A stretch of 64,000 bases of DNA from Methanobacteriota archaeon (GTDB taxonomy: Archaea; Thermoplasmatota; Thermoplasmata; Thermoplasmatales; ARK-15), in the NCBI GenBank assembly GCA_009758405.1, contig WSBC01000016.1, positions 186,001 to 250,000 on the forward strand, given 5' to 3'. Below, piece by piece: positions 1-64,000 of this stretch. A program made the translations under genes and the position numbers. The stretch's first letter is position 1, and each line of letters starts with the position of its first letter. The notes under the pieces were generated by a model. It saw only the letters and a program-made list of their open reading frames with translations, had not been told where the DNA came from and did no database searches.

Positions 1-653
1 GTGCAAAGGATGTTACAATTGAGGACGTTGATTCTGTTAGGAGAGGTTTTGAGAATTTAAGATTCCATATTAACAATGTAAGAAAATTTGGAGTTGAACC
101 AGTGGTTGCAATAAACAGATTCAAAAGCGATACTAATGCAGAGATAAGGGCTCTTGAGGAAATGCTTGAAAATGAAAAAGTAGAATGGGCATTATCAGAG
201 GTTTTTGAAAAAGGAAGTGAAGGGGGAATAGAACTTGCAGAGAAGGTAATTAAGGTGGCAGATTCTCATCCTGATGTAAAAATAAATTATGTTTACGAAA
301 TAAATGATCCTGTACAGGTAAAGATAGAGAAGATAGCAAGGAATGTATACGGTGCTAAGGAAGTAGTATTTACAAAGGATGCGCTTGACGATCTAAAGCT
401 AATAAAAAAGATAGGGATGGATAATGCCTTTGTATGTATGGCAAAGACTCAGGCATCAATTTCAGATGATCCAAAGGCACTGAATGCCCCCAAAGATTTC
501 ACAGTAACTGTAAGGGAAATTAGGATTTCCTCAGGATCTGGGTTCGTAGTACCAATACTTGGGGAAATAATGACAATGCCTGGGCTCTCGAAGGAACCTG
601 CCGCCTACAATATTGACCTGACAGATGATGGAAAGATAGTGGGGTTGTTCTGA
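1..653 (+). CDS. fhs: Formate-tetrahydrofolate ligase, C-terminal part (5' end outside window)
   Basis: ATP-dependent ligation of formate to tetrahydrofolate, feeding the cytosolic one-carbon pool. The reading frame is open from base 3, so the gene begins before the window. The visible part reads through NLRFHINNVRKFG and then PVVAINRF, segments typical of the family, and ends with a conserved GEIMTMPGLSKEPAA tail. About 217 residues of an expected 550 or so are present. The stop is followed three bases later by the GMP synthase glutaminase gene on the same strand, so the two are probably co-transcribed. Identification is firm from family knowledge; only completeness is unknown. Confidence 0.93.
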   Translation, partial: AKDVTIEDVDSVRRGFENLRFHINNVRKFGVEPVVAINRFKSDTNAEIRALEEMLENEKVEWALSEVFEKGSEGGIELAEKVIKVADSHPDVKINYVYEINDPVQVKIEKIARNVYGAKEVVFTKDALDDLKLIKKIGMDNAFVCMAKTQASISDDPKALNAPKDFTVTVREIRISSGSGFVVPILGEIMTMPGLSKEPAAYNIDLTDDGKIVGLF

Positions 654-656
654 AGA

Positions 657-1220
657 ATGAAGGTATTTGTAGTTGACAATGGAGGGCAATGGACACATAG
701 GGAATATAGGGTCTTAAAATACCTGGGGGTAGAGACAGGGATCATTGAAAATACAACACCCCCAGAAAAAATCTTAAATGAAGGAATTGATGCTCTTGTG
801 CTTTCAGGGGGTTCTCCGAGCATTTCTTTTGAATCCCACAAGCTGGGCAGGCTAGGTGATTATATGGATCTTGGAATACCAATCCTAGGTATATGTGTTG
901 GTGCACAGTTCATAGGATTATATTATGGTGGCAAGGTAGGGCCTGCAAATATTCCTGAATATGGAAAAACAGAGATAAATGTGATAGAAAAAGATGATTT
1001 ATTTTTTGGCCTGCCAGACAAATTTTACGCTTGGGAAAGTCATAATGACGAAGTAAAGGAACTTCCCCCAGATTTCCAATTGCTTGCAAGCTCCAAAAAT
1101 TGCAAAATTCAAGCATTTAGGCATAAAAATAAAAAGATATTCGGTGTTCAATTCCATCCAGAGGTAGAAAATACAGAATATGGAAAAGAAATATTTCAGA
1201 ATTTTCTAAAAATAATTTAA
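657..1220 (+). CDS. guaAA: GMP synthase glutamine amidotransferase subunit
   Basis: Hydrolyses glutamine to supply ammonia for XMP to GMP conversion. Archaea usually carry this as a separate small subunit, and at 187 residues this is that form. It is a class I amidotransferase: an LSGG oxyanion strand near residue 50, the nucleophile in GICVGAQ, and the His-Glu pair in FGVQFHPEVE near the C-terminus. The ATP-pyrophosphatase subunit is not in the window. It sits three bases after the formate-THF ligase gene, so both purine-related genes share a transcript. An AT-rich gap with a TTTAAATA box for the next gene follows. Confidence 0.92.
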   Translation: MKVFVVDNGGQWTHREYRVLKYLGVETGIIENTTPPEKILNEGIDALVLSGGSPSISFESHKLGRLGDYMDLGIPILGICVGAQFIGLYYGGKVGPANIPEYGKTEINVIEKDDLFFGLPDKFYAWESHNDEVKELPPDFQLLASSKNCKIQAFRHKNKKIFGVQFHPEVENTEYGKEIFQNFLKII

Positions 1221-1289
1221 ATTTTACATAAATAAAAAATAACATAAAAATTTAAATAAAGGATTGATCATTACTATAATGGGATAAAT

Positions 1290-1556
1290 ATGTTAACTGA
1301 AGTAACTGAACTCATTGGACTTGAAATATATACGGATAAAGGATATTTGTTGGGGACAGTTGAGGATGTTTCTATAGATGTTGATCAGCAGGTTACATAT
1401 GGTCTTTATGTATCAAAAACAAATCCACTCCTAGTTGAGGATGGAGTTCCAGTTCTAGTACCTTTTAGGTGGGTTAAGGCCGTAGGGGATATAATAATCA
1501 TGAAGAAATTTCCCCAATTTGTATCTCTTAGTACTGGTGAAAAGAAAACTGAATAA
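1290..1556 (+). CDS. PRC-barrel domain protein (possible CdpB-like cell-division factor)
   Basis: An 88-residue single-domain protein. The motif E-LIGLEIYTDKGYLLGTVEDV followed by the VPFRWVKAVGDIIIM strand pair is the PRC-barrel fold. A TTTAAATA box lies at about 1251-1258. Small archaeal PRC-barrel proteins were long uncharacterised, but in Haloferax CdpB proteins of this type act in FtsZ-based division. A second, similar protein lies at 20540-20779, and two ftsZ genes lie in the same window. The fold call is strong; the division role is inference. Confidence 0.82.
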   Translation: MLTEVTELIGLEIYTDKGYLLGTVEDVSIDVDQQVTYGLYVSKTNPLLVEDGVPVLVPFRWVKAVGDIIIMKKFPQFVSLSTGEKKTE

Positions 1557-1559
1557 AAA

Positions 1560-2096
1560 TTACTTAAGAAAATATTTTTTAATTTCTTCATAAACAGGAC
1601 CATCTGGTTTTAGTGTACTCTTATAAAGTGAAAAATGGTCTATAGGATAAATCCCGAATTCTGTATTTTTAAATGCTTTTAAGTCCTCCGAAAGATTTGA
1701 AATTTCCTTTAGTCTTCCTATGGTAAGATGTGGAGAGAACCTTTCTTCATTGTAAAAAGAAAGTTTATCTGAAACCTCATTACCTAATTTATTTAGTTCT
1801 TCTGAAATAATACCTATCCATAATACCCTAGCCTTTTTTTCATTTGGAAATGCTCCTGCACCTTTTAACATTAAGCTAAATTGACTTATTTTTATGCTTG
1901 AAAGAATAGAATCAATCTTTTCCAATTCACCCTCATCAACTTCTCCTATGAATTTTAAAGTAATGTGAAGATTTTCAGGTTCAACGAGCTTGATTTTGTA
2001 TTTATTTCTGAAAAATTCTTGAATCTCCAATATTTTTTGGTTTGGCTTTATCGGAATACCTGCAAAAAGCCTTAATTTTTTATTTTTCTCGTTCAT
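1560..2096 (-). CDS. thpR: RNA 2',3'-cyclic phosphodiesterase (2H family)
   Basis: A 2H phosphoesterase that opens 2',3'-cyclic phosphates on RNA ends; archaeal members can also ligate tRNA halves in vitro. Both catalytic HxT motifs are visible, HITLKF near residue 45 and HLTIGR near residue 120. Size (178 residues) fits the family. I chose the ATG at 2096 because an AAGGTGAG ribosome-binding site sits eight bases before it; a GTG four codons upstream overlaps that site. It converges on the PRC-barrel gene with a three-base gap. Its TATA-like element (AAATATTTAAATATA, about 2146-2160) lies in the long gap upstream. Confidence 0.9.
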   Translation of the reverse strand: MNEKNKKLRLFAGIPIKPNQKILEIQEFFRNKYKIKLVEPENLHITLKFIGEVDEGELEKIDSILSSIKISQFSLMLKGAGAFPNEKKARVLWIGIISEELNKLGNEVSDKLSFYNEERFSPHLTIGRLKEISNLSEDLKAFKNTEFGIYPIDHFSLYKSTLKPDGPVYEEIKKYFLK

Positions 2097-2545
2097 TTTA
2101 ATACTCACCTTAAAAATTTTCTTAATGAAATCATTATTTTTCCAAATATTTAAATATATCCATTATAAAATTCTAAAAAATATATTTATATGAATGTTTT
2201 ATTTTTATTCTATACAATAATTATAAGGAATAAAAGAACAAAATTTTATAAATTCTTGGGAGAAGTTAAAACATTTAGCAACATCCACTATTTTTCAATC
2301 GTACTCATTTCATGAGACCATTAAATTCATCTCCTCAAAGGCTACCAATTTTATATATGTATAAATATTTTTTAATCTTTTTTTAAATGTTAAATAGCAT
2401 CATTAAAAAATTCAATCTAAAAAATTTATAAATAGTGCTAGAATTTAAGGAAAACAATAAAAATCCCTTCCTCATGGGAAGCAGTTATCTTTTCTATACC
2501 ATAAAATTTTTCTTATTGTAGATTATCTACCTTTTGTGATTAACT
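2097..2545. other. 449-base AT-rich divergent gap between thpR and gcvH
   Basis: No open reading frame of note. It holds a TATA-like element for thpR on the minus strand (about 2146-2160) and one for gcvH on the plus strand (AATTTATAAATAG, about 2422-2434). Between the latter and the gcvH start lies a small hairpin, CTTCC-TCATG-GGAAG at about 2467-2481. A further TTTATAAATTC element near 2244 could start a short RNA in the middle of the gap. I found no convincing box C/D or riboswitch core. Confidence 0.4.
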
Positions 2546-2932
2546 ATGGAAATAGATAAAAGGATGAAATATTCAAAAACACACGAATGGGTACTTGTAG
2601 AGGGTAATAAGGCCAAGATAGGGGTATCTGATTATGCTCAGCAGCAACTTACGGATATAGTTTTCGTTGAACTGCCAGAGGTTAACACTAAGGTAGAAAA
2701 AGGAAAATCCTTTGGGGTTATTGAATCTGTTAAGGCTGTTGAAGATGTATATGCGCCTATAACAGGTAAGGTACTTGCAAAAAATCAGGCAGTTATTGAC
2801 ACTCCTGAGATTATAAATAATGATCCATACAATGCATGGCTGATAGAGGTATCAATAGATAATCCTAAGGAATTGGATGAATTGATGGATGCTGAGGCAT
2901 ATAAAAAATTCCTAGAGTCCGAATCCCATTAA
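2546..2932 (+). CDS. gcvH: Glycine cleavage system H protein
   Basis: Lipoyl-carrier protein of the glycine cleavage complex, shuttling the aminomethyl group between the P, T and L proteins. It is 128 residues, the usual length. The lipoylation lysine lies in FGVIESVKAVEDVYAPITG. The N-terminal KYSKTHEWV and C-terminal NDPYNAWLIEV segments are also typical. P, T and L genes are not in this window. It is directly followed, with no spacer, by rlmE. The upstream leader of roughly 90 bases contains a hairpin but does not look like a glycine riboswitch. Confidence 0.94.
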   Translation: MEIDKRMKYSKTHEWVLVEGNKAKIGVSDYAQQQLTDIVFVELPEVNTKVEKGKSFGVIESVKAVEDVYAPITGKVLAKNQAVIDTPEIINNDPYNAWLIEVSIDNPKELDELMDAEAYKKFLESESH

Positions 2933-3526
2933 ATGAAGAGACAGGATTATTATTATAAAAAGGCAAAGAGGGAAAGGTATAAAAGCAGGGCATCCTATAA
3001 ATTAAAATTTATTGATCAAAGGTTTTATATTTTTAAAAAAGGAATGAATGTATTAGATTTGGGAGCCTCTCCGGGCGGATGGTCACAGGTAGCTTATGAA
3101 CTTACCTATGGTGGCAATGTAATATCAGTTGATCTTAAACCTGTTCGTGTTAATGGTATACATTTCGTTTTAGGGGATGTGTTAAAAAATGAAACCTTGG
3201 AGAAGATACGTGAAAAGATGAGAGAAATAGGTATAGATAAATTTGATGTAATTATCTCTGACATGTCACCCAAAATATCTGGAATTAAAGAAGTAGACCA
3301 TATGCAATCAATTGAACTAGGAAAAAGGGCATTTGAAATATCAAAAGATCTTCTTAAGGAAGGTGGATCAATAGTTATAAAACTTTTTTACGGTCAAGAA
3401 ATTTATAATTTCAAGAAAGATGTAGAAAAATTTTATGATTTTTGTAAATTATATACCCCTCCTGCATCCAGGGAAAGAAGCAGGGAGGTATATATGGTTT
3501 GCAAGAGATTTAAATTATCTACCTAG
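2933..3526 (+). CDS. rlmE: 23S rRNA 2'-O-methyltransferase RlmE/FtsJ family
   Basis: SAM-dependent methylation of a uridine ribose in 23S rRNA. The 197-residue protein shows the SAM-binding motif LDLGASPGGWSQVA at about residues 41-54, the conserved Asp of VISDMSP near residue 103, and the catalytic Lys in GGSIVIKLF, giving the expected K-D-K-E layout together with the N-terminal Lys-rich RASYKL region. Its ATG begins immediately after the gcvH stop codon, so translation is probably coupled. It overlaps the convergent tldE gene by eight bases at its 3' end. Confidence 0.92.
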   Translation: MKRQDYYYKKAKRERYKSRASYKLKFIDQRFYIFKKGMNVLDLGASPGGWSQVAYELTYGGNVISVDLKPVRVNGIHFVLGDVLKNETLEKIREKMREIGIDKFDVIISDMSPKISGIKEVDHMQSIELGKRAFEISKDLLKEGGSIVIKLFYGQEIYNFKKDVEKFYDFCKLYTPPASRERSREVYMVCKRFKLST

Positions 3527-4832
3527 CCTTTGTTATATTCACATTCTCTACCCATACATATGGTATAAGTGAGGGCATTACCTCATCCCACCACTTAACC
3601 TGCATCCTTTCCAAACTTACCTCTTTTATTGCTGAGAATATACGGGGTAAATTATCGCTTATCCTTATTCCTTTCCAGGATTCAACTATCTCGCCATTCT
3701 CCACAAGGAAAATTCCATCCCTTGGGATTGTAGAAAAATCACCGTTCCTATAATCCTGAAACCTTGTATACCATGTATTAACAATAAAAAGACCCTTTTT
3801 CATATCTCCTATCATATCATCAAAGCTTCTTCTTCCATTACCCATCACGGGCTGCCAGGGCTGGGGATTTATTATACCTGCATTCCCTGTTGTTTCTGTT
3901 TTTTGTCTAGAGGCTGTTGAAAAATTATGCAGGTATGTCTTAACTTCTCCCTTTTCAATTATTGGTACCTTTTTTGTTTCCGTTCCCTCATCATCAAAAA
4001 GTCTGAAACCAACTCCCGATTCCATTGTCGGGTCATCGTAAAGATTTAACTCATCACTACCTATCTTTTTTCCCAATGTATCTGTAAAGAAGGACATACC
4101 AGTCTCTACATTGTACGCTGATGCCATAGGAGCTGAATAGCTTATGAGAGATCCAAAACAAAGTGGATGGAAAAGAACATCATATTTCCCTTCTTTTCCC
4201 TCTTTTGGCGTACCCATCAGTGATGCGTAATCTGCAGCCTCCTCTCCTACAAAGTATGGGTCATAATCATCCAGCATTTTATGATCCGATGTATGGAAGG
4301 CTGATTGTCCTGGAAAACCATTCTCATTGAATGCCCTGACAGAGAAGAAAAGTCCTGTATTCTTATCCATTGCATTATTATAGTTTGTTGAAAGTGATAT
4401 GCTCTCTATAAAATGATAAATTACACCGGCTACCCTTTTTGCTCCCTTTTCTTGAGCGCCCTCTATTGCCCTTTTTGAAAAATAATTTAGATCATCCATG
4501 TTCATCAATACACCATCTGGTTCATGACTTCTATAGCTCTGTTTCTTAGTATTCAATCCAACAAAATCCTTATTCTCCGGCATTTTGTTCAAGATTTTTA
4601 CAAAATCCTCTAGGTGTGATTCAAGTTTATTAAAATTCCTGATTGTAGTAAAAAAAGTCTTTTTCCCCTTTGATAGAAAGAGTGAAAGTGAATTTTCTTG
4701 GTAATTTAATATTATATCAATCTTGCTGTTTGAAAATCTTGACTGTTTCATTTCCCTTTCAACATAAATTACAGAAACCTCATCAGCACCAAGTGACAAC
4801 AATTTTTTAACAACATATTCTGTATCTACCAT
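3519..4832 (-). CDS. tldE: TldE/PmbA-family protein (non-catalytic partner of TldD)
   Basis: Partner subunit of the TldD/TldE protease complex, which in bacteria degrades unfolded or peptide substrates. It is 437 residues and lacks the HExxxH zinc motif seen in the upstream TldD, as expected for the PmbA side. The C-terminal GIRISDNLPRIFSAI segment is family-typical. I chose the ATG at 4832: a GAGGTGAT ribosome-binding site lies four bases upstream and overlaps the tldD stop codon. The longer reading frame begins inside tldD and has no such signal. Confidence 0.88.
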   Translation of the reverse strand: MVDTEYVVKKLLSLGADEVSVIYVEREMKQSRFSNSKIDIILNYQENSLSLFLSKGKKTFFTTIRNFNKLESHLEDFVKILNKMPENKDFVGLNTKKQSYRSHEPDGVLMNMDDLNYFSKRAIEGAQEKGAKRVAGVIYHFIESISLSTNYNNAMDKNTGLFFSVRAFNENGFPGQSAFHTSDHKMLDDYDPYFVGEEAADYASLMGTPKEGKEGKYDVLFHPLCFGSLISYSAPMASAYNVETGMSFFTDTLGKKIGSDELNLYDDPTMESGVGFRLFDDEGTETKKVPIIEKGEVKTYLHNFSTASRQKTETTGNAGIINPQPWQPVMGNGRRSFDDMIGDMKKGLFIVNTWYTRFQDYRNGDFSTIPRDGIFLVENGEIVESWKGIRISDNLPRIFSAIKEVSLERMQVKWWDEVMPSLIPYVWVENVNITKAR

Positions 4833-4837
4833 ACAAA

Positions 4838-6220
4838 TCACCTCATATAAATGCCCCTCAATCTTACAAAGGGTCCCCCCATCCACACATCGACACCCTG
4901 CATTGGATCACCCTTTCCGCAAGTACCTGCAAAGAACTTAAGATCCCTTGAAACTGCATCCACTGCACTATAAAAACCAGTGGTAGTAATTTCTAGGACA
5001 GGTCTTTTAACAGGGTCCTTTATTTCTCCGTTTTCAATGAGATATGCCTCCCTTCCCACATATTTTTCATTGAACCTAATATCATCTATATTCCATTCTG
5101 TAAATGAGTTCATGAATATTCCATATTTAATATCCTCAAGCATCTCATCCAAGTTATAATCTCCTGGTTCTATGTATGTGGTACTCATCCTTACTATTGG
5201 CTCCTTATCCCATTCTGAGGATCTTGCTGCGGCATTACTTTTCTGTCCAAGCATCCCCGCAAATTCCCTGTTCATAAGAAACTCATTTATTTTTCCATTT
5301 TTGTAAAGATATCTCTTTCTAGCCTTTACACCTTCAAAATCATATTTATAATAGCCAAAACTGTGTTCAATAGTAGGATCATCCACAACATTTACCTTAT
5401 CTGATCCTATTCTTTCACCAATCATATTCTGTTTTACGAATGATTCGCCTGCCTGTGCAGCCTCTCTTCCCATTATTCTATCTGACTCCATAGGATGTCC
5501 GCATGATTCATGTGCTACAATTCCAGAGACCTCAGGCCCCACTATAAGGTCCATCTTTCCCTCGTTTATTTTTTTGCCAAGGGCAATTTTTTTGAGTTTT
5601 TTTGCCTCTTCAATGGTAGTGTCTATCAAGTTCCATTCTTTAAGGGCCTCATAACCACCACTTCTCCCAAATTCCTGGCTTCCCTGTTCAAAATTTCCAT
5701 TCTCTATTACACCTATAAAATAATAGTAAAAAATGCTTGGAAGCCTACCATTTATCCTAGTGCCTTCTGTGTTCATATATTCAATCTCTGTTATTTTGTC
5801 CCTTAAAAACTGCATCCTTATTGGTACACCAATAGAATCAAGATTCTTGTCTATGTCTATCAAATGTGATACCTTCTCCTCAAGGGGAAAATCATCTATC
5901 TTCTGAGTCTCACTTACATCCCAGCTATCCTTTATTATATCCTCCTCAGATAATTTTATCTCCCTTTTATCAAGTGATTTTGCTGTTTTTATTGCCCTAT
6001 CAACAGTTTTCTTAAGGTTTGACTCATCAAGGTTTGATGTGGAAAAGAAAGAAAAGTTCCTGTCCAAAACCCTTACGGCAAAACCTGTTTCATCAGTGCT
6101 TTCTATACCACTTATAACTCCGTTTTTTATTATCAGCATGTTTCTTTTTAATCTCATTATCCTAATCTCACCGTACCTAGCATGCTTTTCTATATCCATC
6201 AAAAACCTTTCAATATCCAT
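4838..6220 (-). CDS. tldD: TldD metalloprotease
   Basis: Catalytic half of the TldD/TldE zinc protease. The motif IVAHESCGHPMESD contains HExxxH, the metal-binding signature of the family, near residue 240, and the C-terminal FAGTCGKGDPMQGVDVWMGGP is characteristic. About 460 residues. The ATG at 6220 follows AGGTGAT at an ordinary distance; a GTG three codons earlier lies inside that site. The gene follows the CBS protein by nine bases and precedes tldE by five, forming one minus-strand operon with the zinc ribbon and the CBS protein. What cargo it processes here is not evident. Confidence 0.93.
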   Translation of the reverse strand: MDIERFLMDIEKHARYGEIRIMRLKRNMLIIKNGVISGIESTDETGFAVRVLDRNFSFFSTSNLDESNLKKTVDRAIKTAKSLDKREIKLSEEDIIKDSWDVSETQKIDDFPLEEKVSHLIDIDKNLDSIGVPIRMQFLRDKITEIEYMNTEGTRINGRLPSIFYYYFIGVIENGNFEQGSQEFGRSGGYEALKEWNLIDTTIEEAKKLKKIALGKKINEGKMDLIVGPEVSGIVAHESCGHPMESDRIMGREAAQAGESFVKQNMIGERIGSDKVNVVDDPTIEHSFGYYKYDFEGVKARKRYLYKNGKINEFLMNREFAGMLGQKSNAAARSSEWDKEPIVRMSTTYIEPGDYNLDEMLEDIKYGIFMNSFTEWNIDDIRFNEKYVGREAYLIENGEIKDPVKRPVLEITTTGFYSAVDAVSRDLKFFAGTCGKGDPMQGVDVWMGGPFVRLRGIYMR

Positions 6221-6229
6221 ATTTATCAC

Positions 6230-7375
6230 CTATGGCATAATCTTTCTTAATTCTTTTTCCTTTTCCTTATCTTTTCTTACAGCCCTGTAAAGACTTGACA
6301 TCACTTTATCAAATAATGAAAATAGCTTCCAGTCATGGTCAGATTTGTAAAATACCTTTTTTTCTGTAACAAGCCTGGCCCTTACACTATATTCTATTTC
6401 ATTGGAGGTAGTGCTATGTTCTTCAACGTGAAATGTAAGCATCTGTGGTCTGTAGTTTTCAAACTTATTAATCTTTTTTAGATATTTTTCCACGATTTCA
6501 TATATTGTATCAAAAACCGAAGGATCCTCCGTTTCAAGACCTGTTATTTGAACGAAGACACCCTCCTCTTCCTTTCTTTTAACAAAATTTTCTATTATGT
6601 CCTTCTGCGTAATTATTCCCACAGGTATATTTTCATCATTTACTATAACACACACATAGGATTTCATTTCAAGCATTATTGAAATTGTATCCTTTAACTT
6701 TGCATCAATATTGACAGAAACGGGAGGGCTAAGAAATTCCTTTACTTTAAATATCTTTTTTTCCTTCTGACCCTTGTATTCTCCATAGTTAAGTCTTTCC
6801 TTTATTCTCCATAAATTTCCAGACAGATCATCTATGTGTACCATCCCCTTTAGATGGTTATGGGCATCAACAACAGGTATTGTCATTTCATTGAGACCTC
6901 TCATTTTCTCTATTGCAACATTTACGTCATCATCCTCATTTACAGTAACCGGATCCTTTATCATTATATCCTTAATTGGTATGTTTACATATTCGGGAGA
7001 ATTTAGTAATGCCCTTGTAAAATCTGTTCTTGATACAATGCCCGTGAGTATATCCCCCGCCTTAATAACAGGCAGAGATCTCAGACCATTATTTACCATT
7101 ATTTTTAATGCCTCAAGGACGGGCATTTCCTCATCCACCTTAGGCGGAGTGATCATTAGGGTTGAAATTTTTGCTGTTAAAGGTATATTCTTTCTTCTCA
7201 TCAAATTCTCATAGTCAAAATATCCCCTCACCCTCTTTTTATCATCAACAACGGGCACCTCATGTATACTATGTTCCTTTAAGACACTTATCACCTTTGA
7301 AAGTTGTTCATCAACATAGACAAATACTGGGTTCTTATTCATTATATCCTTTACCAACATATCTTCAATATTCAT
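6230..7375 (-). CDS. Four-CBS-domain protein with HPF/YfiA-like C-terminal domain
   Basis: Four CBS repeats (about residues 6-60, 72-125, 133-187 and 211-266) form two Bateman modules, which usually bind adenine nucleotides. The last 105 or so residues, from VFVQITGLETED to a lysine-rich end, read like a hibernation-promoting factor: a VQITG strand, a long helix ending in LKKINKF, two strands (MLTFHVEEH and YSVRARLVT), then a helix HDWKLFSLFDKVMSSLYRAV followed by KDKEKEK. This suggests nucleotide-sensitive ribosome dormancy, an inference not tested here. The ATG at 7375 overlaps the zinc-ribbon stop codon as ATGA and follows GAGAGGTGG. Confidence 0.75.
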   Translation of the reverse strand: MNIEDMLVKDIMNKNPVFVYVDEQLSKVISVLKEHSIHEVPVVDDKKRVRGYFDYENLMRRKNIPLTAKISTLMITPPKVDEEMPVLEALKIMVNNGLRSLPVIKAGDILTGIVSRTDFTRALLNSPEYVNIPIKDIMIKDPVTVNEDDDVNVAIEKMRGLNEMTIPVVDAHNHLKGMVHIDDLSGNLWRIKERLNYGEYKGQKEKKIFKVKEFLSPPVSVNIDAKLKDTISIMLEMKSYVCVIVNDENIPVGIITQKDIIENFVKRKEEEGVFVQITGLETEDPSVFDTIYEIVEKYLKKINKFENYRPQMLTFHVEEHSTTSNEIEYSVRARLVTEKKVFYKSDHDWKLFSLFDKVMSSLYRAVRKDKEKEKELRKIMP

Positions 7376-7569
7376 TCCAACCACCTCTCCAATTTTTCTA
7401 CCTTTTCATGATTCCTTGGGGTAATATGCTCCCTCATCATTCTATCAATGAAATCCTCCAGAGGCTCATCATCCTTTAATCTTACCCTTTTTATTTCGTA
7501 AAGACAATCAGAACAGTAAACGCCAAGATCGCTTTTTATGGGAGCCCCACAAAGAATGCACCTATTCAT
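7372..7569 (-). CDS. Small zinc-ribbon protein
   Basis: A 65-residue protein with CILCG at residues 4-8 and YCSDC at 18-22, two CxxC knuckles that make a compact zinc ribbon. The rest is charged and helical (PLEDFIDRMM, VEKLERWLE). Function is not recognised; such proteins often bind RNA or another protein. It is the first gene of the operon leading into the CBS-HPF-like protein and TldD/TldE, and its start lies 56 bases downstream of the H/ACA RNA on the same strand. Confidence 0.7.
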   Translation of the reverse strand: MNRCILCGAPIKSDLGVYCSDCLYEIKRVRLKDDEPLEDFIDRMMREHITPRNHEKVEKLERWLE

Positions 7570-7624
7570 AATGACACCTGTATAACTTATAACTAATTGA
7601 GATTAATTAAAGGTTTCGATTTTA

Positions 7625-7822
7625 TATGCCACGGTGGAAACAACGGATATCATTTATTTCAATCCGTCTGACCCATCCACCGGGGCATATGGGGGATCCT
7701 GCTGAACAGGAATTCACAGTTCGATGACACATCGTTCTCATCCTGTAGCCCAGGATCCTCCTATAGGTTCCCGATGTCAAGGCAGATCATTTATCATTGC
7801 CTTTTCCTTACGGGAACCTATT
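7625..7822 (-). ncRNA. Three-hairpin archaeal H/ACA guide sRNA
   Basis: Read on the minus strand, the region folds into three consecutive two-part hairpins. Hairpin A: lower stem 7811-7819/7765-7773, upper stem 7798-7803/7779-7784. Hairpin B: 7751-7761/7691-7701 (one mismatch) and 7741-7746/7706-7711, with a further 5-bp stem at 7730-7734/7722-7726. Hairpin C: 7676-7682/7632-7638, extended by GGC/GCC, with upper stem 7662-7667/7643-7648. Each hairpin has an internal pocket, a UGA...GA kink-turn or kink-loop above it, and an AUA box (7762-7764, 7688-7690, 7625-7627) 14, 15 and 15 bases after the pocket top. These are the rules for archaeal pseudouridylation guides. The region is also GC-richer than its surroundings. 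Exact ends are not determined. Confidence 0.82.
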
Positions 7823-7841
7823 AATCCATATTTTTTTAAAT

Positions 7842-9176
7842 TTAAATTTTTTTCTCTAATATTATTTTTTCTTTTCCAAAATACCTTTTAAGTGGTTCGG
7901 GAATCTTTATAATATTATTTTCCTGATGATTTTCTATTATGGCTACTATTGTTCTAGTAGTGGCAATGGCTGTACTGTTAAGTGTATGTGGGTAGTAGTT
8001 TCCAAATTTTCCTCTTACCCTTATGTTTAGTCTTCTCGATTGATAGTCTCTAACGTTACTTGCACTTACCACCTCCCTGAATCTTCCCTGTGCTGGCATC
8101 CAGACCTCAATATCGTATTTTTTTGATGCTACATTCCCTATATCACCACTGCATATGTTTATAATCCTATAGGGCAATTCTAGCTTTTGGTAAATCTCCT
8201 CCGCATTTCTTAGGATCTCCTCAAGGAACCTCTTTGAATCATCAGGATGACAGTAAATAAACTGTTCTACCTTGTTAAATTGATGAACCCTGAATATACC
8301 CTTTGTATCTTTACCGTGAGCACCAGCCTCTTTTCTGAAGCAGGGCGAAATACCTGCATACTTCAATGGAAGAGAATTTTCCTCAATAAACTCATCCATA
8401 TGATATGCTGCAAGGGGATGTTCTGAGGTAGCTATAAGGTAAAGGTCCTCATTTTCAACCTTGTAAATTGTATCTTCAAATGTAGAAAGATCCGTTGCGC
8501 CCTCCATAGCCCTCCTTGTAAGCATAAATGGGGGCTCCACCGGAATAAAACCCTTGCTCAAAAGATGGTCAAGTGCAAACATCTCTAGAGCTATTTCAAG
8601 TCTTACAAGATCATTTTTTAAATAATAGAATCTAGAGCCTGCCACTTTTCCTGCCCTTAATGTATCTGCAAGATCGAATTTCTCTATAATGTCTGTATGG
8701 CTATCTGGTCTTTTTTCTATTAATACATAATCCATTTTACCCCTTGATTCCTTCATAAAATTCTCAAGATCATCCTTGAAAACCTTTGCTTTACCCCAGA
8801 ACCTTATTGGTACATTATCATTCTCATCCTTCCCATAAGGCACATCATCATCAAGTAAATTTGGCATCCTCCATAAAAATGAATCCCTTTTTACCTTTAC
8901 ATCCTCAACTATTTTCTCTATTCTTTCAATATCTTCGTTTAATTTTTTCACCTCTTCTTTTTCAATATCAACATTTTCCCCTTTTTTCATTTTAGAAGAA
9001 ATTTCCATAATTTTTCTATTTTTCAAATTCCTTAATCTTTCCAATACCTGAAGATTTTCCCTCCAGATTCTATCTAGTTCTAGTATCCTGTCCACCTCCC
9101 CCGGATCTAAATTCCTCTTCTTTTGATTTTCTCTAACCACTTCGGGATTATTTCTAATTAAATTTATGTCAAGCAT
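7842..9176 (-). CDS. serS: Seryl-tRNA synthetase
   Basis: Charges tRNA-Ser with serine in the cytosol. At 444 residues it is the common (bacterial-type) class II enzyme, not the rare methanogen form. It has an N-terminal helical arm (about residues 25-100, a predicted coiled coil) for binding the tRNA variable arm, then the class II core with GATDLSTFEDTIY, motif 2 around SPCFRKEAGAHGKDTKGIFRVHQF, and motif 3 near LNSTAIATTRTIVAIIENHQ. It lies 20 bases upstream of the H/ACA RNA on the same strand, so that RNA could be cut from a serS read-through transcript. Confidence 0.96.
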   Translation of the reverse strand: MLDINLIRNNPEVVRENQKKRNLDPGEVDRILELDRIWRENLQVLERLRNLKNRKIMEISSKMKKGENVDIEKEEVKKLNEDIERIEKIVEDVKVKRDSFLWRMPNLLDDDVPYGKDENDNVPIRFWGKAKVFKDDLENFMKESRGKMDYVLIEKRPDSHTDIIEKFDLADTLRAGKVAGSRFYYLKNDLVRLEIALEMFALDHLLSKGFIPVEPPFMLTRRAMEGATDLSTFEDTIYKVENEDLYLIATSEHPLAAYHMDEFIEENSLPLKYAGISPCFRKEAGAHGKDTKGIFRVHQFNKVEQFIYCHPDDSKRFLEEILRNAEEIYQKLELPYRIINICSGDIGNVASKKYDIEVWMPAQGRFREVVSASNVRDYQSRRLNIRVRGKFGNYYPHTLNSTAIATTRTIVAIIENHQENNIIKIPEPLKRYFGKEKIILEKKI

Positions 9177-9248
9177 AATATCTAAAATAGATTAAAAAAT
9201 GGATCAATATAAACATTTTTTGTTAAAATTGGTAAAAAAAAACGAAAT

Positions 9249-9300
9249 CTTTAAATATGACAAAAATAATATCTTGTCTGACAAATATATGACAAGGAGG
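9249..9300 (+). promoter_or_regulatory. ftsZ promoter with GACAA inverted repeat
   Basis: A TTTAAATA box (9250-9257) is followed by the 11-base palindrome TTGTCTGACAA (9274-9284), centred about 25 bases after the box and so at the expected transcription start. Further TGACAA copies lie at 9258-9263 and 9290-9295. The AAGGAGGAATGAT ribosome-binding region follows directly. The second ftsZ gene has a GACAA palindrome at the same relative place, which points to a common regulator. Confidence 0.6.
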
Positions 9301-9308
9301 AATGATAT

Positions 9309-10472
9309 ATGAAGAGTATAATTAAAAATGCGCTTGGAAGTGATCCAGAGACATTTGTTAGACCACCAATACAAGAGGAGACACAGGAAGAACAGGCAAA
9401 ACAGGTGGTATCCCCTGATGATGAAGAATTGAGAAAGCTTGTTGAGCAGCTAAAGGTAAATATAAAGATTGTTGGGTGCGGTGGTGGCGGTACAAATACT
9501 ATAACGAGGCTCTATAATGAGGGAATTGCAGGTGCAACATTGATAGCCGCAAATACGGATGCCCCACATCTACTGCATGTAAAGGCAAACAGGAAGATAC
9601 TTCTTGGTAAAAGGTTAACCAGGGGTCTTGGTGCAGGGGCTGATCCTAGGATAGGAGAGGAGGCAGCAAAGGAGGCGGATGAGGATCTCAGGAACGTTTT
9701 GCAGAGGTCGGATATTGTATTTGTCACTGCAGGCATGGGTGGTGGTACGGGAACAGGTTCAGCGCCATATGTGGCACAGGTGGCAAAGGAGGTAAACCCC
9801 GGGACCCTTGTGATAGGTATTGTTACACTGCCCTTCTCAGCAGAGGGAAAGGTGAGGATGGAACAGGCACTATGGGGTCTTGACAGGTTGAAGAGGTACT
9901 GTGACACTACCATTGTAATACCTAATGACAAACTGCTTGAGATTGTGCCAAGGCTTCCACTAGACCAGGCATTCAAGGTGGCTGATGAGGTTTTAATGGA
10001 GGCACTGAAAGGTCTTACTGAGATAATAACAAAGCCCGGACTTGTTAACATAGACTATGCTGATATAAAGACTGTTATGGCCGATGGCGGTGTTGCTATG
10101 ATAGGAATAGGCGAGTCAGAGGGATCAACAGACAGGGTTCAGGAGGCTGTGAATGATGCAATAAACTCACCACTTATAGAGGCGGATATAAGGCAGGCCA
10201 AGGGTGCCCTTGTAAGGATAGTGGGAGATCCAAACATGAGCGTAATGGAGGCACAGAGGGCAGCTGACCTTATACAGAAACAGATAAGTCCCTCTGCAAA
10301 GCTAATATGGGGTGCCTCAATAGATCCAGAGCTTGAGAACAAGGTGAAGGTACTAATAGTGCTAACAGGTGTAAAGAGCCCTTACATACTGGATGGAAAG
10401 GCATCACTCACAGACATGAAGAAGGCTGCAAAAATATCATCACTGGATTCAACCATAGACACAATCCAGTGA
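9309..10472 (+). CDS. ftsZ: Cell-division tubulin homologue FtsZ (typical paralogue)
   Basis: GTP-dependent polymerising protein of the cytokinetic ring. 387 residues: an acidic N-terminal extension of about 50 residues, then GCGGGGTNTI, the tubulin signature GGGTGTGSAP, and the T7 loop NIDYADIKTVM with both catalytic Asp residues. The C-terminal domain is complete. The start is set by AAGGAGG shortly upstream. Codon use is richer in G and C than in the neighbours, which suggests high expression. A second, divergent copy lies at 34016-35065. See the promoter entry for the shared upstream motif. Confidence 0.96.
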   Translation: MKSIIKNALGSDPETFVRPPIQEETQEEQAKQVVSPDDEELRKLVEQLKVNIKIVGCGGGGTNTITRLYNEGIAGATLIAANTDAPHLLHVKANRKILLGKRLTRGLGAGADPRIGEEAAKEADEDLRNVLQRSDIVFVTAGMGGGTGTGSAPYVAQVAKEVNPGTLVIGIVTLPFSAEGKVRMEQALWGLDRLKRYCDTTIVIPNDKLLEIVPRLPLDQAFKVADEVLMEALKGLTEIITKPGLVNIDYADIKTVMADGGVAMIGIGESEGSTDRVQEAVNDAINSPLIEADIRQAKGALVRIVGDPNMSVMEAQRAADLIQKQISPSAKLIWGASIDPELENKVKVLIVLTGVKSPYILDGKASLTDMKKAAKISSLDSTIDTIQ

Positions 10473-10507
10473 TATTTTAATTTTTTATAAAAAAAATTAT
10501 AAAAAAT

Positions 10508-10777
10508 TTATTGATATTTTACTTTCTTTGATGCCTTGAAGACAAATTTCTTCTTCTGTGGTACATTTATTACTGCCTTTGTTCTTGGATTCTTTGCCTT
10601 CTTTGCTTTCTGAACTTTCCTCATAAATACGCCAAACTGCTTTATTGCCACCTTATCTCCCTTGTTTACCCTATCAATTACCTCTTTAAAAAATGCGTCC
10701 AGTACTGCCTTTACATTCTTTTCAGATACATTTGTCTTCTTTGCAATCACTTTTCTCAGCTCTGTAATTCCTACCAT
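10508..10777 (-). CDS. HTa: HU/IHF-like chromosomal protein of the Thermoplasma type
   Basis: HU-fold DNA-binding protein that takes the place of histones in Thermoplasmatales. 89 residues: an N-terminal ITELRKVIAKK helix, the FGVFMRKVQKAKKAKNPRT beta-arm region and the C-terminal KKKFVFKASKKVKYQ, which closely resembles Thermoplasma HTa as I remember it. The ATG at 10777 follows GAGGTGT; a longer frame starting ten codons earlier lacks a ribosome-binding site. It converges on ftsZ with a 35-base AT-rich gap. This gene is the main taxonomic marker in the window. Confidence 0.93.
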   Translation of the reverse strand: MVGITELRKVIAKKTNVSEKNVKAVLDAFFKEVIDRVNKGDKVAIKQFGVFMRKVQKAKKAKNPRTKAVINVPQKKKFVFKASKKVKYQ

Positions 10778-10901
10778 ATTTGTACACCTCACTGTAGATA
10801 TCATCAAATTTCTATATAAACTTTGCTTAAAAAATCACCAAAATGCCATGGATGAAGAATCTTTAAAAAAATATTTTGAAATAGATTTTTTAAAAAGAAT
10901 A

Positions 10902-11753
10902 TTAAGATTTTGCTGAAATTATTTCCTGCACTAACTTTGCTGCAAGCATAGATGTATTTCCATTGTCAAATGGTGGAGAAATCTCAACTATGTCCGCACC
11001 AATGATTTTTTTACCTAGTTTTGAAATAATATAAGTTACATCCCATGGTGTTATACCTAAGGGCTCAGGAGTGGCAACTCCTGGTGCAAAGGCGGGATCT
11101 ATGCCGTCCATGTCTATAGAAAGATAGACGTATCTTTCTTTAATAAAATCTTCAATTTTTTTAAATGCTTTTTCAATTCCACTGGAATGCACTTCCCAGC
11201 TTGGAATATGTGAATATTTGCTAAATTCAGGTGATGAGAATTCCTCCAGAGAAACTGACCTTATTCCAATGGATATTACCCTGTCATCTCCTAATATTTC
11301 AAACGCTCTTCTCGCCACACAGGCATGGCTATATTTTATCCCTAGATATTCATCCCTAAAATCTGAATGCGCATCTATAAAGAGTATTATTGCATCTCTT
11401 TTTTTTATAGATTTTGCAATCCCTGCAGTTATTGAATGCTCACCACCTAGCATTATTGGGAATTTTCCATCATCAAAAATCATTCCCGAGGTGAATTCCA
11501 CATCATTTATTATATCCTTCACATCTCCCTGCTCCTCAAGATCCCCCATATCGTGTATCTTTGATATTCGCATATTCTTAGAATGCCAATATACAAAGGA
11601 TTCAAGATTTTTAGAAGCTATCCTGATTGAATTTGGTGCAAACCTAGAACCTGGTCTATAACTTGTGGTCCCATCAAATGGAACACCAAATATTACAAAA
11701 TAGGAATCCTTATAATCGTACTCGGAGTCTGCAAACTTTAGCAATGATGCCAT
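10902..11753 (-). CDS. speB: Agmatinase/arginase-family ureohydrolase
   Basis: Manganese enzyme that splits agmatine (or a related guanidino compound) to release urea. 283 residues. Metal-binding motifs are GGEHSIT near residue 103, DAHSDFRD near 127 and SIDMDGIDPAFAPG near 214. It starts one base after the aIF5A stop codon. In Haloferax an agmatinase-type enzyme takes part in making the deoxyhypusine of aIF5A, so this adjacency suggests the same role here. Substrate is inferred, not seen. Confidence 0.9.
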   Translation of the reverse strand: MASLLKFADSEYDYKDSYFVIFGVPFDGTTSYRPGSRFAPNSIRIASKNLESFVYWHSKNMRISKIHDMGDLEEQGDVKDIINDVEFTSGMIFDDGKFPIMLGGEHSITAGIAKSIKKRDAIILFIDAHSDFRDEYLGIKYSHACVARRAFEILGDDRVISIGIRSVSLEEFSSPEFSKYSHIPSWEVHSSGIEKAFKKIEDFIKERYVYLSIDMDGIDPAFAPGVATPEPLGITPWDVTYIISKLGKKIIGADIVEISPPFDNGNTSMLAAKLVQEIISAKS

Positions 11754-11754
11754 T

Positions 11755-12141
11755 TTAGCTCTTCATAATCTTTCTTTTTCCCATAGCCTCCCAGTATTGA
11801 ACCTCTTGACCTTGCTGAAGAGAACCCTTGAGTTCTTCAGGGATTGGAAGTTCAAATGTTTCAAATGTAGAGGTATCCATAATCTGTGCTGTATCACCTA
11901 TTATGGATATTATTTGTCCCACCTTTTTATCTATGATGGGGCTCTTTACCTTGTGTTTAACTGGATACACAACACTTCTTTTTTGATTATCAAATACACC
12001 TATTGCCACTATTCTAGCCTTTGCCTCTCCATGTTTCCCTGGTTTTGAAGTTGTAAATTCAACTATTCTACAGGGCTCATCATCAATCACTATATAGCTT
12101 CCTTCCCTAAGTTCCCTTACTTCAACATCCTTCCATGACAT
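11755..12141 (-). CDS. eif5A: Translation factor aIF5A
   Basis: Binds the ribosome near the E site and helps with slow peptide bonds. 128 residues: an N-terminal SH3-like domain with the modification loop [11 protein letters not shown], whose lysine is the deoxyhypusine or hypusine site (about residue 40), and a C-terminal OB-fold. The ATG at 12141 follows AAGGTG; the GTG three codons earlier is inside that site. It is the first gene of a two-gene operon with the agmatinase homologue. Confidence 0.95.
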
Positions 12142-12308
12142 TCTTGACACCTTTTATTTAATTTGAATTTATGTAGAATAATTTATGCCCCCTTATGAAT
12201 TTTTCGTGATAAAATGGCTATGATTATGTTTTTAGGATTAATACTAATGAAAATTAACAAGGAAAATATTTAGAAAAGATTATTATCCAGAAAAATATTT
12301 TTTTAAAT

Positions 12309-13091
12309 ATGATAAAAAGAAAGAGTGAAATGACAAAAATGGCAATATTAATTGAAATAATGCATGGGAAGAAAAAGATAAAGGATATTTCAAAATCTGT
12401 GAATATTACAATTCAGGGAGTTTCTGAGTATATTAAACTTTTGAAAAAGGAGGGTTATATAGATAAAAATATGAACATCACAATGGATGGTGTTGACTTT
12501 GTTTATAAAAAAATGGAAGAGCTGAGGAGTTTTATTACAGAGGTTATGAGTGATATGAAATTTATAACAAATACGGAGGCAATTGCTGGTGAAGAAATAA
12601 AAAAGGGTGAAAGGGTAGGCCTTTTTATGGAAAATGGATACATGTATGCATACAAAAGAAAATCAAGTTCAACAGGTCTAGCCACCTATGATGCAATGCC
12701 AGGTGAGGACATTAATATAAGTGATCTTGAAGGAATTCTTGATCTATCAATTGGAGATATTACAGTTGTGAGATTACCTTCATCAAAGGATGGAGGATCT
12801 AGGGGAGTTGATATTAAAGAATTAAAGAAATTGATAAGGAAAGGAGTAAAAAAGGGTGTAATCGGGTCAGTTGCATATGTAACACTTAAGAAAAATGGAA
12901 TTGAAATAGATTTTGAGTATGGGGTAGTTAGGGCCGCTCAGGAGGCTGCACATAGAGGTTTTTCTTCAATTATTTTTGTTTCATCGGACCTTTTTAAGTA
13001 TACAATTGAGGATTTAGAGCGTGAAATACCTGGACTCTCTAAAGTACCCTATAATGTCATAGATCTCAGTAACGGTCATAAAAAATATTGA
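12309..13091 (+). CDS. Winged-helix regulator with unknown C-terminal domain
   Basis: 260 residues. The first 75 or so form an archaeal winged helix (MAILIEIMHGKKKIKDIS, then VNITIQGVSEYIKLLKKEGYI as the recognition part). The remainder, with GERVGLFMENGYMYAY and a GVVRAAQEAAHRG segment, resembles a conserved archaeal family of unknown role that may sense a ligand. Target genes are not evident. It overlaps the convergent purM gene by 26 bases. A run of As and Ts with no strong ribosome-binding site precedes the start, so the mRNA may be leaderless. Confidence 0.7.
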   Translation: MIKRKSEMTKMAILIEIMHGKKKIKDISKSVNITIQGVSEYIKLLKKEGYIDKNMNITMDGVDFVYKKMEELRSFITEVMSDMKFITNTEAIAGEEIKKGERVGLFMENGYMYAYKRKSSSTGLATYDAMPGEDINISDLEGILDLSIGDITVVRLPSSKDGGSRGVDIKELKKLIRKGVKKGVIGSVAYVTLKKNGIEIDFEYGVVRAAQEAAHRGFSSIIFVSSDLFKYTIEDLEREIPGLSKVPYNVIDLSNGHKKY

Positions 13092-14076
13092 ATTCAGGAA
13101 CACTCACACCAAAACCATTTTCGACATATCCAACTATCTTGGCCCCTATTCCATTTTTTATGGATATCTCAATAGTCTCCTTTGATTGATCCTCTGGAAT
13201 TATCAAAGCCATACCCATTCCCATATTGAATGTCTGATACATTTCAAGGGGATCTATATCACCAAGATGTGCAATGTATGTGAATATTCTTTGGGGTTTT
13301 ATTGGATCATTTATTATAAATAATTTTTTTGATAATCTTATCAGGTTTCTTAATCCACCACCGGTAATATGTGCAATTCCATGTACATCTACATTTTTTA
13401 TTAAATCGAGTACAGTTTTTACATATAATCTTGTTGGTTTAAGGAGTATATTCGAAAGCTTTGAATTACCAATCCTTTCATCATAACTTATATTATTCTC
13501 CTTTATAAGTTTCCTTACAAGAGTGAATCCATTTGAATGTAAACCTGAACTTTCAAGCCCAACGATCACGTCATTCCTTCTTATTTTTTTACCTGTTATT
13601 TCCTTACCTATACTTACATAGCCTATAGATGTTCCAGAAAGATCCGTTCCATTAACCATGTCTGGCATTACTGCTGTCTCACCACCAACTATTGTCACAC
13701 CTGCCTCTGCAGCTCCTCTGTTCAAAGATTTTCCAATTTCTCTAGCCTTTTTTATATTGTAATCCCTTATTATTAAATAATCCAAGAATGCAAATGGTTC
13801 TGCGCCAACACAAATAGTATCGTTTACATTCATTGCTATTGCATCTATACCTACAGTATCCCATTTCCCTAACTCATCAGCAATAAGCATCTTTGTACCA
13901 ACGCCGTCTGTATTTAAGGCAAGATAATATTCACCAAACCTAATTAATGAGGAATAATGGCCAATACCTGTACCAAGATTAAATCCCCTTTTCTTATATT
14001 TTATTTCCCTGAGGAGATTATTTAGAAAAATATCCTTTTTATCAATATCCACTCCAGCCTCTGCATAAGTCTTCAT
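13066..14076 (-). CDS. purM: Phosphoribosylformylglycinamidine cyclo-ligase
   Basis: AIR synthase, fifth step of purine biosynthesis. 336 residues beginning MKTYAEAGVDIDKKD. The conserved FNLGTGIGHY, NTDGVGTK, DAIAMNVND and AHITGGGLRNL motifs are present. The ATG at 14076 follows AGGGTGAT. The longer reading frame runs into the tRNA-Ala gene and is not real at its start. The tRNA 3' end is only 18 bases upstream, so tRNA and purM are probably made from one transcript. Confidence 0.94.
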   Translation of the reverse strand: MKTYAEAGVDIDKKDIFLNNLLREIKYKKRGFNLGTGIGHYSSLIRFGEYYLALNTDGVGTKMLIADELGKWDTVGIDAIAMNVNDTICVGAEPFAFLDYLIIRDYNIKKAREIGKSLNRGAAEAGVTIVGGETAVMPDMVNGTDLSGTSIGYVSIGKEITGKKIRRNDVIVGLESSGLHSNGFTLVRKLIKENNISYDERIGNSKLSNILLKPTRLYVKTVLDLIKNVDVHGIAHITGGGLRNLIRLSKKLFIINDPIKPQRIFTYIAHLGDIDPLEMYQTFNMGMGMALIIPEDQSKETIEISIKNGIGAKIVGYVENGFGVSVPEFNIFYDRY

Positions 14077-14094
14077 AAAATCACCCTTAAACAG

Positions 14095-14167
14095 TGGACC
14101 GGCGGGGATTTTAAACCCCGGCCTCCTCCCTGCCAAGGAGGCGATCTACCAACTGATCTACCGGCCC
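14095..14167 (-). tRNA. tRNA-Ala (GGC)
   Basis: 73 bases with a full cloverleaf. Acceptor GGGCCGG pairs with CCGGTCC (one G-U), discriminator A. The anticodon arm is CCTCC-TTGGCAG-GGAGG, anticodon GGC. The T arm carries GGTTTAAAATC. No intron. A TATA-like ATATTTAAAA lies about 26-35 bases upstream (near 14192-14203). The remaining gap up to the MoeB-like gene at 14435 is AT-rich with nothing else recognised. Shares its acceptor and D-arm sequence closely with the tRNA-Ala(TGC) at 27929. Confidence 0.96.
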
Positions 14168-14434
14168 CCATTTAAGCAATGCCAATGGTTTTAAATATTT
14201 TTCGAATGAATTAAAGGTTAAGTAAAAGTTGTGAAAACAGATAAAATTGGAATAATTTAATCGTGGAATATGATAAGGATGGGTGTTAAATATAAAATAT
14301 ACTTTGATGTATCTTATAGAATAAATTGGGTAATGAGAAAAGGTAAATGTAATGAAATGTTTTAAGTATTTATTCTCTTAAAATTTCATCAATCTTTAAA
14401 TGAAGGAATTTTTTAAAGATAAAAAAAGGGTTTT

Positions 14435-15169
14435 TTAAAGAAAATCGTATCTACCAAGGGAACATGCGGGACAATCTTCCTGTCTTTTTAAGGGTATTTT
14501 TTCTATTCTTAATTCCCATCCATCATAGTAATAAATTGCACTTTCAACATTTTCCCCAAGGAGAATCCTAAAGGCAAGTGAAACAGCCATAGATGCGATA
14601 GCTGATGGTATTGAATTCAATATTCCCCTAGTGTTAGTTGTTTCATATTTTTCGGGTAAATCCCTCATTAAACATCTCAAGCATGCAGTTTTTTTGGGGA
14701 TAATTGGCATTACATTACCATAGGTGGCCAGAACACCTGAATATATCCAGGGTTTTCCATGCTTTACACACACGTCATTTAACAAAAATCTTGTTTCAAA
14801 ATTATCAGTTCCATCCATAACTATGTCAACTCTTTTCACATAATCTTCAAGAACATTAGAAGTGAGGTGTCCTTCTAATGGAATTACCCTAGTTTCCGAA
14901 TTCATTTCTGCGAGTTTTTTCGCTGCCACCTCAACCTTTTTCTTTCCAATATCATTTTCATCATAAAGAAGTTGCCTATGTATGTTTGATATTGAAACAT
15001 AGTCATAGTCGTTAATATACACTGTTCCTAACCCTGCCCTTACAAGTAATTGTGAGATAAGACCACCTGTTCCACCAATACCAACAACAAGTGCGCTTTT
15101 TTTCTTAAGTAATTCCTGTCCTTTTTTACCGAATTTATCAACTAAAATTTGCCTCGAATATCTCTCCAT
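14435..15169 (-). CDS. E1-like adenylyltransferase (MoeB/ThiF/UbaA family)
   Basis: Activates the C-terminus of a ubiquitin-like or sulfur-carrier protein by adenylation, for molybdopterin, thiamine or tRNA thiolation pathways. 244 residues: the nucleotide motif VVGIGGTGGLISQLL near residue 28, DGTDNFETRFLLND near 117, and two CxxC pairs (CLRC and CPAC) that bind zinc. The usual catalytic-cysteine region reads ETTNTRGILNSIPSAIAS, without a cysteine at the common position. Archaea often use one such enzyme for all carriers. The carrier protein is not next to it. Confidence 0.87.
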   Translation of the reverse strand: MERYSRQILVDKFGKKGQELLKKKSALVVGIGGTGGLISQLLVRAGLGTVYINDYDYVSISNIHRQLLYDENDIGKKKVEVAAKKLAEMNSETRVIPLEGHLTSNVLEDYVKRVDIVMDGTDNFETRFLLNDVCVKHGKPWIYSGVLATYGNVMPIIPKKTACLRCLMRDLPEKYETTNTRGILNSIPSAIASMAVSLAFRILLGENVESAIYYYDGWELRIEKIPLKRQEDCPACSLGRYDFL

Positions 15170-15226
15170 AATTAATCATGGGAAACATATGAAAAAATTT
15201 TTCTTGAAAAAGAGAATAGGTGGATT

Positions 15227-16387
15227 GTGGATCCCAATATATGCATAAAGTGCAGGGGGATAAAACTCCTATGTGGTCTTGATAGATGCCCATATATTGA
15301 TTACAGCTATCTTATGCCAAAGATATCCAATGAATACAAAGGCACATCCCCACCAGATATATTTGTTGGTCATCACGGATACCCAAAGGTACTTATTACT
15401 GCTCTATCCTCCAATGGAGAAGTACCACTTAATCTATTTCCTATGGATCTTGATTCCATACTTAGGTATAGGGGATCACTTTATAGGGTGGGGGAAGTAC
15501 AAAGGGTTGATAAGGGATCAAAATTAATTGAAAAAATACAGGAGATATCCCTTTCAGAAATTAAACTTGGTATAGATGCGGAATACTACAAGGTGATAGG
15601 TGATTTTACTATTGATCACATACATACACCTCTTGGTCCCAGGTTATATGCGAAAAGGATAGATTTAGTTGAAAATCCGATTGTGCCAAATATAGTAGAA
15701 AGGGTCTATGGGGATTATGATTTTAAGGCTGATAAGGCAATATATTATCTTTATAAAAACAATCTCCCCTATGAATACTTGAGAAGATTGTTTAGTGCAG
15801 GCATATTAGGTTTAAAGGTTGAAAGAAGGATTGTACCTACAAGATGGGCAATTACAGCTGTGGACGATATTATAGGTAAAAAATTGATTGATGAAATTAA
15901 ACAGAATGAAGATCTGGACTCGCCAATCTATGCTCATGGAAATTATATGTGGAATGATTTTTTCATACTAATAATGCCAGGAGAATGGGGCTTTGAAATG
16001 ATTGAAAATTGGTATGGAAGAAATTTATTTTCTAGGGAAATGGTAGAAAAGGGTGATTATGAAACATTTTTTGGAAGAAGAGGTTATGCCTCAAATGTTA
16101 CAGGTGCATATTATGCTGCCAGATTAGGTATACTTGAATATCTAAAGAGCATAGGAAAAAGAGGGAGTGCAATAGTTTATAGAGTAATTGGAATGGAATA
16201 CAGGATACCCCTTGGGGTATGGATAATAAGGGAGACTGTGAGAGAAGCACTTAGGCATCCTTTTATCCTAAATGGAAAGAATATTAAGGAATTTCATATA
16301 ATACCCGATGATATAAAATATGTATTCGAAAGTTCAAGGACAATTAAAAGAATTAAGGAGCAAAAGAGGATAGATAATTATGGATGA
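15227..16387 (+). CDS. nreA: Nre family DNA-repair protein
   Basis: Archaeal Nre proteins take part in repair of DNA damage and interact with PCNA in haloarchaea. 386 residues. The N-terminus is CIKCRGIKLLCGLDRCPY, the family's cysteine cluster, and the centre carries the typical FVGHHGYPKV and PIYAHGNYMWNDFF segments. I see no PCNA-binding (PIP) box at the C-terminus. GTG is used as start, right behind AGGTGG; no in-frame ATG precedes it. The last eight bases overlap the DNA polymerase D small-subunit gene, a linkage that supports a repair or replication role. Confidence 0.85.
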   Translation: MDPNICIKCRGIKLLCGLDRCPYIDYSYLMPKISNEYKGTSPPDIFVGHHGYPKVLITALSSNGEVPLNLFPMDLDSILRYRGSLYRVGEVQRVDKGSKLIEKIQEISLSEIKLGIDAEYYKVIGDFTIDHIHTPLGPRLYAKRIDLVENPIVPNIVERVYGDYDFKADKAIYYLYKNNLPYEYLRRLFSAGILGLKVERRIVPTRWAITAVDDIIGKKLIDEIKQNEDLDSPIYAHGNYMWNDFFILIMPGEWGFEMIENWYGRNLFSREMVEKGDYETFFGRRGYASNVTGAYYAARLGILEYLKSIGKRGSAIVYRVIGMEYRIPLGVWIIRETVREALRHPFILNGKNIKEFHIIPDDIKYVFESSRTIKRIKEQKRIDNYG

Positions 16388-17696
16388 AAGGAGAGAGATA
16401 CTTGATTATTTATGGAAAAACGGTATTGTACCTACGCCGGATGAACTGGATAAGATAATAAAAAATGGCGGTATTGAATATGTAAGGGGGAGGATGGAAA
16501 AAAGGCGGGAAAAGGTAGATGAAATTGAGATTATAAAAAGCAGGGAGTATTTTGAAGCAACGTCTGGTAAAAGTGATAGTTTCAAGAAACTTTTTCAGGA
16601 TAGATATGTGAAAATTAAAAAAATTTTACAATCAAGGGTATCTGTTACCTCAGCAGTGGATATTGAGTTTGCTAAATCTCATGAAGGTGAGGTAACAATA
16701 ATAGCAATGGTGATGGGTGTTAGAGAATCTAAATATGGTTATGTATTGGAACTGGAGGATCTTACAGGATCAATTATAGCATATATTGATCAAAATTTGG
16801 GGCAGTTAATACTTCCCGATGACATAATAGCACTTAAGGGGAATTTAAAGAATGGAAAGCTTTATGTTAAAGAGATTACCTATCCAGGGGTAGATAATGC
16901 ACAAAAAAAAGAAAAGGTTATTGATAGTGAGAATGCAATAGCATTTATTTCTGATACGCACGTTGGTAGCAAAATGTTCATGGAAAGTCAATTCAAAAAA
17001 TTTCTAGAGTGGCTCAACACAAGTGAAACTGGTAAAAAGGTGAAGTATCTTATAATAAACGGTGATCTTGTGGATGGCATAGGAATTTATCCGGGACAGG
17101 AAAGGGATCTTGAGATTGATGATATTTATGAGCAATATTCAAAATTATCCAAGCTTTTTGAAGGTCTTAGGCAGGATATAAGGGTATTTATGATACCAGG
17201 AAATCATGACTTGGTAAGAATTGCTGAGCCTCAACCATCTTTATCTAAAGAAATAAGATCCCTTTTTGGTGAAAATTTTCAATTTCTATCAAACCCTGCC
17301 TATATATCAATAGAGGGTATTAAGATCCTTCTATATCACGGTATGAGTCTGAATGATCTTATGGATCTTATTAAGGGTATGAAATACGACAATGTTTTAA
17401 GGATGATGGAGGAACTTTTAAAAAGAAGGCATCTGGCACCGTTTTATGGGAAGAACGTACCCATAGCTCCTATACCTGAGGACTTTATGGTGATTGAGGA
17501 GATCCCTGATATATTTGTTACTGGTCATATTCATGTGCATAGGGCGGGAATCTATCACGGTGTATTGCTTTTAAATGCATCCGCCTGGCAGAGACAGACG
17601 GATTATCAAAAAATGCACAATTTTATACCAGATCCCTGTAAGGTAACTTTAAAATTTTTAAATAAACCTGGTTTTACTGTTGTTGATTTCAAATAG
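16380..17696 (+). CDS. polB: DNA polymerase D small subunit (DP1, exonuclease)
   Basis: Proofreading 3'-5' exonuclease subunit of archaeal family D polymerase. 438 residues: an N-terminal helical domain, an OB-fold (about residues 95-180), then a calcineurin-like phosphoesterase domain. Metal motifs appear complete: ISDTHVGS, NGDLVDGIG, IPGNHD, LLYHG and VTGHIHVHR, so the nuclease should be active. The large subunit DP2 is not in the window. It overlaps nreA by eight bases and the convergent tRNase Z gene by eight bases. Confidence 0.94.
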   Translation: MDERREILDYLWKNGIVPTPDELDKIIKNGGIEYVRGRMEKRREKVDEIEIIKSREYFEATSGKSDSFKKLFQDRYVKIKKILQSRVSVTSAVDIEFAKSHEGEVTIIAMVMGVRESKYGYVLELEDLTGSIIAYIDQNLGQLILPDDIIALKGNLKNGKLYVKEITYPGVDNAQKKEKVIDSENAIAFISDTHVGSKMFMESQFKKFLEWLNTSETGKKVKYLIINGDLVDGIGIYPGQERDLEIDDIYEQYSKLSKLFEGLRQDIRVFMIPGNHDLVRIAEPQPSLSKEIRSLFGENFQFLSNPAYISIEGIKILLYHGMSLNDLMDLIKGMKYDNVLRMMEELLKRRHLAPFYGKNVPIAPIPEDFMVIEEIPDIFVTGHIHVHRAGIYHGVLLLNASAWQRQTDYQKMHNFIPDPCKVTLKFLNKPGFTVVDFK

Positions 17697-18603
17697 TTAC
17701 AGTAAATTCCATGAGGTCTTTTGCAACCATAGTGTTGTGAAATATACTTTTTGCCTCTTCCTCTAGAATTTTAACATCGTTCATTCTGTATCTTGGACTA
17801 ATGTGTGTTAGGAAAAGATATCTTACATTCGCTCTTTTGGCTATTTCTGCTGCCTGCCTTGAAGAGGAATGACCATATTCATTTGCCTTTTCTTCAAGAG
17901 ATGAATCCACCGTGGAATCATGTATAAGAACATTTGCATTCCTTGAAAACTCAACCATACAATCACATGGTGAGGTATCACCTGTATACACTATTTTTCT
18001 ACCTACCCTGATGCCATCTGATATATCATCTATTGTTATTGTTTTTCCATTTTTCTCTAAACTGCCATTTCTAAGTATCTTATCCACCTCCCTGCTGTTT
18101 AATGAAAATTTTTCCATAAGCTCCTGGGAAATTCTTTTTCTATCCTTCTCCTTAAAGCAATATGCAAGATTTGTAACAGGATGAACTGTCTTCAAAGTTT
18201 TTATTGTATAATCCCCAAAATCTATTTCTTCATCCTCCCCTAAATCCCTAATCCTTATGTTGAATGAGAGGGAATAATAACCAAGTTGTAAAAAATTTGA
18301 AACCTGATTTACAGTATCTCTTGGACCATAAATCTCTAGAGGATCTGTTCTTCCATTTAACACCATTGTTTGGATCAAACCCGCAAGTCCAAGGAAATGA
18401 TCCCCGTGAAAATGGGTAATAAAAATCTTTGCTATTTTCATAAAACTGATGTTTGTCTGCATTATCTGTCTTTGAGTTCCCTCACCAATGTCAAAAAGGA
18501 TAACATCCCTATCCACCTGAAGGCCTATTGAAGGAAGGCCTCTCTCAACACTTGGCCAGGATCCACTAGTTCCAAAGAAAACAATCTTTACTGTAGATAT
18601 CAT
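17689..18603 (-). CDS. rnz: tRNase Z
   Basis: Endonuclease that removes 3' trailers from tRNA precursors. 304 residues of the short form, metallo-beta-lactamase fold. It has THFHGDHFLGLAGL (zinc site) near residue 58, VYTGDTSPCD, HDSTVDSS and the C-terminal FLTHISPRY. The ATG at 18603 overlaps the UMP kinase stop as ATGA; an upstream ATG three codons earlier lies inside pyrH. It is translationally coupled to pyrH. Confidence 0.94.
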   Translation of the reverse strand: MISTVKIVFFGTSGSWPSVERGLPSIGLQVDRDVILFDIGEGTQRQIMQTNISFMKIAKIFITHFHGDHFLGLAGLIQTMVLNGRTDPLEIYGPRDTVNQVSNFLQLGYYSLSFNIRIRDLGEDEEIDFGDYTIKTLKTVHPVTNLAYCFKEKDRKRISQELMEKFSLNSREVDKILRNGSLEKNGKTITIDDISDGIRVGRKIVYTGDTSPCDCMVEFSRNANVLIHDSTVDSSLEEKANEYGHSSSRQAAEIAKRANVRYLFLTHISPRYRMNDVKILEEEAKSIFHNTMVAKDLMEFTVTI

Positions 18604-19262
18604 GGACCGCACACTCTTGTGCCCCTAAAATCATCACCTTCTATTGCCTTTTTAAAATTATCTATATCCCTTCCATTTATTACCATAATTTCTATACCAC
18701 TTCTTTCTGCTATTTTTATTGAAAGAAAATCAAGAACCTGGTTCGGTCCGGCCCCAGAAGAATTTAGATAAAACATACCAAGAAGATCAGCATATCTTAT
18801 ATCCTTTATCAATCGTGCATCCTTATTAACCTTGGGATCCTTATCATAAACACCATCCACTGTTGTTGCATTGATCACCCTTTTCACTCCAAGGAGTTCC
18901 GCTGCCAACAATGAAACAGCATCAGTTGTATGCCCAGGCACTGTCCCTCCCATAACCACGTTTCCATTTGTTATCTCCTTAAGATCCTGAGCATATCTTG
19001 CATTCTTTATATATGATTTCACTAGAAGTGCGTTTATTCTTGTCGCCATAATACCTATCAAATCAAGATTATATTCACTTTCGCCTCTTTTTCTAGCAAT
19101 TTCTATATAGTCCCTTGCCAACTTTCCTCCACCAACAACAATAACAAACCTGTATTTATCTATGAGGGAGTTAATCATTTCAGAGAATCCTTGAAGAAAA
19201 TTTTCATCTATTCCCCCGGGGTTTACAAGCGATCCTCCAAGCGAAATAACAACATCTTCCAT
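18600..19262 (-). CDS. pyrH: Uridylate kinase (archaeal type)
   Basis: Phosphorylates UMP to UDP. 220 residues of the amino-acid-kinase fold, with the N-terminal VISLGGSLVNPGG, VVGGGKLARDYI, and the substrate region MGGTVPGHTTDAVS. The Asp-rich ATTVDGVYDKDPKVN matches other UMP kinases. Its start is close to the divergent aRF1 gene (54 bases between start codons), so both promoters overlap. Confidence 0.94.
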   Translation of the reverse strand: MEDVVISLGGSLVNPGGIDENFLQGFSEMINSLIDKYRFVIVVGGGKLARDYIEIARKRGESEYNLDLIGIMATRINALLVKSYIKNARYAQDLKEITNGNVVMGGTVPGHTTDAVSLLAAELLGVKRVINATTVDGVYDKDPKVNKDARLIKDIRYADLLGMFYLNSSGAGPNQVLDFLSIKIAERSGIEIMVINGRDIDNFKKAIEGDDFRGTRVCGP

Positions 19263-19316
19263 ATTTAAATAGGTGAAGTGTTTTATACATTAAAAAAATT
19301 TCGGAAGTGTAAGAAA

Positions 19317-20537
19317 ATGGATACAAAAAATGTTTATGATTTCAAGAGGGCACTTGAGGAACTCTCTAAATACGAAGGTAGAGGTACTGAATTAATTTCA
19401 CTCTATATTCCTCCAAAAAGACCAATATCGGATGTGATTGCATATCTTAGGGATGAATATTCCACATCTTCAAACATAAAAAGTAAGGGTACAAGAAAAA
19501 ATGTTATGAGTGCGATAGAATCAATGATGAGCAGGCTCAAGGTATATAAGATGCCCCCAGAAAATGGTCTTGCATTATTTATTGGTCATGTACCAACAAG
19601 GGGTGATCAAACTGAGATGGTAACATATATTATTGAACCTCCAGAACCAGTCCAATCATTAATTTACAGATGCGATTCAAAATTCTATCTTGATCCCCTT
19701 TATGCCATGCTTGGTGAAAAAGATGTTTATGGTCTCATAGTAATTGATAGAAGCGAGGCCACAATAGGATTTCTGAGGGGTGTAAGGATTGAGGTAGTAA
19801 AGAACATTCAGTCGCAGGTTCCTAGCAAACACCATCAGGGTGGTCAATCATCAAGAAGGTTTGAAAGATTAATAGAGCTGGCTGCCCATGAATTTTTTGT
19901 AAAAGTAGGAGAGGTGGCAAATGAGGCATTTTTAAATGAAAAAAATTTAAAGGGGATATTGATTGGTGGGCCAGGTTCAACAAAAGAGGTTTTTGCTGAA
20001 AAGGATTATCTTCATCATGAGTTAAAAAAGAAGATCATAGACCTTTTTGACACTGGTTATACAGATGAATATGGTCTCAGGGAGCTTGTTGAGAAGGCAT
20101 CACAAACACTAGAGGATCTTGAAATAGCACAGGAAAAAAGGATAATAAATAAATTTCTTTCAGAAATAAGGAAAAATGAGGGATCACTAGCTGTTTATGG
20201 TGAGAACAATGTTATAGAGGCATTGAAAAACGCACAAGTGGACACTTTGATAATTTCGGAGGCATTAAGAAAATATAAGGTAATTTGGGAATGTCCAAAT
20301 TGTAAATTAAGAAAGGAGGAGGTTGTTACAGGAAATATACCCGAAAAAATTTGCGATAAATGCAATATACCTATGAATATAGTGGAAAAAGTGGATATAA
20401 TTGATGAGTATTATAGGCTTGCTGAGCAATCCAATGCAAAGGTATTCCTTGTATCGGATGAAAGCGAGGAAGGAAAGCTATTTTTGAAGGGATTTGGCGG
20501 TATAGGTGCAATATTAAGATATAGAAAAAAAGAATGA
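19317..20537 (+). CDS. prf1: Peptide chain release factor aRF1
   Basis: Recognises all three stop codons and triggers peptide release; eRF1-like. 406 residues. The decoding motifs [11 protein letters not shown] and YRCDSKF lie in domain 1, the catalytic GGQ in [11 protein letters not shown] at about residue 180, and the C-terminal domain contains two CxxC pairs (CPNC, CDKC), probably zinc-binding. I chose the ATG at 19317, where the protein begins like its relatives; a GTG at 19278 would add 13 atypical residues. Confidence 0.94.
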
Positions 20538-20539
20538 AA

Positions 20540-20779
20540 TTATTTTAAATCAAGAACCACAACATCCTTCACAGATTTCATGCCTTTAAAGGGGAGAATA
20601 AGTCTCCCCTGTGCATCTGTTTCAAAGTTAACATTTGGCAAATCTTCTGAAGGCACTACTAAAAGATGCTGTACATTCCCGGTATCTGTTTCTATGACCA
20701 GGTTATCAATTGTGCCAAGAATCAATCCGTCTGAGGTCATTACTGTCTTCCCTCTCAATTCTGTTACGAATTTTTTCAT
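20540..20779 (-). CDS. PRC-barrel domain protein (second copy)
   Basis: 79 residues: KFVTELRGKTVMTSDGLILGTIDNL, then VPSEDLPNVNFETDAQGRLILPFKGMKSVKDVVVLD. This is the same fold as the protein at 1290-1556, but the sequence is clearly different. It begins 15 bases after the VAT stop codon with a GAGGTGAAT ribosome-binding site, so it is the last gene of the VAT operon. Possible CdpB-type role in cell division, as an inference. It converges on aRF1 with a two-base gap. Confidence 0.82.
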   Translation of the reverse strand: MKKFVTELRGKTVMTSDGLILGTIDNLVIETDTGNVQHLLVVPSEDLPNVNFETDAQGRLILPFKGMKSVKDVVVLDLK

Positions 20780-20794
20780 TAATTCACCTCCAGA

Positions 20795-23017
20795 TCACCT
20801 GAAATATTGGAGTTCCTCTTTTCTTGTCGGAGCTCTGGAAATCATGTTACCTATTGCATTATAGTATTTTATACTTTCTTCTGTCATTGATGGCGGAATT
20901 TTCTCAAGTGCCTTTTCAAAGTGTCTCATTGATACCTTTTCTGCATTTTCCCTTATTGCAAACATACCAGCTTCCCTGCATACATTTTCTATGTCTGCCC
21001 CAACATAATTCTCCATTTTCTCTGCTAACTTGTTTAGATCCACATCACTGTCAAGAGGCATGTTTCTTGTATGAACCTTGAGTATTTTCAGTCTGGCCTC
21101 CTTATCGGGTACTGGTATGTAAATCATCCTGTCAAATCTTCCAGGTCTTAAGAGTGCAGGATCAATTATATCTGGCCTGTTTGTGGAAGCAATTACCACG
21201 ACACCTTCCATGTTTTCAATACCGTCCATGGATGTTAATAGTTGGTTAACTATTCTTTCAGTAACCCCCGAATCTGCATGGGATCCTCTTCTGGGTGCAA
21301 TTGCATCAATCTCATCCAGGAAAACTACCGCAGGTGAACTCTGCTTAGCCTTTTTAAATATTTCCCTTATTGCCTTTTCTGACTCTCCTACCCATTTGCT
21401 CAGAACTTCAGGTCCTTTAATACTGATGAAATTCATCTCGCTTTCTGTAGCTACTGCCTTTGCAAGAAGAGTCTTTCCTGTTCCAGGAGGACCATAGAGA
21501 AGTATACCCCTTGGTGGTCTTATTCCCATCTTTTTGAATTTTTCAGGTTGCTTTATAGGCATTTCCACTGCCTCAATAAGCTCCTGCTTAACATTTTCTA
21601 AACCACCAATATCATCCCATCTAACATTTGGAACCTCTATAAGTACCCCCCTTAATATGCTAGGTTCAATCTCTTTCAAAGCCTCCTTGAAATCTTCCCT
21701 TTTGACCACCATTTTCTGTAACATTTCAACAGGAATTGGTTTATCAAGATCAATTTCAGGAAGATATCTTCTCAGGGCATGCATAGCAGCCTCCCTAGCC
21801 AGTGCTGCAAGATCTGCTCCAACAAATCCATGGGTCATGGATGCAAGTTCATCAAGGAACTTGTATTTTTCTTCATCAGTCATCTCTAAAGGCATTAACC
21901 TTGTATGTATTTGAAGTATCTCCAATCTTCCTTGTTTGTCAGGAATGCCTATCTCAATCTCCCTATCAAACCTTCCAGGTCTTCTCAGTGCAGGATCTAT
22001 AGAATCAACGAGATTTGTAGCGCCTATTACTATTACCTGCCCTCTTTCTTTTAGACCATCCATTAAAGTGAGTAGCTGGGCAACCACCCTTCTTTCCACT
22101 TCTCCTTGAACCTCTGCCCTCTTTGGTGCTATTGAATCGAGTTCATCAATGAATATTATTGAAGGAGCGTTTTTCTCAGCCTCATCAAATTTATCCCTAA
22201 GGAATTTTTCACTTTCACCATAATATTTGCTCATAATTTCAGGACCATTGATTAGATAAAAATTAGCACCGGATTCATTTGCCACAGCCTTAGCTATTAA
22301 TGTTTTACCTGTGCCAGGAGGGCCATAGAGCAGAACACCCTTGGGCGGTTTTATTCCAAGCCTTTCAAATAACTCAGGGTGTTTTAGGGGCAATTCTATC
22401 ATTTCCCTTACCTTTTGGAGTTCCTCCTTAAGTCCACCTATATCCTCATATGTAACCCTTCCAGTTTCAGATACGTATTCTTCAACAGGTTCTTCCTTTA
22501 CAACTATGTCTGTATTTTCTTTTATTACTAGAACACCCTTCGGTTGTGCCCTTACCACCTTGAATTTTAATCCAGTTCTTCCAATTAAAGTAAGGCCCGG
22601 AATTATTAGAATATCACCTTCCATTATTGGTCTATTAAGCAATGCCCTTCTTACGAATTCTTCTATGCCTTCTCCTAGTCTGAGCCTTTGATCCTTTTCA
22701 ATAAGAGGCGCAAATGTTACAGATTTTGCAGGCTGATATGTTGCCTTGGCAACGATTACCTTGTCTCCAAGAGTTACACCAGCATTTCTTCTAATATCAC
22801 CATCTATCCTGATGATTCCCTTTCCCTCATCCTCCACCGGTACCCTGTAAACCTTTGCAGCAGTAGTTTTTTTGCTAACCACTCCAGTTATTGTTATGAT
22901 TTCACCCACTTCAATTCCAAGCTCCTCCCTTGCCTGTGAATCAATCCTAGCCCTCCCCAGACCAACATCCATCTGGGGTGCCTCGTGTACCCTTAGAATA
23001 ATTTCCTTCTTTTCCAT
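20795..23017 (-). CDS. vat: VAT / Cdc48-type AAA ATPase
   Basis: Hexameric unfoldase that feeds proteins to the proteasome. 740 residues: N-domain (1-180), then two AAA modules, each with GPPGTGKT Walker A. Walker B is [14 protein letters not shown] in D1 and [14 protein letters not shown] in D2, and RRPGRFD and LRPGRFD arginine fingers are present. The C-terminus is EELQYF followed by a last Arg, close to the HbYX-like tail that docks to the proteasome. The ATG at 23017 follows AGGTGATT. Co-transcribed with the downstream PRC-barrel gene. A GTTTAAATACT box lies about 55 bases upstream. Confidence 0.96.
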
Positions 23018-23064
23018 ACTAATCACCTTCTAGTTATCAACTTTTGGTTAATATTTACTAGTAT

Positions 23065-23490
23065 TTAAACTTTTTCAATCTCTCTTAACCTTTTTACCAT
23101 TTTTATTGCACCATGAACAGCCTCTCTAGCCTTTTCAATCCTTTCCTGTGCCTGTAATCTAGTTTCTCCATGTCCGCTTATTCCAAGGGCCACAGGTTTT
23201 CCAAATTCAACCTGTAAATCTTCAATTTTTCTTGCTGCATTTTGCATTATTACTTCATCATGCTCCGTCTCTCCTTCTATGACAGCACCCAATGTTACCA
23301 CAGCATCTATCTCCTTTTCCTCTAAAAGCCTTTTAACACCAAGTGGTATTTCAAAAGTACCTGGGACTAAAAGTATCCTTGAAACCTCTGCCCCTAGAAA
23401 TTCAGCCTCCATCTTTGCTCTTTCAAGCATCATCATTGTTATATCAAAGTTATATTCTGAAGCCACTATACCAAGCCTAATCCTTTCCAT
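23065..23490 (-). CDS. ribH: 6,7-Dimethyl-8-ribityllumazine synthase
   Basis: Condenses the pyrimidine intermediate with dihydroxybutanone phosphate, the penultimate step of riboflavin synthesis. 141 residues, with VASEYNFDIT, PGTFEIPLGVKRL, LGAVIEGETEHDEVI and GISGHGETRLQAQER. The ATG at 23490 follows AAAGGAGGTG; the longer frame overlaps ribC. Last gene of the ribB-ribL-ribC-ribH minus-strand operon. Confidence 0.95.
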   Translation of the reverse strand: MERIRLGIVASEYNFDITMMMLERAKMEAEFLGAEVSRILLVPGTFEIPLGVKRLLEEKEIDAVVTLGAVIEGETEHDEVIMQNAARKIEDLQVEFGKPVALGISGHGETRLQAQERIEKAREAVHGAIKMVKRLREIEKV

Positions 23491-23513
23491 TTTTTCACCT
23501 CCTTTATTAACCA

Positions 23514-24438
<925 letters not shown>

Positions 24439-24463
<25 letters not shown>

Positions 24464-25122
24464 TCCACTATTTCATTTCCCTCTATAAATGGATAATTAT
24501 GTACTGTTGCATAATTTTTTGCTTTTTCATAGGATAATGAATATCCATCATCCCCTAACATTTCAACTATAGTAGCTGATGGAATTAGCCCAGCCATGAT
24601 CATCAGGGCAGTTGATAATTCTGTATGCCCTCTCCTATTTTTTAAAAGCCCCTTAGATGCAATTAAAAGATGAACATGCCCAGGGGATCTGAAATTTTTT
24701 CCAAATTCATCCCTTAATAAATCATCTTCCATTGAATCTGCCCTTGAGACAAGATAGGAAAATTCCTTAATTGTTAATGCCCTGTCCCTGTCAGGTATTC
24801 CAGTAAAAGTTTTCCTATGATTGATTGTTACTGAGAATGCAGATTTTTCATCATATGGAATATCATTTGGATAAAGTTTTTTGAATATTTCAAGCCCACT
24901 CATTTTAAAAATTTCTACCAGGTATTTAAGTCCAAGTTTTTCAGCCGTTTCATTTGTAAGTGTGGTACATATAAGTCCACCACCCTCTTTTCTCATCATC
25001 CTTATGTGTTCGTATGTAATGAACTGGGAAGGTATTACAATATCAGTCTCCCCCTCCCTATTCTCACCATCAAATATCAAAACAGGGGATCCTTTTCTAA
25101 TTTTTTCTTTAAATTCAATCAT
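24439..25122 (-). CDS. ribB: 3,4-Dihydroxy-2-butanone 4-phosphate synthase
   Basis: Makes the four-carbon precursor of lumazine from ribulose 5-phosphate. 227 residues. Active-site segments are FDGENREGETDIV (acidic loop), KEGGGLICTTL, SPGHVHLLIASKG and RRGHTELSTALM. It is a single-domain enzyme without a fused GTP cyclohydrolase. First gene of the riboflavin operon; it overlaps ribL by 25 bases if ribL starts at 24463. Confidence 0.94.
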
Positions 25123-25165
25123 AATGACTGTTATTTAGTTCAATTAATTAAATTTTAGTATTAAC

Positions 25166-25741
25166 TTAATTTTGAGTAATATTTCCAACAAGTTTAGGGC
25201 CATTTTTATCTATTACCCTATATTTAAATCCATGCTCTTTAATATAATCATATTCATGCCCTGCATCTGAAGGATATATTGCAAGAAACACGAGTCTTTC
25301 ATTTCCAGTATTAATTGATCTATGGGCGTAGTCTGGTTCTACATTTATTAAGGAACCCCTGAACATATTGAATGTTTTTGTATTGCCTGCCCTGTTTTGA
25401 AGAATTAAAATTCCATTTCCTTGAAAAACAAGGTAAATTTCTGCAGCGGATTTTGAGTGAAAATGACCCTTGGTGAAATAATATTCTTCACCAACTTTTC
25501 CAGGTTCCAATACTGTTATGGCATATGAAAGTGCTCCAGGTTGTTCATATTTCATTTCATAGACAGTATAAATAAGGGGATTTTCCTTTGAAATTATTTC
25601 ATTTACGCTCTTTTTATCAAAAAAATAATCAGCTAGATCACTCAGGTATTTTTTCTGAACAGAAGTGTAGTACTTAATTTCTCCACCTATTAGGTCTATT
25701 ATGTTTATGTCAGAATCTCCCATAATAATATGATATTTCAA
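25166..25741 (-). CDS. pgi: Cupin-type glucose-6-phosphate isomerase
   Basis: Interconverts glucose 6-phosphate and fructose 6-phosphate. The archaeal enzyme is a metal-dependent cupin of about 190 residues, unrelated to bacterial Pgi; this one has 191. Metal ligands are in FTKGHFHSKSAAEIYLVFQGNG and in PDYAHRSINTGNE. Either Met1 or the Met six codons later could start the protein. Stands alone on the minus strand, with ribB downstream after 43 bases and a long AT-rich gap upstream. Confidence 0.9.
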   Translation of the reverse strand: MKYHIIMGDSDINIIDLIGGEIKYYTSVQKKYLSDLADYFFDKKSVNEIISKENPLIYTVYEMKYEQPGALSYAITVLEPGKVGEEYYFTKGHFHSKSAAEIYLVFQGNGILILQNRAGNTKTFNMFRGSLINVEPDYAHRSINTGNERLVFLAIYPSDAGHEYDYIKEHGFKYRVIDKNGPKLVGNITQN

Positions 25742-26127
25742 TTTAATATAAAATTTTTTTATTTAAATTTGAAATTTTTATAATTTAAAATTAATAAATA
25801 AATAAAATATTAATTAAATATATATAATGAATTTTAGCAATAAAAAATAATTGGGCAGAATTTTCTTGATAACATTAAAAAAAGGTATTAATGTAACTAT
25901 CTCAATAAATTATATCTTTGTTTTTCATTATCAGTAATTTAAATTTCTACAGAATATAAGAAAAATGTTGATAAGATCATTGAATACAAAAGACATATTA
26001 TACTGTGAGTTATTTTAGAGAGTAACTAAATTTCTCTGATTACTATGTCCATAATTTTTTACTCTTTCAATCATTTGGTTTAGAAGTATAGAAAATGTTC
26101 TTTCTATTTTCCATCTTATATCTAACG
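25742..26127. other. 386-base AT-rich gap downstream of tRNA-Asp
   Basis: Very low in G and C, with no open reading frame longer than a few dozen codons and no clear RNA structure. It contains TTAAATATA- and TTTAAATTTG-like elements near 25755-25820, one of which may serve pgi on the minus strand. I see nothing else that I can support. Confidence 0.4.
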
Positions 26128-26200
26128 CCCCGGCTGGGATTTGAACCCAGGTCATGGGTTCGACAGACCCATATGATAGACCACTACACCACCGGGGCTA
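26128..26200 (-). tRNA. tRNA-Asp (GTC)
   Basis: 73 bases. Acceptor GCCCCGG pairs with CCGGGGC, discriminator G. The anticodon arm is TGGGT-CTGTCGA-ACCCA, anticodon GTC. The T loop reads GGTTCAAATC. No intron. A CTTTAAATAATC element about 25-35 bases upstream (near 26224-26235) is the likely promoter; it lies in the 78-base space shared with the divergent prs gene. Confidence 0.96.
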
Positions 26201-26278
26201 TTTTAACCAAAAATTAACTGATTATTTAAAGATTTCATCATAAAAATGTTTTTAATCATGGGGATAATTTGGTTATCT

Positions 26279-27127
26279 ATGAAAATCGTAAGCGGTTCAA
26301 GCTCTTTAATGCTTTCAACTAGGCTTTCAGAAGTAACGGGTTTTCAGATGGTTCATAGAGAAATAAAAAGATTCCCCGATGGTGAATGCTATGTTAGGAT
26401 ACATGAGAACCTTGATAACCAAGAAGTAATTCTAATTCAGAATACACATCCAGATTGGAATATTATTGAATATCTTCTCCTAGTGGATGCTATAAGGCAA
26501 TACAATGTTAAAAGGTTAATAACAGTGGTACCATATTTCGGGTATGGAAGACAGGACAAAAGATTTAATGAAGGTGAACCAATAAGTGCGAAAATTATGG
26601 CTGAACATTTATCAGAGAATGTGGATAAAATTATAACAATCAATTTACATAATTCCGAAATAATTAAATGGTTCAAAACTGAGGCGATTGAAATAAAGGC
26701 TGAGATAGAACTTGCAAAATATTTTGAGAAATTTAAACCAGATCTCATTATTTCTCCTGACAAGGGTTCAATAGAAAGGGCAAAATTTATTTCTGGAATA
26801 CTTGGGATTCCATTTCATTCTTTCCAAAAAAGGAGGATAGATAGTGAAAGGGTAGAGATTGAAACTGGAGACATAGATGTCAAGAATAAAACAGTAGCAA
26901 TTGTAGATGATGTTATTTCCACAGGGGGTACAATTGCAACAGCGGCTGCCCTCTTAAAGTCTAAGGGTGCATCTAAGGTGATAGTTGGTTGCGTTCATGG
27001 TCTTTTTGTTGGAAATGCCCTTCAAAAAATGCAAATGAATGTAGACATATTGTTCTCAACTGATACAGTGGAAAATGAAAAGAGTTTAGTTACGGTCTCT
27101 CACCTGATTAGTGAATACTTGAAATGA
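26279..27127 (+). CDS. prs: Ribose-phosphate pyrophosphokinase
   Basis: Makes PRPP from ribose 5-phosphate and ATP, the substrate of the phosphoribosyltransferases in this window (PyrE and the transporter fusion). 282 residues. It has FPDGECYVRI, the catalytic VVPYFGYGRQDKRF loop near residue 90, and the PRPP loop IVDDVISTGGTIA near residue 205. I chose the ATG at 26279 since the protein then begins MKIVSGSSS like its relatives; a longer frame from 26246 adds a hydrophobic stretch and has no ribosome-binding site. Confidence 0.94.
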   Translation: MKIVSGSSSLMLSTRLSEVTGFQMVHREIKRFPDGECYVRIHENLDNQEVILIQNTHPDWNIIEYLLLVDAIRQYNVKRLITVVPYFGYGRQDKRFNEGEPISAKIMAEHLSENVDKIITINLHNSEIIKWFKTEAIEIKAEIELAKYFEKFKPDLIISPDKGSIERAKFISGILGIPFHSFQKRRIDSERVEIETGDIDVKNKTVAIVDDVISTGGTIATAAALLKSKGASKVIVGCVHGLFVGNALQKMQMNVDILFSTDTVENEKSLVTVSHLISEYLK

Positions 27128-27176
27128 AAGATTTTTATCATAATATCAATTATGGTTTTGAAAAGGGTGTTTTGTA

Positions 27177-27938
27177 ATGAAATTAAAAATGTGTGAAGCG
27201 CACGGGCCTTTCAGGGGAGAGAAATGCCCTATATGCGGTTCTGAAGGAAAGCTTATATTAAATGATTGGGAGCTTGAGGCCCTAAGTAAGATAATTACTG
27301 GAATACTCAGGCATTTTCCTGAAAAATTTAATGTTAAATTGGATGAGCATGGGTGGGCAAGTATATCGGATATATCACTTGGAATAAGGAATAAAGAAAG
27401 GAAGTTCAGATGGTTAAAGGATTATCATGTTGAATATTTTATCCTGACAGATCCTAAGGGAAGGTTTCAAATGGATCCTGACAAAAAACTTGTAAGGGCA
27501 GTTTACGGGCATTCCATTGATGTGGATCTTACTGATCTGCCTAGGGATAATATACCTCCAAAACTTTATTATTCCATTTCAAAGGAAGAAGAGGAATTTA
27601 TAAATGAAATTGGTATAAAGGCAGGAGAAAGAAGATGGGTACACCTTTCAAAGACATATGATGAAGCATATATAGCAGGTCTACATAGAACAGATGAACC
27701 AATAGTGCTTGAAATTAATGCAGCAGAGGCAATGAACAATGGTATAGAATTCTTTAGGGCAACGAAGACAATATATATAACAAAGGAAATACCCCCAAAG
27801 TTCATAAAGAAGGCAAGGAAAAGAAAGGTGGAAATACCTGAGGAAGAGCTTAAGGAAATAGAATTAGAAAAAAAGAGGAAAGAAGAAAAAGAAAAAAGGA
27901 GAAGGGAAAGAGAAGAAAATATTGAGGAGGGCCGGTAG
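27177..27938 (+). CDS. kptA: Tpt1/KptA RNA 2'-phosphotransferase
   Basis: Transfers an internal 2'-phosphate from RNA to NAD+. 253 residues: an N-terminal zinc ribbon (CEAHGPFRGEKCPIC), then the KptA core with LRHFPEKFNVKLDEHGWA, RAVYGHSID and GIEFFRATKTIYITKEIPPKF. The C-terminus is a very charged Lys/Arg/Glu helix. Its final codons and TAG stop lie inside the first ten bases of the tRNA-Ala gene, so mRNA and tRNA share sequence. Confidence 0.9.
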   Translation: MKLKMCEAHGPFRGEKCPICGSEGKLILNDWELEALSKIITGILRHFPEKFNVKLDEHGWASISDISLGIRNKERKFRWLKDYHVEYFILTDPKGRFQMDPDKKLVRAVYGHSIDVDLTDLPRDNIPPKLYYSISKEEEEFINEIGIKAGERRWVHLSKTYDEAYIAGLHRTDEPIVLEINAAEAMNNGIEFFRATKTIYITKEIPPKFIKKARKRKVEIPEEELKEIELEKKRKEEKEKRRREREENIEEGR

Positions 27939-28001
27939 ATCAGCTGGTAGATCGCCACACTTGCAATGTGGAGGCCCGGGGTTCAAATCCCCGCCGGTCC
28001 A
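27929..28001 (+). tRNA. tRNA-Ala (TGC), overlapped by both neighbouring genes
   Basis: 73 bases. Acceptor GGGCCGG pairs with CCGGTCC, discriminator A. The anticodon arm is CCACA-CTTGCAA-TGTGG, anticodon TGC. No intron. The kptA reading frame covers its first ten bases, and the minus-strand sfsA gene ends inside it (27983-28001). No separate promoter is obvious, so it is probably processed from the kptA transcript. Confidence 0.96.
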
Positions 28002-28675
28002 TCTATTTTAATTTCCAGCATTCCAATTTCATATAATTCTCTTCCATTGAAAAATAATTTATAAGGGAATATTTCCACGCCTTTTTTAAATGCCATTTTT
28101 AGAATTTCCGAAAATTTTGGATCAGCAGAGTAATTTGGCATAAAGTAGTTGGCATCTCTGAATACAAGGAATAGTATACCTGCACCTAGGCCACCTTCCT
28201 TTATTTTAATAAGATCTTCAACGTGCTCTCTACCCCTTGATGTTGGTGCGTCAGGGAATTTTGCGATCTTTCCCTCGACCAATGTACATCCCTTCACCTC
28301 AAGGTAGTAATCAATCCCTTCAAGATTTAATAAAAAATCAAGTCTTTTACCCATATATGGTACCTCCCTTTTCTTAATTTTAAAATTTTTTCCCAGAAAA
28401 CCGCCTAATATTAGATTTTCAGCAATTTTGTTATGGTATTTTGAATTAATCAAAACTAATTCATCTTCAATTTTTACGTAGATAATTTCGCAATTAAGCC
28501 CTGTATTTTTCTTAATAGCATATACCGGATACCCTGGTATTAACAATTCATTTAATCTCCCAGGATCATGTAGGTGGCATATTTTTCCCTCTTCCGTCTC
28601 AACAACAAATCTGTTCAATCTCTTTTTATAATGGTATTCTTCAAATTTACCCTCTATCTCAAAAACCTTATTCAT
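27983..28675 (-). CDS. sfsA: SfsA family nuclease
   Basis: Homologue of SfsA, first seen in E. coli as affecting sugar fermentation and now regarded as a DNA-binding nuclease-fold protein. 230 residues: RFVVETEEGKICHLHDPGRL near the N-terminus, the PD-(D/E)XK-like LEGIDYYLEVKGCTLVEG near residue 125, and FPDAPTSRGREHVEDL. The last five codons and stop lie inside the tRNA-Ala gene on the other strand. Physiological role unknown. Confidence 0.88.
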   Translation of the reverse strand: MNKVFEIEGKFEEYHYKKRLNRFVVETEEGKICHLHDPGRLNELLIPGYPVYAIKKNTGLNCEIIYVKIEDELVLINSKYHNKIAENLILGGFLGKNFKIKKREVPYMGKRLDFLLNLEGIDYYLEVKGCTLVEGKIAKFPDAPTSRGREHVEDLIKIKEGGLGAGILFLVFRDANYFMPNYSADPKFSEILKMAFKKGVEIFPYKLFFNGRELYEIGMLEIKIDGPAGI

Positions 28676-28752
28676 ATAATTTTACATGGAAAAAATATTA
28701 AAAATACTTTACATTGGTTAAAATTAAATAATCACATATATTTCATCAATTA

Positions 28753-29604
28753 ATGGGCATTTTTAGGAACTATTTGGAACTGGGTAAAATTAAAGAAAGT
28801 TTATTGCTAGTTTTTGGGGGTGCAGCAGGAGGTGCACTTGTTCATAACACCTTCAATTTTCTTTATTTCTATTCTCTTTTATTCCTTTTTTTTGCAGTAA
28901 TGGGTACAAATTCTATAACAAACTATATAGATATGGACATAGATAGAATTATGGAAAGGACAAGAAACAGACCTTTACCGAGCGGTAGAATAAAACCACC
29001 AGAAAAGGCCATCTATTTTGGTATAGCCTTAATATTGGTAGGAATTTCTGGGTTCCTTTATTATTCTCTTTTTTATTCTATAATCTGGATCTTGTTGGGA
29101 ATATTATTTGATCCAATTTTATATAATTATCTTACCAAAAGAAGGACACCTTGGAATATTGTAATAGGATCTTTTGCGGGTGGTGCTCCTGTTATGGTGG
29201 TCTGGTCAGCCTTGTCAAAACAATTTTTATCAATTGAAGCTATATTGTTAATGTTTACAATAGTAATATGGACACCAATACACATATGGAGTCTATCAAT
29301 AAGGTACAAGGAAGATTATGAAAAGGCTGGAATACCCATGTTGCCAGTTGTAAAAGGTATAAGATTTACGATACTTGTTATAGCATTTTCTTCAATTCTC
29401 TTGATGGTGATATCTTCAATACTTTCAATCTTATTATCATTTTACCTTTTTTTATTTATAATGTTTCTGAATATTTTTATGATATATATGGTATTGAAGC
29501 TTTTTTCAAGACCTGATGAAAAAACATCCTTCATAGTTTTCAAGATAAGTTCTCCTTACCTGGCCATGCTTTTTCTAGCCATAGTACTATGGGCCATTTT
29601 TTAG
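28753..29604 (+). CDS. ctaB: Protoheme IX farnesyltransferase (heme O synthase)
   Basis: Adds a farnesyl chain to heme B for heme-copper oxidases, so it points to aerobic respiration. 283 residues with about eight membrane segments. The UbiA-type Asp-rich motif is NYIDMDIDRIMERTRNRP near residue 57, and YLTKRRTPWNIVIGSFAGG near 130 is characteristic of heme O synthases. The second Asp motif is YKEDYEKAGIPMLPVV. The oxidase genes are not in the window. Archaea also have UbiA enzymes for lipids, but these motifs favour CtaB. Confidence 0.9.
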   Translation: MGIFRNYLELGKIKESLLLVFGGAAGGALVHNTFNFLYFYSLLFLFFAVMGTNSITNYIDMDIDRIMERTRNRPLPSGRIKPPEKAIYFGIALILVGISGFLYYSLFYSIIWILLGILFDPILYNYLTKRRTPWNIVIGSFAGGAPVMVVWSALSKQFLSIEAILLMFTIVIWTPIHIWSLSIRYKEDYEKAGIPMLPVVKGIRFTILVIAFSSILLMVISSILSILLSFYLFLFIMFLNIFMIYMVLKLFSRPDEKTSFIVFKISSPYLAMLFLAIVLWAIF

Positions 29605-29663
29605 TTTTTTGGAATAAGAAAGGTATAAATACTAAATATAATTTGATCCTTAAGGTGATTTAA

Positions 29664-30320
29664 ATGGGATTAATTAGTGAAGAAGATAAAAAATATCTTA
29701 CAGAGGAATTCGAGAAAAATATGAAGGAAGAGGTGAAGCTATATATATTTACTGTAAAAGATAATTCCTGTAGGTATTGTAAGGAAACTGTGGAAATTTC
29801 AAAGGAGCTAGCTTCACTCTCAGACCTTATTGAGGTAAAGGAATTTGACCTTTCAAGCGAAGAGGCAAAGAAGATGGGTATAGAACACGCACCTACAACA
29901 GTTGTTACAGACGGAGATAAATATGGATCCAGAATAAGATACGTGGGCATCCCTGCAGGCTATGAATTTTCGAGCCTTGTGGAAGATATTATGAGTGTTT
30001 CAAAAAGGAAGGTAGATTTTGACTCACATGTAAAAGAACATCTGGATGAAATTGACAAGCCGATAAGGATTCAGGTATTTGTTACACCAACTTGCCCATA
30101 TTGTCCTAGGGCAGTTAGGGTAGCGCACAAATTTGCACAGTATAACAATAACATCACGGGTGAAATGATTGAGGCTATAGAATTTCCTGACTGGGCAGAT
30201 AAGTTTGGAGTGTCGAGCGTACCTCATATTGTAATAAACGAGGACGTTCAATTTGTGGGGGCATATCCAGAAGAGAATTTCATCGAATTTGTAATGGAAG
30301 CCTATAATAAATCTAAATAG
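29664..30320 (+). CDS. Protein disulfide oxidoreductase (two thioredoxin folds)
   Basis: Glutaredoxin-like protein of archaea, thought to form or shuffle disulfides in the cytosol. 218 residues in two thioredoxin-fold halves, each with its own redox pair: CRYC at residues 36-39 and CPYC at 144-147. The cis-Pro loops APTTVV and SVPHIVIN are visible. No signal peptide. It lies just upstream of the ribonucleotide reductase gene and could serve as its electron donor, which is an inference from position. Confidence 0.9.
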   Translation: MGLISEEDKKYLTEEFEKNMKEEVKLYIFTVKDNSCRYCKETVEISKELASLSDLIEVKEFDLSSEEAKKMGIEHAPTTVVTDGDKYGSRIRYVGIPAGYEFSSLVEDIMSVSKRKVDFDSHVKEHLDEIDKPIRIQVFVTPTCPYCPRAVRVAHKFAQYNNNITGEMIEAIEFPDWADKFGVSSVPHIVINEDVQFVGAYPEENFIEFVMEAYNKSK

Positions 30321-30357
30321 AGAAAAATTTTTCTTTTACCATTAATTTAAATTATTT

Positions 30358-32640
30358 ATGCTTGGTTTAGTTAGGAAAAGGAGCGGTGATTACGTTCTTT
30401 ATAGTCGTGAAAAAATAATTTCAGCTGTTAAAAAGGCACTTAAAGAAACAGGTGAAGTCGAAGATATAGAAAGAGTATCAGAAAACATTGGAGAGATTGT
30501 AGAGAAAAAGTTGCTGAAAAAATTTGAGAGGGAAATTCCAGGGGTAGAGGATATTCAAGATATTGTTGAAGAAACACTAATGGAAAGTGGGTTGATAAAA
30601 ACTGCAAAAGCATATATTTTATACAGGCAGAAAAGAAAAGAAATTAGAGAAATAAAATACCTTTTTGGAATCAAGGATGATCTTAAACTTACAATAAATG
30701 GGGTGAAGGTACTTGAGGCAAGGTATCTTCTAAGGGATGAAAATGGAAAAATAATAGAGACCCCAAGGGAGATGTTCTGGAGGGTGGCAAGATACGTTGC
30801 TCTTGTTGAAATACTATATATAGATGAGGTTTTTGATATAAATAAAAAACAGAAAGAAAAGGATATATTTTCAGTGTATACACCAAAAAGGACCCAGATT
30901 TCACCATATGAAATGGAAATGTTAAAGCGCGCTTATTCCTGGCTGAATAGGGAAAAATGTATGAAGGTATCATTTGATGAACTTTTAAAAATACTCGATG
31001 AAAAATGGGATTATGTTGAAGACTATGCAAAGAAATTTTATGAAATAATGGTAAACCTTGAATTTGTACCAAATTCACCAACATTAATGAATGCAAATAC
31101 GATCCTTGGGCAATTATCTGCCTGCTTTGTAATACCAATTGAAGATTCAATAGAAAGTATCTATGATGCATTAAAATACACCGCACTAATTCATAAGTCA
31201 GGGGGTGGGACTGGATTTTCATTTTCAAAATTAAGACCACAAGGGGATATGGTAGGTTCCACAAAGGGAGTTGCATCAGGACCAGTTTCCTTCATGCAGA
31301 TTTTTGATGTTTCTACGGATGTTATAAAGCAGGGAGGAAAGAGAAGAGGAGCAAACATGGGCATATTAAAGGTGGACCACCCTGATATAGTTCAATTTAT
31401 AAATGCTAAGGGGTTTGAAGGTAAATTTAAGAATTTTAACCTTAGTGTAGCCATTACCGATAGTTTCATGAATGCCCTTGAAAATGATGAAAGTATAAAA
31501 CTAATAAATCCAAGGACCAGAGAGGCAGTAGGAGAAATACCTGCAAGGCAGATATGGAACCTAATAACATCCCAGGCTTGGAAAACAGGAGATCCAGGTG
31601 TTATATTCATAGATGAAATTAATAGGCATAACCCAACACCTCTTCTTGGAGATATTGAAGCTACAAATCCCTGTGGTGAACAACCATTATTACCATACGA
31701 ATCATGCAATCTAGGATCGATAAATCTAAGTAAGTTTGTTGAAAATGGTGCAGTTAACTGGGATAAATTGAGAAAGGTGATAAGAATCGCAGTTCGTTTT
31801 CTTGATGATGTAATAGATGCCAATAAATATCCATTACCTCAAATTGAATATATGACAAAACAAACCAGAAAGATTGGACTGGGGGTAATGGGTTTTGCAG
31901 AGATGCTTATAAAGCTTGGAATACCATATGCATCCAATGAAGCCCTAGAAATTGGTGAAAAGGTAATGGAGTTTATTGAAAAGGTTAGCCACGAAGAGAG
32001 TTCAAATATAGCAAACACAAAGGGAGTCTTCCTAGCATGGGAAAACTCAAAGTGGTTTGATAAAGGTATAAAAATGAGGAATGCTACTACAACAACAATA
32101 GCCCCTACAGGCTCAATATCAATAATTGCAGGTACTTCATCCGGGATTGAACCATTATTTGCCCTTGTTTACATAAGGCAGATTTTAGAAAATACAGAGA
32201 TGCTAGAGGTAAATCAGCTTTTTGAAGAAGAATTAAAAAAGAGAGGTCTTTATTCAGACTCACTTATGAGGGAGGTAGCTCGCAGGGGATCATTACAGGA
32301 TCTGGATCTTCCATCGGAATTAAAAAGGCTATTCCTCACAGCACATGATATTGATTTCAGATGGCATGTTCTGATGCAGGCAGTATTTCAAAGACATACA
32401 GATAATGCAGTCAGTAAAACCATAAATATGAGGAATGATGCTACAATGGAGGAGGTTGAAAAGGCCTATATGCTTGCATATAAATTAAGATGCAAAGGTA
32501 TAACAATATACAGAGATAGGAGTAAGAGGGAGCAAGTTTTATATAAGGGTGGAGATAAGGAAATAGAGGAATTGATATCAAAGCATATAAAATATAAAAA
32601 GGAAGAGATAACACAATCAAAAATATTTGGTGATCAGTAG
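30358..32640 (+). CDS. nrdJ: Adenosylcobalamin-dependent (class II) ribonucleotide reductase
   Basis: Reduces ribonucleotides to deoxyribonucleotides, oxygen-independent. 760 residues: an N-terminal ATP cone (GLVRKRSGDYVLYSREKII, about 1-90), then the ten-stranded barrel with the active-site loop NPCGEQPLLPYESCNLGSINL (Asn437, Cys439, Glu441) and TTTTIAPTGSISIIAGTSSGIEP. The C-terminus, after ITIYRDRSKREQVL, lacks the Cys pair found in most class II enzymes and ends in SKIFGDQ. This may mean direct reduction by a thioredoxin-like partner, such as the adjacent oxidoreductase. The upstream gap is short and the mRNA could be leaderless. Confidence 0.93.
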   Translation: MLGLVRKRSGDYVLYSREKIISAVKKALKETGEVEDIERVSENIGEIVEKKLLKKFEREIPGVEDIQDIVEETLMESGLIKTAKAYILYRQKRKEIREIKYLFGIKDDLKLTINGVKVLEARYLLRDENGKIIETPREMFWRVARYVALVEILYIDEVFDINKKQKEKDIFSVYTPKRTQISPYEMEMLKRAYSWLNREKCMKVSFDELLKILDEKWDYVEDYAKKFYEIMVNLEFVPNSPTLMNANTILGQLSACFVIPIEDSIESIYDALKYTALIHKSGGGTGFSFSKLRPQGDMVGSTKGVASGPVSFMQIFDVSTDVIKQGGKRRGANMGILKVDHPDIVQFINAKGFEGKFKNFNLSVAITDSFMNALENDESIKLINPRTREAVGEIPARQIWNLITSQAWKTGDPGVIFIDEINRHNPTPLLGDIEATNPCGEQPLLPYESCNLGSINLSKFVENGAVNWDKLRKVIRIAVRFLDDVIDANKYPLPQIEYMTKQTRKIGLGVMGFAEMLIKLGIPYASNEALEIGEKVMEFIEKVSHEESSNIANTKGVFLAWENSKWFDKGIKMRNATTTTIAPTGSISIIAGTSSGIEPLFALVYIRQILENTEMLEVNQLFEEELKKRGLYSDSLMREVARRGSLQDLDLPSELKRLFLTAHDIDFRWHVLMQAVFQRHTDNAVSKTINMRNDATMEEVEKAYMLAYKLRCKGITIYRDRSKREQVLYKGGDKEIEELISKHIKYKKEEITQSKIFGDQ

Positions 32641-32673
32641 AATTTAAATATACTCTTGTCATGATTATTAAAA

Positions 32674-32748
32674 AGCGGGGTGGGGTAGCCAGGAAATCCC
32701 GACGGGCTCATAACCCGTAGATCGGTGGTTCAAATCCACCCCCCGCTA
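32674..32748 (+). tRNA. Initiator tRNA-Met (CAT)
   Basis: 75 bases. Acceptor AGCGGGG pairs with CCCCGCT, so the first pair is A-U as in archaeal initiators. The anticodon arm ACGGG-CTCATAA-CCCGT carries the three G-C pairs that mark initiator tRNA; anticodon CAT. The T arm is GGTGG-TTCAAAT-CCACC. A TTTAAATATA box about 27 bases upstream (32643-32652) is the probable promoter and overlaps the nrdJ 3' end. The M24 homologue on the other strand ends in its last three bases. Confidence 0.96.
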
Positions 32749-33711
32749 CTCATCAATTGCTTCAAATCCATGGTCCTTTATAAGTACAGTTCTTTTTACC
32801 CTGAATCCATATTTCCCTTTAATATAAATACCCGGGGAGAATATGAAAATACTATTTCTTTCAAGTTTATCATTACTCCCAGGATATATATATGGAGAAG
32901 AAAATCCCCCTGCAGGATAACCCGTATAGTGTGGATATGAAAAATTCCTTTTTCCAAGATATTCCCTTGATACCATATCTATCTCATTGCAACTTTTACC
33001 CTGGAAAAAATGACGAGAAGAAAATTCAAAAACGCCATTATAAAAATTCCAGAGATCCTTAAGATCATCATTGAAATCTGTAAATATTACTCTTGAGATT
33101 GAAATCTCATATCCTTTATAAAGGGCTCCCATATCAACAAGTATTACATCGCCCTTTTCCACCACCTTATCCCCTGTCCTTCCAAGAGGTACAGAGGTTC
33201 TAGGTCCTGCTGATACAACAGTGGGAAAAATAAAATCATCAAATCCTTTTTTTAACAATCTGTAATCAATCTCTGCCCTTATTTCATTTTCCTTCTCACC
33301 TATAGAAATGTTGGAAATAAAGTCATTAAAGGACTCCACCATTTTTTTTATACCCTCTCTAATTATAGGTATTTCATCATCAAATGGTTTTTTGAATGCA
33401 GGTGAAGGATCGAGGAAATCCGTTTTTATACCGTTTAATTTTTCATGCATCGAAAAAATTTTTTCATTTCTAGTAAATTTAATTAATTCTGAGTCAGGAT
33501 CCATTGTAACAATATATTTTTCATTTTCTAAAGATGAATCATCCTGCGCTTCATGTACTATGAAAAAGACATCACCATCCTTTAAAATCATATATGTAAA
33601 ACTTCTAGATTTTGTTATTTTTGTGACAAACTTATCATTTGGTAAAAAAATAAACATCTTTTCACCTAGAAATAAATTAAGCAATTTTCTTCTCATTTCC
33701 ATATGATTCAT
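32746..33711 (-). CDS. M24 (prolidase/aminopeptidase P fold) protein without its metal site
   Basis: 321 residues in two parts, an N-terminal creatinase-like domain (1-140) and a pita-bread M24 domain. Aligning by eye with prolidase-type motifs, only the first of five metal ligands remains: VDMGALYKGYEISISR keeps Asp1 but has Ser at the second Asp position, TGYPAGG has Tyr for the ligand His, IFSPGIY has Ser for Glu, and RVKRTVL has Lys for the last Glu. It is thus almost certainly not a peptidase; a binding or regulatory role is possible. Start ATG follows GGAGGT. No frameshift is seen. Confidence 0.82.
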   Translation of the reverse strand: MNHMEMRRKLLNLFLGEKMFIFLPNDKFVTKITKSRSFTYMILKDGDVFFIVHEAQDDSSLENEKYIVTMDPDSELIKFTRNEKIFSMHEKLNGIKTDFLDPSPAFKKPFDDEIPIIREGIKKMVESFNDFISNISIGEKENEIRAEIDYRLLKKGFDDFIFPTVVSAGPRTSVPLGRTGDKVVEKGDVILVDMGALYKGYEISISRVIFTDFNDDLKDLWNFYNGVFEFSSRHFFQGKSCNEIDMVSREYLGKRNFSYPHYTGYPAGGFSSPYIYPGSNDKLERNSIFIFSPGIYIKGKYGFRVKRTVLIKDHGFEAIDE

Positions 33712-34015
33712 AATTATTTACCTCCAATCAAAGCAAAGTAATTTTTAATCTGATATTTAATTATATTTTATTCTTATTTCCTTCTTAAGATAAAAAATAT
33801 TTAAAAATAAACTTTTCTAGAAAAATCATATCAATAAAAATTTTGAATAATATGTAAAAATTCTATTTATTTTGATATTTTTTGAATGAAATGAATTTTT
33901 TTGTTAATAGATATTTTTAAAAATTCATCTCTACTTATGGTAATTTATCAAAAAATTTTATATAGATGTAAAATCATGCTGACAATTGTCAGACATATGG
34001 ATGAAGGTGATCTTA
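33712..34015 (+). promoter_or_regulatory. AT-rich gap holding the second ftsZ promoter and a GACAA palindrome
   Basis: Most of this 304-base gap is featureless AT-rich sequence. At its end, a TTTTATATAG box (33957-33966) is followed by the perfect 14-base palindrome CTGACAATTGTCAG (33979-33992), whose centre is 24 bases after the box centre, where transcription should begin. A GAAGGTGATC ribosome-binding site precedes the ATG at 34016. The geometry matches the first ftsZ promoter. Confidence 0.62.
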
Positions 34016-35065
34016 ATGGGATGGGATATGTTATTAAATGAGGCAATGGAATTCAATTCCAGATTCTCCTCTTCAGAAACCAAAATACTTGTTGCAGGAG
34101 TAGGTGGTGCTGGGTGTAATACTGTAAATACATTAAGCGCACTTAACCTTATAGGAGTCGATCTTTTAGCGATAAATACTGATAGGATATCCTTAGAAAG
34201 ATCAGGTGCAAACAAAAAATTATTGCTTGGAAAGAGGTTTGTAAATGGACAATCAACAAGTGGAAATATTGAGTTAGGGGAGCTAATAGCAGAGTCTTCA
34301 ATTCAAGAAATTAACCAGATGCTAGAAGGTTATGATATAATATTTGTTCTAGCGGGGTTAGGAGGAGGGAGTGGCGGTGGTATTGGCCCTGTAGTTGCTC
34401 AGCAGGCAAAAAGAAATAAAAAGTCTCTAGTGGTCTCTATAGTAACATTACCATTCAAAGCAGAAGGGAAAAGGAAAATGGATATTGCTAAACTTTCACT
34501 TGAAAAATTTTATCAAAATTCAAATACGGTTATAGTTCTTGAAAATGATAGATTATTAAATATTGTTCCAAATTTGCCTTTGGAAAAGGCATTTAAGATA
34601 ATGGATTATCTTGTAAGTGACATTATTCATAATATATCAGAGGCAATCAATAAACCCTCAATGATACATATTGATTTTGCTGATCTTATGAAAATAATGA
34701 AAAATGGAGGTACATCAACAGTAATGTATGGAGAAGGTGAAATCAACAGTATACCGGAACTCGTTAGTGATACCCTTAAAAATAAATTTTACAATGTTGA
34801 CCATACCACAGCAGAAGGAGCACTAATTAATATAGTTACAGGGCCACACATGAGTCTTTCAATGATGAATGAGCTTGTTGAAAGACTTACTGAGGGGATG
34901 GATGAAGATTCGGAGAAAAAGGTGGGTATAAGGATAGAAGAAGACCTTTCTACAAAGGTAAGAGTAACTGCAATATTTACTAATGTGAAATATCTTGGAA
35001 TGACTAGGGAAGTTTCCCTTGTGAAGGAGGAGGCATTTTCTGACATTGATTCAGTATTTCCTTAA
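34016..35065 (+). CDS. ftsZ2: Divergent FtsZ paralogue
   Basis: 349 residues of the FtsZ/tubulin fold. The N-terminal VAGVGGAGCNTVNTL is normal, but the tubulin signature reads GLGGGSGGGIGP instead of GGGTGTG, and the T7 loop is HIDFADLMKIM instead of NxDxxD. Nucleotide binding is likely; polymer dynamics or hydrolysis may differ from the first copy (9309). I chose the ATG at 34016 for its AAGGTGATC site; longer frames use TTG at 33986 or an ATG at 34001. It overlaps the convergent trmJ by 62 bases. Confidence 0.9.
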   Translation: MGWDMLLNEAMEFNSRFSSSETKILVAGVGGAGCNTVNTLSALNLIGVDLLAINTDRISLERSGANKKLLLGKRFVNGQSTSGNIELGELIAESSIQEINQMLEGYDIIFVLAGLGGGSGGGIGPVVAQQAKRNKKSLVVSIVTLPFKAEGKRKMDIAKLSLEKFYQNSNTVIVLENDRLLNIVPNLPLEKAFKIMDYLVSDIIHNISEAINKPSMIHIDFADLMKIMKNGGTSTVMYGEGEINSIPELVSDTLKNKFYNVDHTTAEGALINIVTGPHMSLSMMNELVERLTEGMDEDSEKKVGIRIEEDLSTKVRVTAIFTNVKYLGMTREVSLVKEEAFSDIDSVFP

Positions 35066-35735
35066 GAATACCCATAAGTATATGATATTCCCATTTAGTG
35101 ATGCCCGATCTACCTAATAATCTCTTTATCATTCTGTATGAATTTTTTTTCTTGTGATTTGGATAGAGTGTACTATCCACAATCTTAACAATAGTTTGGT
35201 AGAGACGATCTAGATCCTCCCTTTCTGCGAGCTTTTTCTCCTGGGAAATCCCCCTGTTCTTAAAAATCTCGTAAAAAATTATAGCTGCTGCATGTGTTAT
35301 ATTCATAACAGGATACTTTTCACTTGTTTCTATGTGTAAAAACAAGTCCATTTTCTCCAGTTCATCATTTAAAAGACCTATATCTTCTCTTCCAAATACT
35401 ATAGCAACGTTTCCCTCAAATTCCGAAATAAACTTCCCTATTTCTTGTGGGCTTTTTGGTATTCTGAGGAAGTGTTTTTCAGATAATGTTGAAATTCCGC
35501 TAGTTCCTATTACTAAATTCATATTTTTTATCGCATCATCGAGCGAATTAACAATTTTAGCATTTTTAAGTATATCGTCGGCATGCATTGCATATCTATA
35601 GGCTTCCTCATCTATTGGAACCTGGGGATTTACAATAATAAGATTTTCAATGTCAAAATTTTTCATTACTCTAGCGAGTGCGCCTATGTTTCCTTGATAT
35701 TTAGGGGAAACAAATATTACATATATTTTAAGCAT
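35004..35735 (-). CDS. trmJ: TrmJ-like tRNA/rRNA 2'-O-methyltransferase (SPOUT)
   Basis: SAM-dependent ribose methylation, in archaea usually at C32 of tRNA. 243 residues: an N-terminal YVIFVSPKYQGNIGALARVMKNF, the knot motifs VFGREDIGLLNDEL and YPVMNITHAAAIIFYEIF, then a helical C-terminal extension. Its last 20 codons lie over the 3' end of ftsZ2 on the other strand. The end PPPSQGKLP therefore uses sequence shared with ftsZ2. Confidence 0.87.
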   Translation of the reverse strand: MLKIYVIFVSPKYQGNIGALARVMKNFDIENLIIVNPQVPIDEEAYRYAMHADDILKNAKIVNSLDDAIKNMNLVIGTSGISTLSEKHFLRIPKSPQEIGKFISEFEGNVAIVFGREDIGLLNDELEKMDLFLHIETSEKYPVMNITHAAAIIFYEIFKNRGISQEKKLAEREDLDRLYQTIVKIVDSTLYPNHKKKNSYRMIKRLLGRSGITKWEYHILMGILKEILNQCQKMPPPSQGKLP

Positions 35736-36196
35736 AAAAATAAGATATCATTCATTATTAAAATTTTTTATTTTATTAGCCTAGTAGAAATCCTTTTTAA
35801 AAAATGATTTATTATTTTATTTATTTTGTAAGTGTTGCATAATAAAAATTTCATAATTAAATTCTTTCTGGAATTGATTCTATTAATCGAGCTAATCAAA
35901 AACCAAGATTTATTTTAATTAATGTACCTTTTCTATTAATTTCATTTATAATCCCTTAATTTTAATAGAAATCCTTATATTTATGTCTTAAATATTATTG
36001 TTGTAATGCTTGCACTTAAATCCATCAATTAGACCAATGAAGGACTAAAAGGGCCATCAATTGAAGCAATGATCCAGTCAAAAGATGGGGAGCAGATGAT
36101 GGTAAGTAGGATCCTTAGATAGGATTTCTACAAAGCCATTTTATTAATTTGTGTAAATTAAAAAAAAATAAAATATTGAAATACAATCTAATTATC
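35736..36196. other. 461-base gap upstream of the ECF transporter operon
   Basis: AT-rich. It contains the broken reading frame listed separately (36006-36119) and otherwise only TATA-like elements; one lies near 35955-35995. The promoter of the ECF operon should be in the last 60 bases, where AAATTAAAAAAAAATAAAAT is the only AT-rich candidate. Confidence 0.35.
36006..36119 (+). pseudogene. Possible decayed gene fragment with an in-frame TAG
   Basis: From ATG at 36006 one frame reads MLALKSIN, TAG, then TNEGLKGPSIEAMIQSKDG and EQMMVSRILR, TAG at 36120. The composition is more protein-like and GC-richer than the surrounding gap. It may be the remnant of a transposase or other lost gene. No parent family is recognised, and no terminal repeats are visible. 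Confidence 0.3.
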
Positions 36197-36826
36197 ATGA
36201 ACGACTATAGTCAATATACATTAAAATGGAAAAGTGGCCAAATAACAACTACTCAGTATACGTTATATGCAATTCAGATTGCTGTGGTAATACTTCTTTC
36301 TTGGTTAGGAGTGGTGGCAACTCCTGTTGTGGGGCCAGGCATTGGATTTCTCTACTGGGCTTATCCCTTTTTTATAGTTTTTACATGGTGGTGGGGCCTT
36401 TGGGGTGTTTTGTCTGCATTTATTGGGTGTTTCATAGGTGCAGGTCTTTTGACAGGTCTTCCGCTCATACCTTCCCTTGCATTCAGTGTCGGTGATTTAG
36501 TTCCTGCACTCTTAGTTTTACTTTTATACAGGGGCTATTTAAGAAAAATAGGTGTTGATCCACTTGGAAGGGACATATTAAAAAATAAAAAAGCTCTCTT
36601 CTGGTTTGTTTTCTGGGTAATGGGAATAACAAATATAATAGGAGGTCTATGGGGAGTTTGGGTACTTGTTTGGCTTGGTTTTGTTCCTGCAAATGCATAC
36701 TGGTTAGGCTCAGCTCTTTGGATAATAGGTGATGCTATAGTTCTAATAATAGCTCCATTTCTTTCAAGAGCCCTCACACCCATTGTTGAAAGATATGGTC
36801 TTATATCAAAAGGACTTATATCTTAA
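36197..36826 (+). CDS. ECF transporter S component (substrate-binding membrane protein)
   Basis: 209 residues, six or so membrane segments with many Trp and Gly residues: IQIAVVILLSWLGVVATPVV, FFIVFTWWWGLWGVLSAF, FIGAGLLTGLPLIP, VGDLVPALLVLLLYRGYL, FWFVFWVMGITNIIGG and WLGSALWIIGDAIVLIIAPF. This is the topology of S components. The ligand is not recognised from sequence; the downstream fusion suggests a purine-like base. The ATG at 36197 starts a protein MNDYSQYT; an earlier in-frame ATG at 36149 is less likely. First gene of the operon with the T and A proteins. Confidence 0.75.
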   Translation: MNDYSQYTLKWKSGQITTTQYTLYAIQIAVVILLSWLGVVATPVVGPGIGFLYWAYPFFIVFTWWWGLWGVLSAFIGCFIGAGLLTGLPLIPSLAFSVGDLVPALLVLLLYRGYLRKIGVDPLGRDILKNKKALFWFVFWVMGITNIIGGLWGVWVLVWLGFVPANAYWLGSALWIIGDAIVLIIAPFLSRALTPIVERYGLISKGLIS

Positions 36827-36836
36827 AAGTGGTCTA

Positions 36837-37712
36837 ATGAATAAAAGAGAGAACAGGATGGGTGAAAAAAGATACGTAAAAACCATTCTTTTTAATGCTA
36901 AGGCAGATTCTTTCTTTGTTAATTTACATCCATTTACAAAATTTGCTATTTTTCTTTTTCTTTCTATAGCTGTTATTATAGCAATGACAAAACCTTATCC
37001 TGACCTTTTATTTTCCTTTTTTATTATGATAGCAGTTGTTTATTTTCTAATTGAATCACGAACAATAAAATACCTTGTTAAAAGTTATCTAGTGTTAATA
37101 ATTATAGCACTTTTTGTCCTATTGATATGGTGGCTTGTTTTTAATCAAGTTGGTGTTCATGTTATCATTTCATTTTCGATTTTCGGGGCTGTCTTAAAAA
37201 TAACAAAGGAATCTTTATACATAGGTCTCGCAAAGGTATTTGGATACGGAGCTATGGCCCTTTTGACACTTCTGATTCTTATGACCACTAGGGATATTGA
37301 AATTGTAAATGCACTTAACCAATTAGGTATTTCTTTTAAAAAGACCTTCTTTATATCACTTATATTTAGGAGTCTCAACATAATGGCAGAAGATCTTGAA
37401 TCTATCAGGCATGCTCAATTTGCGAGGGGTGGAAAAACAAATAAGAAAAATCCATTTTTAAAAGCAAAGGAGTTTTTGGCATTATCTGTACCCATAACAG
37501 CACTTATGATAAAAAGGGCTGTAGAAATGGGACAGGCGCTTGAGGCAAGGGGTTTTTCTAAAGCAGGTAAGCTTTCTCAACCTGTGGTAAAGAAAAACAT
37601 TGGATTACTAGATTATTCTTTTCTAACAATATCAATTCTCTTACTTTATATTTCTATAACAATGAACATAACCCAGGTTCTAGGTGGTGTACAATGGCTG
37701 AACCTGTTATAG
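36837..37712 (+). CDS. ecfT: ECF transporter T component (EcfT)
   Basis: Membrane scaffold joining the S component to the ATPases. About 291 residues; segments KFAIFLFLSIAVIIAM, LLFSFFIMIAVVYFLI, YLVLIIIALFVLLIWWL and a C-terminal TISILLLYISITM are membrane-like. Two coupling motifs with Ala-Arg-Gly occur: AQFARGGK and ALEARGFSK, which fit into the ATPase grooves. The start may be 36837 or the Met seven codons later (36858); both have weak sites. It begins ten bases after the S component and overlaps the ATPase gene by 19. Confidence 0.88.
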   Translation: MNKRENRMGEKRYVKTILFNAKADSFFVNLHPFTKFAIFLFLSIAVIIAMTKPYPDLLFSFFIMIAVVYFLIESRTIKYLVKSYLVLIIIALFVLLIWWLVFNQVGVHVIISFSIFGAVLKITKESLYIGLAKVFGYGAMALLTLLILMTTRDIEIVNALNQLGISFKKTFFISLIFRSLNIMAEDLESIRHAQFARGGKTNKKNPFLKAKEFLALSVPITALMIKRAVEMGQALEARGFSKAGKLSQPVVKKNIGLLDYSFLTISILLLYISITMNITQVLGGVQWLNLL

Positions 37713-39958
37713 AGATTAGGAATTTATACTGGAAATATCCAAATATATCTGAAAAATCAACTTTATTTAAGATAGAGAATCTGAACCTGAAAATATTTAG
37801 AAATGAGTTTTTTGGTATTACAGGGGCGACAGGTTCAGGAAAATCCACAATATGCCAGATCATAGCCGGCCTCATACCTCATCAAATAAAATTACCAGAG
37901 GATAAATTGACAGAGTATTTTCGCGGTGAAGTGTATGTTCTAGGTGAACTTGTTTCGGCCTTAGAAAAAAAAGAAAATTCCTATATGATTATAGGAAAGG
38001 GCTCGATGGCCCCCGAGGTAGGACTGGTAATGCAGGACCCTGAAAGTCAGTTTCTTACAATGAGTGCACTGTCCGAAATAACTCTTGGATTGCAAATAAT
38101 TGGTCTTCCAAAAGAAGAAATTATGAGGAGAGTAAAGGAATCATTAAGTATAGTTGGTCTTGATGATCTTTATCCTATACTGGATAAATTACACCCCTCT
38201 GAACTTTCTGGAGGGCAGAAGCAAAGGCTTATTATAGCAAGTTTTATTGCAATGAGACCAAAAATATTAATTTTGGATGAACCCACTTCAGATCTTGACT
38301 CGGCAGGGAAAATTGAGATAATAGAAGCAATTGCAAATCTAAAAAAGATAGGAGATATTACAGTTATACTTGTAGAGCATGATCCAGAAATACTGAAAAG
38401 ATTTACAGACAGAGTTGCGGTACTATCGGAGGGAAATATAATTGCAATAGATTCTCCAGAAAATATATTTTCAAATAAGGATCTAAGGAAATATGTGGAA
38501 GTATCTGAGCTTGAAAGCATAATAGAGAGTGATGAGGATTTTCTTAAAAAGATTGATGCAGATGCGGCAAGAAGCTTTAAGCCAAAGAGAAATGAAATAA
38601 ACTTAGGTGAAGTGGCAATTGAAGTAAAAGATCTTTTTTATGAGTATCCAGATGGTGCTCTAGCTTTGAATGGTATCGATATGAATATTAAAAAGGGAGA
38701 ATTTGTAGCTCTCATTGGACAAAATGGATCGGGTAAAAGTACTTTTTCAAAGGTTATTTCTGGTTATTTAACTGGATGGAAAGGGATGGTGAAAATCCTA
38801 GGGGAAGATATATCAAATAAAAGGATAAGAGAGAGAATACCTGCAATCGTGGGATATGTATTTCAAAATCCGGATCATCAGATATTCAATAGGAGGGTTG
38901 ATTCAGAAATAGAATATGGTCTATGGAATATAGGAATAAAAGAAGAAGAGATTAAAAAAAGGGTGGATGAAACACTTGCAAGGGTAGGATTATTAAGGAA
39001 AAGGGATGAAGATCCCTTATTTCTTAGCAGGGGAGAAAAGAGGAGACTTGCTCTTGCAAGTGTTATAGCTATGAAACCACAAATACTTATTGTAGACGAG
39101 CCAACCACTGGACAGGATTACAGAATGTCTAAAGAAATTATGGAAATATTGATGGAAATGAACAGGGAAGGTTCTACAATTATAGTAATTACCCACGATA
39201 TGAGGCTTGTTGCCGAATATTGCAGAAGAGTAATAGTAATGAAAAGGGGAAAAATAATATTTGATGGAAAACCTGAAAATCTATTTGAGAATGAGGAATT
39301 ATTGAAGGAATCGTCCTTAATAGCTCCTAGGGAGGTTCAACTCTCCAAAAAACTTAAAGAGACTGGAATAATGCAAGATCTTCTCCTTAGTGCTAGAGAA
39401 TGGTTAGAGTTCCTAAAATTTGAAAATGAGAAAAAAAGATATGTTCTATTGACCTTTGAGGCAATGAAAAAACATTCTAAAAACCTTTCCAGAGAAATAA
39501 TATCTAAGGCAGGTAAACCTGATGCCATAGTTTACATAGAAAGGGGAGGGATGGTGATAGGTAGACTTATGAGCGATTATCTTGGTGTCAAGGATCTTTA
39601 TGGCATAAAGGCCTCATATTATACAGAAGATGGCATTCCAAGTACACATGTTAGTGTAGGAGAGATTTCAATTAACATACCGATTAATAATTATATACTT
39701 CTTGTTGATGACATTGCCGATACTGGTAAAACAATAGAAGCGGTAATGGAAAAGCTCAAAAAAATTACACAAAATATTAAGGTCTGCACCATTGCCTATA
39801 AACCACATTCTTCAATAAAGCCAGATTTCTACTCATATATTGTAGATAATGATACTTGGGTTGTTTTTGAATATGAGGAACAGGAAACAAGAAGATCATT
39901 TGAAAAAAGGAACAATGAAATAGGCCTAAAATTCATAGAAGAAAAATTTGGAAGGTGA
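37694..39958 (+). CDS. ECF transporter tandem ATPase fused to a phosphoribosyltransferase
   Basis: 754 residues in three parts. ABC1 (about 5-245): Walker A GATGSGKST at 44-52, signature LSGGQKQR, Walker B ILILDEPTSDLD. ABC2 (about 310-545): Walker A GQNGSGKST near 342, an unusual signature LSRGEKRRL, Walker B ILIVDEPTTGQD. The C-terminal 180 residues are a PRTase of the Hpt/Gpt-like type: AIVYIERGGMVIGRLMSDYLG, IKASYY, and the PRPP loop LLVDDIADTGKT at about 670-681. Such domains attach ribose phosphate to a free base. The reading frame is continuous across the join, and ecfT overlaps its start. It probably loads an imported base with phosphoribose, trapping it in the cell. Confidence 0.9.
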   Translation: MAEPVIEIRNLYWKYPNISEKSTLFKIENLNLKIFRNEFFGITGATGSGKSTICQIIAGLIPHQIKLPEDKLTEYFRGEVYVLGELVSALEKKENSYMIIGKGSMAPEVGLVMQDPESQFLTMSALSEITLGLQIIGLPKEEIMRRVKESLSIVGLDDLYPILDKLHPSELSGGQKQRLIIASFIAMRPKILILDEPTSDLDSAGKIEIIEAIANLKKIGDITVILVEHDPEILKRFTDRVAVLSEGNIIAIDSPENIFSNKDLRKYVEVSELESIIESDEDFLKKIDADAARSFKPKRNEINLGEVAIEVKDLFYEYPDGALALNGIDMNIKKGEFVALIGQNGSGKSTFSKVISGYLTGWKGMVKILGEDISNKRIRERIPAIVGYVFQNPDHQIFNRRVDSEIEYGLWNIGIKEEEIKKRVDETLARVGLLRKRDEDPLFLSRGEKRRLALASVIAMKPQILIVDEPTTGQDYRMSKEIMEILMEMNREGSTIIVITHDMRLVAEYCRRVIVMKRGKIIFDGKPENLFENEELLKESSLIAPREVQLSKKLKETGIMQDLLLSAREWLEFLKFENEKKRYVLLTFEAMKKHSKNLSREIISKAGKPDAIVYIERGGMVIGRLMSDYLGVKDLYGIKASYYTEDGIPSTHVSVGEISINIPINNYILLVDDIADTGKTIEAVMEKLKKITQNIKVCTIAYKPHSSIKPDFYSYIVDNDTWVVFEYEEQETRRSFEKRNNEIGLKFIEEKFGR

Positions 39959-39991
39959 AAGTATAAATAAGATTAATTAATTATTAAAATT

Positions 39992-40594
39992 ATGGCGGAT
40001 TTAAAAAAAGAGATTAAATCATGGCTTACATCAGGGACAGACACTAAAGAAGATGTACTCGATCTTGTTTGGAGCATTAAGGAGGAGGGTAATGTAATTA
40101 TAGCAGAGCATCCCAAGATACCATTCATTTTATACATTTCAATTGGAGAGAAATTTATTAGATTAATTGTTAGTACCGGTATGGATACAGCACTTCTTGA
40201 GCCACAGCAAAGGCTTGATATATATAGGAAATTACTTATTCTGAATGATAAGATAGATCTTGTTAAGTTTGTTATATCTGGAGTGGATGAAGAGATTATG
40301 TTAAAGGTAGATCTTGACGTAACTACATTAGGTAAAGATGAATTTAGGGATGCCATAACAGGCATTGTTGCCTCACTTTATCTTATGGTGAAAGAATTCC
40401 AGCTTGAAGAGGAATTCAATAGAAGGATAACAGAAAGAATAATCTCAATGGTAAGGGAAAAGATGAATGAGGGTGCAAGCACATCAGACCTCCTTACATT
40501 CTTGACTAAAAAGGTTGGCTTGGACTCAACAACAGCTCAAAAAATAATAGATGAAATTACAAAAAAGAATGAATATCAGCCTGAATATCAGTGA
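39992..40594 (+). CDS. Conserved archaeal protein of unknown function
   Basis: 200 residues, starting MADLKKEIKSWL. The first 130 residues look like an alpha/beta fold of the YbjN or type III chaperone kind (short helices, strands such as PFILYISIGEKFIRLIVST); the end is helical and charged. No catalytic motif is seen. It is 33 bases after the transporter fusion gene and six bases before the RPA gene, so it may belong to the RPA operon. A GTATAAATAAG element near 39960-39970 could give it its own promoter. Confidence 0.55.
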   Translation: MADLKKEIKSWLTSGTDTKEDVLDLVWSIKEEGNVIIAEHPKIPFILYISIGEKFIRLIVSTGMDTALLEPQQRLDIYRKLLILNDKIDLVKFVISGVDEEIMLKVDLDVTTLGKDEFRDAITGIVASLYLMVKEFQLEEEFNRRITERIISMVREKMNEGASTSDLLTFLTKKVGLDSTTAQKIIDEITKKNEYQPEYQ

Positions 40595-40600
40595 TCTTAT

Positions 40601-41830
40601 ATGGATGATAAAGAGATTGAAAAATATGTGGAAGATCTTTACAAGGAACTTGATGGAAAAATTAGTAAAGAGGAATTAAGAAAGATATTCAATATTTGGC
40701 TTTCTTATAATTATTCACCAGAAAAGGTAAAAGAAAAAATTTTACAGAAATATAAGCCAGGTAGAATCCTAAAAATAGGTGAAATTAAGGAAGAGATGAA
40801 GAATATAAATACAGTAGGAAAAATTCTTACAATAAAATTGACAGAAAAAGATGGAAGAAGAACATATTCTGGCATAATTGGTGATGAAACAGGGACAATA
40901 CCATTTACAACTTCAAGAGAAATGCCATTTAAAAAGGGGGATGTGGTTAGAATCACAAATGGATATTCAGGATATTTTAAAGATAAACTAAGATTATATA
41001 TTCAGCAGAATTCAGGTGTTGAAAAATTGGATAATTATAAAATAGAAAGGGTACAGACAGTGCCTTCAAAATATACGATAGATAAAATAGAAGGTAAATC
41101 AAGAAACATAGAAACAAAAATGCGTATTTTATATGCAGAAGAAAGGGAGACAAATGGAAAAAAGAGGGTTTCAGGTATTGCTGGGGATAATACAGGAACT
41201 ATACCATTTACAGCCTGGAACAAGAAACTTGAGGAAGGAAAAAGTTATATTGTGAAGGGCGCCTATGCCAGAGAGTTTAAAGGCAAGATCTATTTGACAA
41301 TTGATGAAAATACAGAGATACTAGAATTGAATGAGGATGTTCCAGTAAATGAAAAAATAATCACACTTCAGGAGGCTATAAAATCTGGTATCGCAACAGG
41401 ATGGTTTGAAGGTATATTTCTTGAGGTTAGCGATGACAGTGGCTTAATAGCAAGATGTCCAGTCTGCAGAAAGATACTCAAGGGAACAGAATGCCCGGAA
41501 CATGGTAAGGTAACCCCTATTAATGATGTTATTGGAAAGGCAACATTTGATGATGGAACTGCCTCTGGGAAGGTGATATTTTTAAGGAATGAAATGGAAT
41601 CGATACTTCAGAAAAATTTTGAAGAAATCTTAAAAATGGTGGTCTCTACACCGGGTATACCAGTTATAAAAGAGGAACTTGAAAAAAGGATATTATTAAA
41701 ACCATACCGTATTCTTGGTAAACTGTCTGTAAAGGATCAAAATTTCTTTAATATAACCATATTTGAAATAAAACCAATAGGAAATAAGGAGCTTTCAGAG
41801 CTTAAGGAAAGACTAATGGGGATGGTATGA
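40601..41830 (+). CDS. rpa: Single-stranded-DNA binding protein RPA
   Basis: Covers single-stranded DNA in replication and repair. 409 residues: a short N-terminal helical part, then at least two clear OB-folds (INTVGKILTIKL...GTIPFTTSR and IETKMRILYAEERETNGKKR...GTIPFTAW), and a third region with a zinc knuckle CPVC-KILKGTECPEHG. The last codons overlap the next gene's ATG (ATGA). Its partner follows directly. Confidence 0.9.
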   Translation: MDDKEIEKYVEDLYKELDGKISKEELRKIFNIWLSYNYSPEKVKEKILQKYKPGRILKIGEIKEEMKNINTVGKILTIKLTEKDGRRTYSGIIGDETGTIPFTTSREMPFKKGDVVRITNGYSGYFKDKLRLYIQQNSGVEKLDNYKIERVQTVPSKYTIDKIEGKSRNIETKMRILYAEERETNGKKRVSGIAGDNTGTIPFTAWNKKLEEGKSYIVKGAYAREFKGKIYLTIDENTEILELNEDVPVNEKIITLQEAIKSGIATGWFEGIFLEVSDDSGLIARCPVCRKILKGTECPEHGKVTPINDVIGKATFDDGTASGKVIFLRNEMESILQKNFEEILKMVVSTPGIPVIKEELEKRILLKPYRILGKLSVKDQNFFNITIFEIKPIGNKELSELKERLMGMV

Positions 41831-42621
41831 TGGCTAGGGAACCGGCCTGGAGGATATTTGCTTTTGAATTCAATGATAGTATGTTTGTTCCAAAAACAGG
41901 GCAGGAAAAAGAAACAAATTATATATTAACAAGAATGGGAGCAAAGATAAACAGAGTATTGATTTCGGGTATTATTGAAAATAAAAATATAATAAATGAA
42001 AACACCTTTATTACTGGTATAGTAAATGATAGAACTGGCACATTTCATATTTCTGCAGACAAAAATTATTCGCCCTTAAAGGTATGGTCATATCTTTTTT
42101 CAATTGAGCCACCCGTCAGAGTATTGCTTGTTGGTAAGGTAAGATCATATGGGGAATCAAAAAACCTTGATATCAGGGTGGAAAACATAACCGAATGCGA
42201 CTCATTTATTGAAGATTATTGGAGATTATCTGCAGCTATAAATCTAGTTGAAAGGATAAAGATAATGAAATTGGCTCTATCCGAGGAAAAGGATAAGCTT
42301 TTAAACATGGGATATTCTGAGGAATCTTTAAATAGTATATTCGCAGCAATTGAAAATTTCAAGGATACAAAAATAGATGCATACCTAAAAACAATAAAGG
42401 AAATGTTTGGAATTTCACAGGAGGAAAAGAACCCTGAAGACGTTATTCTACAATTAATTGAAAGTCTTGATTTTGATGGAAAAGGTGCAAGATATGAGGA
42501 TGTTGTAGAAAATGCACTCAAGGAAGGCTTCGAAAGGACAAGGGTTGATGAGATCATAGATTCATTGTTAGAAAGGGGACTTATATACGAGCCATCGGTA
42601 AACATTTTTAAAAAGCTATAG
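41827..42621 (+). CDS. RPA-associated OB-fold protein
   Basis: 264 residues beginning MMAREPAWRIFAFEFNDS, with OB-fold strands INRVLISGIIENKNI, FITGIVNDRTGTFHISA and RVLLVGKVRSYGESKNL, then a helical and winged-helix C-terminal half. Archaeal genomes often pair such a protein with RPA. The ATG overlaps the RPA stop, so translation is coupled. Its 3' end overlaps the convergent phosphoesterase by six bases. Confidence 0.85.
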   Translation: MMAREPAWRIFAFEFNDSMFVPKTGQEKETNYILTRMGAKINRVLISGIIENKNIINENTFITGIVNDRTGTFHISADKNYSPLKVWSYLFSIEPPVRVLLVGKVRSYGESKNLDIRVENITECDSFIEDYWRLSAAINLVERIKIMKLALSEEKDKLLNMGYSEESLNSIFAAIENFKDTKIDAYLKTIKEMFGISQEEKNPEDVILQLIESLDFDGKGARYEDVVENALKEGFERTRVDEIIDSLLERGLIYEPSVNIFKKL

Positions 42622-43323
42622 AGATCTAATATCCCCTACCCTTCCCAGTTCCATCAAACCAATTCTGTCATCTATGCCTATAGCCTGAAAATCGTCGATT
42701 TTTTCATCAATCAGTAAAGGGGAAAGAATCTCACCATTCAGAATGTCGGAGCCTGATGAATAAAGGCTAGGTGATGGAAGAACCAAAATTTTATCGTTAA
42801 AAATATATGAAGGGATTGTAATAATACCTCCAGAGAAATCTCTTATCTTTATGGATGGATGTTCGTGACCCATAATAAGGAATCCATCATAGTCAATTTT
42901 TTTATCTCCATGTGCAAAGACATATTTTCCTATCTTAATGTATTTGTGCAATGGTATATTGTATTTCAATAGTATGTTCTTTAAATAATTATCATGGTTC
43001 CCTCTTATAACAATAAGCTCAGCCCTTTCCTTTATATAATTGATTATTTCAATAATCTCATTCCATTCCTGTCTCATATTCCTGGAGAACTCGTGTTTAA
43101 AATCACCATCTATCAATATCTTCTCCGGTTTCAAATTATTAAAAATAGTTTCTAGGATTTTTAATATTCTCAATTTTTGAAGCTTCGGGAGTAAAAGACC
43201 CTTCTGGGCCATCACCTCTTCATATCCAATGTGCAGATCACTCAAAACTGCAATTCCATAATCTTCTATGTAAGCACAATAATATTTTGTTAACATAATT
43301 CCATCAATTGACTTTTTTTCCAC
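42616..43323 (-). CDS. Calcineurin-like metallophosphoesterase (COG1407-type)
   Basis: 235 residues if GTG at 43323 is used; an ATG nine codons later (43296) is also possible. Metal motifs AVLSDLHIGYE, LIDGDFKHEFS, VIRGNHDNYL, VFAHGDKK and IMGHEHPSI make a full active site. Family members are often found near Lhr-like helicases, and one lies 2 kb away here. Probable nuclease or phosphatase in DNA repair; substrate unknown. Confidence 0.82.
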   Translation of the reverse strand: MEKKSIDGIMLTKYYCAYIEDYGIAVLSDLHIGYEEVMAQKGLLLPKLQKLRILKILETIFNNLKPEKILIDGDFKHEFSRNMRQEWNEIIEIINYIKERAELIVIRGNHDNYLKNILLKYNIPLHKYIKIGKYVFAHGDKKIDYDGFLIMGHEHPSIKIRDFSGGIITIPSYIFNDKILVLPSPSLYSSGSDILNGEILSPLLIDEKIDDFQAIGIDDRIGLMELGRVGDIRSL

Positions 43324-43366
43324 AAAAATAAAAATATTTTTTACTATTAAAAGTTAACATGAAAAC

Positions 43367-44338
43367 ATGGAAATGAAAGATATTGGTGAAAGAAAGATCA
43401 TAGATTCACTCATGGAGATGTTCAGTACAATAGTGGAAGATGATTCATTCTATTTCAATAAGGATGATACATACATACTAGTTACAACTGATACAATAAC
43501 TAAAAAAACACATATACCAGAAAAAGTGGACCCCCAAAAAGCTGGATATTTTTTTGGTGCATTAAACTTGAGTGACATAGCTGCAATGGGCGGGATTCCT
43601 AGATATTTCCTCTCAGCGTATTCAGTTTCAAGGGAGTTTAATTGGGAATATTTTTTAGGGTTTAACAAAGGTTTAAAGTCATGCCTAGAGAGGCATTCAA
43701 CAAAGCTCGTTGGCGGTGATATGAAGGAGGGATATGATTTTACTGCTACAGGTATAGTAATAGGAGAGGTTGAGTCAAACAGGATTATGAAAAGGATAAA
43801 TTTCAAACCAGGTCAAGTAGTGGCTGTCACAAATAGTTTGGGTTATAACGCAGCGGGATATTTCTTATGGAAGAATGGAGAGGAAAAAGGTGCAGAAATT
43901 ATGCTTGACATAGAACCAAGGATAGGGGAGGGAAGGTATTTATCATATTTAGGTGTAAATGCCGCAATGGATCTTTCCGATGGTTTATTTTCTTCAATCT
44001 ACCAAATTAAAAAACAGACAGGAACAGGATTCAAAATAAAAATGGAAAGTATTCCTGTACATCCATTAGCATTGGAGGTGGCCAAAAAATATTCAATACC
44101 AATTAAGGAGATAGCTTTAAATTTTGGTGGAGAATATGAATTAATGTTTTCCGTAGACTATGAAAAATGGGAAAATGTTAAAACTTCTATGGAAAGGGAG
44201 GGATTTATTGTAACAAAGATAGGAGAAACATGGAAAGGTGAAAATACAATATTATATGGAGAAAAAGAGGTGATAATAAATGAAAGAGGATACGAACATT
44301 TTTCGAAAGGCACTTTTCTACAAGGTAGAAGGGAATAG
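43367..44338 (+). CDS. thiL: Thiamine-monophosphate kinase
   Basis: Phosphorylates thiamine monophosphate to the active diphosphate. 323 residues of the PurM-like fold: the N-terminal GERKIIDSL, VTTDTITKKTHIP, LNLSDIAAMGGIPRY, KLVGGDMKEG, MDLSDGLFSSIYQI and the C-terminal GGEYELMFSVDYE. The stop lies 59 bases inside the next gene, an unusually long overlap in a different frame. Confidence 0.92.
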   Translation: MEMKDIGERKIIDSLMEMFSTIVEDDSFYFNKDDTYILVTTDTITKKTHIPEKVDPQKAGYFFGALNLSDIAAMGGIPRYFLSAYSVSREFNWEYFLGFNKGLKSCLERHSTKLVGGDMKEGYDFTATGIVIGEVESNRIMKRINFKPGQVVAVTNSLGYNAAGYFLWKNGEEKGAEIMLDIEPRIGEGRYLSYLGVNAAMDLSDGLFSSIYQIKKQTGTGFKIKMESIPVHPLALEVAKKYSIPIKEIALNFGGEYELMFSVDYEKWENVKTSMEREGFIVTKIGETWKGENTILYGEKEVIINERGYEHFSKGTFLQGRRE

Positions 44339-45305
44339 GTTAAGATGCTACCTATGTCCTCATAATTGTATAATAGAGAATGGAAAATATGGAATCTGTG
44401 GTGTCAGGAAAAATATAGATGGTGAACTTTATTCCGCGGTTTATGGAAGAGTAAGCTCAATGGCTATGGATCCAATTGAAAAAAAACCTCTTTTTCATTT
44501 TCATCCTGGATCCTGGATTTTCTCGATAAGTACTATTGGATGCAACCTTAAATGTAAACATTGCCAGAACTGGGAGATCAGTCAGGCATCGATAAATTCA
44601 ATGAAAATTCCCTATTATTCCCCCGAAGAGATAGTTGCAATTGCAATGGAGGAGGGATCACAGGGGATAGCATTTACTTATAATGAGCCAACAATATGGT
44701 ATGAGTATACATTAGATGTAGGAAAGATATCAAAATCAAAGGGTATGTACAACGTTTATGTTACCAATGGATATATAAATGAGGAGCCATTAAGAGAGAT
44801 ATCAAGATATTTGGACGCGATGAACATTGATGTTAAGGGATTTACAGATGAATTTTATAGAAAGATTACAGGTGGAAGACTTCAGCCTGTTCTCGATACA
44901 GTTAAGCTCGCACACTCTCTTGGCATACATATTGAGCTTACCTATCTAATAATTCCTACCTTAAATGATTCTGAAAAGGAGATTAGGGATTTTTCAAAAT
45001 GGGTATTCGAAACACTGGGTAGGGATGGAATTGTCCATTTCTCTAGATTTCATCCAGATTATATGCTAAGAAATTTGCCTGAAACACCTGCAAAAACACT
45101 CCATAGGGCATATGAGATAGCAAGGGAGGAGGGTTTAAATTATGTATACCTAGGTAACCTGTGGGAAGAGAAGTATGAAACAACATATTGTCCCAAATGT
45201 GGTGCACCGTTGATAAAAAGATCAGGGTATAATGTAAGAATTGAAAATCTAACAGATGATGGAAGATGTTCAAAATGTGGTGAAAAGATAAAGATCATTA
45301 TATAA
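44280..45305 (+). CDS. amrS: AmrS-type radical SAM protein of the AmmeMemoRadiSam system
   Basis: 341 residues. The radical SAM cluster motif is CNLKCKHC, near residue 88. An N-terminal Cys set (CYLCPHNCIIENGKYGICGVR) and a C-terminal zinc ribbon (CPKCGAP, CSKCGEK) complete the family pattern, related to pyruvate-formate lyase activating enzyme. The other members of the AmmeMemoRadiSam set are not next to it. The ATG has a good GAGGTGAT site, which supports the 59-base overlap with thiL. Product unknown. Confidence 0.88.
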   Translation: MKEDTNIFRKALFYKVEGNRLRCYLCPHNCIIENGKYGICGVRKNIDGELYSAVYGRVSSMAMDPIEKKPLFHFHPGSWIFSISTIGCNLKCKHCQNWEISQASINSMKIPYYSPEEIVAIAMEEGSQGIAFTYNEPTIWYEYTLDVGKISKSKGMYNVYVTNGYINEEPLREISRYLDAMNIDVKGFTDEFYRKITGGRLQPVLDTVKLAHSLGIHIELTYLIIPTLNDSEKEIRDFSKWVFETLGRDGIVHFSRFHPDYMLRNLPETPAKTLHRAYEIAREEGLNYVYLGNLWEEKYETTYCPKCGAPLIKRSGYNVRIENLTDDGRCSKCGEKIKIII

Positions 45306-48300
45306 TTTCAGTAATTTCTGAAAATGAGACTGAATAACCTGCTACGTGAAATATTGCCTTAATTACACTTTTTCCATCTTCTTGGCCTTCATAGTCATAT
45401 ACAAAAATCTGATTCCTTTTTTTCTTTATCCTGAAAGAACCAATAATATTATTCCTTCTAAATATAACAAATTTTCCAGGTTTTACGTCCTTTTTTATTT
45501 CAGGAAGTAAATATCTATAAAGAAGATCCTTTGGATCTAGAATAAAATCATAATTTACCTTAATATTTTTTATATTTTCTACCTCATCCCTAGGAACTAG
45601 AAATAGTTCATCTCCGAAAAATACGTTAACTAGGTTATAATCTCTTGTTAGATAGGATAATGAATCCAAAATCTCCCTTTTACTAATTAAACCCCCAGTT
45701 ATATTTACAACCCTGTTAACATTTATTGCGCCAAATGCTTTTATGAGTCTCTCCATATATAACTTAATTCCTGTCTCATGATCATAGTTTTTATCTATAA
45801 ATAATAAATCATCCTTTGGCCCTTCGGCAAGAAAGTTATATTTAAAGAGTCTGTCAATTATATCCATTGTCTTTTCTTTTCCAAGGGGTGATTCCTCAAT
45901 TATGTATTCCCTTTTAACAAATCCCCTTCCCCTTACCATATTTATTATTGTCTCATGATACCTGTCTGGGACGAATCCCTTTATCGCCTGAAATATTTGA
46001 ATATTTTTGATTGATGCATATGTAGGTATATCCGGTATACCCCTGGTTAAATATAGCATATTACTTCTTTTTAATCTTTCAGGAGAGATATAATGCCAGC
46101 ATCTTATTAAGGCTTCTATCTCAGATCTTATGCCAAGATGAAGTAAATCAACATCAATAGGTGTTTTCTTCCTTGTTTCCACATCTATACCCTGTTTATA
46201 AAATAAATACTTTAAGAGTTGCTCTTTGGAAAAGGTCTTTGAGATTATATTACCATAAACATAGTACTTCCCAGAGCGCCTGAATTTTAAACTTTTAAGC
46301 ATTTTTTTATCCTCATCACTTAATTCATTTTTAAATTCAATTATAATATTATTGCCAAAATAATTTTTATTTTTAATTATATACTCTAGAATTTTTTCCT
46401 TATTACCATTTATTTCAACGATAAATGAATGGTCCCCCCTTGTTTCTATATAGGCTGCACCCTCAATGAATCCATCCTTAATTAGGAAATAATTGAAATC
46501 TTGGCCATATTCCTGGAGAATTTCATTCCTGTAGGGTAAAAGAAATGGATCATTTGAATCAAGTAATAATTCCTTTCCCTCCTCTTTTGTAACCTCATAT
46601 CTTCCATAATATCTTTCTCCCATTACATCAATACTACTTAATTTTTCAATAATAGGAGTAATTGTTTCAGGATCAATCCCTGTTATAATTGATATCTCCT
46701 TCAATGAAATAGGGCCCAGATAATTAATAATCATTTGAAGGAAAGTCTCTATGTTACCCTCTTCAACATTTATATACGATAATTTTTCCCCAGGATTATT
46801 TTCCTCATTTTCCACAAAATCCCTTTGAAGGAAAAGATTTTTTTCAAGAACTCCTAGGTTTTTGAAAACCTCCTTTTGTGTTAAGTTCAACTCCCTTGAA
46901 AGTTCCTCTGGATCTATAGCCTCCCTCGCCTTTACCTTCTCCAAAAATATTCTGATTTCGTTCATATTTTCAATTTTTTTATATTTGAAAATTTTACCAT
47001 TATCAATTTGAGTAAATATAAATCTATCATTTAAAAATCTACCGTAGATGATGTTCTTCTCTTTTCTTAATTTTTCCCAATAATCTAAAGAAAAATTTTT
47101 TGTTCTTATAAATGCTTGATATGGTGACATTAAAAATATATATGAATTAAATAATTCTTCAATGTTATCTTTTATTTTAGTGAGTTTATGGAACCTATAT
47201 CTTTTTATATCTTCCCTGGTTGTTACATTGCCACCCATTAGATTTCTAAGATCAACATTAAGCATATATTGCTCCTCATATCCAGGTAAAAAGAAACCCT
47301 TGCCTATTTCCCCTTCATTTATTAATTCAGAAATAATATCCTTTAATTCATCCTCACCAATATTTAAATAAAAGGAAATTTCCGAAAGTGTCAAGGGACC
47401 AAAGTAATTGAGAATCTTTTTTATAATGAATTTTGCAGATGCCTTTTTATCAATCCTTTTCACTTCCCTTAAAGACCAAATTATTTCATCTCCCAAAAGG
47501 TCTTTCCTTGATATCATATATGCCCTTTCAAGGTTTCTTATTAGATCTATAAACTCATCCCTCTTTGAACCCAAAATCTTCTGTACCTCGGTGGAAGTTT
47601 TATTGTTAAATGCATCTAATATTTTTTTATCCACATTAAACTCTCTGCCATATATTGTATAATAGTAATTGAGATAGTCTGGAATTGTAAAAACAGGTCT
47701 GTCAGTATATGCTGAGACTATCCTTCCCTCTTTTAAAAGCTCTAACGCTAACCTCCTTGTCTCTTCAAATGGAAGTTCAGAGTGTGAATATATATTCACA
47801 CCTCTCTGGGAAAGTATATCAGCAGATCCTACTTCCTTTATGAACTCTAATATGTCTTCTTTATTCTTTATTTTAAATTTGGAATTGAAATACATTTTTA
47901 TATTTTCAGGTGTAAATAAATAATTGAACTCTGTAGGCATTACCTTCCTTAGTATTTTCATATGTATTTCCTTTAATAATGAGTATCTGTCCTCCATAAG
48001 TACTATATCAGATATACTTGATAATATAACTCCATTTGAGAATATGGAGGGATCAGTACTGTAATCCTTTATTTTAACACCTATTTCATCATTCTCTATC
48101 TTTTTAACTATTTCAAGCGCGTGTGGCACATCCATAACAATATTAAAAATTTCATTATATGTTTCTTCCAATACTGGAAAGTTGGGAATATCAGAAAGCA
48201 TCTCAAGAAGCTTATCACTCTTAAGTTGTTGTCTGGTGACAGATATATCGGCACCCTTGTATTTTTTTAGTATCATGAATGACCTTGTAGCACAATGCCT

Positions 48301-50493
48301 GAACCTTTGTTTAAACAACTCTGTGTTTTTAATCGCATTCTTGAGATCCTTTTCAAAATTTTTTGAATTAACAAAACTTAGTATCAAATTAAGATCTATC
48401 CTTTTGTTAGTGGTAATCATAAACGCATCGTCAGTAACTGTAATTCTTGTATTTGTTAAGAATCTGTTTGCTATGTTATGTGCAATTACCCTTGAAAGTG
48501 CATCGTTTACCCTCCTGCCATAGGGGAAATGAAATATAATATTATGCATACCCGAGGGGTCTATATATCCCTCTATAAGAACAAAATCATCCTTTGGTAC
48601 GAAATCAACAATCTGTTCTTTTATATACTTATAAATGCTTAAAGCTCCAGCCCTATCCAGGTAATACTCGTTCATGAGAAATCCCACAACATCCTCATTT
48701 TTTCTTATCATATCCTCAATCTTCTTCCTGAATTTTCCTACCTCAATGCTAAGATCAAAACTTCTGGGTAACATTTCTCCGGCCCATGATGGAACAGTTG
48801 GTCTTTTACCCTCCGCCCTTCTCACATAGACCTTTGATCCCCTCAACCTTATAAATTCATATGTTCTCGATCCAAGAACAAATATATCCCCCTGTCTAAG
48901 TCTTTCAACAAACTTTTCACTAAGGTCACCAATTGGAACATTATTCTCATCTATTACAATAAAGTCCGCCTCCTCAGGTATTGTACCCATGTTCATAAAA
49001 TATATCATCCTAGTGGATTTTTTCTTACCAAATTTTCCCTCATTCTCATCGTACCATATTTTAGAATAAAATTTTTCTCCATATGTTTTTCCTGAAAGGT
49101 AATCAATTACTTCAAGAAATTTCTCATAGGGTAAATCGTGGTAACAATATGATCTCTTGATAAGAGAATAGGCATCCTTTATGTCCCATACCTCCTCTAG
49201 GCTCATTCCTACAATTACCTGTGAAAGTACATCAAGGGAATTCTTAGGAACGAAAACGCGATCTATAAAATTATCGTAGACAGATTTTGTAAGAACAGTA
49301 CATTCTATTAGATCATCCATATCAAAAACTATCATTCTTCCCTTAGATACTCTGTTGAATGCATGTCCTGAACGGCCTATTCTCTGCAAACCCTTTGCAA
49401 TGCTCTTAGGGGATCCAATTTGTACAACTATATCGATATAACCAATATCTATTCCAAGCTCTAAACTTGTTGAAGAGATCACACATTTAAGCTCTCCTTT
49501 TTTTAACATCTCCTCAACTTTGAACCTAATACTTTTACCCAGTGATGAATGATGTGCCTCAAGACTCTTAATCCCCCTTTCCCTTAGCTTAAATGCTACA
49601 TGTTCTGTTCCGCTTCTAGTGTTTGTAAAAATTAAGGTAGTTCTATGAGAATTTATTATATCAACTAGGATATCATACATTTTTTCGTTAGCAATTTCAA
49701 AGGGTGTATGAACAAGATCCGGAACAGGTGTTATAACCTTAAGGTCAAGTTCTTTTTTTGCCTCCACCTCAGCTATATAAATGTCCCTTAAATCTCCATT
49801 ATCGTTATATCCCGCAACAAATTTTGCCATTTCTTCTATTGGCGATTGTGTAGCGGAGAGCCCTATCCTTACCAATGGACCAGAAAGCCTCTCCAACCTT
49901 TCAAGGTTTAGAGAAAGCATTACACCTCTCTTATTAGAAGAAAGTTCATGTGTTTCATCAATAATTACATATTTTACTCCCTTAAATTTTTCCCTGAATT
50001 TCATTGAGGATAGAACAAGAGCAAGTGATTCTGGGGTTGTTATGAAAATATGTGGAGGGTTTTTTAGCATTTTTTGTCTTTGACTCTGAGATGTATCACC
50101 TGATCTCACTGCCACCGTAATCTTTGGTATATCCATACCTCTTTCTTTTGCAATCTCTTTTATTTCTGCCAGTGGTTCCTCCAGGTTTCTATGTATATCA
50201 TTTGCAAGGGCTTTTAGCGGGGAGACATAAACACAATATACCCTATTCTCAAGATTTCCTGATTTAGCCAGTAAAAAGAGTTCATTTATTATAGAAAGAA
50301 ATCCTGTCAATGTTTTTCCAGATCCTGTTGGAGCCGATACCAAAACATTTTTACCATTATGTATATAGGGAATCGCATATGCTTGAGGTTCAGTTAATGT
50401 GGAAAATTTTCTCTCAAACCATTCCCTAATAATTGGATCGAATAATCCCAATACCTGATCCTTTGTAAATTTACTATCTATTCTATGTATCAT
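45298..50493 (-). CDS. lhr: Very long Lhr-type helicase
   Basis: Superfamily 2 DNA helicase, 1731 residues against about 850-930 for ordinary archaeal Lhr. The N-terminal 850 residues carry Walker A SAPTGSGKTLTG, motif II DETH, GLSATQSP, TTLIFTNTRSGTEHVAF and motif VI QRIGRSGHAFNR. The C-terminal half is a chain of winged-helix-like units (for example GPLTLSEISFYLNIGEDEL and GPISLKEISIITGIDPE), as in long bacterial Lhr. No frameshift or internal stop. It overlaps amrS by eight bases. Acts probably in recombinational repair; the extension may bind nucleic acid. Confidence 0.92.
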   Translation of the reverse strand: MIHRIDSKFTKDQVLGLFDPIIREWFERKFSTLTEPQAYAIPYIHNGKNVLVSAPTGSGKTLTGFLSIINELFLLAKSGNLENRVYCVYVSPLKALANDIHRNLEEPLAEIKEIAKERGMDIPKITVAVRSGDTSQSQRQKMLKNPPHIFITTPESLALVLSSMKFREKFKGVKYVIIDETHELSSNKRGVMLSLNLERLERLSGPLVRIGLSATQSPIEEMAKFVAGYNDNGDLRDIYIAEVEAKKELDLKVITPVPDLVHTPFEIANEKMYDILVDIINSHRTTLIFTNTRSGTEHVAFKLRERGIKSLEAHHSSLGKSIRFKVEEMLKKGELKCVISSTSLELGIDIGYIDIVVQIGSPKSIAKGLQRIGRSGHAFNRVSKGRMIVFDMDDLIECTVLTKSVYDNFIDRVFVPKNSLDVLSQVIVGMSLEEVWDIKDAYSLIKRSYCYHDLPYEKFLEVIDYLSGKTYGEKFYSKIWYDENEGKFGKKKSTRMIYFMNMGTIPEEADFIVIDENNVPIGDLSEKFVERLRQGDIFVLGSRTYEFIRLRGSKVYVRRAEGKRPTVPSWAGEMLPRSFDLSIEVGKFRKKIEDMIRKNEDVVGFLMNEYYLDRAGALSIYKYIKEQIVDFVPKDDFVLIEGYIDPSGMHNIIFHFPYGRRVNDALSRVIAHNIANRFLTNTRITVTDDAFMITTNKRIDLNLILSFVNSKNFEKDLKNAIKNTELFKQRFRHCATRSFMILKKYKGADISVTRQQLKSDKLLEMLSDIPNFPVLEETYNEIFNIVMDVPHALEIVKKIENDEIGVKIKDYSTDPSIFSNGVILSSISDIVLMEDRYSLLKEIHMKILRKVMPTEFNYLFTPENIKMYFNSKFKIKNKEDILEFIKEVGSADILSQRGVNIYSHSELPFEETRRLALELLKEGRIVSAYTDRPVFTIPDYLNYYYTIYGREFNVDKKILDAFNNKTSTEVQKILGSKRDEFIDLIRNLERAYMISRKDLLGDEIIWSLREVKRIDKKASAKFIIKKILNYFGPLTLSEISFYLNIGEDELKDIISELINEGEIGKGFFLPGYEEQYMLNVDLRNLMGGNVTTREDIKRYRFHKLTKIKDNIEELFNSYIFLMSPYQAFIRTKNFSLDYWEKLRKEKNIIYGRFLNDRFIFTQIDNGKIFKYKKIENMNEIRIFLEKVKAREAIDPEELSRELNLTQKEVFKNLGVLEKNLFLQRDFVENEENNPGEKLSYINVEEGNIETFLQMIINYLGPISLKEISIITGIDPETITPIIEKLSSIDVMGERYYGRYEVTKEEGKELLLDSNDPFLLPYRNEILQEYGQDFNYFLIKDGFIEGAAYIETRGDHSFIVEINGNKEKILEYIIKNKNYFGNNIIIEFKNELSDEDKKMLKSLKFRRSGKYYVYGNIISKTFSKEQLLKYLFYKQGIDVETRKKTPIDVDLLHLGIRSEIEALIRCWHYISPERLKRSNMLYLTRGIPDIPTYASIKNIQIFQAIKGFVPDRYHETIINMVRGRGFVKREYIIEESPLGKEKTMDIIDRLFKYNFLAEGPKDDLLFIDKNYDHETGIKLYMERLIKAFGAINVNRVVNITGGLISKREILDSLSYLTRDYNLVNVFFGDELFLVPRDEVENIKNIKVNYDFILDPKDLLYRYLLPEIKKDVKPGKFVIFRRNNIIGSFRIKKKRNQIFVYDYEGQEDGKSVIKAIFHVAGYSVSFSEITEII

Positions 50494-50628
50494 CCCAATA
50501 CGCCTGCAGAATCGTAAGGTAAAGTTTTACTTCATATTTAATTTTTTTCCAAAAATTTTAAAAAACTCATTTTAAAACATTATTTTATTTATTTAAAAAT
50601 ATATTTTTATAAACAAAATATTAAAAAA

Positions 50629-51144
50629 TTATTTATACTTAGAAAGAAGGGATGAAACCTTAATAAGAGGTATTAATTCTAAATTCTCCTTGGCCAGATT
50701 TTCCTTTGCACCTTCCTCCCTATCTACTACCACAATCACTTTTTTTACAATTGCTCCGTAATCTCTCAATATTTTTGCTGCCCTTATTACCGATCCCCCT
50801 GTTGTAATTACATCCTCCACTAGAATTATTTCTTCATTCTTTTGTATATCTCCCTCCACAAGATCCTTTGTTCCATGTTCTTTACTCTCTTTTCTAACTA
50901 TTACATAAGGTCTCATTGTTTCAAGCGCCAATGCTACTGCTATTGGAACTGAACCTAATTCTATACCAGAGATCTTTTCGTTGCCAATATATTTGGCCAT
51001 AGCTTCCGCGATCTTTTTTAATATAAATGGGTTTGTAACTGCCTTTTTTATACTTATGTAATAATTACTCTTCCTTCCTGAGGCAAGTGTAAAATCTCCA
51101 AACATAACGGCACCGGATTTTATGATGAGATCTTCAAGATCCAT
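50629..51144 (-). CDS. pyrE: Orotate phosphoribosyltransferase
   Basis: Adds phosphoribose to orotate in pyrimidine synthesis. 171 residues: GDFTLASGRKSNYYISIKKA, the flexible loop VRKESKEHGTKDLVEG, and the PRPP loop ILVEDVITTGGSVI near residue 105. Stands alone between the Lhr gene (135 AT-rich bases) and tRNA-Glu (39 bases). The PRPP it needs is supplied by Prs at 26279. Confidence 0.95.
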   Translation of the reverse strand: MDLEDLIIKSGAVMFGDFTLASGRKSNYYISIKKAVTNPFILKKIAEAMAKYIGNEKISGIELGSVPIAVALALETMRPYVIVRKESKEHGTKDLVEGDIQKNEEIILVEDVITTGGSVIRAAKILRDYGAIVKKVIVVVDREEGAKENLAKENLELIPLIKVSSLLSKYK

Positions 51145-51183
51145 AATTGTTAAATTGATTCATATATAATAAATTTTTAAAAA

Positions 51184-51278
51184 TGCTCCGGCCGGGATTT
51201 GAACCCGGGTCGTCGGCTTTCTTCGTTTTATTTAAACTCGAAAGGCCGAAATGCTTGACCGGTCTACACCACCGGAGC
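51184..51278 (-). tRNA. tRNA-Glu (TTC) with a 20-base intron
   Basis: 95 bases in the gene, 75 after splicing. Acceptor GCTCCGG pairs with CCGGAGC, discriminator A. The anticodon stem is TCGGC/GCCGA. A 20-base intron at 51219-51238 lies between positions 37 and 38. It folds as a canonical bulge-helix-bulge: CTTT pairs with GAAG between two three-base bulges, and GTTT pairs with AAAC inside. The mature loop is CTTTCGA. An AAATATTTTATAG element about 30 bases upstream is the likely promoter and abuts the Sec61-beta gene end. Confidence 0.95.
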
Positions 51279-51313
51279 TAAAAAGATGAATGATGAAAAC
51301 TATAAAATATTTT

Positions 51314-51484
51314 TCAGTGAATTGGCCACCAAACCTTAAGTAGCTCTATAATTATTCCACCAATTATAGCAATATATATCACAAGCTTTGGATCAAGTTT
51401 TGGACCCTTAGATTTCTCCTCCTCAAAATATCTTATTAAACCTGCAGCGGATTGAAAGCCAACATTTTTTCCTTGATCAGCCAT
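51314..51484 (-). CDS. secG: Preprotein translocase subunit Sec61-beta
   Basis: Small membrane subunit of the SecYE-beta channel. 56 residues: a polar N-terminus ending in SAAGLIRYFEEEKSKGPKLDP and one membrane segment LVIYIAIIGGIIIELLKV. This arrangement, with Gly-Leu-Ile-Arg-Tyr-Phe just before a single helix, is typical of archaeal Sec61-beta. The gene is short and easily missed; the ATG at 51484 lies about 30 bases after a TATA-like element. Name by archaeal convention; identification is good but rests on a short sequence. Confidence 0.86.
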   Translation of the reverse strand: MADQGKNVGFQSAAGLIRYFEEEKSKGPKLDPKLVIYIAIIGGIIIELLKVWWPIH

Positions 51485-51602
51485 ACCTAGAATGTTTATA
51501 TAGAATCAATATTTAATCTTTTTTACACCAGAATAAACCCGGCGAAAATATTATATTTAATTATTGTATGTACCGCAATTGCACCAGCATGGAGACACGA
51601 TT

Positions 51603-52490
51603 ATGACAGAGGTTCTGGATGAACTGGAAGAAAAATACGCAAAGAAAAAAAGGGAATTGGATTTACATAAGGCAGAAAGGGAAAGATTTGATAAAGAGGC
51701 GGATGAGTGGGCGCAAAAAAGGGATGAACTTAATCAAAAAACAAGAGAAATGTTTAAGGAAGCAAAGGAACTTAAAGATAAAAGGGATGAACTAAATAAA
51801 CTGGTTCAGGAATTGAAGAAACAAAAGGATGAAATAAAATCACAATATTTGAAAGCTCAAGAAGAATTAAAGGAAATAAGAAAAAAGGTAATTTTTTCAA
51901 GGCAAGATAGGCCGTCAATTTCACAATTGAAAAAAAGGCTTAAGGATCTGGAGACAAAACAGGAGACAAAAGTTCTTACAAAAGAAAAAGAAGCAGAAAT
52001 TGTAGAAGAAATTCATAATCTTTATCAGGAGATTGAAAGATTAAAAAAAGAAGAAGAAGAGATGGTTAAAAATAATCAGGAATATATGGAGAAAAAGTCA
52101 GAGGTTTTAGCCTTAAAACTAAAGCTTGATGAAATTTCGAAAAAGATAGAGGAAGTTGTTAATGAGGCACAGGTGTACCATGATAAGGCGATGGAACTAT
52201 ATGATAAAGCACAGGAAATTCGAAAAAGCGCTGATGAAGCCCATCAGAACTATATAACGGCTGTTCAAAAGGCTAGGGAAGAAGATAATATTGTTCATGA
52301 TATTTTAAGAGAACTTAAGAACTTTGAGAAAATAATAACGGGTCTAAAGGCAAAACAGAGTGCAACAAAGAGATATGAAAAAGAAACAGAGTTGAAAAAG
52401 ATGGCCGATGAAATATACAAGAAGTTTATGAAGGGGGAGCCATTAACTACAGAGGATATTTTGATTTTACAGAAGGCAGGTTTACTTTAA
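51603..52490 (+). CDS. Long coiled-coil protein
   Basis: 295 residues, nearly all helix: heptad-like repeats rich in Glu and Lys from residue 5 to about 265 (for example LDELEEKYAKKKRELDL and KELKDKRDELNKLVQELKK), then a short C-terminal domain MADEIYKKFMKGEPLTTEDILILQKAG. Archaeal proteins of this kind (COG1340-like) are common but of unknown function. The ATG at 51603 follows GGAGACACG; an earlier ATG at 51564 is less likely. Confidence 0.65.
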   Translation: MTEVLDELEEKYAKKKRELDLHKAERERFDKEADEWAQKRDELNQKTREMFKEAKELKDKRDELNKLVQELKKQKDEIKSQYLKAQEELKEIRKKVIFSRQDRPSISQLKKRLKDLETKQETKVLTKEKEAEIVEEIHNLYQEIERLKKEEEEMVKNNQEYMEKKSEVLALKLKLDEISKKIEEVVNEAQVYHDKAMELYDKAQEIRKSADEAHQNYITAVQKAREEDNIVHDILRELKNFEKIITGLKAKQSATKRYEKETELKKMADEIYKKFMKGEPLTTEDILILQKAGLL

Positions 52491-52545
52491 TAATTTTAAT
52501 GCAGAAAATCGTAATATTTATATAGTAAAATTTAGATTTATAATT

Positions 52546-53424
52546 ATGTCATGGAAGGGCATAGCAAATAAATGGAAAGTTCTACCAATTTTTATAGCAA
52601 CTATCTTGGTTTTAACTGCTTTCCTTGGAATATCTATTGCAAGTGGAGGGACTTCACAGACCTTTGTAATACTTATTCATGGTTATTCGATGACAGGTAC
52701 GGAAGGAAGTGATCAATGGCAATCTGGAGTAAACATATATAATCAGTTATTAAACAAAGGTTATGTGGTGGGTGAGGTATCTTACTATGGAACATTTAAA
52801 TTAGTATTCAGCAATGGCTTTAGCTTCATTGATTCGAGTTTTTATGGTACTTCCGATACACCAATAGAAAGCATTGCATATGAACTCAGTTTGGCTATAA
52901 AAGTGCTATACAATCATTATGGCTACATAAATATTGATATAGTTTCCCATAGCATGGGTGGATTAATAACAGCCTATATGCTAGAACATTATAAACTTCC
53001 AGTGAACTTAAAATATGTCATATTTATAGCATCACCATTTGGGGGCTCACCATTTGCATCAATAGCAAGCTATCTGGGATTAACCATTGTTGTGGGAAAT
53101 CAAGTTAAAGAAATGACCCCTGGTTCTTCATTTTTGCAAAATTTGAACACATACGAATATTATCTGCATATAAACTATCCCAACACAAATTATATAGTTT
53201 ATGCTGGTGATTACGATCCATGGTGGGGCTATTTATTTTTCAGTGGTGACAATGATGGGGTTGTAAGCGTAAGTTCCTCTGTAAACATATACTTCAACTA
53301 TGGATATGTATTTAATGATCTTCATACATCTTCCCTAGATTCATTCACATGGTCTGGAATTAGTTATTTTGAGGATCAAACAGTTGCCAATTACATTATT
53401 TATAATCTTGCTGGCGGAAGGTAA
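52546..53424 (+). CDS. Exported or membrane-anchored lipase-like alpha/beta hydrolase
   Basis: 292 residues. An N-terminal hydrophobic segment (about 11-31) after KWK is a signal anchor. The oxyanion motif ILIHGYS is followed by the nucleophile in DIVSHSMGGL (Ser136). A DNDGVVS segment near 228 and a His in NDLHTSS near 267 can complete the triad. This resembles class 2 bacterial lipases. It probably acts outside the cytoplasm on ester substrates; substrate unknown. Short gap to the convergent MazG-like gene (one base). Confidence 0.78.
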   Translation: MSWKGIANKWKVLPIFIATILVLTAFLGISIASGGTSQTFVILIHGYSMTGTEGSDQWQSGVNIYNQLLNKGYVVGEVSYYGTFKLVFSNGFSFIDSSFYGTSDTPIESIAYELSLAIKVLYNHYGYINIDIVSHSMGGLITAYMLEHYKLPVNLKYVIFIASPFGGSPFASIASYLGLTIVVGNQVKEMTPGSSFLQNLNTYEYYLHINYPNTNYIVYAGDYDPWWGYLFFSGDNDGVVSVSSSVNIYFNYGYVFNDLHTSSLDSFTWSGISYFEDQTVANYIIYNLAGGR

Positions 53425-53425
53425 A

Positions 53426-53704
53426 TCAATAAATATCTTTCCATTTATTTTTTATCTTATTAGGATCCTTGAGATATTTTTCTTTTATCTTATTTTCAGG
53501 ATTTATGCCGTAGAGATTTGCAATTGAAAGTGTGATAAAAATTACATCAGATATTTCCTCTTCGATATTTTCATAGTATCTTATGGCCCTATTTAATTCC
53601 CCTACCTCCTCTGATAGAACAGATAGAAGAAACAGTGGGCCCATTCTTTTATCATTCTCTGTGAAATTCCTTTCAATTTCCTTTAATAAATCCTTTAGTT
53701 CCAT
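53426..53704 (-). CDS. MazG-like nucleotide pyrophosphohydrolase
   Basis: 92 residues: helices with FLLSVLSEEVGELNRAIRYYENIEEEISDVIFITLSIAN, which carry the EExxE and ExxD metal motifs of MazG/dUTPase-like NTP pyrophosphohydrolases. Likely house-cleaning of non-canonical nucleotides. The ATG at 53704 is chosen; an upstream TTG would add seven residues. The MFS gene upstream ends 30 bases away on the same strand. Confidence 0.82.
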   Translation of the reverse strand: MELKDLLKEIERNFTENDKRMGPLFLLSVLSEEVGELNRAIRYYENIEEEISDVIFITLSIANLYGINPENKIKEKYLKDPNKIKNKWKDIY

Positions 53705-53734
53705 ATCTTTAAATAATAAAAACAAGTTTATTAT

Positions 53735-54943
53735 TTATTTGATGTAATCTATGCTAATGTCATAAGTTTCTATTCCAAATTTATACCATATTATTGAGGC
53801 AATTAAACCTATTAACCATAATATGAAATTGAGTGTTATATATTCCGAAACACTGAAGTTCACAGTATATATTAGTGCAAATATATAAAGAGAAATGGGG
53901 AATATTCTTACTATACTTATCAATGTTGTTCTTCTTAAGGTTTTAAAAAGCTCAGGCTCAAGGTTCGTCCTAGATATCCAGGCAAATTCACTAAATATCA
54001 TATTTACAAATAGTATTAAAAGGAAGATCCAAAAATTCGTAATTTTCTCTAAAATCAATAATAGAAAAATTGTTAGGCTACCGCCTGCAAAAGAAATCAA
54101 AGTATATTTCTTTTTACCTATTTTTATAATTGGTAGGGCTAGAAAAGCTCCTAATGAAGCTCCAATGGTAGCAGTGAAAATAATAATATTTGTTTGCTCT
54201 GGAAATATATATGGCCCTATGGCTATAGCCATTAGCCAGAAGCTCATATACTGTGATATTCCAAGCATTATTAAAATTGGAAGTACTAACCTAATCTTAG
54301 GCGGCGGAATTTTTCTTCCTTCATTTGATATGTAAAGATCCTTTAATTCTTCTTTTGCCTTCTTGTCAATGCCTTTATCCTTTAACCATAGGTATGATTC
54401 CGGTATGTTCAACCTTGTATACATAAGAATCCCAATAAGTATCAGTGAAAGTAATAGTAATGCAATCCTTTGTTCCTGCTCATTAACAAGAAATGATGTG
54501 AGGAAGAATACAGAAGCAACAGCACTTCCTATGTTCATAAAATTAGGTATTAATGTTAATGTAATGGACCTCTCTTTATAATCAAAATTCTCTGAAAGTA
54601 ATGCTAATGCGGGTGGTTCTTCACCACCCACTGCAAACTGAGATATTGCTAAGCCAATGGCAAGATAAAGAGCACTATTTGCCAAAGAAATAAAAATAAT
54701 TCCAATTGTATAGAGTATTAAAGTTATTATAAAAATTCTTTTTCTACCCAAAAAATCTGATAGAACACCCATTATAAAGTTTCCAGTTACAAGAAAAATA
54801 GGTCCAATTATTAATAATATTGTCATATACCCAGAAGAAATAGGCCAGTACACAGAGAGAGGTGCTATTGCTGAAACTATGCCCCAGAGAAAAAATCCTC
54901 CTGAACTCGAAACTAAAAGATACCTCTGTTTTTTAGTAAACAT
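53735..54943 (-). CDS. Major facilitator superfamily transporter
   Basis: 402 residues, twelve predicted membrane helices. The loop motif after helix 2 is GVLSDFLGRKRIFII, and a second Gly-rich helix follows (GGEEPPALALLSENF), as in the sugar- or organic-acid-type MFS. Helices are rich in Ile and Leu. Substrate cannot be told from sequence. It stands between the MazG-like gene and CarS on the minus strand. Confidence 0.85.
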   Translation of the reverse strand: MFTKKQRYLLVSSSGGFFLWGIVSAIAPLSVYWPISSGYMTILLIIGPIFLVTGNFIMGVLSDFLGRKRIFIITLILYTIGIIFISLANSALYLAIGLAISQFAVGGEEPPALALLSENFDYKERSITLTLIPNFMNIGSAVASVFFLTSFLVNEQEQRIALLLLSLILIGILMYTRLNIPESYLWLKDKGIDKKAKEELKDLYISNEGRKIPPPKIRLVLPILIMLGISQYMSFWLMAIAIGPYIFPEQTNIIIFTATIGASLGAFLALPIIKIGKKKYTLISFAGGSLTIFLLLILEKITNFWIFLLILFVNMIFSEFAWISRTNLEPELFKTLRRTTLISIVRIFPISLYIFALIYTVNFSVSEYITLNFILWLIGLIASIIWYKFGIETYDISIDYIK

Positions 54944-54977
54944 AGTAAAATGTAGAAGAAAAATCTTATCTTAAATA

Positions 54978-55544
54978 TTACCATGGCACCTCCTTTCTTC
55001 CTATCTTGTATCCAATTATATTTACGATTCTATGAATTAATGGGGTATATATTATAAGGGTCAAGATTGAATATACATTCCATATATATTTAAAAAATTC
55101 ATCTGGAAATGCTAAATATAATAAAAATATAGAAAATAAGATAAATGGATATTGATCCAGTAAAAATGCATTACTCCCACTTTCCATATTTAACCTTCTT
55201 TTAATGAATGATCCACAACAATCTCCTATCATAGCACCAAATGAAAGTAAAATAACTATTAAAACCGAGTCTAAAAAGGATTGTGAAAACTTAATTAAAT
55301 ATTCATTGGGAATTATATATGATATTACAATTTGAACAAAGCCAATGAATATACCTGTAAATGCTCCTCCAAAAAATCCTTTCCACGTTTTTCCTTTTCC
55401 AAATAACCTTCTACCATCGTAAAAATTTTTATTAAAATCCATAGGAAACTTTCCCTTAAATAGTACTGCTCCAGGGTTTGCCACATAGGCAGGTATAGTA
55501 AACCAAATGTAGTTTACAATATTAACCAATATTTGTATTTCCAT
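54978..55544 (-). CDS. carS: CDP-archaeol synthase
   Basis: Activates digeranylgeranylglyceryl phosphate with CTP in archaeal membrane-lipid synthesis. 188 residues, about five membrane segments. The family block PGAVLFKGKFPMDFNKNFYDG and then RLFGKGKTWKGFFGGAF lies near residues 25-65, and GAMIGDCCGSFIKRRLNM near 108. Integral membrane protein. Its start is followed upstream by a 94-base AT-rich gap to the HAD gene. Confidence 0.92.
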   Translation of the reverse strand: MEIQILVNIVNYIWFTIPAYVANPGAVLFKGKFPMDFNKNFYDGRRLFGKGKTWKGFFGGAFTGIFIGFVQIVISYIIPNEYLIKFSQSFLDSVLIVILLSFGAMIGDCCGSFIKRRLNMESGSNAFLLDQYPFILFSIFLLYLAFPDEFFKYIWNVYSILTLIIYTPLIHRIVNIIGYKIGRKEVPW

Positions 55545-55638
55545 TGATTATTTAATAGATATACGATATTAATATTTTTTTAATAAATCTTTGAGAAATC
55601 TTAAGAACCCTAAGTTTCTGAAATAATCTCTTCAAAAC

Positions 55639-56304
55639 CTAATACTTAAAATTTAAATTTTTTAGCTTTTCCAATATATCTATTGTGCCATCAGAATATG
55701 ATCTATTAGATACAAATTTTGATATATTTTTTAATTCTTTCACAGAATTAGCAAGAGATGCAGGGAATCCAGCAACACGAAACATATCAATATCGTTTTC
55801 TCCATCACCAACAACACATAGATTATCATTTTTAATATTTAAAATCTTGAGAAGTTCATTAATTGCATTCCCCTTGTCAATCCTTTTTGGTAGAATAAAT
55901 ATTCTATCCACATTTGGAATCAACTTTGTATTATCATCATTAAAAATATTGCTCAATATATCCATATAAACAATTGGGCATGAGACAGCCATTTCTCCCT
56001 CAACACAATTCAAATCATTTTCCCTTATTTTATTTTTTATTTGATAGGCAATTTTCTCATCAAAACTATTGTATAAGGGTATTTTTTCTTTATAATATAG
56101 AAAATAACCATTTTCATATATTATAAAATCTACTAACTGTTGCATATGTGAAATATAATTCCATCTTCTACCAGTATTTATTCCAAAAAATATACCAAGG
56201 GTCTTCATAAACTTGAAATAATGTATTAATCTTTCATCAAATTTTAGATTTTGATCGGTCAAAACCCTATCATAATCAAAGGCTATTATTTTTATTTCAG
56301 GCAT
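55639..56304 (-). CDS. HAD-superfamily phosphatase
   Basis: 221 residues. Nucleophile motif AFDYDRVLTD (Asp-x-Asp present), motif II in GINTGRRW, Lys near DKGNAINELL, and GDGENDIDM for metal binding. The cap is of the IIB type, as in the archaeal phosphoglycolate phosphatase (Thermoplasma TA0175 family). Phosphoglycolate or a sugar phosphate is a plausible substrate; not certain. Confidence 0.78.
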   Translation of the reverse strand: MPEIKIIAFDYDRVLTDQNLKFDERLIHYFKFMKTLGIFFGINTGRRWNYISHMQQLVDFIIYENGYFLYYKEKIPLYNSFDEKIAYQIKNKIRENDLNCVEGEMAVSCPIVYMDILSNIFNDDNTKLIPNVDRIFILPKRIDKGNAINELLKILNIKNDNLCVVGDGENDIDMFRVAGFPASLANSVKELKNISKFVSNRSYSDGTIDILEKLKNLNFKY

Positions 56305-56380
56305 AATGGGAATAAAAATTTATCTAATAAAAATCTTTTTCAACCAAAATATTTTAATGTAAGTTTATAATTATAATTTA

Positions 56381-56454
56381 GGGCCCGTGGTCTAGCTGGT
56401 TATGACATCGCCCTTACACGGCGAAGATCACCGGTTCGAATCCGGTCGGGCCCA
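56381..56454 (+). tRNA. tRNA-Val (TAC)
   Basis: 74 bases. Acceptor GGGCCCG pairs with CGGGCCC, discriminator A. Anticodon arm TCGCC-CTTACAC-GGCGA, anticodon TAC. The T arm carries GGTTCGAATCC. No intron. AT-rich TATA-like sequence precedes it (about 56350-56371). Confidence 0.96.
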
Positions 56455-56521
56455 TTCATTAATTTATTTATAAAGTTTTTAACTTTAATTTTGTTGCATC
56501 CATTAAAAATATATAATATTT

Positions 56522-57169
56522 TTATAATTTTATAACTTTTTCACCCTTTATTAAATAAATTACATTATCTCCAATATTTACCGCATGATCAGCCATCCTT
56601 TCAAGATATTTTCCTATTAACATATAGCCAATTCCCCTTTCTAAGTTATTAATATCAGATTTCACATATTCTATTATTTCATTTTCTAGCTTATCAAACA
56701 AATCATCAACTAAATCATCTTCCTTCTGTAAACTTTCAGCAATATCTGCGTTCTCTTCAATAAAGCTTTTTATTGCTATTCTCACCATTTTTTTGGTCTG
56801 ATCCACCATTTTTGGAATTATTTCTGGCTTTCCAAGATGGCCCTTCTCATAAAACCTTGGAATAAATAAAGAAATATCATATGAGTATCTTCCAATCCTA
56901 TCTATATCCATCAATATTTTCATTGTTGTAATAAGTCTTCTTAGATCCTTTGCAACAGGAGAATAAAGTAGGATTAAATTCACGCATCTTGTCTCCAATT
57001 CCTTTGTTTTATGATAGATCATTATGTCCATTTCCTTTATTTTATTTATACCCATAATATCTATATTAACGAGTGAAGATAGAGTAATATCCATTATTTC
57101 TTCAAGATTCCCCATTAAAACCTCGAGTTCCTTGCTTATTTTATTCATCTCCATTTCAAATTTTTCCAT
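56522..57169 (-). CDS. phoU: PhoU phosphate-signalling protein
   Basis: 215 residues, two three-helix bundles with the typical metal-binding motifs at MDIMIYHKTKELE and EDDLVDDLFDKLENE. PhoU turns down the Pst transporter and links it to phosphate signalling. Last gene of the minus-strand pstSCAB-phoU operon, seven bases after pstB. A separate AbrB-PhoU regulator lies upstream of the operon on the other strand (60910). Confidence 0.93.
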   Translation of the reverse strand: MEKFEMEMNKISKELEVLMGNLEEIMDITLSSLVNIDIMGINKIKEMDIMIYHKTKELETRCVNLILLYSPVAKDLRRLITTMKILMDIDRIGRYSYDISLFIPRFYEKGHLGKPEIIPKMVDQTKKMVRIAIKSFIEENADIAESLQKEDDLVDDLFDKLENEIIEYVKSDINNLERGIGYMLIGKYLERMADHAVNIGDNVIYLIKGEKVIKL

Positions 57170-57175
57170 TAAAAA

Positions 57176-57922
57176 TCACCCCAATCTATCTGTTAAAAAC
57201 TTTTCAGTTATTTCATTTTTTGGTTTTTCAAGTATTTCTTCTGCTTTTGAATGTTCAATTATTCTTCCATTATATATAAATGCTATGAAATCTGAAATTC
57301 TGGCAGCTTGTCTAACATCATGAGTTATTAAAATTATTGTATATTTTTCCTTTAGTTTGATTATAAGGTCTTCTATTTTATTCATTGCTATAGGATCAAG
57401 GGAAGATGTGGGTTCATCCATCATAATTACAAGTGGTTTTAGTGCTAGTGCCCTTGCAATGCAGAGTCTCTGTTGCTGTCCACCGGAAAGGCTTAATGCG
57501 GATTTTTTTAGATTATCCTTAACTTCCTCGTATAGTGCTGCCTCAATCAGGGAATTTTTTACAATTTCTTCCAATTCATTTTCTTTTAATTTCCAATGTA
57601 TCCTTGGTCCAAATGCCACGTTTTCAAATATTGAAAAATTAAACGGGTTTGGTTGTTGAAAAACAAGGCCTATCTGTCTTCTTATTTCTTCAGGTTGATA
57701 CTCAAAAATACTTTTATCCTTAAAATAAATTTCCCCATCATATTTAAGTCCAGGTGTAATCTCAATCAATCTATTAATTGATCTTACTAAAGTGCTTTTA
57801 CCAGATCCTGATGGGCCCAAAACAGTATTTACATTATTTTCAAAAATCTCGAGATTTATATTATCCAGTATTTTTCTATCTTTCGTATATACACTGTAAT
57901 TTCTAAATCTAATTATTGACAT
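57176..57922 (-). CDS. pstB: Phosphate ABC transporter ATP-binding protein PstB
   Basis: 248 residues: Walker A LGPSGSGKST near residue 34, Q-loop VFQQPNPFNFSIFENV, signature LSLSGGQQQRLCIARALA, Walker B PLVIMMDEPTSSLDP and H-loop ILITHDVRQAARI. Typical PstB length. Drives phosphate uptake with PstA and PstC. Confidence 0.96.
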   Translation of the reverse strand: MSIIRFRNYSVYTKDRKILDNINLEIFENNVNTVLGPSGSGKSTLVRSINRLIEITPGLKYDGEIYFKDKSIFEYQPEEIRRQIGLVFQQPNPFNFSIFENVAFGPRIHWKLKENELEEIVKNSLIEAALYEEVKDNLKKSALSLSGGQQQRLCIARALALKPLVIMMDEPTSSLDPIAMNKIEDLIIKLKEKYTIILITHDVRQAARISDFIAFIYNGRIIEHSKAEEILEKPKNEITEKFLTDRLG

Positions 57923-57926
57923 ATTT

Positions 57927-58739
57927 TCACCTTTTTATATATTTTGATATAAATATTAAAGAGAACACAGTAATAATTAATATAAGACCTGAGGCAAAAG
58001 CAAGCTGATGGGAATAGTTTGAGGGTTGATTAATCCCTGCCCATACAACATAAGTTAAATATGCTACCTGCGATTTTATCAATGAATTTGGAATACCATT
58101 GTTCCAGCCAGCAGTATATAAGAGCTGGGCGGTTTCACCTGCTCCAATACTTATGGCAAGTATAGTGGAAGTAATTATTCCATTTTTTGCATAAGGTAAC
58201 ATTATTCTGAATATTAAATCCATTTTTTTTGCACCTAATGATATTGCGGCTTCCTTAATATTTGTAGGCACCTCCGTCAATGAAATTTCAGTAACCCTTA
58301 ATATATAAGGAAGCATCATAATTCCAAGTGTAATACCACCTGCCAAAAGTGAATATCCAAAACCTAATTGAATAACAAGAAAAAGGTATCCGAAAAGACC
58401 CAAAACTATGGATGGTGTGCTGGTTAAAACATCCGTAAAAACTCTTACTATTGAATTATATCTCTTCCATCCATATTCTACAATAAAAATCGCACTGAAT
58501 ATACCGATAGGAACTGAGAATAAAATTCCCACACCTACAAGCATCCAAGTACCAACAATTGCATTAAATATACCCCCACTTGTTGTATCACCATTCTCAA
58601 TTAACATTTTTAGTGTAATTGAATGTAGACCATTTATTATTATACTTCCTGTTATTGCTACTAAAATAGCTATGATAAATAGAATTAAGAAATAACCTAA
58701 CAATTTAAAAGAAAAATCCTTAATTACTCTTATATTCAA
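57927..58739 (-). CDS. pstA: Phosphate transporter permease PstA
   Basis: 270 residues with six membrane helices. The ATPase-coupling loop is EVPTNIKEAAISLGAKKMDLIFRIMLP, and FGYLFLVIQLGFGYSLLAGG is a family segment. It overlaps pstC by four bases (ATGA) and is followed by pstB after four bases. Confidence 0.94.
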   Translation of the reverse strand: MNIRVIKDFSFKLLGYFLILFIIAILVAITGSIIINGLHSITLKMLIENGDTTSGGIFNAIVGTWMLVGVGILFSVPIGIFSAIFIVEYGWKRYNSIVRVFTDVLTSTPSIVLGLFGYLFLVIQLGFGYSLLAGGITLGIMMLPYILRVTEISLTEVPTNIKEAAISLGAKKMDLIFRIMLPYAKNGIITSTILAISIGAGETAQLLYTAGWNNGIPNSLIKSQVAYLTYVVWAGINQPSNYSHQLAFASGLILIITVFSLIFISKYIKR

Positions 58740-59725
58740 ATCTCCTCACCTCTGGTAAAACCCCTAATTATTCCAAGACCTACTATGAACCTTCCTATAA
58801 GGCTAGCAGCAAGAGTAATTAACATTAATGTAAGTCCCAGTTCACTCAATGCATATAGATTCATACCTGTAGAATCCATAAAGGCACTGTCCAGGAGAGA
58901 TGCAAGAGCTGCGGCCATTGTATTTATAGGTGAATATATGTTTGATGGCATTATATTGAATACACTACCACTTACCATTAAAACTGCCATAGTTTCACCT
59001 AGTGCTCTACCCAGACCAAGCATTGCTGCTCCAAAAATTTGTATTTTTATTCCTCTAAGGATTATTAACCTGGCCATTTCATATCTTGTCGCCCCCAGTG
59101 CTATCGCCCCTTCTTTTATGGATGTGCTGAAGTTTAAAATCGAACCATTTATGACTGAGGTCATTATTGGAAGAATCATTAAACAAAGTATTATAGAAGA
59201 GGCCAAAATACCAGCTCCGCTGTATATATTTCCAGAAAAAAAGGGCATAAATCCAAGATATTTATTCATTGCAGGCTCAATAAAGTTTGACAATAATGGT
59301 TCAAGGTAAACTATACCCCAAAGACCGTAAAGAACACTGGGTATTGCAGCGAACAACTCTATTAATGATATTATCAGCTTTTTGAATTTTTCATTTACAT
59401 ATAGGTTAACTGCTAATGAAACTACAATACTAATTGGAAAGGCAATAATAAGGGCTATTAATGAAGTAATTAATGTACCATATAGAAATAATAAAATCCC
59501 AAATGAAGATCCATAAGGAACAAGTATACCATTTATATTTACAGGTGGAAGATAAACCTGACCAGGATACCAGTAGTATGATGTAAAGAATTTCAGACCA
59601 TTATATTTAATAGATGGAATTGAATAATAAAGTAAGAAAGAAAAGAGCATCACAACTAAAAATATTGGAATAATGGAGATCAAAAATGTAAGAAAATAAA
59701 AAATTTTATCCAATTTATGAGGCAT
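58736..59725 (-). CDS. pstC: Phosphate transporter permease PstC
   Basis: 329 residues, six or more membrane helices plus a long periplasm-facing (outside) loop after helix 1. The coupling loop is IKEGAIALGATRYEMARLIIL and GRALGETMAVLMVSG follows. It overlaps the end of pstS by eleven bases. Confidence 0.94.
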   Translation of the reverse strand: MPHKLDKIFYFLTFLISIIPIFLVVMLFSFLLYYSIPSIKYNGLKFFTSYYWYPGQVYLPPVNINGILVPYGSSFGILLFLYGTLITSLIALIIAFPISIVVSLAVNLYVNEKFKKLIISLIELFAAIPSVLYGLWGIVYLEPLLSNFIEPAMNKYLGFMPFFSGNIYSGAGILASSIILCLMILPIMTSVINGSILNFSTSIKEGAIALGATRYEMARLIILRGIKIQIFGAAMLGLGRALGETMAVLMVSGSVFNIMPSNIYSPINTMAAALASLLDSAFMDSTGMNLYALSELGLTLMLITLAASLIGRFIVGLGIIRGFTRGEEI

Positions 59726-60800
59726 ATGTGATCTTATTTACCAATGGTACAGTTACACTGTTTACAACACTGGACGGGAGAGGTATTAGATAAAACTGAT
59801 TGAGATACTTTGATGAACTTCCGCCATTTGGATTAACTATCCATAGGATAAAATTTTTTAATGCCTGGGCAGTATCTTTATCTGGCTGTACCTGTTTTAC
59901 TATTAGGTATTCGAATGTGGCAATTGGATATGAGTCATTACCAGGTGCCCAAGTAATGGATATTCTTCCATCTGGAGGTATCTGGTTCAAATACTGGGCA
60001 GCAGCATTCATTACTGTTTGAGTTGTTGGCAATACCGCTACGCCATTTCTGTTAATTAATGCAGCATATCCTAGTTTTCCTGCAATTTGGTTTGTATATG
60101 TCATCGCAATGTAGCTTATTGTATATGGATTTGATTCCATAAAACTAATAATTCCAGCATTTCCTGTAGCACCGTGAGAAGCCGGATTGGATGGCCAGTT
60201 TACGTTTGTTCCATAGCCAACAGTATTATTCCACCAAGAGCAGGATTTTGAAAGAAAAGATGTAAACATGGCAGTATCACCGCTTCCATCAGATCTATAA
60301 ACGGGTATAATCCTTTCATGCGGGAGTGAAATTCCTGGGTTTAATGACTGTATTTTTTGGTCATCCCAATATTGTATACTATTATTATAAATCCCAGCTA
60401 TGACGGGACCAGAAAGATTTAAATGTATATTGTTGAGACCTGGAAGATTATAAGCAACGTATTGTGATGAAATCAGTATTGGAATATTTAACATTCCAGG
60501 ATTTGCGCTCATAAGAGAGTTCGACATATAAGTATCAGAGGCTCCAATAATAACTGTACCCTTAATCGCTGAGGAAATTCCAGTACCGGATCCTGTAGCT
60601 TGAGTTGTAATTGTAACATTGTACTGAGGATCTGTATAATTCTTTGCCCAAACATTAAATACTGGGTAAAGCAAAGTAGATCCTGATTCGCTCAGGGTAA
60701 TATTCTTTTTCTGTTGTGGCCCACTGTTAATAGCCACAAATATCCCCGCAATCACTAGTATCACTACTATACCAATTGTGGCAATGTATACTTTTTTCAT
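59715..60800 (-). CDS. pstS: Phosphate-binding protein PstS
   Basis: 361 residues. An N-terminal membrane anchor (about 4-26) with no lipobox cysteine, so the protein is probably held by its helix. The mature part begins near LSESGSTLLYPVFNVWAKNY, with TTQATGSGTGISSAIKG and VYRSDGSGDTAMFTSFL binding the phosphate. First gene of the operon; its promoter lies in the 109-base divergent gap. Confidence 0.94.
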   Translation of the reverse strand: MKKVYIATIGIVVILVIAGIFVAINSGPQQKKNITLSESGSTLLYPVFNVWAKNYTDPQYNVTITTQATGSGTGISSAIKGTVIIGASDTYMSNSLMSANPGMLNIPILISSQYVAYNLPGLNNIHLNLSGPVIAGIYNNSIQYWDDQKIQSLNPGISLPHERIIPVYRSDGSGDTAMFTSFLSKSCSWWNNTVGYGTNVNWPSNPASHGATGNAGIISFMESNPYTISYIAMTYTNQIAGKLGYAALINRNGVAVLPTTQTVMNAAAQYLNQIPPDGRISITWAPGNDSYPIATFEYLIVKQVQPDKDTAQALKNFILWIVNPNGGSSSKYLNQFYLIPLPSSVVNSVTVPLVNKITYAS

Positions 60801-60841
60801 AGTAAGTAATAATATTAAGAATATACAAAGATAATCAACAT

Positions 60842-60888
60842 AAAATATATATTTTATATATTTTCAAAATTCAAAAAACTATATATAG
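60842..60888. promoter_or_regulatory. Divergent promoter region of pstS and the AbrB-PhoU regulator
   Basis: A perfect 14-base palindrome AAAATATATATTTT (60842-60855) lies 42-55 bases upstream of the pstS start and overlaps its TATA region. A second palindrome, CTATATATAG (60879-60888), lies 22-31 bases before the regulator ATG at 60910, at TATA distance for a leaderless mRNA. Either could be an operator for an AbrB-type protein, but AT-rich DNA makes such repeats by chance. Confidence 0.4.
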
Positions 60889-60909
60889 ATTATATAAATA
60901 TTGTATTCT

Positions 60910-61926
60910 ATGGATTATAGAAAAATACAAAAGATTGGAGGATCATCCTATTCTATTACCCTGCCGAAGGAATGGATTAATAGAAATAATCTAAAGGAGG
61001 GTAGTGTTGTATATATAGAAATTAAAGAAAATAATGATTTAATTATAAGACCAAAGGAGGTAGGGGAATTTGAGGATAATGAGTTCATACTGACCCTAGA
61101 AGGAAATATTGATTTTGAATATTTACTCCGAAAAATTATATCTATATACCTTTCCGGTGCAAAGAAGGTTGTTATAAAATCCAGGGATATTTTAGATCTA
61201 AATGTGAGAAAGGCAGTTGAAAAGTCTAAAGAAATCTTAATAGGTATTGAAATAATCGAAGAGACAGGTAATCAGATAATTATACAAGATCTTTCAAAAA
61301 TTGATGAATTACCTATGGAAAAGATGTTATCTAGATTATTTCTTATGGGGCTATCAATGTTAAATGATGCTGAAAAATCTCTAATAAATAACAATAAATT
61401 GATTGCCAAGGATGTTATTGAAAGAGATTTTCAGATTGATAGAATATATCTACTTATATCCAAACAATTTTATCTTATTCTAAAATCCCCCAGTATTATT
61501 TCTGAAATGAATATTGATATAATAAGGGCTTTTAATATAAGAACTGTTGCAAAATACATAGAAAGGATCTGCGATCATTCAGAGAAAATTGCAAAAATGG
61601 TTTTGGAGGATGATGCACAGATAGATAATGATGTTAAAACCACATTTACCACGTGGTTCAAAACCTTAAAACAAATATTAAATGATGCCATTAAATCATA
61701 TTCAATTGGAGATGAATTTTTAGCTAATTCAACAATAGAAAAAGTTAATATTTTTTGTGATGAAATAACAAATGAAATGAAAGGAATGAAAATAAAAAAT
61801 GCATATAAAATATTTAGAGTTTCTGAGGATATAACAAGAATCGCCAGATATTCCTCGGATATATGTGAAACGGCAATAAATGAAATAACAATGAGAGGGA
61901 AAGTTTATTTAAAAGAAATGGAATAA
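60910..61926 (+). CDS. AbrB-type DNA-binding and PhoU-domain regulator
   Basis: 338 residues: an N-terminal SpoVT/AbrB swapped-hairpin (YRKIQKIGGSSYSITLPKEWI, about 1-50), then PhoU-like helical bundles (MLSRLFLMGLSMLNDAEKSL; RICDHSEKIAKMVLEDD). This arrangement is common in archaea and suggests a phosphate-responsive transcription factor. It is divergent from pstS, its likely target. The ATG at 60910 is preferred over TTG at 60901. RfcL follows after seven bases. Confidence 0.85.
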   Translation: MDYRKIQKIGGSSYSITLPKEWINRNNLKEGSVVYIEIKENNDLIIRPKEVGEFEDNEFILTLEGNIDFEYLLRKIISIYLSGAKKVVIKSRDILDLNVRKAVEKSKEILIGIEIIEETGNQIIIQDLSKIDELPMEKMLSRLFLMGLSMLNDAEKSLINNNKLIAKDVIERDFQIDRIYLLISKQFYLILKSPSIISEMNIDIIRAFNIRTVAKYIERICDHSEKIAKMVLEDDAQIDNDVKTTFTTWFKTLKQILNDAIKSYSIGDEFLANSTIEKVNIFCDEITNEMKGMKIKNAYKIFRVSEDITRIARYSSDICETAINEITMRGKVYLKEME

Positions 61927-61933
61927 CATATTA

Positions 61934-63265
61934 ATGATTGAGTGGGCTGAAAAATACAGGCCGAAATCGCTTAAGGATATAATAGGAAATCCAGAGGTAG
62001 TTAAAAAAATTAGGGAATGGGGGGAGTTATGGAAGTCAGGGAAAATACCCGATAAAAAGGCGCTTGTTTTTGAGGGTAGGCCAGGTGTTGGTAAAACCAC
62101 TGCAGCCCTGGCACTGGCAAATGATATGGGATGGGGGGTTATAGAATTAAATGCTTCAGACATAAGGAATGAGGAAAGGATTAAGGATATTGCCCTAAGG
62201 GGATCATTATATGAAACTTTTGATGATTCTGGAGATTTTCTTTCTTCAAAAAAAGGGGGTAGGAAATTAATAATTATTGATGAGGCGGACAATCTTTATG
62301 AAGGTAGGGGGGAGGCAGGCGATAGGGGTGGCAGGAAGGCAATAATAGAAACAGTAAAATCAACTCTTCAACCCATTATATTAATTGTTAATGACCCCTA
62401 TGAACTTTTCAAGGGCGAACAGGGAATAGTATTGAAAAATATGGTGGAGGAATTAAAGTTCAGGGCTTTAAACTATAAACAGATAGCAGCAAGTATTTTA
62501 AAACCTATATGTGCAAAGGAGGGTATATTGGTAGATAGTAAAGTTTTAGAAAAGATTGCACAGAGAAGCGGTGGTGACGTTAGAGCTGCAATAAATGATC
62601 TTCAGATGCTTGCAATGGGGAAGAAGATAATTACAGAAAAGGATGCAGAATACGTAGGTTCTAGGGATGTTGTTGAAAATATTTACAGCGCTACACTGGA
62701 CATAATACTAAGCATGTCAATGAAAACATCTAGAGAAGTATTAAATAGTCTCGATGAAGATCCACAAACAATCCTACAGTGGATAGATGAAAACATCTCA
62801 CAGGAATATCTGGATATTGATGATTTGGACAGGGCATTTTATTATCTATCCCTGGCAAACACATATTTGGGGAGGATAAGGAAGAGACAGTATTATGGAT
62901 TTCTCTCATACGTTATGGATTTTATTGCTGCTGTTTCAATAGCAAAGAAACAAAAATATGGGATACATGGAAAATTAAAGAGTCCAGATTTTATCAGGGC
63001 AATGGCGATGAGGAAAAGATCAAAGGATTATAGAGATATAATAAGCAAGAAACTAGCCAAGATTACGCATCAATCCATTGATAGAACAAGTTTTGAATTC
63101 TTTGAAATTTATATGAAGATATTCAGGGAAAATAGAAGATTTGCAATTTGGCAGACAGCTATACTTTCATTATCTGAGCAAGAGGTGGAATTTTTAATGG
63201 GCTCTGATGAACAGGTTGATTCGATTGTTGATGAGGCTAGAAAGCTTAGAGAAAGACTGAAATAA
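61934..63265 (+). CDS. rfcL: Replication factor C large subunit
   Basis: Clamp-loader subunit that opens PCNA. 443 residues: IEWAEKYRPKSLKDIIG, Walker A FEGRPGVGKTTAALALA near residue 47, Walker B KLIIIDEADNLYE, and GGDVRAAINDLQML sensor region, then a C-terminal helical collar. The end, AIWQTAILSLSEQEVEFLMGS, lacks a clear PIP box. The small subunit is not in the window. Confidence 0.94.
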   Translation: MIEWAEKYRPKSLKDIIGNPEVVKKIREWGELWKSGKIPDKKALVFEGRPGVGKTTAALALANDMGWGVIELNASDIRNEERIKDIALRGSLYETFDDSGDFLSSKKGGRKLIIIDEADNLYEGRGEAGDRGGRKAIIETVKSTLQPIILIVNDPYELFKGEQGIVLKNMVEELKFRALNYKQIAASILKPICAKEGILVDSKVLEKIAQRSGGDVRAAINDLQMLAMGKKIITEKDAEYVGSRDVVENIYSATLDIILSMSMKTSREVLNSLDEDPQTILQWIDENISQEYLDIDDLDRAFYYLSLANTYLGRIRKRQYYGFLSYVMDFIAAVSIAKKQKYGIHGKLKSPDFIRAMAMRKRSKDYRDIISKKLAKITHQSIDRTSFEFFEIYMKIFRENRRFAIWQTAILSLSEQEVEFLMGSDEQVDSIVDEARKLRERLK

Positions 63266-63286
63266 TATTTTACAATTCAGAAAATA

Positions 63287-63688
63287 ATGGAATCTAATTA
63301 TGACATATTAAAATCCCTGATTGAATCAGATCCTTTCCTAAGATACGTTTCAATTCACGTAATCGAAATGAAGGAGGGCTATGCAAAGCTATCCATGGAT
63401 TTCAGGGAGGAGATAACAAGAATTGGAAATATGGCAAATGGCGGTGCATTGGCTACACTTGCAGATGCCACTGGAGGTGCATCTGTTCTTTCCCTTATGG
63501 AGGGTAAAAATCAGGTAACAGTAAGTTTAAACATAGACTTTTTGGAACCTGTTAAAAATGGGCCAGTAATAGCAGAGGGAAAAGTAATAAGGAAGGGTAA
63601 AAATTTAGTATTCTCAGAAATAAAAATATTCGATGGCATGGGCAAGTTATGTGCCCACGCAACAGGTATATGGTTCTATTTGCCTTAA
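63287..63688 (+). CDS. PaaI-type hotdog-fold thioesterase
   Basis: 133 residues: MDFREEITRIGNMANGGALATLADATGGASVL, the hotdog helix and active-site Asp, then VTVSLNIDFLEPV and AEGKVIRKGKNLVFSEIKI. Likely hydrolyses an acyl-CoA in the cytosol. It is convergent with the acyl-CoA dehydrogenase gene (one-base gap), and both fit fatty-acid or aromatic CoA degradation. Confidence 0.87.
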   Translation: MESNYDILKSLIESDPFLRYVSIHVIEMKEGYAKLSMDFREEITRIGNMANGGALATLADATGGASVLSLMEGKNQVTVSLNIDFLEPVKNGPVIAEGKVIRKGKNLVFSEIKIFDGMGKLCAHATGIWFYLP

Positions 63689-63689
63689 T

Positions 63690-64000
63690 TTAGATCCAGC
63701 CTGCCTTTTCCTGGAAAATAAGAGTTGAAAGTTTCATCTTTTCATCCAAATGGTTACCGCCTAGTATTGAAAGGAACATTGCATCCCTGTAGTACTTTTC
63801 AATTCCAAAGTCCATTAAATAGCCATAGCCTCCATGGACCTGAAGTGCAAGCTTTGAAACATCCCTAGCAAAGTCTATTGAAATAATTTTTAGCATAAGC
63901 TCCTTCTTTATATCCCTTTCACCCTGTGCAATGTTAATAAGATATTCATTAAGTATGTCAAGCTGTGAATAGGCCTGGGCCATTCCAAAGGCAAGTGGTT
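63690..64000 (-). CDS. Acyl-CoA dehydrogenase, C-terminal part (5' end outside window)
   Basis: FAD enzyme that desaturates acyl-CoA. The frame is open to the window end, with PLAFG just before MAQAYSQLD, so the first visible Met is internal. Shown are about 103 residues of the C-terminal helical domain, with the family signature LQVHGGYGYLMDFGIEKYYRDAMFLSILGG near the end. Only the last quarter is present. Confidence 0.9.
   Translation of the reverse strand, partial: PLAFGMAQAYSQLDILNEYLINIAQGERDIKKELMLKIISIDFARDVSKLALQVHGGYGYLMDFGIEKYYRDAMFLSILGGNHLDEKMKLSTLIFQEKAGWI

Follow-up and report, generated by a model that had tools for sequence, protein, structure and literature searches.

A putative ECF importer of 6-oxopurine bases with a phosphoribosyltransferase fused to its paired ATPases

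Within the window (the whole stretch of DNA analysed, 64,000 nucleotides) we found a compact locus that, judged from sequence, very probably encodes an ECF importer of 6-oxopurine bases (guanine, hypoxanthine, xanthine) with built-in nucleotide conversion. In the proposed mechanism, the S component would bind the base outside the cell and import would be driven by EcfT and a fused AA chain, in which both ATPases are carried on one polypeptide. A C-terminal phosphoribosyltransferase (PRTase) domain at the cytoplasmic face would then convert base and PRPP to GMP, IMP or XMP, so that the base, once converted to nucleotide, would not leak back. We infer the PRTase activity, the better capture through nearness and, for the window organism itself, the ligand. 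An earlier note on this DNA had proposed base import coupled to trapping. Import and capture are well supported by a riboswitch on bacterial operons, a complete active site and the PurL-less carriers; functional coupling of the two is a hypothesis.

The transporter genes and their products

The open reading frame list and profile searches place the S, EcfT and ABC-ABC-PRTase genes packed together at 36197-39958; all features given below lie on the plus strand. The S gene (36197..36826) encodes 209 residues with six predicted transmembrane helices and has no Pfam or NCBIfam assignment. It is followed by EcfT, a CbiQ-type transmembrane coupling subunit of 291 residues from its ATG (36837..37712; PF02361, 2.1e-20), which contains two ARG motifs, at ~37422-37430 and ~37545-37553, within the stretches QFARGGK and LEARGFS. 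The third frame, identified from its domain models and an AF2 model (mean pLDDT 83.9), encodes the fused protein of 754 residues (37694..39958), and its start overlaps the end of EcfT by 19 bp. The ORFs, PF02361 and the ABC and PRTase models thus confirm the S component, the EcfT with two Ala-Arg-Gly motifs and the 754-residue fusion described in the earlier note. Genes downstream, from 39992 on, encode chaperone-like and OB-fold/RPA-like proteins; they were rejected as members of the system because the neighbours are different in genome G004 and in family f3.

Two ABC_tran stretches were detected in the fused protein (1.4e-51), and the ECF ATPase models TIGR04521 and TIGR04520 match it in two stretches at 4e-129 and 3e-127, above cut-off. 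By domain search and alignment, the first module (37694..38563) contains Walker A GATGSGKS, MQDPESQF, LSGGQ, DEPTSDLD and VEHD, and the second (38606..39328) contains Walker A GQNGSGKS, FQNPDHQIF, LSRGE, DEPTTGQD and ITHD. Each resembles ECF/CbiO ATPases in Foldseek comparisons (TMt 0.84-0.91). Alignment and the AF2 model place a helical linker (39329..39457) between the second module and the PRTase domain, and the first half of this linker is retained in the bacterial AA protein that has no PRTase. The unusual LSRGE signature (residues 444-448, 39023-39037), to which the earlier note had drawn attention, is indeed present and lineage-conserved, being common to all f1 and f3 fusions, with LGRGQ or LGKGQ in the other lineages; the signature alone is no evidence of a special mechanism.

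Helices of the S component are predicted, from a low-confidence model, at residues 18-41, 49-64, 68-86, 90-117, 131-159 and 165-200. ECF-linked copies share 69-95% identity. The first helix contains, by alignment, the motif A25xxxA29 (36269..36283), which is invariant in 13 ECF-linked copies and has V/L in two orphan copies; ECF S components dock onto EcfT through an AxxxA motif in helix 1 (PMC11109136). Searches of Pfam, NCBIfam and PDB sequences at E values up to 10 gave no match to any known S family, including BioY, ThiT, YkoE/PF09819 and QueT, and assignment to a known S family was rejected on this basis. The profiles returned a weak MASE1 match only (E 0.01-0.024), plus a chance PKS13 stretch. 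On these comparisons S is classed as a new family, and the match to a non-base ligand family that would have spoken against the earlier proposal did not appear in Pfam or NCBIfam. The AlphaFold model of S, built from 8 close sequences, has a pLDDT of 64, and its top Foldseek matches, YkoE (5edl) and BioY (4dve), reach a probability of 0.54 with E > 0.5 and are not significant; we therefore make no claim on the S fold from structure.

The PRTase domain and the distribution of the fusion

A domain search of the C-terminus, as the earlier note had suggested, identified a 6-oxopurine-type PRTase domain (residues 589-735, 39458..39898) through a PF00156 match at residues 589-725 (7.8e-21). Alignment located the PPi loop IERGG (residues 615-619, 39536..39550) and the PRPP loop LLVDDIADTGKT (residues 669-680, 39698..39733), which the earlier note had placed at about 670-681. 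The PRPP loop (VDDIADTGKT) contains two acidic residues and the catalytic Asp, and D672, D676, T677 and G678 are invariant in alignment A2. Also invariant there are two purine-pocket residues within 39800..39859, K703 (in KP) and W722 (in DTW); going by the sequence pattern, they correspond to K115 and W134 of E. coli XGPRT. The domain has its closest relatives in E. coli XGPRT and the Gpt/GpT purine PRTases of archaea; the nearest with solved structures are P. horikoshii 1vdm (7e-17) and Sulfolobus GpT-1 (4trb) and GpT-2 (4z1o), and its best NCBIfam match is xanthine PRTase. Membership of the stand-alone archaeal GpT-1 group was rejected, since the thermoplasmatal GpT-1-like rows form a separate clade (100/100). 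As read from the alignment, the 6-oxopurine PRTase active site is complete in the fused domain, and the loss of catalytic residues that would have told against an enzyme is not seen.

The fusion is present in 20 genomes of the window's order and in 6 small-genome archaea of another class, which supplies the genome count that the earlier note had called for. Full-length homologs with 42-85% identity occur in many independent genomes, ruling out a chance, frame or chimeric-assembly artefact. Three bacterial genomes (G320, G321 and G323) carry an S-T-AA operon with no PRTase domain, the S component being about 74% identical (73-75%). These bacteria nest in the tree beside the fusion-carrying G322 and G671 (99/99), so loss of the domain in the bacteria is the simpler account and their PRTase-less AA protein is not favoured as the ancestral state. 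Family f3 keeps the fusion without S and T; here the first ABC module is decaying, and of all modules the PRTase is conserved most strongly, at 75% against 56% for ABC1. Some lineages have an additional second PRTase gene or a fused pseudo-PRTase. This pattern makes a dimeric PRTase probable, with the separate genes and fused pseudo-PRTases looking like dimer partners.

PRTase-fold proteins can serve as regulators, PurR and PyrR being examples, and the fused domain might accordingly be a sensor that binds PRPP or nucleotide and thereby gates the ATPases, with no salvage catalysis. We consider this very improbable. It could draw on the pseudo-PRTases of G036 and the small-genome archaea, which are fused and have no catalytic loops, and on the fused copies in the same genomes, whose PRPP loops are altered to IDEIVDTGKT and VDELVDTGKT; apart from these changes, however, the residues of catalysis and of the base pocket are conserved. 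A transporter regulator would moreover be superfluous in f3, where S and T are lost and ABC1 decays but the PRTase stays, which argues that the domain is probably an enzyme and not a sensor alone. In G673, PRTase matches are confined to the fusion and PRPP synthetase, leaving the fused domain as the sole base-PRTase candidate found in that genome; G659 adds one Apt-like enzyme.

The distribution also bears on how closely an enzymatic PRTase would be tied to transport. The bacterial transporter without PRTase and the f3 PRTase without S and T imply that the two halves can exist apart. Both, together with the modelled attachment of the PRTase through a helical linker, are in keeping with a fusion that fixes only stoichiometry and location, the base being freed into the cytoplasm with no kinetic coupling, a version compatible with the importer reading to which we give an even chance. 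Against it, the fusion has been kept in two lineages and a dimer partner has been added repeatedly, in cis or in the operon, suggesting that placement matters. The strongest form of coupling, vectorial phosphoribosylation, in which the PRTase would take the base directly from S, the cytoplasm would receive mononucleotide only and PRPP would gate transport, appears unlikely.

Riboswitches and purine metabolism of the carriers

Directly upstream of S in all three bacterial operons (G320, G321 and G323) we detected RF00167 guanine-class aptamers scoring 78.9, 81.3 and 84.6 bits, with a gathering score of 37. The aptamers contain CUGACUAC and have C at position 74, the nucleotide by which the ligand class of purine riboswitches is assigned (PMC11477304). 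A terminator-like hairpin lies between aptamer and S in each case, an arrangement that fits the OFF-switch layout expected of an importer. No riboswitch was found in the window or in loci L041 and L124, so the archaeal ligand call rests on the 70-75% S identity and on the PRTase.

A different purine-like cargo (a nucleoside, a 7-deazaguanine such as preQ0, or another base), with the PRTase either serving that cargo or being incidental, is improbable in our judgement. The ligand call is a prediction from sequence and the window genome has a GpT-1-like PRTase of its own, both of which leave room for such a cargo. So do the orphan S homologs, which adjoin purine-nucleoside genes; a distant S in L142 lies next to a purine-nucleoside phosphorylase-like gene, an amidohydrolase and RpiB. 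Set against these observations are the guanine-class aptamers of the 3/3 bacterial operons, the 6-oxopurine pocket pattern and free-base requirement of the PRTase, and the lack of any preQ1 riboswitch at the loci searched.

PurL, of de novo purine synthesis, was not found in any of the 11 tested carriers outside the window's order (three bacterial genomes and the full set of 8 S-bearing small-genome archaea), the search controls being positive in 14/14. For the small-genome archaea this result covers carriers, so that PurL absence there is consistent with purine import and not specific to it. Within the bacterial order, S occurs in 3/6 genomes without PurL and 0/4 with it, a difference short of significance (Fisher p 0.17), and a tie between S and PurL absence there was dropped. 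In the window genome, PurL and PurF are present alongside the separate GpT-1-like PRTase; the fused enzyme is hence not its sole purine route.

Relation to known systems and significance

We know of no earlier ECF transporter for ordinary purine bases. A search of the open-access literature, with subscription papers and preprints outside its scope, found no report of one, of an ECF-PRTase fusion or of a guanine-riboswitch ECF operon. YkoEDC-type ECF systems share the make-up of S, EcfT and one two-ABC chain, with AxxxA in S and ARG motifs in EcfT, but the window S falls outside YkoE/PF09819, its fusion has a C-terminal PRTase and its predicted ligand is a purine base. The PRTase has the PF00156 fold, PPi loop, PRPP loop and KP and DTW pattern of P. 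horikoshii Gpt (1vdm), Sulfolobus GpT-1 and GpT-2 and E. coli XGPRT, and differs from these enzymes in its fusion to an ECF ATPase pair. QrtT systems, which import a queuosine precursor (7-deazaguanine) under a preQ1 riboswitch, likewise combine ECF import of a purine-derived base with riboswitch control; they differ in ligand, riboswitch and S family, and no fused PRTase is reported for them (PMC11477304). Permeases of the xanthine/uracil type that are controlled by guanine riboswitches, the class seen on the bacterial operons, also import guanine/xanthine-type bases (PMC11477304), but are secondary transporters of a single polypeptide with neither ATPase nor enzyme domain. The Zobellia bifunctional HGPRT/adenylate kinase is likewise a salvage PRTase fused to a protein of the same metabolic flow, with a kinase rather than a transporter as its partner (PMC7326950).

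If our reading is correct, ordinary purine bases would have their first ECF transporter known to us, and its S component would represent a new family for which a riboswitch indicates the ligand class. Purine group translocation driven by a PRTase is an old idea, and the fusion of a transporter ATPase to a substrate-consuming enzyme makes it testable on one purified complex. Natural controls exist in the transporter without PRTase (bacteria), the fusion without transporter (f3) and the versions with added or pseudo-PRTases. Vectorial phosphoribosylation, if true, would join the sugar PTS as a second principle of group translocation, one based on an ECF transporter. For the PurL-less small-genome archaea, the system may provide a route of purine supply.

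Gene anatomy and catalytic motifs of the fusion

The earlier note placed three genes, for a substrate-binding (S) component, an EcfT and an ATPase–phosphoribosyltransferase (PRTase) fusion, at 36197–39958, and both the ORFs and the domain matches bear this out. All three lie on the + strand: an ORF for S (36197–36826), a CbiQ protein (EcfT; 36837–37712) with QFARGGK and LEARGFS, confirming the two Ala-Arg-Gly motifs claimed for it, and the fusion (37694–39958), in which two ECF-type ATPase modules are followed by a PF00156 domain at residues 589–725. S and EcfT are separated by 10 bp, EcfT and the fusion overlap by 19 bp, and the intergenic DNA 5′ of the three genes is AT-rich and about 460 bp long. 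Upstream of S, a short frame remnant interrupted by a stop (36006–36120) resembles a broken gene start. The AlphaFold model of the fusion, for which 13 of its own relatives served as input, is good overall (mean pLDDT 83.9).

As judged from its sequence, the fused PRTase is complete. The conserved elements are its PPi loop (ERGG) and PRPP loop (VDDIADTGKT), together with Lys in ‘KP’ and Trp in ‘DTW’. Alignment A2 shows no variation at R617, D672, D676, K703 and W722; the absence of catalytic residues, which the earlier note had named as counter-evidence, was thus not seen. Among solved structures it is closest to the P. horikoshii purine PRTase and to Sulfolobus GpT-1 and GpT-2, with E. coli XGPRT next, and the top NCBIfam model is xanthine PRTase, with HGPRTase behind it. 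Since these positions, whose roles in XGPRT are established, are conserved, the fused PRTase is probably a 6-oxopurine enzyme. Elsewhere the window genome encodes a separate GpT-1-like PRTase, PRPP synthetase, PyrE, PurF and a GfcR-like protein, all named from reading the sequences. The stand-alone GpT-1-like gene of other families in the class adjoins an adenine deaminase and a second PRTase (L100–L114), neighbours that support a 6-oxopurine role for this sister group. The cluster has the appearance of an adenine-to-IMP salvage route.

A second PRTase gene lies right behind the fusion in G322 and G671 (L041, 13842–14441; L136), and in G036, G659, G673, G690 and G563 an additional degenerate PRTase piece is fused on, from which the PRPP loop is absent and in which an ARLLSD.LGVK-like helix is kept. 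Fused pseudo-PRTase C-termini occur at loci L055, L112 and L137–L140, and the G267 fusion has the same length as the fusions with the degenerate piece. Because type I PRTases are usually dimers, this suggests that the second genes and pseudo-PRTases may be dimer partners for the single fused domain.

A docking motif in the S component

Sequence comparison places S in a new family. The S-component models of Pfam and NCBIfam gave no match at E up to 10, so that membership of a known non-base ligand family, raised in the earlier note, was not observed. MASE1 was the sole recurrent match of note (E 0.012–0.024; 5/8 members); this weak similarity may mean that MASE1 has an S-component fold. Six helices are predicted in S with low confidence. 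In helix 1, A25xxxA29 is invariant in 13/13 copies located with EcfT and the fused ATPases (AA); in the two orphan copies, which lack these partners, other residues stand in its place. A published survey linked the AxxxA motif to EcfT docking (PMC11109136), and its presence is the best evidence that S is a probable S component.

The window system works like, and shows the tested features of, ECF transporters with a fused ATPase pair, but differs from them in its S family and in the PRTase fusion. Both features are new to the libraries and open-access literature searched; subscription journals, preprints and annotation databases may describe them.

Guanine-class control of bacterial orthologs

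Three bacterial genomes, all from a single order (L039/G320, L040/G321 and G323), have an S–T–AA operon that lacks the PRTase; their S proteins are 73–75% identical to that of the window. L039, L040 and L041 carry the public names Thermotoga sp., bacterium and Ca. Marsarchaeota; as MAG labels, these may not match the true taxon. Immediately upstream of S, 3/3 bacterial operons have a purine riboswitch whose aptamer carries C at the position that discriminates guanine from adenine (PMC11477304). A terminator-like hairpin with a T-run follows. This is the layout of a switch that would close the gene at high levels of the base, as would suit an importer.

PurL, a marker of de novo purine synthesis, was not found in the three bacteria or in any of the eight small-genome archaea having S, with the same model positive in 14/14 control genomes; it is present in 9/9 tested genomes of the window's order. 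As PRTase-family matches are limited to the fusion and PRPP synthetase in G673, with an Apt-like protein besides in G659 (989,838-base contig), the fused domain is the sole 6-oxopurine PRTase candidate in both. In G548 and G625, orphan S homologs (44–45% identical) have as neighbours RpiB and an amidohydrolase from the nucleoside/guanine deaminase superfamily, joined in G625 by a PNP-type phosphorylase. Lacking AxxxA and lying between purine-nucleoside genes and rpiB (L141, L142), these orphans are possibly solitary purine transporters or sensors.

Spread of the system and separation of its halves

Within the window's order, 20 genomes carry the fusion (families f1 and f3, and genus g16 of f6), as do 13/300 sampled genomes of the class and six genomes of G322's class, whose members in this set measure 0.5–1.5 Mb. 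The AA tree sets f1 and f3 against a second group of small-genome archaea, g16 and bacteria, with moderate support near the root (87–91). In this second group, G036 falls inside the small-genome archaea (98/96); G322 and G671 are next to the bacteria (99/99). The simplest reading combines horizontal transfer with a bacterial loss of the PRTase domain.

The 14 f3 genomes, which form a single clade, have neither S nor T near the fusion and, bar one weak EcfT match, none elsewhere in the genome. Their ABC1 no longer has the switch histidine (VEQD or VEKD in place of VEHD) or, in g13, most of its motifs. Mean identity in f3 is 75% for the PRTase and 56% for ABC1, whereas in genomes bearing S and T the order is reversed (52% and 58%). 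Being far better conserved than ABC1 where S and T are gone, the PRTase is probably useful by itself. The fusions with decaying ABC1 (L043–L054, L056, L057) adjoin divergent MFS transporters and a dihydrodipicolinate-synthase-like aldolase.

Because f3 and the bacteria each keep one half alone, the evidence speaks against a strict, obligate coupling of import and conversion across the family, an argument that does not extend to the full fused systems. For these steps themselves we infer, with good support, that the importer would bring in a 6-oxopurine base, which the fused PRTase would convert to the mononucleotide.
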